Source of the DNA: Candidatus Altimarinota bacterium
GTDB lineage: Bacteria > Patescibacteriota > Gracilibacteria > BD1-5 > UBA6164
Length of the DNA: 33,850 bases
Assembly: GCA_030683605.1 (NCBI GenBank)
Contig: JAUXPL010000057.1
Span: 1 to 33,850, forward strand
Direction of reading: 5' to 3'
Numbering within the stretch: the first letter of the stretch is position 1; each line of letters begins with the position of its first letter. The position numbers and the translations under genes were made by a program. The notes below the pieces were generated by a model that was not told where the DNA came from, did not search any database, and worked only from the letters and a program-made list of their open reading frames with translations. Of the stretch, positions 1-33,850 are shown piece by piece.

Positions 1-294
1 AAAATGTGGTATATTTTTCTAATCCATCCCCTCGTACCTCGGTACTTCCTTTGGAAAAGGAAGAAATTTCTCCCTTTTCCAAAGGGAGTCCCCGCAGGGG
101 GAGGGATTAGAACCTAAGTAGAAAACTTCTTAACTTAATGGCATTACCCTAAAGGATACACCCACAAGGGGATAAATCCTTTTCTCTTACTTAAGAGAAA
201 GGGGCTACATTTTTTTTGAGCCTCTCCAGCTTTAGCTGGAGAATTTATTCGAAGATGTATCCTGTGGAAAAGGAAAAGTTATTAAAGTATTAAA
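1..294. repeat. Cluster of GC-rich palindromic repeat modules
   Basis: No gene is seen here. Bases 19-110 form a compact element with imperfect terminal inverted repeats (CTAATCCATCCCC against GGGGGAGGGATTAG) and internal small palindromes (CTTTGGAAAAGG, CCCTTTTCCAAAGGG, CCCCGCAGGGG). Further hairpins follow: the CCTTTTCTCTTA/TAAGAGAAAGG type near 179-205 and CTCCAGC-TTTA-GCTGGAG near 222-241. The string TTAACTTAATGGCATT (131-147) recurs inverted at 33713-33728. Bases 1-78 are repeated exactly at 33731-33808. GC content is far above that of the neighbouring genes. It resembles a REP/MITE-like family; no transposase is present. Confidence 0.7.
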
Positions 295-330
295 AAAGAA
301 GATAAATGTAATATTTATCTTCTTTTTTTA
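295..330. terminator. Intrinsic terminator, bidirectional, 3' of dnaB
   Basis: AAAGAAGATAAAT-GTAAT-ATTTATCTTCTTT hairpin with A and T tracts on both sides. It overlaps the dnaB stop codon on the minus strand. Confidence 0.8.
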
Positions 331-1665
331 GTACTCATCTGGTTGATGCATAGTTCTTTCTACATCTACGAATTTTTGACTATCTTTATTAAACATCAAT
401 TCAATAGTTCAGATAGGTCAACTTCTGTTTTTTCTCATGAATAATTCTGTTACTCATTTTTTATCTGTGAATTCATCATAATACTCTTCTCTATATATCA
501 TAAGTATCATATCAGCATCTTGTTCTATAGCTCAAGATTCTCTCAAATCTGACATTATTGGTCTTTTATCTGGTCTTTGTTCTACTGCTCTTGATAATTG
601 TGACAACGCTATTACAGGAATACTCAATTCTCTAGCTAATGATTTCAGTCACCTACTTATTTCTGATATTTCTTGTACCCTGTTCATACTATTTCAATTA
701 CTCATCAATTGTAAGTAATCAATTATTATCAAGTCTAATCAAGATTCTATTTTTAACCTTCTACACTTAGATTTCAGATCAGTCAAACTTCATCAAGCAC
801 TATCATCTATATATATATTTGCTTCAGATAATTTTTCCATAGCTTCTCATATCTTTGCAAATTCATGGTCTTCTAATTCTCATTTAGCTAGTTTCCAACT
901 ATCTATTTGCATTGCAGCAGCAATCATTCTATCTGTTAGTTGTTCTTTACTCATTTCTAGAGAGAATATTGCTACATTTTTACCACTCAATCATACATTT
1001 TGTGCTAAGTTCAGACAAAAGGCTGTTTTTCACATAGCTGGTCTAGCAGCAATAATAACTAAATCTCATCATTTTAATCATCCAGATTTATGATCCAAAT
1101 CCTTAAATCATAATTGTAATCTATGTTGTTTTATTGCTTCAGGATTTTCATGTATTTCTGCGAATTCTTCATATCTCTGTGTCAATATATCATTTATATG
1201 TACTAGCTTATTTTGTATAAAAACTTGAGTAACATTAAAAACTGATTTTTCTGTTTTTTCTAGTAACTCATTAATAGACTTATCTTCATCATATCAGTAA
1301 GAAATAATTTCATTTCAACATTTAAGTAAGTTTCTAAGTACTGATTTATTTTTTACTATTTGAGCATATTCAAATATATTTGCTGTAGTTGGTACTATTT
1401 CAGTTAATTCTATTAAATATGTAATTCATCAAATCTTGTCTAAGAATTGTTTATCATCTAATTTTTCCTTTACAGTAATCAAATCTATTGGCTTATTTTG
1501 TTTATATAAATCAAATATCACAGAAAAAATAGTTGAATTCGCATCATTATAAAAATCATCTGCTTTCAACATATCTCAAATAGTGATAAAACAATCTTTA
1601 TCTATTAGTATACTTCATAGTACTGATTGTTCAGCTTCAAATGCATGTGGAGGTACTTTTAACAT
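328..1665 (-). CDS. dnaB: Replicative DNA helicase DnaB
   Basis: 445-residue hexameric helicase that unwinds DNA at the replication fork. With UGA=Gly the frame is open from ATG ([17 protein letters not shown], the usual DnaB N-terminal helical domain) to TAA. The RecA-like domain has the Walker A motif AARPAMGKTA around residue 212; the Gly before the Lys is a TGA codon. Walker B follows as [10 protein letters not shown], then a SQLSR motif and the C-terminal RSGPIGTIEL stretch near the end. Length is normal for the family. No Shine-Dalgarno precedes the ATG. The TPR gene lies upstream on the same strand and is separated by a hairpin. Identification is secure. Confidence 0.97.
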
Positions 1666-1707
1666 TTATATATCATTAGTATTAATATAATATAGAATAC
1701 AAAAAAA

Positions 1708-1743
1708 AACATAAAAGTAAATTGTTATATTTATTTTTATGTT
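1708..1743 (-). terminator. Probable terminator after the TPR gene
   Basis: AACATAAAAGTAAA / TTTATTTTTATGTT form a 13-14 bp AT-rich hairpin with one mismatch, 3' of the minus-strand gene that stops at 1774 and upstream of dnaB. Confidence 0.5.
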
Positions 1744-1773
1744 TAAATAATGATAAATAAAAATGTTAAAAAA

Positions 1774-2574
1774 CTAAGAATGTACTCATTCGTAATCATT
1801 TATAATATCCTTTACTTTTGTGTTATATGGTTGTAATTCAAGTATTCTTTTATAGACAATATATGATTCTTGTGTTTTTCTCATTTCATCCAAACATTTT
1901 GCCTTTATAAATAATTTATCTACATCCCTAGGCTTTGAAACTAAATATAAATTAGAATATTTTAGTGCTTTTTTATAATCTTGAATATTAAATGCTAACT
2001 CTGCTAATATATCAATTACTTCATCATCAGCCATTTTTTTCTTGTGTATTGATTCATATATATCTAATGATTGTTCAAACTTGTTTTGTAATGCCAAAAC
2101 AAATCATAGTTTCTTCATTACTTCATAATCTACCTTCATTACTTCTAATAAATCTCTATATATATATTCTGAATTTAAATATTTACCTTCTTTTTCATAT
2201 ATTGTTGCTAATTGAAAATTTAAATCTTTATTAAATTTATCAATACTTAATCATTCAACAATTAGATTTTTTGCAAAATCATAAAATCACTTACTTGTAT
2301 TAATTTTTACCCTTTTAACTATATCAGTTAATTTATCTTTATTTTCTTGTGATAATTTGGTATCATCAGATTTGTTTACTATAGATTCTCTTGAATCAAT
2401 ATTTAAACTAACTTTATTTAAAGCACTCTTTGTATTTTCTATTTTTTCAGGTCTAATTATTTTCTTTAGTTTAAAATATAGAACATAAAATTTTGTACTA
2501 GAATAATACAATAAATATAAAAAAGATAGAATAAATATGTAGATTTCAAGTTTAATAAAAAAGAGGTTTCCCAT
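1774..2574 (-). CDS. Membrane-anchored TPR-repeat protein
   Basis: 266 residues. The N-terminus (residues about 5-30, FFIKLEIYIFILSFLYLLYY) is one hydrophobic anchor. A charged linker follows, then from about residue 95 helical repeats with TPR spacing, for example FYDFAKNLIVEGLSID, ALQNKFEQSLDIYESI, YKKALKYSNLYLVSKP and TQESYIVYKRILELQP. TPR domains are protein-protein scaffolds; the partner is unknown. Internal TGA codons split the gene under the standard code. The start is the ATG at 2574, just before the membrane segment. It lies between dprA and dnaB on the same strand, but the roughly 80-110 bp gaps do not force an operon. Function unknown. Confidence 0.85.
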
Positions 2575-2654
2575 ATAATTTTATTTATATTAAAAATAAG
2601 TATGTTATTATTTTAGGAATTTTTTTATAATAATCAAATAAAATAATTAAAAAA

Positions 2655-3731
2655 TTAATTTACTTCATATTTTCAACCATATGTTTTTTTAATTAATTTT
2701 TTTATCTCTAATAAGCTAAGTTTAAAACTAGTAGTAGAAACATCTAGAGAAATTTTAATCGATAACTCATCTACGGATAGACTTTCTAGTATCAAAATAT
2801 TGTACAACTTTTCTTCTAGTATATCATCAAAAAATATATTTTTTCTATCTATTTTAATATTTTTAGATGATATATTATATTCTTGCAAAATATCATCTGA
2901 ATTTGTAACCAATTTCGCAAATCATTTTTTAATCAAATCATTACATCATTCACTATTTAATCTAAAAAAATCTCATGGAACTGCAAATAAATCCTTTCAT
3001 AAATCAAGAGCTAAATTTGATGTAATAAGAGTTCATGATTTATTTTTTGCCTCAACTACTAATACTCAAACAGATAATCATGCTACTATCTCATTTCTAA
3101 TAGGGAAATTGTATGCATTTCAAACCTCTCCTACTGGAAATATTGATATAACTCATCCTCAACTAATTGATATTTCATCATATAATTTTTTGTTTGAAAC
3201 AGGATAATCTATATCTATTCATGTTCATATTACAGATAATGTTTTGTTTCATCTTTTCATAGTTACATCATGAGCTTTAGTATCACATCAGGTAGCTCAT
3301 CAAGATACTATAGTAAAATAATCAGATACTTCAGACACAATTGATTCTATAGCTTTTTCTCAATAAGATGTGATTTTCCTAGATCATACAACTGAAAACT
3401 TGGGCGAGTTATCTATGGCTCATCTCAAATAAAACAAAAATGGTATATTAGGTAATTGCTTCATAGATTCAGGATATTTATCGTCTTTTATTGTTACTAA
3501 TTCAACATTTCTAGATAATAATTTTGACTGAATATCAGTTATTTTTACTGATTTTTTTTCAGTCAAAATATACTCTATTTGTTTATCTGAAAAATCGTAT
3601 CACTTCAAAATATCAACTGACAAACTATCATAAAATATCTTATAATCATCATTATCTGCAAATATAATATGTAGTTTTTTGTGATTAATTCACATTGCAT
3701 GCAACATTGCTAAATATATTTTTTCATCCAT
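2655..3731 (-). CDS. dprA: DNA-processing protein DprA (DNA uptake/recombination mediator)
   Basis: 358 residues. DprA binds incoming single-stranded DNA and loads RecA during natural transformation. The Rossmann-like core shows VVGSRKITSYG, VSGGATGCDTKAH, GTGIDIDYPVSNKKLY, FPVGEVGNAYNFPIRN and SGTLITSNLALDLG, followed by FAVPGDFF, which match the DprA/Smf signature blocks in order. The last roughly 70 residues (ILILESLSVDELSIKISLDV and on) form the winged-helix tail found in many DprA proteins. ATG at 3731 begins MDEKIYLAMLHAMGIN. Several of the conserved glycines are TGA. Its presence fits the wide occurrence of uptake genes in candidate-phyla bacteria that live by acquiring nucleotides or DNA. 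Confidence 0.93.
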
Positions 3732-3774
3732 AAAAAAAGACTTAAGTTATAAATACTATATACATAATATATAC

Positions 3775-4812
3775 TTAAATCTTTTTGGCAAGTTTTTTAT
3801 TATTTTTTTATAATTCTTTCTTATTTTCTTCATTATTAACAGGCTTTTGGACTGCTTCTGATAAATGTTCTATTTCTAGTGCTCACATTGATTCTTGTTT
3901 AAGTCTTAGATAGAATAAATAAGTAAAAATTATTACAAATATTTTTCAAATCGTAGAAATAATAGTATTCACAAATCATGATAAACTTTGTGTAACAATA
4001 GAGAAATTAGATGCTAATAGTTTTATATCTTCTATAGTTTTAATAGAATCAGTATCTATTTTGTTACTTAACGATATTGCAGAAAATATTCCACCAATTA
4101 ATGAAGTCAATAGTCATATAATTAATCATAATAGTAAAAAATTTCAAAATATTCTCCACCATTTATTGTCTGTAAAACTTAGTGTTTTTATAAAATCATC
4201 TTTTGTAAAACTATCATTATCTACTGCTGAATAAATAGAAAAACTAGCTCTATATCATCTATAAATTGAATATGCTAAAAATAAGACAACACTTATTCAC
4301 ATAAATACTCATCATATAATTTTAAGATTTTCCGGTGCTCATAAAAAATATGAAGCATTGAACATTATTCATCATAATATAAATATTATAGAAGGGATAA
4401 GTGCAACATATGCAAAAATATACCAATAAGTTTTAAATGAATTAGTCAGATTTTTAAATCAGTAAATAATATTATCTTTAGTAGTTATATCTTCTCAATT
4501 TATTGCTTGTTTAATAGACTTAATTAATCATAACAAAATAGGTATATATAATAACAAATAAATAATCATAGTTATCATTCAAACTGATATCAGGATTACT
4601 ACTTTTGGATTATTTAATATCACAAATGGGTCTATACTAGTAGTATCTAATCATCATATTACACCTAATCAAAAAGAAAAAACAGCTACCCAAATAACTA
4701 AAAATGAAATAAAATTATATACAAAAAATGGAATAAAAAAATCTAAAAAATTACTTTTTATTATTCAAAATGATTGCTCAATTCTATCTAATACTCAAGC
4801 TTTTACTAACAT
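3775..4812 (-). CDS. Polytopic membrane protein, unknown function
   Basis: 345 residues with about six hydrophobic segments: FIPFFVYNFISFLVIWVAVF, VVILISVGMITMIIYLLLYI, a YWYIFAYVALIPSIIFILGG helix, a GGVFMGISVVLFLAYSIY helix, WRIFWNFLLLGLIIGLL and the segment near IISTIWKIFVIIFTYLFYL. The C-terminal tail is Lys/Glu-rich and cytoplasmic by the positive-inside rule. The layout resembles the glycerophosphoryl-diester-phosphodiesterase-type membrane domain and DUF975-like families, but no diagnostic motif was recognised. Gene order (upstream of dprA by 43 bp, same strand) does not suggest a role. Many TGA-Gly codons mark it as native. Confidence 0.8.
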
Positions 4813-4918
4813 AAATAAAAAATTAAAAAATATTGATTTGTAAATATAAATAAATAATATGTAAAAGTTTAATAATCGCAATTTATTTCTTTATTTTTAC
4901 TTTATGGGAGAACTAAAT

Positions 4919-5452
4919 ATGTTAAATGATTATATGTCAAATGGTTGAATAGCTACTTATATGGCTGTATGAAGGATTTTTCAAATTATATTTTACTTAT
5001 TATCTGCTTGGTGATTATATAATATAAATAAAAAATTCTGAGAAAAATATGCTTGGTTATCTTTTGTACCTATTTTGCAATTATATAGTTATACAACAGC
5101 TTGACAAAAACCAATTAAACAATACATAATTTATCCATTGATTTGATTGATAGTTTGAACAATATTATGAATTGTTACATTCTGAATCACAATAATTATT
5201 GCCATAATATATATGTTAGTAATGATTATAAAACTATACCATGCAATTTCACTGAGATGTGGTAGATGAGCATGAACTACAATATGATTACTATTAATTC
5301 CATTCATAATGTTCCCTATAGTGTGATATAAACTAGCAGATAAATCAAGTCAAACTCAAGATTGAGTAATTGAAATAGAAGCTAGTAATAATATTGTTAC
5401 AGAAACTACTACACATACAGAAACAAAACCTGAACAAAAAATCGAGTTATAA
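4919..5452 (+). CDS. Small multi-pass membrane protein (DUF5684-like)
   Basis: 177 residues with four to five hydrophobic helices. The pattern GEKYAWLSFVPILQLYSY after the first helix resembles the DUF5684 family found beside signal peptidases in many bacteria, but that match is from memory. A hydrophilic Thr/Glu-rich tail (TETTTHTETKPEQKIEL) ends the protein. Two in-frame ATGs exist, 4904 and 4919. The second is preferred because GGGAG lies 8 bases upstream of it. TGA-Gly codons are frequent. A strong terminator follows directly, so it is monocistronic. Confidence 0.8.
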
Positions 5453-5480
5453 AAAATCTGCCAAATTGGCAGATTTTTTT
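5451..5480 (+). terminator. Intrinsic terminator
   Basis: AAATCTGCC-AAATT-GGCAGATTT followed by a T run, immediately after the TAA at 5450. It abuts the convergent higA stop and could act on both strands. Confidence 0.9.
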
Positions 5481-5796
5481 AAGATTTTTCTAATATTCAA
5501 TAAATTATAGCATTATTTTTTACTTTTTCTAAGCTTCATTTTCTTATTTTATCTTTTTCATATGCTAAATCATAATCTTTTTGTAATCATAACCAAAATT
5601 CTGGTGAAATACCAAGTGCCTCTCAAATCAAAATAGCCCATTTTGCAGTTAAGTTCCTTTTTTTATTCAATAATTCTGATAATTCTGAAACTGACTTTCA
5701 AATAACACTTGAAAAAAGTTTTCAAGTAATTCCCCTAAATTCTAATTCTTCTCTTAAAACTTCTCAAGGATGTTGTACATAAAGTAAATTTTTCAT
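5479..5796 (-). CDS. higA: HigA-type XRE antitoxin
   Basis: 105-residue DNA-binding antitoxin. It begins MKNLLYVQHPGEVLREELE, the typical HigA opening (HPGEiLkEeL). A helix-turn-helix follows (residues about 22-60, KLFSSVIGKSVSELSELLNK), then the family's WAILIGEALGISPEFWLGLQ block. It lies 16 bases downstream of the toxin gene in the usual higB-higA order. HigA normally neutralises the toxin and represses the shared promoter. TGA encodes several glycines, so the pair is adapted to this code. Subfamily is confident; cognate activity is inferred. Confidence 0.9.
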
Positions 5797-5812
5797 AATT
5801 TTTTATTATAAA

Positions 5813-6106
5813 TTAATTATAATGATTATTTAATTCAGTTATTTCTATAATATTAATTTCATTTCAAATAATATTAAAAATAATTCTATATCATTTATTT
5901 ACTCTAATAGAATAATCTCAATATTTATAATTTTTTAATTTTTCAAAATTTAAGCTTCTTAAATTTCTTAAGTCATTTATTAAATAAATATTTTTGAGTA
6001 TATTTATTTTTTGTATAAATTTTATTATAATTTCCTTTGAAAATTCTCTACTTATTCAAGAATTATAAATATCTTCTAACTTCTTATTTTTAAAAATTAA
6101 TTCCAT
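5813..6106 (-). CDS. higB: HigB/RelE-type toxin
   Basis: 97-residue probable ribosome-dependent mRNA interferase. The C-terminal half reads YKYGDYSIRVNKGYRIIFNI and then IIEITELNNHYN, the HigB/RelE core with its conserved Arg/Tyr-containing strands and terminal His (…DYHY in relatives). Start is ATG at 6106. It is 16 bases upstream of higA on the same strand, so the two form one transcript. Its TGA-Gly codons would truncate it in a standard-code cell, so it could act only in a table-25 lineage. Confidence 0.88.
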
Positions 6107-6186
6107 AAATTCACTATTTTAGTAAATATATAAATATTATATTATTTATTTATAATAATGCAAATAATTAACCCTATAATATTATA

Positions 6187-7608
6187 TTATCTCAATTTTT
6201 CTCTTAAAAATTCATTTAGTTTACTTATTTCTACCAATTCTTGTTCCATACTATCTCTATATCTAACAGTTACTTTTCATTCATCGTAATTATTACTATC
6301 AATAGTTACACAAAATGGTGTACCTATCTCATCAAATCTAGCATATCTCTTACCTACTGATCATACATCATCATATTCACATACGAAATCTTCTGTCAAT
6401 TGGTCATATATTGGTTTCGCTATGTCTGAAATCTTTTTTACTACTGGTAAAACTCATACTTTTATAGGTGCTACTTTTGGATCTAGTTTCAAATAAGTTC
6501 TAGTTTCTTCATCCTTTTCTTCTATAGTATAGGCATCTATAAGTGTAGCCAAAAATAGTCTAGTTAATCATACAGATGGTTCTATTACGTATGGTATATA
6601 TTTCTTGTTATTTACTGGATCAAAATATGATAAATCTTGCTTTGATTCTGACATATGTGCTTTTAAATCAAAATCAGTTCTATCAGCTATACCCCATAAT
6701 TCTCACCAACCAAATGGGAATTTGAACTCTATATCTGTAGTAGCATTAGAATAATGTGATAATTCATCTGCATCATGATCTCTGAATTTAAGTGATTCTG
6801 GTCTGATACCTATTTTATTCGTCAAGAAATTCATACAGTCTTGTTTCCATCTAGCGTGTTCCGCCAAATCAGTACCTGGTTCACAGAAATACTCTATTTC
6901 CATTTGTTCGAATTCTCTAGTTCTAAATATGAAGTTACCTGGAGTAATCTCATTTCTAAATGCTTTACCTACTTGAGCGACTCCAAAAGGTATTTTTCTC
7001 CTACTACTTCTCAATATGTTAGCGAAGTTTACGAATATTCCTTGTGCAGTTTCTGGTCTCAAATATATTGTAGCAGAACTATCATCTGTTACTCATTGAG
7101 ATGTTCTAAACATTAGGTTGAATTTCTTTGCATCTGTCCAATCTCCTGCAACTCAAGTATTAGGATTTTTAACTCATTCTCATCTCATTACTTCAGTTTG
7201 TTTTTCTAGTGACCATGATTCTGGTATCAGATTTGTTACACCATATTTATCATGTAAATATAGTCCTGAATCTACAGATTTTTCTATCAAGTCTTCTAAT
7301 AATTTATCAGCTCTAAATCTCTCTTTTGTATTTTTATCATCTATCAATGGATCACTAAATCATCCTACATGTCCTGAAGCCACCCACACTTGTGGGTTCA
7401 TAAGAATTGCAGAATCTTGAAGCATCATATCTGATCTTTTCTGTACGAATTCTTTAATCCATAGATTTTTTATATTTTCTTTTAATAAAGAACCATAAGG
7501 ACCGTAATCCCATGAATTAGCAAGTCCACCATATATTTCACTACCTTGGAAAACAAATCATCTGTTTTGTGAAAGATTTACTATATCTTTCATATTAAAA
7601 TTACTCAT
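6187..7608 (-). CDS. glyS: Glycyl-tRNA synthetase, homodimeric class II
   Basis: 473 residues. It charges tRNA-Gly and is of the alpha2 (eukaryote/archaea/Firmicute-like) type, not the GlyQ/GlyS tetramer. Seen in order: N-terminal [20 protein letters not shown], the [19 protein letters not shown] block, [14 protein letters not shown], the motif 2 region with [17 protein letters not shown] and [16 protein letters not shown], then a C-terminal anticodon-binding domain ending [16 protein letters not shown]. Here it must presumably also supply glycine to the tRNA that reads UGA. It is preceded by a glycine T-box leader (7722-7876), so expression should respond to uncharged tRNA-Gly. Start is ATG at 7608; no SD is evident. 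Confidence 0.96.
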
Positions 7609-7635
7609 AAGACAATAATTAAGTTTTAAATTACC

Positions 7636-7707
7636 TCTCTCTTGTCCGCAGGATACCTCCCTTGCGGGCATAAATTCTCTCTCCCCTTATCAGGGGAAAG
7701 AGGCTCA
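7636..7707. repeat. GC-rich palindromic repeats in the glyS leader
   Basis: Two hairpins: CCGCAGGATACCTCCCTTGCGGG, and CTCTCCCC-TTATCA-GGGGAAAGAG. Composition and sequence style match the repeat cluster at 1-294. They sit between the T-box terminator and the glyS start and are transcribed as part of the mRNA leader. Confidence 0.6.
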
Positions 7708-7721
7708 AAAAAATTAAAATA

Positions 7722-7876
7722 GAAAAAGACCCTAAAAGGCAATTTCTATTATTATTGCCTTCAGGGTCCTATAAATTTATATATTAGGACGGTTCCACCC
7801 GAAGTATTTACTTTTGTAAAATATATCTTAAAATCTGGATTCCACCTCAGATTTATAAACTAAAATATCTTTACTT
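7722..7876 (-). ncRNA. T-box leader (glycine-responsive) upstream of glyS
   Basis: On the minus strand the T-box core GGGUGGAACCG (complement of 7787-7804) is followed by a strong terminator, GACCCUGAAGGCAAU…AUUGCCUUUUAGGGUC-UUUUU (complement of 7722-7768). The competing antiterminator can be drawn: CUUCGGG pairs with CCUGAAG, GUCC pairs with GGAC, and the 7-base bulge UGGAACC is left between them, the standard T-box architecture. UGGA in the bulge pairs with a 3' UCCA end, as expected for tRNA-Gly with U73. Upstream is only a short Stem I, GUAAAG…UUUUAC enclosing an apical hairpin (7831-7854) with loop AGGUGGAAUC. That loop contains GGU and GGA, possible glycine specifiers. The specifier assignment is tentative; the T-box itself is well supported. 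Confidence 0.85.
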
Positions 7877-7882
7877 AATTGT

Positions 7883-7910
7883 AATATATGTAGTTTTTAT
7901 AAAAAATCAA
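7883..7910 (-). promoter_or_regulatory. Promoter of the glyS T-box leader
   Basis: Minus strand TTGATT, 16-base spacer, TATATT. It places the RNA start near 7876, just 5' of the short Stem I and downstream of the leuA stop. Confidence 0.55.
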
Positions 7911-7928
7911 GAAAAAATACAATATCTT

Positions 7929-9452
7929 TTAATCATTTTTTATCCTATCCAAACAATTTACAAAAGCTATAATAGAGGCTTTTACTATATCTTTATCTAG
8001 ACCATATTCTTCATATACATTTCAATCATGCTCTATTTTGATTGATACTTTTGCTTCAGATGATGGACTAGATGATAGTGCTGAAATAGAGAAATCGATT
8101 AAATTTATATCAGTCATATTAGTAGCTTTTATGATTGCATTATAGATAGAGTCAACTGGTCATACTCATTTTGCCATACATGTTCTGATTTCTCAATTTA
8201 CTTTTAACTCTATAGATGCAGAAGAATTATTATTATCCAGATTTATAAAATAATTATCCACTGTTATATTTCTATTCAATTCAACTCAGCTAGATATAAT
8301 TATATTTCTAATATCATCTATTGTAATAAATGATTTACCAGTATCAGTAGATATTAGCTTAAATTTATCAAAAACCTCATTTAATTTAGCATCATCCAAT
8401 TCTAATCAAAAATACACACTTATAGCATTTTTTAATCATGCTCTACCAGACTGATTTGTGAGTACAAAACTTTGTTCTATTTGGTATCATATTTCTTCTG
8501 GTGAGATGATTTCATATGTAGATTTATTTTTACTTGCTCAGTCTTGGTGAATTCCAGAACTATGTCTAAATACATCTCATCAAGTAACAGGATGATTATC
8601 TGATATTCTTTTTCATATATTATTTGATATAAACTGTACTAATCCACTAGTTTTTTTCATGTCTAGTCAAGGATTTAATTCGAAATCATAAATATCAGGT
8701 CTCTTAATAATATTCATCAGTACTTGTATCAAGTCTGCATTTCAAGCTCTTTCTCAATATGCTGGTGGAATAGTTCATTGAATAATACTTCATCCATTTT
8801 TGATAGCAGACAAGCTATTTGCAACAGCATTTCATAAATCATTGTGCATATGTGCACTGAAATCTATATGTGGGAATTCCCAAGTAAATTCATTAAATAA
8901 TTCTCAAATTTCGCCTGGTTGAGCAAATCATACGGTATCTGGAATATTTATTATATTTGCTCATGATTTAACTGCTGCATAAATACTCTCAAACAAAAAA
9001 TCTTTTTCTGTTCTCAGTGCATCTTCAGGTGAAAACATTATCATATCAGTATCATGATTGAACTTGGCTCTTGCAAAAGCTACTTTTTCATGAATATGTG
9101 TTAATATCTGTTCTTGAGTCATTTTTAGTTTGAAGTCTCTATGCATAGGTGAAGTACCTATAAAAGTATGTATTCATCTATTTTTTGAATCTTGTAGAGA
9201 ATCATATGATGAGTTAATATCGTTTTCATTTAATCTAGCTAAACTAAATACTCTAGCATTAACGATTCTAGATATTTCCCTAATAGCTTCTGTATCTCCA
9301 ACCGAAGAAGCAGAAAAGCCTGCTTCTATCATATCTACTCAAAAATCGTCCAATTTTTTAGCTATTGCTATCTTTTTCTCTGGTGTCATATTTACTCACG
9401 CTGTTTGTGCTCCATCTCTAAGCGTAGTATCAAATATTTGTATTTTGTTCAT
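7929..9452 (-). CDS. leuA: 2-isopropylmalate synthase
   Basis: 507 residues. It condenses 2-oxoisovalerate and acetyl-CoA, the first committed step of leucine synthesis. The TIM-barrel start IFDTTLRDGAQTAGVNMTPE carries the DTTLRDG signature, and HMHNDLGNAVANSLSA (around residue 205) carries the metal-binding HxH. GVFRHSSGIHQDG-type residues appear as VFRHSSGIHQDGASKN. A C-terminal domain of about 130 residues (NSSASIELKVNGEIRTC and on) matches the regulatory LeuA domain. Homocitrate or citramalate synthase are the main alternatives, but the Leu-codon attenuator directly upstream argues independently for leucine synthesis. No other leu gene is in the window. Confidence 0.9.
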
Positions 9453-9472
9453 ATATTTATAATTAAGTCATT

Positions 9473-9549
9473 AAAAAACTCTTAGTTTTAGCTAAGAGTT
9501 TGTGAAAAAATTATACACAAAAAACTACTCTTAGCTATTGACTAAAAGT
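9473..9549 (-). promoter_or_regulatory. Leucine attenuator: three mutually exclusive RNA hairpins
   Basis: Minus-strand RNA contains four segments: 1 ACUUUUAGU (complement of 9541-9549), 2 UAGCUAAGAG (9528-9537), 3 CUCUUAGCUA (9489-9498), and 4 CUAAGAGUUUUUU (ending 9473). 1:2 pairs over 9 bp, 2:3 over 10 bp (antiterminator), and 3:4 forms CUCUUAG-CUAAAA-CUAAGAG plus a U run (terminator). Segment 1 overlaps the Leu codons of the leader peptide. A ribosome stalled there would free segment 2 to form the antiterminator, the trp/leu-type attenuation mechanism. Confidence 0.85.
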
Positions 9550-9581
9550 AATAATAAAGATGTAGTAGTAATATTTTTCAT
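9531..9581 (-). CDS. leuL: leuA leader peptide
   Basis: 16-codon ORF, MKNITTTSLLLLLVNS then TAA, 78 bases upstream of the leuA start on the same strand. Five consecutive Leu codons (TTA TTA TTA CTT TTA) lie just before the attenuator stem. The peptide has no function expected other than to sense charged tRNA-Leu by ribosome stalling. It contains no TGA and a standard TAA stop, so it is readable in either code. The Leu run, the position and the alternative hairpins together make this far more than a chance ORF. Confidence 0.83.
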   Translation of the reverse strand: MKNITTTSLLLLLVNS

Positions 9582-9608
9582 ATGTTTTTTTATTAGTAAC
9601 TAGTAATG

Positions 9609-9636
9609 ATTGTAATTTAAATGTAAGTTTAGTCAA
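9609..9636 (-). promoter_or_regulatory. Promoter of the leu leader
   Basis: Minus strand TTGACT, 16-base spacer, TACAAT. It is 28-55 bases upstream of the leader ATG and just past the htpX stop codon. Confidence 0.65.
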
Positions 9637-9642
9637 TATTTT

Positions 9643-10557
9643 TTATACATTCAATTCTCTAAGTGCATTTATTCTATCATCCAAAGCTGGATGAGAAGAA
9701 AATAATGCCATTAGTCCTGATCTTCATTTTGTTGAGATTTTCATCGTTGCTAATTTACTATCATCATCTGAAGCAAAATTTTGCATTCTCTTTAATGCTT
9801 CCAATCATGCAATCATTTTTTGTTTTCATACATATTTAGCACTTCCAGCATCAGCTCTGAATTCTCTATGTCTAGAAAACCACATAGTTATCATAGAAGC
9901 AAGTATACCAAAAATCACTTCAAACAACATTGATAATCAAATATAAGCCCAAGAATGTCCTTGCGATTCTTCTTCACCATTTAAAAAATTATCTACTATT
10001 CATGCAAGTATTCTAGATATAAATATTACAAAAGTATTTAGTACTCATTGCATCAATGTCATAGTAACCATATCTCAGTTCAATATATGAGCCATTTCAT
10101 GACCTATTACTCATTCTATAGCATCTTTATCCATAATATCTAGTAATCAACTAGAAACAGCTACTAAACTACTATTTTTTGAAGCACCTGTAGCAAATGC
10201 ATTTGGCTCTCTAGATACATAAAATCATACTTCAGGCATATCTATTCTATTTCTTTCTGCTAAATCTTTAACTACATCAAATACTACTTTTTGCTTAGGA
10301 TCTAGGTTATAATACTCACTAATTGATACTACTTGTACTCAATAAGCTCTTTTTGCCATCCACTTAGAAATAAACAAACTTATAAAAGCTCATCCAAAAC
10401 CAAATATAAATGCAAATATCAATAATCATGTATAATTTCATCCTGCATATCAACTAATATTTATACCAAAAAACTTCTCCAACATAAATATCGCAAAAGA
10501 CAAAACTATTAATATAGCAAAGTTTGTAATTAGAAACAAAAACACTCTTTTAAACAT
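9643..10557 (-). CDS. htpX: Membrane zinc metalloprotease HtpX
   Basis: 304 residues, an M48-family protease that degrades misfolded membrane proteins. Two N-terminal membrane helices ([19 protein letters not shown] and a second ending at about residue 60) are followed by the cytosolic domain with [20 protein letters not shown]. The zinc motif HEMAH is at residues 153-157 within [19 protein letters not shown], followed by two more membrane segments. The third ligand lies in the [15 protein letters not shown] block. Length is typical. Start is ATG at 10557; the upstream sequence is the hairpin element. The leu leader promoter begins 7 bases past its stop. Confidence 0.96.
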
Positions 10558-10588
10558 ATTTTTTAGTTAATTTTTAAATTAATAAATA

Positions 10589-10772
10589 CTATTCCTATCC
10601 TATCAGTAGAATACTATGAATTCCCTCTATAAAACAACCTCACCCTTGAATTCCCTCTCCTTAATGAGAGGGAGGCTACACTCCTTCCCTCTCCTCTAAG
10701 GAGAGGGTTAGGGTGAGGTTGTTTTATGTGAAAGGATTCAGGATAGGAATAGATATATTGTTCTAGTATTCT
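10589..10772. repeat. Long imperfect inverted-repeat element (MITE-like) between polA and htpX
   Basis: Nested arms: AGAATACTA/TAGTATTCT (10608-10616 and 10764-10772), CTATTCCTATCC/GGATAGGAATAG (10589-10600 and 10741-10752), and a perfect 18-bp pair, ATAAAACAACCTCACCCT (10629-10646) with its complement (10710-10727). Inside are further CCCTCTCC/GGAGAGGG hairpins. The order of the outer arms is interleaved, so the structure is not a single simple stem. No ORF is inside. Its distal end overlaps the TAG stop of the truncated polA frame, so insertion or recombination here may have cut the gene. Confidence 0.75.
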
Positions 10773-12255
10773 ATACTCCAAAGCTCATCTGTCAAGAATT
10801 ATTTCATTTATTTATATAATTCTTACTTGATTCTTTATTTAGAAATAAATAAATTATCTCTAAATCATATTTCAAATTGTGTCCAACAATCAATATATCT
10901 AAATCAAACAATTTATGTAAAAAATCTTTTACATCATCATCCATTACACTATCTCATTTATGTAATCTGTTTATATAATAAATATTCTCATCATCTATGT
11001 AAATACTTATTCCTACTAATTCTGCCTCTATAATATTTAGTGAAGTAGTTTCTGTATCTAAACATATTTTTCTTTGAGCTTCCCCTCCTTTACTTCTTCC
11101 ATTTCCAAGGGAAGTACCCGAGGCACGAGGGGGATGGGTTATTTTCTCATATAACTCTTCCAATTGTTCTTTGTTTTGTACTACTTTTACTTTCACTCAT
11201 AAATCATACCAAGTTTTTATTTTTATGTCTTCTACTTCTCATATCAGACTGAAAAATTCTAGACTTTTGAAATATTCTCTTACGTCATGATTCAATAATA
11301 AGTCTGGTTTGAATTTAAAATCTGCTAAATCAAATTTCTTACTAATAATTCCATCACCAGGTATTTGATCTATAAGTAAATGATCATCTAAGTCGATATT
11401 TAATTCGATTGTAGCAAGTTTTTTACTCAAAAATGCTGCATCTCTAGAAGCTATTAATTTTTCAAAAGTTTTTCATTTAAAACATCATGATATTTTTTTA
11501 CTATTATCATCTCAATATTTTTCTTTTAAAATAACTAAGACTTCTTTTTCTGACAATAAAACCCCTCCCCCTTTGGGTACTCCCTTTGGTAAAGGGAGAA
11601 AAAATTCATCAATCAATTCATATATTTGTTCTACTGATCATATAGTATTTATCAAATCTACTGCTTTTTTAGGGCCAAATCAATCTATACCTGGAATATT
11701 ATCAGCTGTATCTCATACTATAGATAAATAATCTATTATCATTTTAGGTTCTACTCAGAATTTTTCTCTAGCTTTTTCTGGATTGAAAACCATTCTTTTC
11801 ATAGTATCAAATACAAATACATTCTCAGTTATTAGACTGTATAAATCTTTATCACCAGAAAGTATAAATACTTGATTATCTTTATCCTGTCATAGTTTAG
11901 TCGCTAGTGTACCAATAACATCATCAGCTTCGTATCAATCTACCTCTACTATATCCACTCACATCAATCAAATCATCTTTTCTATATCACAAATCTGTGT
12001 TCTCAGACTATCCGGCATCCTGTCTCTAGTAGCTTTGTAATCTGCATATAGTTTGTGGCGAAAATTGTCTCATTTTGCATCCTTTACAAATATTAGATAA
12101 TCAGGTGATTGAGTTACTAGACTATGTACGAAAAACTTCGCCATACCAAAAATAGCATTTACGATTTTACCATCCTTTGTAGCAAATTCAGGTAATGCAA
12201 AAAACATACGATATATAAAAGAATTTCAGTCTATTAGATATATTTTTTTAGGCAT
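10771..12255 (-). CDS. polA: DNA polymerase I, truncated: 5' nuclease plus partial 3'-5' exonuclease, no polymerase domain
   Basis: 494 residues. The N-terminal 5' nuclease is intact: YLIDGNSFIYRMFFAL, VDGYEADDVIGTLA, ILSGDKDLYSLI and GDTADNIPGIDGFGPKKA (helix-hairpin-helix). A 3'-5' exonuclease domain starts with the DxE motif (CLDTETTSL) and reaches motif II (IVGHNLKYDLEII). The frame then ends after a short non-homologous tail, QMSFGV. Exonuclease motif III and the whole polymerase domain (together about 400 residues or more in normal PolA) are absent, and htpX follows. Two GC-rich repeats are inserted in frame (residues about 217-232 and 372-391). It may act only as a flap/RNA-primer nuclease or be a decaying gene. 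ATG at 12255. Confidence 0.88.
11082..11140. repeat. GC-rich repeat inserted in frame in polA (copy 2)
   Basis: Sequence ending AAGTACCCGAGGCACGAGGGGGATGGGTT matches, in opposite orientation, the CCATCCCCCTCGTACCTCGG family at 19-60 and the copy at 22246-22321. It adds roughly 20 residues (HPPRASGTSLGNGRSKGGEA) just before the exonuclease DxE motif. Confidence 0.8.
11561..11605. repeat. GC-rich repeat inserted in frame in polA (copy 1)
   Basis: CCCCTCCCCCTTTGGGTACTCCCTTTGGTAAAGGGAG is a member of the same family (compare CCCTTTTCCAAAGGGAGT at 71-90). It encodes about 15 residues (FFLPLPKGVPKGGGV) at the end of the 5' nuclease domain. Confidence 0.78.
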
Positions 12256-12293
12256 AAAAATTATTAAAAATAATATTGTTAATTTATACTCAA

Positions 12294-12332
12294 ATAAAAA
12301 AAATAAACAATTTATTTTGTTTATTTTTTTAG
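12294..12332. terminator. Terminator between the NAD operon and polA
   Basis: AAAAAAATAAACAA-TTTATT-TTGTTTATTTTTTT hairpin with T runs on either strand, 3' of the NrtR-like gene. Confidence 0.75.
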
Positions 12333-12347
12333 ATACATATACTTATA

Positions 12348-13010
12348 TTATAACAAATCTACAAATTCTAAATCTTTATTTATAGCTCTGAATAGTGAAG
12401 CTGGTCTAGGAATTCCTATTGTCTTTTTTTCACCTGTATCTTCTATAACTCATGATTTAAGTAATTTTTTTCTAAAATTCCTCTTATCTAAATCCTTTTT
12501 TAATACTATTTCAAATACACTTTGCAACTCTGATAGTGTAAATTTCTCTGGCATTAGAGACAATGAAAGTGTAGAATAAGTAACTTTTCACTCTAATCTT
12601 TCTAATCAATATTTTATTATATCCAAATGATCATAAGCCATAACAGGTAATTCATCAACTGAAAACCAAGCAATATCACTATAGCTATCATTTGTCTTGA
12701 TACTCAAATCATCTTTTTTTATGATTGCCATATGTGCGATTGATACTATTCTAGCTTTTGGATCTCTGTCTATTGCATCAAAAACTTTCAATTGTTCTAT
12801 ATATAAATCAGACACACTTGAAGCTTCATACAGTATTCTATGAGCTGCATCCAGGCATAATTCTTTTTCTCAGATAAATCAACCAGGCAATGCCCAAAGT
12901 CATACAAATGGCTCTTTATTCATCTTTATTAGCAATACTTTTAGTTTTCATTTTCTAATATTGAATACCACTACATCAGTAGCCAAGATTGGTGATTCCA
13001 TATATTTCAT
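12348..13010 (-). CDS. nrtR: NrtR-like Nudix-family transcriptional regulator of NAD metabolism
   Basis: 220 residues. The N-terminal Nudix fold (ILATDVVVFNIRKWKLKVLL, then WALPGGFIGEKELCLDAAHR) has a degenerate Nudix box: the REUXEE core reads RILYEA, so hydrolase residues are missing. The C-terminal roughly 80 residues (FTLSELQSVFEIVLKKDLDK, then RNFRKKLLKSGVI) form the winged-helix domain typical of NrtR and its relatives. These regulators bind ADP-ribose or NAD intermediates and repress NAD genes. Being the last gene of a complete NAD salvage operon fits this role. Start is ATG at 13010; an in-frame ATG at 13001 is an alternative. Confidence 0.82.
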
Positions 13011-13014
13011 TATT

Positions 13015-13029
13015 ACATATTAAATATGT
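13015..13029. promoter_or_regulatory. Palindrome before nrtR, candidate operator
   Basis: ACATAT-TAA-ATATGT lies 5 bases upstream of the nrtR start. A TATAAT-like -10 (minus strand) is slightly further upstream within the 54-bp gap after nadD. It suggests a private, possibly autoregulated promoter, but AT-rich palindromes also arise by chance. Confidence 0.35.
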
Positions 13030-13064
13030 GTATATTATACAATTAAAATAAAAAAGTAAACATT

Positions 13065-13664
13065 TTAAATATATAAATTATTATCATCAATTATTTTTAG
13101 TATCTCAGAATCAAGTATATCTTTTACAGATTGTTTGTTTTTTATCATTTCTCTAACTATACTACTTGAAATATCTATTATTTCAGGAATATCTAATAGT
13201 ATATAATTATCAATAGAATACTTAATTGGATTGAAATCATATCATGGTCTATTCACAAAAATCTTTTTAAGTTTTTGTTCTATATATTTATCACTATTCC
13301 CTATCCATTTATGCATGTTTTCAATCACATCAGTACCATAAATAAATGTAGGAGATAGTCATAATTTATCTCTAAAATATTTTTCTTCTTTCAAAGTAGT
13401 CGTTTTTCAATTGTTTTTTCATTCAAAAAAATACATATCCAATTCAGTATTTAATCAACTTTCTTTTAGTTTTTCCAAAAATACTTCTATCATTTTTCTT
13501 CTATAAGTATGTGATATATTATGATTTTTATCCATTCTCTCTCATGATGGAGTGATTATAATTTTGTTTATATCAGTATTATTTAGAACTCCTTCAATAA
13601 CTTTAAAATGTCATTGTTTTGTAGGAGGATTAAAGCTTCATCAATAAATTGCTATATTTTCCAT
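13065..13664 (-). CDS. nadD: Nicotinate-nucleotide adenylyltransferase
   Basis: 199 residues. It converts nicotinate mononucleotide plus ATP to nicotinate adenine dinucleotide. The N-terminus MENIAIYGGSFNPPTKQGHF has the nucleotidyltransferase GGSFNPPTxxH motif; both Gly of GGS are TGA. The C-terminal ISSSIVREMI matches the ISSTxIR motif. Middle residues FIYGTDVIENMHKW correspond to the GxDxxxxxxxW substrate-binding block. The start ATG lies 3 bases after the prs stop, so translation is probably coupled. Confidence 0.94.
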
Positions 13665-13667
13665 ACA

Positions 13668-14576
13668 TTAACCATTAAGTATTAATTTTTCTATATCACT
13701 TTTGAGACTTAAAACTTGCATATTGCTTTTATCAGAAGCTCTAGTAATATTTGCAGGTATAGAATCAGTAACTAATAAATCATCTACTACTCATAATAGT
13801 TTTGATAATGAGTCATTTGGAAATACTCAGTGAGTAGCAAATGCCGATACGGATTTAGCTCATTTTGATCTAAGTTCTTCAGTAGACTTGATAAGAGTTC
13901 ATCAAGTTTGAATCAAATCATCTATCAAAACCACATCTTTTCATTCTGGATTTCACTCTTTTATAGAGATTATTCTTTCATCAATGTTTCTTGTTTTTGA
14001 TAATAGAATTTTTTCGTAGTTGGAAAACTCTTTACCAAATCTCTTTTTTGCTCATTCATCTGGGAAACATATAACCTTTCATTTGATTACTTCGTCTAGC
14101 AAATGCATCGCAGTATGCATTTCAGCATTCACTTTTGTACTATCGAAATAAAACCTCTCTTGTAAAGCATGTATATCAAATACATGAATACTAGTCTTTC
14201 ACATTCTACCACTTGGTATATTACTCATAATATCTGCGAAATACTTAGCTGTTGCGACTTCTCATTTTTCATCTATTCTTTCCATAGTTCATACAGGAAA
14301 ATAAGGCATTATAACTCTTACTTTGTCAGCATAATAATCTATAACTCAATTTATTAATGCATAATTAAAAAACAAATCTCTAGGATTAGAAAAATCTCAT
14401 ATATAAGTCACATCTTTATGCTCTATTATTTCTTTTACCTTTTCTACAAATATATTTGGCCATCCATCAGCAAATGATTCGAAATCTACTTTTGCTTTTA
14501 TAATCCTACCTACATTGTCATTAGCAATTTTATCTCATAAATAATCAAAATTGGGATGAGTTATTATAGTTTTCAT
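13668..14576 (-). CDS. prs: Ribose-phosphate pyrophosphokinase (plant class II-like)
   Basis: 302 residues. It makes PRPP from ribose-5-phosphate and ATP, the co-substrate of PncB. The PRPP-binding loop is seen as VLIDDLIQTGGTLIKSTEEL. Blocks such as PVGTMERIDEKGEVATAKYF and HVFDIHALQERFYF resemble plant cytosolic phosphate-independent PRPP synthetases more than the usual bacterial Prs, whose RQDRK-type signature is not seen. Between the Nudix hydrolase (9-bp gap) and nadD (3-bp gap), it is clearly an operon member devoted to NAD synthesis. The subclass assignment is from memory of the plant sequences. Confidence 0.88.
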
Positions 14577-14585
14577 ATTTAAGAA

Positions 14586-15155
14586 TTATTTTTTAAATTG
14601 TACTCACATTGCTTGAGCTCTTCATACTGCTGACCATATACTAGGACAAACTAACACTCCAGATTTTTCTTTTTCTAGACATAGATTTAACAAATCAGAA
14701 ATAGTATTTTGTACTTCTATTACTTCTAGACTTAGTTCAGCTTGTCATAAATCCTGCTCTCATCTTTCTCCTGAAGCTTCAGCATAATAATAATTTGCAG
14801 TTTCATTTGTCAGTCATGCTGATTTTGGTCATTTTAACAAATACATTATTTTTTCAGCTATATATCAAGTCTCTTCTTTTACTTCTTTTTCTACTGTTTG
14901 TTCAGGAGTATTTCATTCATCTACTAGTCAAGCTATCATTTCCATCACTCTAGCATTTACTAGTGGTCTGAATTGCTCTACAAGTACAAATACTCATTTT
15001 TCCTTGTTTTCTACTAATACTCATACTACTTCTTTGTTTACTGTTCTATAAGCTCATTCCCAAGTTGTTACACTTCAGTCTGGATTCTTATTATCTACTT
15101 CTACTTTGTTGACGAATTTTCCTGGATGAACTATTCTTTTATCTAATATACTCAT
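14586..15155 (-). CDS. Nudix hydrolase, probable ADP-ribose pyrophosphatase
   Basis: 189 residues. The family hydrolyses ADP-ribose to AMP and ribose-5-phosphate. Seen: FVLVEQFRPLVNARVMEMIAG, the ADPRase-type strand before the Nudix box, then GLVDEGNTPEQTVEKEV and KEETGY. The metal-binding EVKEE core is intact; the first Glu of the box is replaced by Asn, and the REU arginine by Lys. Its product ribose-5-phosphate is the substrate of the next gene, prs, so the pair can recycle ADP-ribose into PRPP. Start is ATG at 15155, 26 bases after the nadE stop. Confidence 0.87.
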
Positions 15156-15181
15156 AATATTTTAATTATTAATCTATTTTT

Positions 15182-17014
15182 TTACCAATTGTAAGGCTTA
15201 TTTTGCGCTTCTCTTCTATCGAAACCAAAACTAGATCTAGTAATAGTTGGAATAGGTGGAGATTGTACTCTTTTGAAATAACTAATTGTTTTGAGTCTCC
15301 ATATTTTTTTTGCTTCATCTTTTTGTTTTTCACTTGTAGCAAAAACTTCATCTAGATATCATAGTTCCAATCACAAAAATTGTTCTAGATTATTATCATC
15401 AATCATTTTCAATATATCTTCTATAGTTTTTTTATTTTCTATATATGCTCTATTTAATCCTCTAAGTACTTTGTAATCAAAAGGATCTCATCATCCGTTA
15501 TCTACATTTTGTTCATCTGATAATTCAGCTGCTGGTTGCATTTCTATCATTTCACTTGGAATTATTTCTCCATATTTTTTATTTATCCATCTAGCTACAT
15601 CTCTAACTGCTTCTTTGTTCAAATCTCATATTACAGCCATTACTCAGTTTACATCACCATACAAAGTAGCATATCAAGTAATTATTTCATCTTTATTTCA
15701 ATTATTAGTATATGGACCATATTTTGGAGCCATATTTGAGAGTTTAGATCACCTAGATCTAGCATATATATTTTCCATTTCGAAACTTGTTGGTTCTTCT
15801 CATGTCAAATCTCTATAGTCTTGTACTTGAGCTTCTATCATTCTCTCCATATCAGATATTTTGTAAGCAATTTTTAGATTATTTGCTAGAGTTTCAGCTA
15901 GAGACTTAGTTGTATCTCAATTGAATTTGCTTGGCATATTTAATGCTGTAACAGCTTCATTTCCTAGTGCAAATACCAAAAGTGTAGCAACCAAACCTGA
16001 ATCAAGACCTCAACTCAATCATATCAATGCTTTTTCCCATCAGTTTTGTTTCCAAAATTCTTTTATTACATATATCAAAGCATTAAATATTTGCTCTGGT
16101 TCTTCCAAATGTTCTAATTCAAAAATATCAGAACTTGTAGCTATTCCCTCGCCCTTTGGGAGAGCATTTTGCGAGTGAGGGCTGGATTTATTTTCATAAT
16201 AATCCTTTATTCATCTAATGAATTCTCAATTTTTATAAATACTAGAACCTCAGTCAAAGTTGAAAATATTTTTACCATTATTTTGGATTCAGATAGGATT
16301 TACATATGCAATAGTTGTTCATTCACTTTGAATTTTTAATAATTTATCTCTGAATTTGGCTTTTTCTAGTCCAAATGGTGAAGCAGATACTACAGCTATC
16401 ATATCAGTATTATGTTTTTTAGTCATTTCTACTGGATCAACAGCATAATCATTGTTTACATTCCATATATCTTCACAGATTAGAAGTGATACTTTAGTCT
16501 TTACTCAGTCTATAAGTACTTCTACTGGTTTGTATTCTGCTTCTAGTTTTTCTCTAATACTTTCTGCTTTATTATCTAGATTTTGTTCTACTACTAAGTC
16601 TTTTAAGCTATGAAAATATCTCTTATCATCAAACATTCTATAGTTTGGTAGTAGAGTTTTGTATTGAGTTTTTAATAGTTTTCATTCACTTGCTAAATAT
16701 GCAGCATTGTATTTTCTAATGCTTCCATCTTCATTTTTCTTCATTTCATCATAAACTATATTTCACCAAACAATAGTAATACCATATTCTCATGATAAGT
16801 TTATTAATTCATCATTGAATTCGTTTATATGTTTAATATATGATTCATATAACCAATCATCTCAAATCATGTATCCAGGTATTACCATCTCTGGTACTAT
16901 CAATATTCATCATTTTTTTGTATTTATTATTTGCTCTTTTATTTTTTGCATATTCAAGTCTGGTCTACCAGCCTCTACTTGAATTTGTCCTAGATTAATA
17001 GCATTTGTATTCAT
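15182..17014 (-). CDS. nadE: Glutamine-dependent NAD synthetase
   Basis: 610 residues, two domains. N-terminal nitrilase-type amidotransferase (1-270): catalytic Glu in IVPEMVIPGY, Lys in KTLLPNYRMFDDKRYF, Cys in LLICEDIWN. C-terminal ATP-pyrophosphatase domain (300-610): PP-loop ALIGLSGGLDSGLVATLL. It amidates nicotinate adenine dinucleotide to NAD with glutamine-derived ammonia. A GC-rich repeat (16145-16188) is inserted in frame in the linker (residues about 276-290, SSPHSQNALPKGEG) between the domains. Start is ATG at 17014, 12 bases after the pncB stop. The PP-loop glycines include TGA codons. Confidence 0.95.
16145..16188. repeat. GC-rich palindromic repeat inserted in frame in nadE
   Basis: TCCCTCGCCCTTTGGGAGAG followed by CATTTTGCGAGTGAGGGCTGGA stands out in GC content from the surrounding gene. 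The frame stays open through it, and it encodes about 14 extra residues in the inter-domain linker. The sequence style is like the polA insertions, but the core differs. Confidence 0.7.
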
Positions 17015-17026
17015 AATATTTTTATA

Positions 17027-18376
17027 TTAAACTAAAACTTCATGATTTTCAAATCAAGCAACTCAAAAAGTTCTTTTAAATAAATCAACTCTTTCATCTC
17101 ACATAGCTTTTTCTGGATTGTCAGACAATTTTACACATTTTGTCCAAGTACCATCTGGTCTTTGTACTTCATATGGCTTAACAACTACAGACATTGATCA
17201 AAATGGTCCATGAGGTTCTTTTTCTCTAGGCCAAGTACCTTTTGTGTTGTTTGTAAAATTTGTTCATTTTCAGAATGTGATTGGTCAATAATGGCTATTT
17301 TTATTGTAAATATCAATAACTGTTTTTGAGTCTAATCAGTCACTTGGAATTCTTACATGTGTTTTTGGATCTAATCAAAACCTAGCTAAAAATTTTTCAT
17401 ATTCTGGTATTCAAATATTTGGGTCTTTTGAATCAAATCTGTTACCATTATGTGCCATAGCAATATCTTCCGGACAGTGATCAAAGTAGAATGTAGTACC
17501 AAATGTATCTGGTAATAATATACTTAATCATGGGAAATGTTTTCACCATTTTCTATCAATATCATACATAGTATCTATTATTTCTTGTGGCTCATCTAAT
17601 AGTGCTGTAGGAATCATTCTAAGCTCATGTGCATTTGTACCTTTTGGGTTAGCATTTCACATCTCTCTTGCTATCATCACATTACTTGTACCCATATATT
17701 GTCATGGTAATTTAGCATTTAATATTTCATTTACCATTCTTTGTATATCTGTACTTGCACTTCTTCTAGTACCAAATTCTGAAAGTGTAACTCATGGATT
17801 ATTTTTATATATTTTTACATCTTCGTATAGTCTTCTGATAGTATTATTTATTATTTCATCAAATTCTACATTTGTTATTCTTTCTTTTTTTGTATAGTGG
17901 TATAAATAAAGAGTGTTTACAATTTTTAAACCTAATACTTCCCACATTATTGATGTTTTCCAAGGTCAAGTAAATTCAACATCGTATCAACCTTGTCAAT
18001 CTGCTTCAACACTATAATCAGATAATTTATAATCTTGCAAAAATTTAAGTGTTTCTTCTCTAAAAAGTTGTGTTCAAGTTGGATTTTGCATTCATCTTAA
18101 AAATGAAATATCTGCTTGACTTACTCATTTTATTTTTGATGTTGCATCAAATTGTTCTTTTAATGCATCTAGTGGTATAACATCTGCGATATTGATATCT
18201 TTGTTACGGATTTTCATTTTCCATCTTACATTGATATTACTATATTCTGGATGAGCTAGTATAAAATCAAGCATCAAAAATTTGTATATATCATTATTTA
18301 GTAGATTATCTACTTCAGCTTCATCTCTAGCAACAGAAAATACATCAGATGGTCTATATAATAAATTTGATTTCAT
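17027..18376 (-). CDS. pncB: Nicotinate phosphoribosyltransferase
   Basis: 449 residues. It converts nicotinate plus PRPP to nicotinate mononucleotide. The N-terminus has NLLNNDIYKFLMLDFIL (the D-x-YK-x-tM motif). Core blocks are LSEFGTRRSASTDIQRMV, GQYMGTSNVMIAREMG, NAHELRMI, then DTFGTTFYFDH and VRIPSDGLDSK, a clear PncB pattern with the phosphorylated-His block (GTxAHE-like GTNAHEL). Start is ATG at 18376. It is 28 bp downstream of pncA, which supplies its substrate. Confidence 0.93.
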
Positions 18377-18404
18377 ATTTTTGAATTATATTTTAAAGTT
18401 ATTT

Positions 18405-19154
18405 TTATTGTAGTATATTTGCTCAAGCTTTTTCCATATTTTTCAATGCTTGATAAGTTCATAATGGGTAAACCCCTGCAGATCATGATAAAATCAAATT
18501 TACTTTTAATCAGATTTTTAATCCATCTATAACAGTATCATTTACACAATAATCAGTAGCTAATCATACAACATCTATTTCATTTATTTCATTTTGTTCA
18601 AGATTATTTTCTAGACTTAGTCATCTGTCATCAATTCATCAAAATGCTGAATATGGATGTTCGTCTACTCTTTGTCATTTTATTACTTCTATATCTATTA
18701 ATCCTGAATTTAGCATTGGGTGATATTCTGTTCATCTAGTATTTTCTTCACAATGATTTGGCCATAATATTATTTCTCAACCATTTGATTTTACAACTGC
18801 TTTCAATTCTTCTACACTAAATTTCGCTAGTGCTGTTAATCAATTTTCTTCATCTGTCCAATGCTCTATTTCCTTTGAAGTTAGTAATCATTTAGATAAA
18901 TCTATTGTTGAAGCTTTGATTATTGGCATTTTATTTTTATAACTTGAAGCAAAAAACATATGTCATACCGAGTGGATTTCTCTACTAGCTAAAACCAAGT
19001 TTCATTCTTGTTTAGTTTTATCTATTTGTTGATTTATTGATTCAGCTAAACATTCACCATGTTCTACATATAATTCTCTTGATGATCATTTGTATGCATT
19101 ATCACCAAATGTGTTTTGATAATCTACTATAATTAGTCATTTTTTTGTACTCAT
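18405..19154 (-). CDS. pncA: Nicotinamidase
   Basis: 249 residues, isochorismatase-fold enzyme that hydrolyses nicotinamide to nicotinate. Catalytic Asp in LIIVDYQNTFGD (Asp11), the LWPNHCEENTRGTEYH block that normally reads WPxHC…G, and nucleophile Cys203 in GLATDYCVNDTV. All three belong to the PncA signature. It is the first gene of the NAD operon behind the promoter at 19180-19209. The start ATG at 19154 gives MSTKKGLIIVDYQN. Starting from nicotinamide suggests a supply from a host, prey or debris. Confidence 0.92.
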
Positions 19155-19502
19155 ATATTGTTTTTAAAAAGTAATTTTTATACTATAAATACTGTATTTT
19201 ATTTGTCAATATATATTTAATTTTTATAATGTATTTTTTACACTATATGTTGATTAAAAAAATATATAACTATCAGAATTATTATTAATAATTAAGTGTT
19301 ATATATACACTATAAGAATATTATTTATATTGTCAAAAGATTTTTAGAAAATGTAATTATAAATCTGAATATACTTAATAAATTATAAAAAGAATTCTTT
19401 ACTATATACCATTTTTAACTTTTCTCCTACAAATCCTAATAATAACTATTGACTTTTGTAATATTTTAAATATATTATATTTTTTATAATTAATATTTGT
19501 TT
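19155..19502. other. Divergent intergenic region, NAD operon / lipoprotein
   Basis: About 350 bp without a gene. It holds the NAD operon promoter (19180-19209), an inverted repeat AGTGT-N7-ACACT (19295-19311), a TGTA-N5-TACA repeat (19230-19242), and AT-rich sequence leading to the plus-strand lipoprotein gene. TATATTT and TATAAT-like strings near 19470-19492 could be its -10 region. Nothing else is recognised. Confidence 0.5.
19180..19209 (-). promoter_or_regulatory. NAD operon promoter with palindromic operator candidate
   Basis: Minus strand: TTGACA (complement of 19204-19209), 18-base spacer, TAGTAT (19180-19185), about 26 bases before pncA. The spacer holds a perfect 13-bp palindrome, AAATAC-T-GTATTT (19187-19199), between the -35 and -10. 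That position is where a repressor would block RNA polymerase. The NrtR-like protein at the operon's end is the obvious candidate ligand; this link is inference. Confidence 0.65.
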
Positions 19503-20237
19503 ATGAATAGTGGACTAAAAAAAATTTGATATGCTTGATTATTAGCTTGAAGCATATTTATATCAGGTTGTGATGATAATAATGAAGATAACATTGAAAA
19601 TACTTTAATAGAAAAAACTGAAATTATTAATATAGAAAGTTTGAAAGTATGAGATAAAGTTAATTCAATAATTAATCAATGTAAATTTATTGAAAATTGA
19701 GAGAAAAATTTGGATTCATTTAAACAAGTATTATCCACATGTTCAATAGAATTACAAGAAATTGCTAAAAAAAGTAATGATGTAAAATCAGTATTTGATA
19801 GATGAAATACTTCATATATATTTATCGAAAATGCATTAAATGCAATAAAATGAATAGAAGATATTTTGAATAATATTTCTAAATTACCATCAGAATGACA
19901 AGAAATAGCTAAAAAAAGTGATTATATAAAATCAGTATTTGATAGATGAAATACTTCAAATATATATATAGAAAATGCATTAGAAAATATTGAAAATATA
20001 GATAAAATATTTAAATTAATTAATAAAAATCCAATTTTAAAAGATAAGCTCTGAGTAACTCGCCAACTAAATGAAGCAGAAAAAGAAATTGATAAAATAC
20101 ATGAACATGATAATTGAATAAAACATACTTGAGATGCTTTTGTACAAATACCTTCTTGGGACGAATTCTTAGCATGAAATTGTTCTAAAAACAGCATTAA
20201 GCTTATTCTTTGAGAAATAGAAAAAAAGTAAAATATA
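19503..20237 (+). CDS. Lipoprotein with internal tandem repeat, unknown function
   Basis: 244 residues. The N-terminus MNSGLKKIGYAGLLAGSIFI ends in a lipobox ISGC, so a lipoprotein with Cys at about residue 23 is likely. The acidic DDNNEDN follows. Residues from 85 and from 133 are near-identical copies (QEIAKKSNDVKSVFDRGNTS and QEIAKKSDYIKSVFDRGNTS, each followed by IENAL), a 48-residue period. The protein is otherwise helical and charged, with one further Cys near the C-terminus. It is exported to the cell surface by inference. It is divergent from the NAD operon. No family was recognised. Confidence 0.8.
19755..20000 (+). repeat. Tandem 144-bp duplication inside the lipoprotein gene
   Basis: Units start at 19755 and 19899. 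Long stretches such as AAATCAGTATTTGATAGATG and AAATACTTCA are identical in both, so the duplication is recent or kept alike by recombination. Confidence 0.8.
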
Positions 20238-20291
20238 AATAGTAATTTATCTAAAAATAAAATATCTATTAAGTAATTGAAATCCTAGTAT

Positions 20292-20386
20292 TACTTCCCT
20301 GACAATAGGAAGTATATTTTAATTCATCTTGTATATTTTACAATCACGACAAATACCCCCGTAAAACTTAGCTTACGAGGGTATTT
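20292..20386. terminator. Two hairpins 3' of the lipoprotein gene
   Basis: TACTTCC-N9-GGAAGTA (20292-20314), followed by ATATTTT, and AAATACCC-C-CGTAA-N8-TTACG-A-GGGTATTT (20351-20386), followed by ATTT. Both are plausible terminators; the second is strong and nearly symmetrical, so it could also stop the opposite strand. Confidence 0.6.
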
Positions 20387-20422
20387 ATTTCCTCCTTTTT
20401 TGTTTGTTTTGTCTTTGTTTTA

Positions 20423-20507
20423 GTTCCCCCCTCCTTTAGTAAGGAGAGCCTGTCCAGTCTTTCCCGCTAAAGACGGGACTCGTAGCTGGGTGGTTAGGGA
20501 GTAGTCT
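20423..20507. repeat. GC-rich palindromic repeat 3' of the FAD oxidoreductase gene
   Basis: CTCCTTTAGTAAGGAG and GTCTTTCCCGCTAAAGACGGG hairpins, then GCTGGGTGGTTAGGGAG. GC-rich and unlike the neighbouring genes; it belongs to the same general class as the repeats at 1-294 and 7636-7707. Confidence 0.65.
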
Positions 20508-20515
20508 GTTACTTA

Positions 20516-22141
20516 CTACACATACTTCCTCACCACATTCTCAGCAACTATCAATCAGTCTATCGAAGAACTAGTTATTCATCATGCATATCATGCTCAT
20601 TCTCATGTAGGGTATGCTCATGTTATATTTGACTCGCATTTTTCATCACGAGTAAATCTGATAACAGCAGAAGTTCTAGCTTCTATTCATATCAATATTG
20701 CATCTCTATCTGCAAATCATTTAATCTTTTTATCTAGTAGCGGTAATGCTTCTCTAATAGCATTTATCACGAAATCTGGTAAACAAGAATTCAAACTTGT
20801 CATTGTCAGATTTGGTTTAAATGTTGTATTTATACTCTTTAATTCTTTTGATGCTATATTATCTAAGAAATCTCATACCAATTGAGCCGGTGCATTATAA
20901 TTACTTCATCCAGCTATAAATGTAGCTTTTTCCCATTTTCTTTGAAACTCTACTCCTGCAAGTGGATGATCGCTTCAAAAATCACTAGGCATAACATTTA
21001 CTAATAGTGCAGAATTGGAATTGATGCTATTTTGAGCATATTCACTCATACCATTTACAGTAAGCATTCACTCTTCACTAGAAGCATTTACTACATGTCA
21101 TCCAGGACACATACAGAAACTATAAACACTACGATTATCAGTATGATGTGACACTAATTTGTAACTAGCTGTTGGTAGCTTGATATGATGACAAGCATCT
21201 CAAAATTGTGATTTATTTATTAATTCTCTTGGATGCTCTATTCTAAGTCATACTGCAAATGGTTTTTGTTTGATATCAAATCATTTATTATATAGCATTT
21301 CATATGTTTCACGAGCAGAATGTCATATTCCAAAAATCAAATCATCAGTTACTATTCTATCTCCAGTATTTGTTATTACAGCTTTTATTTTATTATCTAC
21401 TATTTCTAAATCCGTCATCATAGTATCAAAACGTATATCTCATCATAATGAAATAATCTTTTTCCTAATATTTCTCACTACTCACCTAAGTCTATCAGTA
21501 CCTATATGAGGTCTAGCACTATAAATAATCTCTTCAGGAGCTCAAGCATTTACAAATTCAGAAAATACAAATTTACTTCTAGGATCGTTGACCAAAGTAT
21601 ACAGTTTACCATCTGAAAAAGTACCCGCTCATCATTCTCCAAATTGTACATTTGAATTCAAATCTAATTCTCCAGTAGTGAAAAATCTATGCACATCTAC
21701 TACTCTCTTATTTACTTCACTTCATCTTTCTAATATTATTGGATTCATTCATGCCAATGCTAAATGCAAAGCACAAAAAAGACCACTAGGTCCAGTACCT
21801 ATGACTACTGGTCTATTTTTTAACTTGGTTTTATCTATCTGCTTTATCTCATAAATAAATGGTTCTATGAGTCTGATTTTGTGTCTTTTTATATTTGATA
21901 ATATTTTAGGATTATGTTTTTTATTTAAAAATTCATCATTGTTTCACAAATCCAGATTTACAGAATATACTATTAATATATTTGATTTATTTCTAGAATC
22001 TATTGCTTTTTTTACTATTTCAAAACTAAGTAATTCAGAATCTTTTATTCATAATAGATTAACTATTTTGTTTTTTAATTGTGATTCATCTTCATCTAGT
22101 TTAAATGTGATTTCTTCTATTCTTATAAGTAATTTATTCAT
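20516..22141 (-). CDS. FAD-dependent oxidoreductase (COG2509-like)
   Basis: 541 residues. It begins with a roughly 95-residue N-terminal domain (MNKLLIRIEEITFKLDEDES), then the dinucleotide-binding loop RPVVIGTGPSGLFCALHLA followed by the acidic ILERG. Then come VQFGEGGAGTFSDGKLYT, FCMCPGGHVVNASSEEG and the C-terminal FAD block GAYPTGEGAGYAGGITSSSI. These blocks are typical of the uncharacterised FAD-dependent dehydrogenase family. The CMCPGG motif is characteristic of the family; its redox partner is unknown. The HD-domain gene lies upstream with a repeat between. Confidence 0.88.
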
Positions 22142-22245
22142 TGACAGTTATTAATAATATTTTTTTGATTATATTTATAATACAAAAAAAACAAAACATA
22201 AAGTTTTGTTATATGATACAATCTAAATATTAATGCATAATTTAA

Positions 22246-22321
22246 AAATTTCTCCCTTTTTATCCGAAGGTGTATCCTTTAGGGCCAAAGGGAGTACCCG
22301 AGGTACGAGGGGGAGGGATTA
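22246..22321. repeat. Dispersed GC-rich repeat copy
   Basis: TTCTCCCTTTTTATCCGAAG, GTGTATCCTTTAGGGCCAAA, GGGAGTACCCGAGGTACGAG and GGGGAGGGATTA in a row. The inner module is shared with 33799-33844, and the 3' end matches the element at 19-110. It lies directly 3' of the HD-domain gene. Confidence 0.8.
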
Positions 22322-22323
22322 AA

Positions 22324-23502
22324 TTAATTTTGGTTTTTTATAAAATCCTGTTTAAATAATTGCCATACTTCATATGCTAATTCCATTTTATTATCATCTT
22401 CTATTTTTCAAGTTTTATAATTTGTTTCACTTATAAATTCAAACATTTTTGTTATATTATCAGCATTTGCTAATAAGAATTGATGCATACTTCTCAATCT
22501 GAAACTATCTACTCATCATTTAGCTATATCTATCATAGGAATTATTTGATTTTTTAATACATTATGTATCAATCATTTAGATTCCATTATTTCTTTATCT
22601 GTTCATACCAAATTGAAAGTATTTATTGCTCATGTTACATATGACATCTTTTCATAGTATGAAAACAATGCTTTTAGATAATGATTTTTATCAAAATCTA
22701 TATCATATATTTCTAAAATACTAGATTTTAATTCATCAGGTATATTCATACTATTTATTATTTCTACTCAGCTTTGTTTTTCATGTGCTCTTACATCATT
22801 TACTACTTTATTATCATAAAGTACATCTCAGTTTCATAATTCTCATGCATCATGAACTAATCACAATACTTGTAAACAACAATAATCTTTTACAGTAAAT
22901 ACTATTCATTCACTTTCTAAATTATTACTACTAGGAACAATATTTAACAAATCATATTTAGAGTACTCAGATATTAATCTAGATTGTCATAATTGATGTT
23001 CAAATACATCACCATCTCACACTACTCTTCATCTTATTTTACCATCTTCATCCAAATATTTAGACCATGATTCTTTAGTAAAATCTCAGTTTTCAACTAA
23101 TGCTTTCATTTCATTTTGTTGTATTTCAGTGAAACAAAAACCTCACCAACGAAATACATGATGCAACTTTTCACAATCTCATGAAAGTAATTTATCTATT
23201 AAATCTTGATTATTATGAATATTTATATTAGCACTTTTTAATTGATTATATACATATTTTACAAGTGGATAAAATACTTCTCTAGAATTTGATCAAGCAG
23301 AATAAATATTTCACAAATCTTTACTATGAAAAAAATCTATCTCATCTTGTGATAATCATTCAATTTTTTGGTGATTTATATTTACACCTGATGATAGAAT
23401 ATCTAATACTTGGTGATTTGTGTCATTTCCATTACTATCCAATGGAATTGTATCTATTTTAGCTATATTTGAATCATCAATAATATTTAATTTAGTTGTC
23501 AT
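22324..23502 (-). CDS. HD-domain (metal-dependent phosphohydrolase-like) protein
   Basis: 392 residues. An HD motif is seen at LQVLGLVHDAGELGNGDVLY with an earlier His in GDVFEHQLGQSRL and a following RAHEKQSGVEII. This spacing (H…HD…H) matches HD-superfamily hydrolases that act on nucleotides or phosphates. Flanking regions are helical and unrecognised. No membrane segment. Start is ATG at 23502; stop is TAA at 22324-22326, 2 bases from a repeat. Substrate cannot be predicted. Confidence 0.75.
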
Positions 23503-23610
23503 AATTTATATTTACTTAATAATTACTTTTATAATAGAATATTAGTTAAATAAGTCAAATATATTAAAGTATATTTTGTTAAAAAATCAATATTCGAAAT
23601 TCTGTCAAAA

Positions 23611-23687
23611 TAAAAAAGCCTCAAAATGGCTTTATTTTTTAAAGAGTGCATCCTTTCCTACATAAAAATTATGAGAAAAGGATGCAC
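23611..23687 (-). terminator. Double hairpin 3' of the 58-residue gene
   Basis: A long stem GTGCATCCTTT (23646-23656) / AAAGGATGCAC (23677-23687), then AAAGCC-N7-GGCTTT with T/A tracts (23611-23640). On the minus strand the second is a standard terminator. The first shares GATGCA/ATCCTTT strings with the repeat family. Confidence 0.7.
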
Positions 23688-23712
23688 ATACTACTAGTGT
23701 CAGAAGACATAG

Positions 23713-23889
23713 TTACTTCCTTTTTTTTTGACGGGAACCAGTCGTAGTAATTGGTCTACCTTTATTTGTAAAGGATTGATTCATTTTACCTTGAGACTGC
23801 ATTTTTGAATCCTGCTTTTTAGCGGATTTTTTACCTTTTTGGTTTTGGTTTTTGTCGATAGAAGCCTTTTTTGATTGATGTTTTTTCAT
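23713..23889 (-). CDS. Small basic Lys/Gln-rich protein, no TGA codons
   Basis: 58 residues, MKKHQSKKASIDKNQNQKGK at the start and GSRQKKRK at the end; strongly basic and probably disordered or nucleic-acid-binding. A clear Shine-Dalgarno (GAGGTGAT) sits just before the ATG, unlike most native genes here. All glycines are GGT and none is TGA, so it reads the same in the standard code. Promoter and terminator are its own. It belongs to the 23.7-24.95 kb group that looks foreign. Function unknown. Confidence 0.75.
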   Translation of the reverse strand: MKKHQSKKASIDKNQNQKGKKSAKKQDSKMQSQGKMNQSFTNKGRPITTTGSRQKKRK

Positions 23890-23955
23890 ATATCACCTCA
23901 GATATATTTTTTGTTTTTGTAAATGGTTTACTTTCAATATTTAGAAAGTAAAAAT

Positions 23956-23982
23956 ATTATACTGAAATATTGTTATTGTCAA
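23956..23982 (-). promoter_or_regulatory. Promoter of the small basic gene
   Basis: Minus strand TTGACA (complement of 23977-23982), 15-base spacer, TATAAT (23956-23961). The -35 and -10 are both consensus; the spacer is short. Confidence 0.6.
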
Positions 23983-23985
23983 TAA

Positions 23986-24017
23986 TTAAGAAGCATATAA
24001 ATTTATATGCTTCTTAA
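23986..24017. terminator. Perfect 15-bp palindromic terminator
   Basis: TTAAGAAGCATATAA and its exact complement separated by 2 bases, 3' of the cupin gene (minus strand). It lies next to the promoter of the following gene. Confidence 0.75.
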
Positions 24018-24033
24018 TGCTTTAATTCATGTT

Positions 24034-24483
24034 TTAGTCTAGATAATTCGTAGTACGACCATCGTCAGTTTCAAAAAAACGAATAACTACATGAATATTA
24101 TCTTCAATATCAGGAAATTCATACCAATGTTTAATTCCTGAATTAATCACAATAAAATCACCAACTTCCACTTCCAGCTTGAGAAGTATAGAACCAATAG
24201 GAACAAAAAAATATCCTATACCACTAATCGTCCATCTCGCCTCTTTATCTGGGTGAGTATGTATTCTGGAGAAATTTTTATCATGAATAGATATGTTCAC
24301 TACATCATGAGAAGCAAAACAAAAAGTAGATTTTAATTCATTTATTTGATCCATATCAGCCAGAACATCTTTTATAATCGGCAGAATCTTTTTGTATTCA
24401 AGCTTTTGAGATAACAGATTTAATGCATAATTTTCTTCAATAGCAACAAAACAATTATCTTCATGTTTTATACTAGCTTTCAT
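24034..24483 (-). CDS. Acireductone dioxygenase-like cupin, no TGA codons
   Basis: 149 residues. The cupin core has RIHTHPDKEARWTISGIGYF (metal-binding HxHxxxE) and VEVGDFIVINSGIKHWYEF with the fourth ligand His, followed by RFFETDDGRTTNYL. The arrangement resembles MtnD, the Fe/Ni enzyme of methionine salvage, though no other mtn gene is present. A GGAG lies upstream of ATG at 24483. All glycines are GGN and none is TGA, unlike the genes on both sides. It is probably acquired from a standard-code organism. The precise substrate is uncertain. Confidence 0.82.
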   Translation of the reverse strand: MKASIKHEDNCFVAIEENYALNLLSQKLEYKKILPIIKDVLADMDQINELKSTFCFASHDVVNISIHDKNFSRIHTHPDKEARWTISGIGYFFVPIGSILLKLEVEVGDFIVINSGIKHWYEFPDIEDNIHVVIRFFETDDGRTTNYLD

Positions 24484-24612
24484 TAATATACTCCATTTTG
24501 TTTTTGTTTAAAAAATGTATTTTGTATTTGTTTTTAATAGGTATTAAATTATAAACTATTTATATAATAAATCAAATTTATTTTTATTAGACGATAAATA
24601 TCTCATATTTTT

Positions 24613-24640
24613 TTGACAAAAAAACGAATAACATTATATT
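24613..24640 (+). promoter_or_regulatory. Consensus promoter
   Basis: TTGACA, 16-base spacer, TATATT, about 36 bases before the ATG at 24677. Confidence 0.75.
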
Positions 24641-24676
24641 AGAGGTCCATATAAACAAATAAAAAGGAGATTAGTT

Positions 24677-24904
24677 ATGCAACCTCTACTAAGAACTAAA
24701 AGAAAAATGTTCATTGATTTTAAACGCAATGTAGCAAAAAAAGTGGGAGGAAGAATTGAATTAAAAAAAGAATTCCCAAAAGCAGAAGATAGAAAAAATC
24801 TTTATAATGCTTTGTTATTTGAAATGAATATTAACGGAGGTAATGAAAATAAGGAGATTGTAGCAGTATTTAACTGTGTAGTGTTAAGGACATTATTTAC
24901 ATAA
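24677..24904 (+). CDS. Small protein of unknown function, no TGA codons
   Basis: 75 residues, beginning MQPLLRTKRKMFIDFKRN, basic N-terminal half, then KNLYNALLFEMNING and a hydrophobic end VAVFNCVVLRTLFT. A strong AAAAAGGAG lies 7 bases before the ATG, a consensus promoter upstream and a strong terminator downstream. Glycines are GGA/GGT only and it uses CGC for Arg, rare in the window. No family recognised. The third gene of the foreign-looking group. Confidence 0.75.
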   Translation: MQPLLRTKRKMFIDFKRNVAKKVGGRIELKKEFPKAEDRKNLYNALLFEMNINGGNENKEIVAVFNCVVLRTLFT

Positions 24905-24921
24905 TTTTCCAAGTTTTCTAT

Positions 24922-24958
24922 AAAAATAGTTAGTGGTCTACACTAACTATTTTTTATT
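24922..24958 (+). terminator. Intrinsic terminator
   Basis: AAAATAGTTAGTG-GTCTA-CACTAACTATTTT followed by T-rich sequence, 18 bases after the stop. Confidence 0.9.
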
Positions 24959-25014
24959 TTGAGATTTAATAAAAATTATTATTATAGTAGTATTATATTA
25001 TTATAAATACACAT

Positions 25015-25695
25015 ATGATACAAAAATTTGAATTAATAAAAAAAATAAATTTAACTGACAATGTATATGAATTAACTTTCAAATGAGAGAATGAATTAGA
25101 TATGAAACCTGGTCAATTTGTAACATTTCTATTGGACAAAATTTGATGAAGAGCATATTCAGTACTTGAAAAAGATTGAAGAAACATAGTATTATTAATT
25201 AAAAAATGGGAACTAGATGAATGAGGTAGATGAGGAAGTAAATATATTTGTGAGCAAGAAATATGAACTAATCTGAGATGAGTATGACCTGCATGACATT
25301 TTGTACTAAAAGAAAACAGTAATAACAAACTATTTATATGAACAGGTACATGATTGGTACCATTATACAACCAAATAATCTGAGCAATCGATAAAGAACT
25401 AGATACAAGATTAAAACTTATTTTTTGATTAAGAGAAATAAAAGATATATTCTATACTACTGAATTAAATAATTTAAAAAAAGATAATTCAAATTTTGAT
25501 TATGAAATATATTTAAGTAGAGCAGAATCGGAATGAACAAAAAAATGATATGTAACAGATTATCTAAATAAAGAAATAGTAGAAATATATAAAGAATTCT
25601 ATATTTGTTGAATGCCAAGTATGATAGATTCTACAATTGAAAAATTGATTTCATTATGAGTAGATGAGACTAATATTTATTTTGAAAAATACTAA
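25015..25695 (+). CDS. Ferredoxin-NADP reductase-like flavoprotein
   Basis: 226 residues, one FNR module: an FAD-binding barrel (GQFVTFLLDKIGGRAYSVLE, where RAYS is the RxYS FAD motif) and an NAD(P)-binding half (LFIGTGTGLVPLYNQI, then LIFGLRE and FYICGMPSMIDSTI). The C-terminus ends FEKY, a terminal aromatic as in plant-type FNR. It resembles electron-transfer subunits such as PyrK or stand-alone flavohemoprotein/oxygenase reductases; no 2Fe-2S cysteine cluster is seen. The partner is unknown. TGA-Gly is abundant, so the gene is native. A terminator follows. Confidence 0.85.
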
Positions 25696-25696
25696 T

Positions 25697-25731
25697 AAAA
25701 TAACTATGAGAAATAATTTCATAGTTATTTT
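25697..25731 (+). terminator. Intrinsic terminator
   Basis: AAATAACTATGA…TTCATAGTTATTTT hairpin directly after the stop codon. Confidence 0.85.
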
Positions 25732-25830
25732 GAAGTAAGAATAATTATTAAAAATAAACTTGTAAAATAAGCAGTTTTTTATAGACTATGTACACTTAAT
25801 TTTATCGTGCTTAAAATTTAAAAAAAATCA

Positions 25831-26895
25831 ATGAATTCATATTTATTATCAATATTTGCATTTGGAATAGGTACATTTTTAGTATGATTAGTATTATTTC
25901 CGATATTTATAAATCATATAAATAAAATAAAACTAGGGAAACAAATCAGAGAAGAAGCAACTATATGAAAAGCAACAGAGTTTGCAAAACTTCACAAAAA
26001 AAAGACTGGTACACCAACTATGTGATGAATAGTAATTATTTCTGTGGTAATATTTATGGTTATTGTTAGTATTTTACTGCAAAAATTATGATATATAAAT
26101 AATTCACTATTTGATAGAGGTGAGACCTATTTACCTCTTTTTACACTTATTAGTGTTTGATTTCTATGATTAATAGATGATTATTTAAATGCTAAATGAA
26201 TAGGTAAAACTAAATGAATATCTGCTAGAGTAAAAATGCTTGGATTAATATTTTTTGCTGCATTATGAGCATATTGGTTTTATTATAAATTATGATGGAA
26301 TATTACAGACTCATCTTGAAACTTCATTAGAGGAATTAATAATCCATTTGGTGAATTAATAAAAATTTGATATTACTTTATTCCACTATTCATATTAGTA
26401 ATAATTTCTTCGGCAAATAGTGTGAATATTACTGATTGATTAGATTGACTTGCATGATGATTATTATTATTCTCATATTGAATATATACATATATAACAT
26501 TTGATCAATGATTATTTTTGTTATCTACTCTATGTATGACAATAGTATGAGCATTAATAGCTTTTCTATGGTTCAATGTAAAACCTGCTAAGATTTATAT
26601 GTGAGATGTATGAAGTCTATCACTTTGAGCTACTCTATGAATCCTAGCTATGCTTACTAATACTCTATTTGTATTATTTATAACTTGAACTATTTTTATA
26701 TTAGAAACATTAAGTGTTATAATACAATTAACAAGTAAAAAACTTAGAAATGGTAAAAAAGTATTTAGAATCGCACCATATCATCATCATTTGGAAGCAA
26801 TAGGTCGGTCAGAAGAAAATGTAGTATTTAGATTGCGGTTGATATGAATAATAACATCAGTAATTTGAATAATACTCTATATATTACAAAAGTAA
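25831..26895 (+). CDS. mraY: Phospho-N-acetylmuramoyl-pentapeptide transferase MraY
   Basis: 354 residues. It forms lipid I on the inner face of the membrane in peptidoglycan synthesis. Motifs in order: KKTGTPTMGGIVII, LGLIDDYLNAKGIGKTKG (catalytic DD), NSVNITDGLDGLAGGLLLF, KIYMGDVGSLSLGA and APYHHHLEAIG (HHHxE). About ten hydrophobic helices. Length is normal. Isolated from the usual mur/dcw cluster. The start ATG at 25831 gives MNSYLLSIFAFGIGTF. TGA encodes many of the motif glycines. Confidence 0.97.
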
Positions 26896-26913
26896 CAAAA
26901 TATATATTATGTG

Positions 26914-26947
26914 AATAATACTAAACTAACAAGTTTGGTATTATTTT
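26914..26947 (+). terminator. Intrinsic terminator 3' of mraY
   Basis: AATAATACTAAACT-AACA-AGTTTGGTATTATT followed by TTGCC. Stable and symmetrical. Confidence 0.8.
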
Positions 26948-26974
26948 GCCTATTGTGAATAATTGTGATATAAT
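26946..26974 (+). promoter_or_regulatory. Promoter of the unknown gene at 27013
   Basis: TTGCCT, 17-base spacer, TATAAT; 38 bases before the ATG. Confidence 0.65.
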
Positions 26975-27012
26975 TTAAAAGAACCTAGTAAGCTAATATC
27001 AAAAAAATATTA

Positions 27013-27753
27013 ATGAATAAAATTGAAATGAAAATTATAAATTCAAGTATTACAGAAGAAAATGTAATACTAACAAGAAAAAATCTTAGGGATATATACA
27101 TTGATTATAAAAAAAGTCAAAAGAAAGACATTGATAAAATATTAAGCTTTGCAGATACAAAAAAGGAATTATTTTTGTATAAAAAATTTGATAAAAAAAA
27201 TATTGAAAATTTATTATTAGTAAAGCAATTATTTGATATAAATACAAAAAAAGATTATGATAAATTTTATTTATCCAATTTGTATAAAATATTTGTTAAA
27301 CTGATTTTAAAATGAGACAAAAACGAAATAAACAATGTATTTAGTAAAATAAAAACTAATAATATATTCATATTACCTTATTGAAGAATTGAGTCTAATA
27401 CTATTAGTAAATTATGAACTTGCGATTTAGCTGATACAATAAATCAAGAAATAATTAACGATAGATTATTTGATAAAATAACAAAATTAACATTTCATTG
27501 ACGTGTATTATGATATATTAAAAAAATATGAGAGGAAACATTGCTATGATTAATAGATATATACGATGATAGATGAAATCTATTATTATTGAAGTGATGA
27601 ATATATTTTATAGAGTGATATAATAGATTGATTAAAAATGATGAAATAAAACTAGAAGAAAATATAATAGATATTAATTTTTTAAGATTATGTAAAATTG
27701 AAGATGAAATATTGGATAATTTTTTAAATGAAATAAAAAATACAAAAATATAG
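27013..27753 (+). CDS. Hypothetical protein
   Basis: 246 residues. The first 100 residues are Lys-rich and helical with no glycine. The second half has TGA-encoded glycines (LPYGRIESNTISKLGTCDL, then LLGLIDIYDDRGNLLLLKGG). No signal peptide or membrane segment. The N-terminal half looks coiled or helical, the C-terminal half mixed alpha/beta. Flanked by its own promoter and a very strong terminator, so it is monocistronic. No family recognised. Confidence 0.8.
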
Positions 27754-27780
27754 CAATGTAAAATTGCTATATTTTTGTAT
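27740..27780 (+). terminator. Intrinsic terminator, 18-bp perfect stem
   Basis: ATACAAAAATATAGCAAT / ATTGCTATATTTTTGTAT with a 5-base loop. The stop TAG lies within the left arm. Confidence 0.85.
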
Positions 27781-27844
27781 AAAAATAATTGACTTTTGAT
27801 ATAGATGAGTAAATTAATAGCATATTATTTCTTAAAAATCATAA

Positions 27845-28396
27845 ATGAATAAATTAATTATTACTGCAAATCCTAGTATTAAAGCTTTTACACATACTAT
27901 TGCAAACAAATTTAAAGAACTATCAATTAATAAATGAGATACTGTTGAAATACTTGATTTATATAGAACTGATTTGAAGCAAGATTTTTTATCATATGAA
28001 GTTATGTGAGAAAATCCTTTAGATGAAACAACTAAAAAAATTCAAGAAAAAATAACATGGGCAGATGAACTAGTATTCGTATTCCCTATTTGGTGGTGAG
28101 ATTGTCCTGCTATTATGAAGAACTTTATAGACTCAAATTTCTTGACTTGATTTGCTTTTAAGTATGAAAACGGTAAATCTGTATGATTATTGAAATGAAA
28201 ATCTGCTAGAATAATAGCTACTTCATGAGCTCCAAGCTTCTTTTATAAAATAATTTTACATATACAATTTTTCTGGAATATGAATAGGATAGGTTTTTGT
28301 GGATTGAAACAAAAATCATTCACGGTTTTTTGAAATATAGATAGAAGTGCAACAGATAAAAATAAATACTTAAGTGAACTAGAGAAATTGGTTTAA
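27845..28396 (+). CDS. NAD(P)H oxidoreductase, flavodoxin-2 family
   Basis: 183 residues. Motifs KLIITANPSIKAFTHTIA (phosphate-binding start), then EILDLYRTDLKQDFL, and VFVFPIWWGDCPAIMKNFID, the diagnostic WW-P-A-x-K block of the MdaB/KefF/NQO1 family that binds FMN or FAD and reduces quinones with NAD(P)H. A further block is IIATSGAPSFFYK. Length is normal. Cytosolic. Native codon use. It begins a run of three closely spaced plus-strand genes (20 and 26 bp gaps) and may be co-transcribed with them. Confidence 0.88.
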
Positions 28397-28415
28397 TATT
28401 TATAACTATATTATT

Positions 28416-28856
28416 ATGACTAAAATAACTATATCCATTGAGGTAAATAAAAATATTGATAAAGCTTGGGAAGTATGGAATAATCCAGAGCATATTGTAA
28501 ATTGGTGTTTTGCTTGAGATGATTGGTCATGTCCTAAAGCATCAAATGATTTAAATACCGGATGAAAATTTAGTACTACTATGGCAGCAAGAGATTGATC
28601 TATGAGTTTTGACTTAGAATGAGTATATACTAATATAATAGATAAAAAGAATATCGATTATACTATTATAGATATGCAATACTGAGAAAATTACATAGAA
28701 AAATGAAGAAAAGTTTCACTGATATTTGAATCTATTTGAGATAAAACTATAATAACTGAAACTTTTGATGCTGAAGATATTCATAGCTTAGAATTACAAA
28801 AAGCTTGATGGCAATCTATATTAGATAGATTTAAAAACTACTCAGAAAGTTTATAA
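28416..28856 (+). CDS. SRPBCC / AHSA1-like domain protein
   Basis: 146 residues. It begins ITISIEVNKNIDKAWEVWNN, then PEHIVNWCFAGDDWSCP and a later GGKFSTTMAARDGSMSFDLEG; the end is ELQKAGWQSILDRFKNY. This is the START/Bet v1-like fold of the AHSA1 (YndB-type) family, a hydrophobic-ligand pocket with unknown substrate. Start is ATG at 28416, 20 bp after the flavodoxin-like gene. TGA-Gly is common. Confidence 0.87.
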
Positions 28857-28882
28857 AATAAAAATGAAAGATGTGATTTAAA

Positions 28883-29182
28883 ATGATAAATGAGAGTTTT
28901 AAATGTGAAAACTGTGAAAAAGAGATAAGTGAGCATCCAGAATGATCAGCTAGAAATCACTGTCCTTTTTGTTTGTATTCTAAACATCTAGATGAAGATT
29001 ATCCATGAGATAGAGCTTCAAAATGTCACTGACTAATGAAACCTATAGATATAGACTACAAAAAAAACAAGTGAAATATGATAAAGCACAAATGCGCTAA
29101 ATGCGGAAAAGAAATACTTAACAAAGTGGCACCCGATGATGAATTCCTAGAATTCGTCAAAAAAAGAAACAAAATGATTTAA
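28883..29182 (+). CDS. RNHCP-domain zinc-ribbon protein
   Basis: 99 residues. It has two CxxC-type knuckles: CENC near the N-terminus and CAKC in the second half. Between them is the RNHCPFCLYSKHLDED segment, followed by PGDRASKCHGLMKPI, which gives the RNHCP family its name. Zinc binding is expected; the function is unknown in the family. The Gly of PGDR is TGA. ATG at 28883 is chosen because an upstream ATG (28864) runs into TAA after 5 codons. The terminator overlaps its stop. Confidence 0.9.
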
Positions 29183-29198
29183 TTTTGTTTCTTTTTTT
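29161..29198 (+). terminator. Intrinsic terminator overlapping a stop codon
   Basis: AAAAAGAAACAAAAT-GATTTA-ATTTTGTTTCTTTTT; the left arm codes for the last residues of the RNHCP protein. Confidence 0.85.
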
Positions 29199-29239
29199 TA
29201 ATTTATACATTTTATGAATATATGAAAAACTTATATTTT

Positions 29240-29268
29240 TTGACACAAATGTATAACTATGATAAAAT
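29240..29268 (+). promoter_or_regulatory. Consensus promoter
   Basis: TTGACA, 17-base spacer, TAAAAT; 28 bases before the ATG at 29297. Confidence 0.75.
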
Positions 29269-29296
29269 TGTACTATCTTATCAATTATAATAAATT

Positions 29297-30046
29297 ATGT
29301 CAGGAATCGAGAATAACAATCAGACACCAATATCAGAGAATGAAATATTAGCTGATTCTAGCTGAGAAATGAGTAAAGATAAAGTAATAAAATTACTAGA
29401 TTTTTTAAAAAGCAAAGCAACTACAGCTCAAGCAAAACAATTAGAAACTTTTTTAAATACTCATATGCAAAATGGAGTATTATTAAATCAATGATTTAAA
29501 TTAAACAATGAATATTTTAATAATATTTTATCAAATATTTATAGATGAAATTTATTTAGCTTTGAAAAGAAAATCTGACAATTTTTAACAGTACAACAAG
29601 ATATTGCTCCTTTTTCAGAAACAGCTGATAAAAATTACAAAAACGAATGTAGTGCTGTTACAAATGAAGCAAAAAATGCATGTAATTCACTAAAAACTGA
29701 ATTAAAACAAAATAATGAAATAAGACAGAATAATTCTATTAAATCTCAACAAAATATTAGTCCAAAAGTAGAGAGTGTAACATTATCTAATAATTCAGAA
29801 ATATTATACAAAGGAAATAATGTGATTAAAATATGAAATAATGAGTATGGTTTTGAAATACCTCTTAATTGAATAATTGAATGATTAAATGTAAACTGAG
29901 ACAATTTATCTGTAACTATAAATGCTTATTGACGTAGAGCATTAGTATGACCATATTCAATAAGCGAATTTACAAAAAATATAGCAGCATGAAAAATGTC
30001 ATTAAAAACTAGCTATTGAGATGTAAAAATAACTAAGATAAGTTAA
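29297..30046 (+). CDS. Hypothetical protein
   Basis: 249 residues, no signal peptide or membrane helix. The N-terminal part is helical and polar (SKDKVIKLLDFLKSKATTAQ, FEKKIGQFLTVQQDI). A Gln/Asn-rich linker follows (around residues 130-155). The C-terminal 90 residues look beta-rich (VIKIGNNEYGFEIPLNGIIE). Own promoter and terminator. TGA-Gly present. No family recognised; the Asn-rich linker suggests two modules. Confidence 0.8.
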
Positions 30047-30079
30047 AAAAACAAAAATCATATGATTTTTGTTTTTTTA
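30045..30079. terminator. Bidirectional terminator between convergent genes
   Basis: AAAAAAACAAAAATCAT / ATGATTTTTGTTTTTTT, a perfect 17-bp stem serving the plus-strand hypothetical gene and the minus-strand aldolase gene. Confidence 0.9.
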
Positions 30080-31096
30080 TAATTCATTTAAAAACTCATC
30101 CACTTTATCTTCTCTTGTTGCCCAAGATGTTACAAGTCTAACAACTGATTCTTTGTCTCATTTTTCCCATATATAAAAAATAAATTTTTTCTCTAGTTTT
30201 TTTATTAATTCATTAGATAATATTGGAAAAATCTGATTTGATTCAGGTTCTAGCATAAATTTATATCATTTTTCCTTAATTCAATTAGCTAGCTTCATAG
30301 CCATATTATTAATATGCTCAGCTAATTCAAAAAATAGATTTTCTTTAAATAATTCATAGAATTGTATTCACAATAATCTTCATTTTGCTAATAGAGCTCA
30401 TTTTTGCTTTAAATGAAATCTGAAATCCTCTTTCATTTTATTATTATTTATAACAATTGCTTCTCATAACAATGCTCAGTTTTTAGTTCATCATATATAA
30501 AACATATCTACTAGATTTGAGATATCTTCTATAGTCATATCATTGTTTGGTGATGCAAGAGCTGATCCTAATCTAGCTCAATCTAGATACAAATACAGAT
30601 TATTTTTCTTGCAAAAAAATGATATTTTTTCCAATTCTTTTCTAGTATATATAGATCATATTTCAGTACTATTAGATATAAATACTAGCTTTGGTCTAAC
30701 CATATGGTCAGGCATAGTTATAATATCTAGTGCTTCTTGTATCTTTTTTACTGTGATTTTACCATTTTCATCTTGTTTATTTATTATCATATGTCATGTT
30801 GCTTCTATTGCTCATGCCTCTCTCAGAGAAATATGTGATGTTTTCACAGCTATAATCGCTTCATGGTGTTTTAGAACAGCAGAAATAGAAATCAAATTTG
30901 CTTGTGTTCATCCAGAAACAAAATATATATCACTATTTTTATTCCTTATTTTTTTTCTGATAAATTCTTTTGCTTTTTCTGAATAATAATCATGTCAATA
31001 TCATTCATGTTGCTCCAAATTTGACTCCATCATAGTCTTTAATATACTCTCATGACATCATTCACTATAATCATTCTTAAAACTATATTTTTGCAT
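30077..31096 (-). CDS. ltaE: Low-specificity L-threonine aldolase (beta-eliminating-lyase family)
   Basis: 339 residues, PLP-dependent fold type I, which cleaves threonine or allo-threonine to glycine and acetaldehyde. Seen: DYSEGCHESILKTMMESN at the N-terminus, FVSGGTQANLISISAVL (cofactor-binding), LYLDGARLGSALAS (Asp/Arg for PLP), and IGGTKNGALLGEAIVI with the Schiff-base Lys. It is a possible glycine source for a cell that also spends glycine on UGA codons; that link is inference. Start is ATG at 31096. No gene follows on this strand for 1 kb or more. Confidence 0.9.
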
Positions 31097-31171
31097 TCTA
31101 TTTATTTATAAATTATTAAATAATACTATATTTATCAAAAAATATTTAGCAAAATTATTTTTATATCTAGA

Positions 31172-31199
31172 TTGACTTACTTAATATAATAAGTATAAA
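31172..31199 (+). promoter_or_regulatory. Promoter of the gene at 31236
   Basis: TTGACT, 16-base spacer, TATAAA, followed by an SD (AAAGGAG) at 31221-31227. Confidence 0.65.
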
Positions 31200-31235
31200 T
31201 ATATTACAAAATTAAAACAAAAAGGAGAAATAAAA

Positions 31236-31586
31236 GTGACTTCATTATATTTTTTTATAAAGAATTTTGATTATTATTTGGAATATTTTACTCAAAAAAT
31301 AGAAGATATATTAGAAAATAAAAAATACAGATATTTATTTAATGTCATTATGTTAAGTGGACCAATATTCTTATTAAGTACTGTCTACACTGTTTTTACT
31401 TGTAGTGAAATAGAGCTTGTAGGATACCAAAAAGAATCTGGAACTTGGGTTCGTGAATCAATAATTGAATTATTTATATTTTTTGAAACTCTCACTATGA
31501 GAAAAAGTGGTAGAGTTGTTCAGATAACTGTTTTAGGTTATGCTATAACTTTGTTCATGATATATATTGGTACAATTATTAGATAG
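31236..31586 (+). CDS. Small membrane protein, no TGA codons
   Basis: 116 residues. GTG start with AAAGGAG 8 bases upstream (MTSLYFFIKNFDYYLEYFTQ). Two hydrophobic helices: LFNVIMLSGPIFLLSTVYTV and ITVLGYAITLFMIYIGTIIR. All glycines are GGA/GGT and none is TGA; CGT is used for Arg. Own promoter, SD and terminator. These features match the foreign-looking genes at 23.7-24.9 kb and differ from its neighbours. No family recognised. Confidence 0.75.
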   Translation: MTSLYFFIKNFDYYLEYFTQKIEDILENKKYRYLFNVIMLSGPIFLLSTVYTVFTCSEIELVGYQKESGTWVRESIIELFIFFETLTMRKSGRVVQITVLGYAITLFMIYIGTIIR

Positions 31587-31588
31587 AA

Positions 31589-31622
31589 TAAAAAGACACT
31601 GTATTTATTTCAGTGTCTTTTA
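31589..31622. terminator. Bidirectional terminator
   Basis: AAAAGACACTG-N9-CAGTGTCTTTT between convergent genes; it overlaps the stop of the minus-strand gene at 31620. Confidence 0.85.
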
Positions 31623-32060
31623 CTTGATTATATTTTCATTTATTACTTTTTCTAATTGTATAGGTTCATCTGTACCAATTCTATATATTTTACCATCTTT
31701 TAATACTATTTCTACTGCATCAAATCATGAAACATTATATACAATTATTTTTTTAGGCCAAAACCAAAATCTGATTCACCATCATATATACCAAGGATTT
31801 TTAACCACTTTTACAGATTCTATTTCTTTTAATAAAAAGCTATTCGTATATAATCAATATCAAAATTTTATATTCAAGGCATCATCATCTATATTTACAT
31901 TCAAAGTCAAAAAACTCAACAAAATAAGAAAAATTAATATCATAGATGTTAATGAATAAAATTCAACTCAATTCAAATAAACAATATAAATAAACAAAAA
32001 AGTAATTGCAATTAATACAATAATCATTAAAACCCCTATTTGAGTGTGATTATATTTCAT
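31620..32060 (-). CDS. Small membrane protein, PH-like domain possible
   Basis: 146 residues. Two N-terminal hydrophobic helices (GVLMIIVLIAITFLFIYIVY and SMILIFLILLSFLTLNV), then about 85 residues of beta-rich sequence (LKEIESVKVVKNPWYIWGWG, then VEIVLKDGKIYRIGTDEPIQ). This layout resembles bacterial PH-domain/DUF membrane proteins (YdbT/YvbH-like), but the match is weak. Start is ATG at 32060; TGA-Gly present. Function unknown. Confidence 0.75.
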
Positions 32061-32161
32061 AAGTAAATAGTTAAATAATAAACTAAAAACTTCATATATT
32101 AATCTATTAATATATAGTACAAATTATACATATTAATAAATATTTACAAGTGTTTTTGTTA

Positions 32162-32524
32162 TTATATTTTTTGCACTTCTTCAGCCAATCTAAATATTGT
32201 AATATTTTTTATCAACTCATAATCTAGTGCTTTATCAAATGGAAATTGAATTGTTCATTTTGATTGCTTATATTCTTTTAGTTCATTTTGGAAATGTGAT
32301 ATAGCAGACGGTGATGGATAAAAACCAATATGTTTTTTATATGCAGCAAAGTGTAGTAGATTTTTTTTATTATATACAAAAGTAGGTATTCCATACTTTA
32401 TTGCTTCTGATAAATTAGGAGATAATTCATGTATAATTTTTCTTATTTTTTTTAAAATTATTTGTGTTTCTATTGGATAATTTGAAATATATTCATCTAT
32501 ATTTGTAATATTTATATCTTGCAT
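32162..32524 (-). CDS. DUF1801 / YdhG-like protein
   Basis: 120 residues. NIDEYISNYPIETQIILKKI, then EAIKYGIPTFVYNKKNLLHF, AAYKKHIGFYPSPSAI and GTIQFPFDKALDYELIK match the DUF1801 (YdhG/iron-chaperone frataxin-like) family in order. Cytosolic; its molecular role is not established in the family. Start is ATG at 32524. The TilS gene is divergent, 86 bp away. Confidence 0.88.
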
Positions 32525-32610
32525 ATGTATGGAATTATAGAGTAAAGAAATTTATTTTGATTTTAATATAAAATACATAAAATACAATAAATATTTTTAA
32601 TAAAATGTAA

Positions 32611-33594
32611 ATGATTAATATTCAAGATTTTTTAGGAAAATACTACAATCCAGATGAAAAAATAATACTAGCTTGTTCTACTTGACCTGATAGTATGTTT
32701 TTGTTGTACAAAATACTAGAAACAACTTACAAAGACAATTTAGTAGTATGTTATTTCAATCACAAACTGAGACCAGAAGCAAACCAAGAAGAAAAATGGA
32801 TAGAAGAATTATGAAAAAAACATTGATTTAAAGTAGAAATAGCAGAAGCTGATATTAGAAATATTGCTGCATTGTATCCTAGTAAATCACTAGAAGAATT
32901 AGCAAGAGAAAAGAGATATGCATTCCTAAATGCTATACTTAACATATATAATGCTGAGAAAATCATCACAGGTCATCATTTAGATGACAAAATAGAGACA
33001 TTTTTCTTCAATCTAGCTAGAGGAAGCAAATTGACTGGACTAATAAATATGACAGAAAAATCATGAGCAATTCTTAGACCACTTATCAATATAGAAAAAA
33101 AAGATATATTAGAGTACCTAAACACAAACAATCTAGAATACAAAATAGATAATACGAATTTCGACACAGATATCACTAGAAACAAGCTCAGACATGATAT
33201 TATTCCTCAGTTTGCAGACATAAACTCAAACTATAAAACAAATATAAATAATCTGATTTCTTACCTAGTAGAAGTGAAACAATTCATAGATAATGAAGTT
33301 GAAAAATTCTTAACAGAACAATGAATATTGATATTCAATAGCTGAAAATATCAAATAAATACTCTAGAAATTTATGGATATTTCTACATAGAAGACTTCA
33401 ATTCCCTATCTACCCTACTACAAAAAGAAATAATCAGACATATTTATTTTATAAGTAATTGAAACTCTACTATTTGACTTAGCGAAGCCAATATTTCAGA
33501 GGTAATTAGGTTTATAAATGGAAAAAACAACAAAACTATAAAGGAAATAAAAGAAATGAAACTCAAAAAAGAAAACAAGATAATTATTTTTTAA
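32611..33594 (+). CDS. tilS: tRNA(Ile)-lysidine synthetase TilS
   Basis: 327 residues. It modifies C34 of tRNA-Ile(CAU) to lysidine so the tRNA reads AUA, which is frequent in this AT-rich genome. The PP-loop ACSTGPDSMFLLY (residues 21-33; the Gly is TGA) has Thr where SGGPDS is usual. GHHLDDKIETFFFNLARGS and then RPLINIEKKDILEYL and TRNKLRHDIIP follow, all TilS signatures. Length matches the shorter forms with a reduced C-terminal domain. A strong terminator follows. Confidence 0.94.
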
Positions 33595-33607
33595 TTATCT
33601 TGTTTTA
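33571..33607 (+). terminator. Intrinsic terminator 3' of tilS
   Basis: AAAACAAGATAATTA-N5-TAATTATCTTGTTTT; the stop codon is inside the hairpin. Confidence 0.85.
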
Positions 33608-33610
33608 ATA

Positions 33611-33850
33611 GTTTCAGTAAACGACCTTTAAAAAGGTCTTTTCTTTTATAAAAATATGAAATATCTTCATTAATAATAATGAAGCTAATAGTTTCGACGA
33701 CCTTTAAAACAATGCCATTAAGTTAAGGAAAAAATGTGGTATATTTTTCTAATCCATCCCCTCGTACCTCGGTACTTCCTTTGGAAAAGGAAGAAATTTC
33801 TCCCTTTTTATCCGAAGGTGTATCCTTTAGGGCCAAAAGGGAGTCCCCGC
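33611..33850. repeat. Repeat cluster at the window end
   Basis: No gene is seen. Small hairpins GACCTTT-AAA-AAGGTC (33623-33638) and CTTCATTAATAATAATGAAG lead into ATGCCATTAAGTTAAGG (inverted relative to 131-147). From 33731 the sequence equals bases 1-78, then carries an extra module, TATCCGAAGGTGTATCCTTT then AGGG, which is absent from the first copy but present in the copy at 22246-22321. It therefore contains a modular member of the same family. Confidence 0.75.

Follow-up and report, generated by a model that had tools for sequence, protein, structure and literature searches.

A predicted transcription-attenuating T-box riboswitch of minimal architecture upstream of glyS in Gracilibacteria

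T-box classes and the glyS leader

Four classes of T-box riboswitches have been described, in which tRNA binding is augmented by an IDTM, by the Stem II S-turn, or by both (PMC10482949), and those that act on transcription generally require a long Stem I with an elbow-binding IDTM (PMC7583486). Here we analysed a window of 33,850 nucleotides from Candidatus Altimarinota bacterium (GCA_030683605.1, contig JAUXPL010000057.1), in which a candidate leader on the minus strand (7910..7721) is placed between leuA (7929-9452) and glyS, which lies downstream. As read from its predicted structure, this leader fits none of the four published classes, since classes I-IV each have an IDTM and/or Stem II. 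In common with class II, known from Bacillus subtilis glyQS (PMC10482949), it appears glycine-specific, seems to act by transcription termination, lacks Stem II, and combines a UGGA bulge with an alternative antiterminator and terminator. In class II, however, Stem I is long, carries an elbow-binding IDTM and holds the specifier in an internal loop, whereas Stem I here (7874-7816) ends at the specifier, without a distal IDTM and without room upstream for one. With the ultrashort class III of Nocardia farcinica ileS (PMC10482949) the leader shares a short Stem I without IDTM and an apical-loop specifier, but the loop of class III has 5-6 nt and that of the present leaders mostly 7-9 nt. Class III moreover requires Stem II, whereas here the 30-61 nt that separate Stem I from the core contain at most a Stem III, and neither a Stem II S-turn nor a pseudoknot IIA/B. 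Finally, class III is mostly translational, ileS being the example, whereas this leader has a predicted strong intrinsic terminator before glyS (thrS elsewhere) in place of a translational output. A class III-type Stem I is thus joined to two traits of class II, its terminator and its lack of Stem II, and hence neither the IDTM nor Stem II would be available as an aid to binding.

The features common to T-boxes are otherwise present, namely a 7-nt UGGN-ACC bulge between the covarying helices A1 and A2, a mutually exclusive terminator, a specifier that fits the regulated gene (GGN before glyS, ACC before thrS) and, as the variable base of UGGN, an A that complements U73 of tRNA-Gly. All sequence-level criteria that we tested identify the element as a T-box, with two exceptions, its Rfam score and, for the window, Stem III. 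The antiterminator core resembles that of RF00230, but in the window no family reached the Rfam gathering score and no T-box came up even with E<=10 allowed, so that the check with the Rfam T-box model proposed alongside the original prediction came back empty; the same model also found none over the whole genome of this organism. Weak Rfam matches such as rli56 (E=0.25) fall on the terminator and were set aside as chance. As a positive control, RF00230 recovered 6 of 9 clostridial or bacillar glyS leaders with 99-105 bits and, run alongside, 0 of 8 Gracilibacteria leaders. The standard Rfam T-box model thus overlooks these Patescibacteria switches, and since TBDB (PMC7778990) relied on RF00230 together with a class model for Actinobacteria, it probably missed them as well. 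We found no report of T-boxes from Patescibacteria in the open-access literature, and one may exist in a subscription journal.

The novelty lies in the architecture, that of a T-box with a predicted transcription terminator but neither IDTM nor Stem II. With a natural transcriptional T-box that lacks either aid, the minimal requirements of tRNA sensing could be tested directly, and on an RNA of only about 150 nt, and these leaders place T-boxes firmly in Patescibacteria, before glycine and threonine synthetase genes and, here, in an ultrasmall bacterium.

Layout of the leader

Along the minus strand, a promoter-like site is followed by a short Stem I, the T-box antiterminator and a terminator (Table 1). 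The antiterminator is perfect; it and the terminator are mutually exclusive, because segment 7770-7759 is common to both, and the terminator is predicted to be strong (-22.3 kcal/mol, z=-5.2).

Table 1. Predicted elements of the glyS leader in the window, in the direction of transcription
Feature	Position	Strand	Remarks
Promoter-like site TTGATT-16-TATATT	7883..7910	-	9/12 matches; alone not above shuffles
Stem I, complete	7816..7874	-	Fold and arm-swap across 55 leaders
Stem I lower helix	7874-7861 / 7830-7816	-	14 bp, one bulged A
Stem I 5' internal loop	7860-7855	-	Asymmetric, 6 nt
Stem I upper helix	7854-7848 / 7837-7831	-	7 bp
Stem I apical loop AGGUGGAAUC	7847-7838	-	10 nt
Specifier codon GGA	7841..7843	-	Flanked by U7844 and A7840 (U-GGA-A); UGG[A/C/U/G]A at the aligned position of relatives
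Linker AAAAGUAAAUA	7805..7815	-	RRRNG-like AAAAG; independent Stem III absent
T-box antiterminator	7759..7804	-	Fold and covariation
Antiterminator A1	7804-7798 / 7765-7759	-	CUUCGGG/CCUGAAG, 7 bp
T-box bulge UGGAACC	7791..7797	-	7 nt; UGGA complementary to tRNA 3' UCCA; tRNA-Gly has U73-CCA
Antiterminator A2	7790-7785 / 7771-7766	-	GUCCUA/UAGGAC, 6 bp
Intrinsic terminator	7723..7770	-	5' arm 7770-7754 overlaps A2' and A1'; 3' arm followed by UUUUU
glyS, dimeric glycyl-tRNA synthetase	6187..7608	-	11 in-frame TGA codons for Gly; start codon at 7608 inferred from homologues

A transcript start is predicted near 7876. The promoter match of the window is weak, which counts against our explanation; TTGACA/TATAAT is seen at the equivalent position in many relatives, and in many leaders the promoter-like hexamers stop just ahead of Stem I or of its upper stem. 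Also counting against it, the apical loop of the window has 10 nt where 7-9 nt are usual, and in free folding of this loop GGU pairs with AUC and leaves GGA as a triloop.

A clear Stem III follows an RRRNG-like motif in 31 of 60 leaders, and the other 29, including the window, carry a short AAAAGUAAAA-type linker without an independent Stem III; of the RRRNG-Stem III-AA succession, the window has AAAAG and no independent stem. In some of the leaders without Stem III, the base of Stem I could also be part of an alternative hairpin.

The region between the terminator and the glyS start (7612-7715, minus strand) is a dispersed palindromic repeat, REP- or MITE-like, that recurs in the genome as about 40 partial copies and is apparently missing at the equivalent spot in the sister leader L002. 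Hairpins in this region were rejected as parts of the switch, as they belong to the dispersed repeat.

Homologous leaders, specifier and matching tRNA

Leaders were collected via GlyRS homologues, and in dozens of Gracilibacteria genomes glyS turned out to be preceded by the core GGTGGAACCG. Covariation is strong in every helix across the roughly 66 distinct homologous leaders from the order. The pattern GGTGGNACCGNC occurs once in the genome studied here and likewise in most genomes of the family, in which a reversed control pattern was nearly empty. Our model R1 found one element in each of 61 genomes of the order, and these elements head an operon with glyS where downstream contig sequence was examined. 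A covariance model, R2, made from 19 leaders with the window and its two nearest relatives (L002 and L067) left out, matched 7759-7851 of the minus strand with 63.5 bits (E=1.9e-11), the runner-up in the window having E=0.56. In eight genomes (G005, G010, G012, G014, G015, G016, G033 and G115) one to several small genes separate T-box and glyS, and the switch may therefore control more than glyS.

The Stem I hairpin is found in nearly all leaders, its apical loop being mostly of 7-10 nt, and its 5' asymmetric loop looks K-turn-like by eye in some genomes. When arms were swapped between species among 55 leaders, none of 5000 permutations matched the native pairing for any of four helices, with z=-15.6 for the lower stem and z=-13.0 for A2, which were not selected for pairing, and z=-17.7 for the upper stem and z=-10.5 for A1, values inflated by such selection. 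Pair counting in a gap-free composite of 36 sequences gave 97.6% of cells paired vs 74.8% when shuffled and 131 double changes vs 36, and a slide by one column lowered pairing to about 55%. By these measures the window element is confirmed, as a sequence, to be a real T-box leader, and the core, antiterminator, seven-base bulge and strong terminator that had been predicted are all in place, as is the ultrashort Stem I with its apical specifier and covarying arms. The expected conservation of the core in relatives was likewise found, and its position upstream of glyS, here and in relatives, with the terminator in between, supports at the sequence level the proposed control of glyS by transcription termination.

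The apical loop of the relatives reads U-GGN-A, with all four glycine codons represented (41 GGA, 8 GGC, 5 GGU and 3 GGG among 57 leaders) and an A after the codon in 59 of 60 leaders. U, G, G and A are invariant in MAFFT alignments of sequences chosen by the same criterion as the hairpins, whose detection demanded UGG, N and a purine, so that the invariance of U is partly imposed. Since the loop of other Patescibacteria likewise carries GGN in glyS leaders, and ACC in thrS leaders, GGA is the specifier, rather than GGU or UGA. Of the two triplets originally pointed out in the loop, GGA is thus upheld, and GGU was rejected, the aligned column being GGN followed by A.

The genome contains tRNA-Gly(UCC), the only NCC tRNA-Gly found, and tRNA(UCA); no tRNA-Gly(GCC) is among its 28 listed tRNAs. 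The anticodon loop of tRNA-Gly(UCC), CUUCCAA, offers U33-UCC-A37 for pairing with UGGAA over five bases, in agreement with a glycine T-box, whereas that of tRNA(UCA), CUUCAAC, mismatches GGA at codon position 1. A tRNA-Gly pattern search gave 25 matches in 23 genomes, a tally that leaves out most f2 genomes, which the pattern missed; UCC was found in all but one match. The exception is G036, with a GGC specifier, where GCC was found and UCC as well. All f1 genomes with a match have anticodon UCC in a CUUCCAA loop, and where the specifier is GGU or GGG, UCC was the sole anticodon found, implying wobble. Among the 28 listed tRNAs, U73 is restricted to those for Gly, Thr and UCA. The proposed fit of UGGA to tRNA-Gly holds in so far as U73 pairs, but it cannot decide alone, as all three share this base; the bulge thus restricts the candidates, and it is the specifier that decides among them. 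Sequence and comparison show the helices and the alternative folds, the specifier and the bulge, the gene and the matching tRNA.

Proposed mechanism, alternatives and spread

Taken together, the element is very probably a transcription-attenuating T-box riboswitch of minimal architecture acting on glyS. We propose that the nascent leader would fold into the short Stem I and expose U-GGA-A in its apical loop, and that uncharged tRNA-Gly(UCC) would dock by loop-loop pairing of 5 bp with its anticodon loop U33-UCC-A37. The free tRNA 3' UCCA might then pair with the UGGA bulge, stabilise the antiterminator and permit transcription of glyS, while charged tRNA-Gly would be unable to do so and the default terminator would form. 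The binding of tRNA, the kissing geometry, the sensitivity to charging and the transcriptional output are what we infer.

An ordinary class II T-box of the glyQS type, with a long Stem I that we overlooked, is very unlikely. It would account for glycine specificity, transcriptional output and the missing Stem II, and the leaders of clostridial glyS homologues are indeed RF00230-positive, but only about 80 nt lie between the leuA stop and the apical loop, promoter-like sites end just before the upper stem in many relatives, and the specifier sits within an apical loop whose arms covary. We give even less weight to a decaying remnant in which the terminator alone is still relevant. The window does lack Stem III, and Stem I seems to be lost in the related L253 (clearly) and L254 (possibly); against this, covariation is strong, U-GG-N-A and the bulge are invariant across the order, and the antiterminator of the window is intact.

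Just as improbable is the idea, kept in view by the original prediction, that a UGA triplet in Stem I serves to sense tRNA-Gly(UCA), which belongs to the reassigned UGA codon. The triplet is present at 7849-7847, and tRNA(UCA) exists (L157, on contig C6, with U73-CCA; ARAGORN calls it SeC) with a 3' end that fits the UGGA bulge. However, rather than lying within the apical stem as supposed, UGA straddles stem and loop, and it is missing in relatives; the loop comparison shows conservation of GGN, with which tRNA(UCA) is mismatched, and not of UGA; and the same element precedes glyS genes that are open under the standard code.

Returning to the minimal riboswitch, its relatives extend beyond the order. 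In the rest of the class, R1 gave nothing convincing for glyS; three marginal matches lie before ThrRS-like genes and, by eye, seem to have a longer Stem I. A phylum-wide search with R2 added 16 further genomes, with five leaders before glyS (L288, L289, L296, L300 and L304; GGA or GGC in the loop) and several before thrS, the gene families being confirmed for nine genes and the glyS/thrS ORFs being open under table 11. The thrS leaders L292, L293 and L297, whose genes are confirmed, have 7-nt loops, CUACCAA or CCACCAA, with the codon ACC; together with L299 they represent thrS leaders of other Patescibacteria in which an ultrashort Stem I bears ACC in its specifier loop, and the remaining thrS leaders look longer. 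In lineages with thrS leaders, tRNA-Thr has U73 wherever it was found. The loop codon thus follows the gene, GGN before glyS and ACC before thrS.

In 58 of the 59 genomes at order level RF2 stays under the family cut-off, and the whole order therefore probably recodes UGA. G019 has a full RF2 gene above the cut-off and without in-frame TGA, probably a contamination of that assembly, plus a second, TGA-rich release factor gene. A link of the riboswitch to genetic code 25 was rejected, as leaders of this shape also stand before glyS genes that are open under table 11, and R1, under stricter filters, had no match in the UGA-recoding, UGA-rich sister family f5. Acquisition from Clostridia is not supported by an identity comparison, in which the identity of GlyRS resembled that seen for other class members.

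On balance, we lean towards a fifth T-box architecture across Patescibacteria. Here a kissing contact of about 5 bp between an apical U-codon-A loop and the anticodon loop would stand in for IDTM and Stem II, be fast enough for transcription and change amino acid (Gly, Thr) by a swap of the loop codon, and some lineages would have lost Stem III, and perhaps Stem I too, so that the U73 discriminator is left as the main selector. T-box cores before glyS operons in which Stem I seems to be missing were seen in L252 (G038), which has no UGGNA hairpin, in L254 (G049), which is ambiguous owing to a UGGAA hairpin further upstream, and in L253 (G042), where Stem III directly adjoins a TTGACT-16-TATACT promoter and the bulge reads UGGG.
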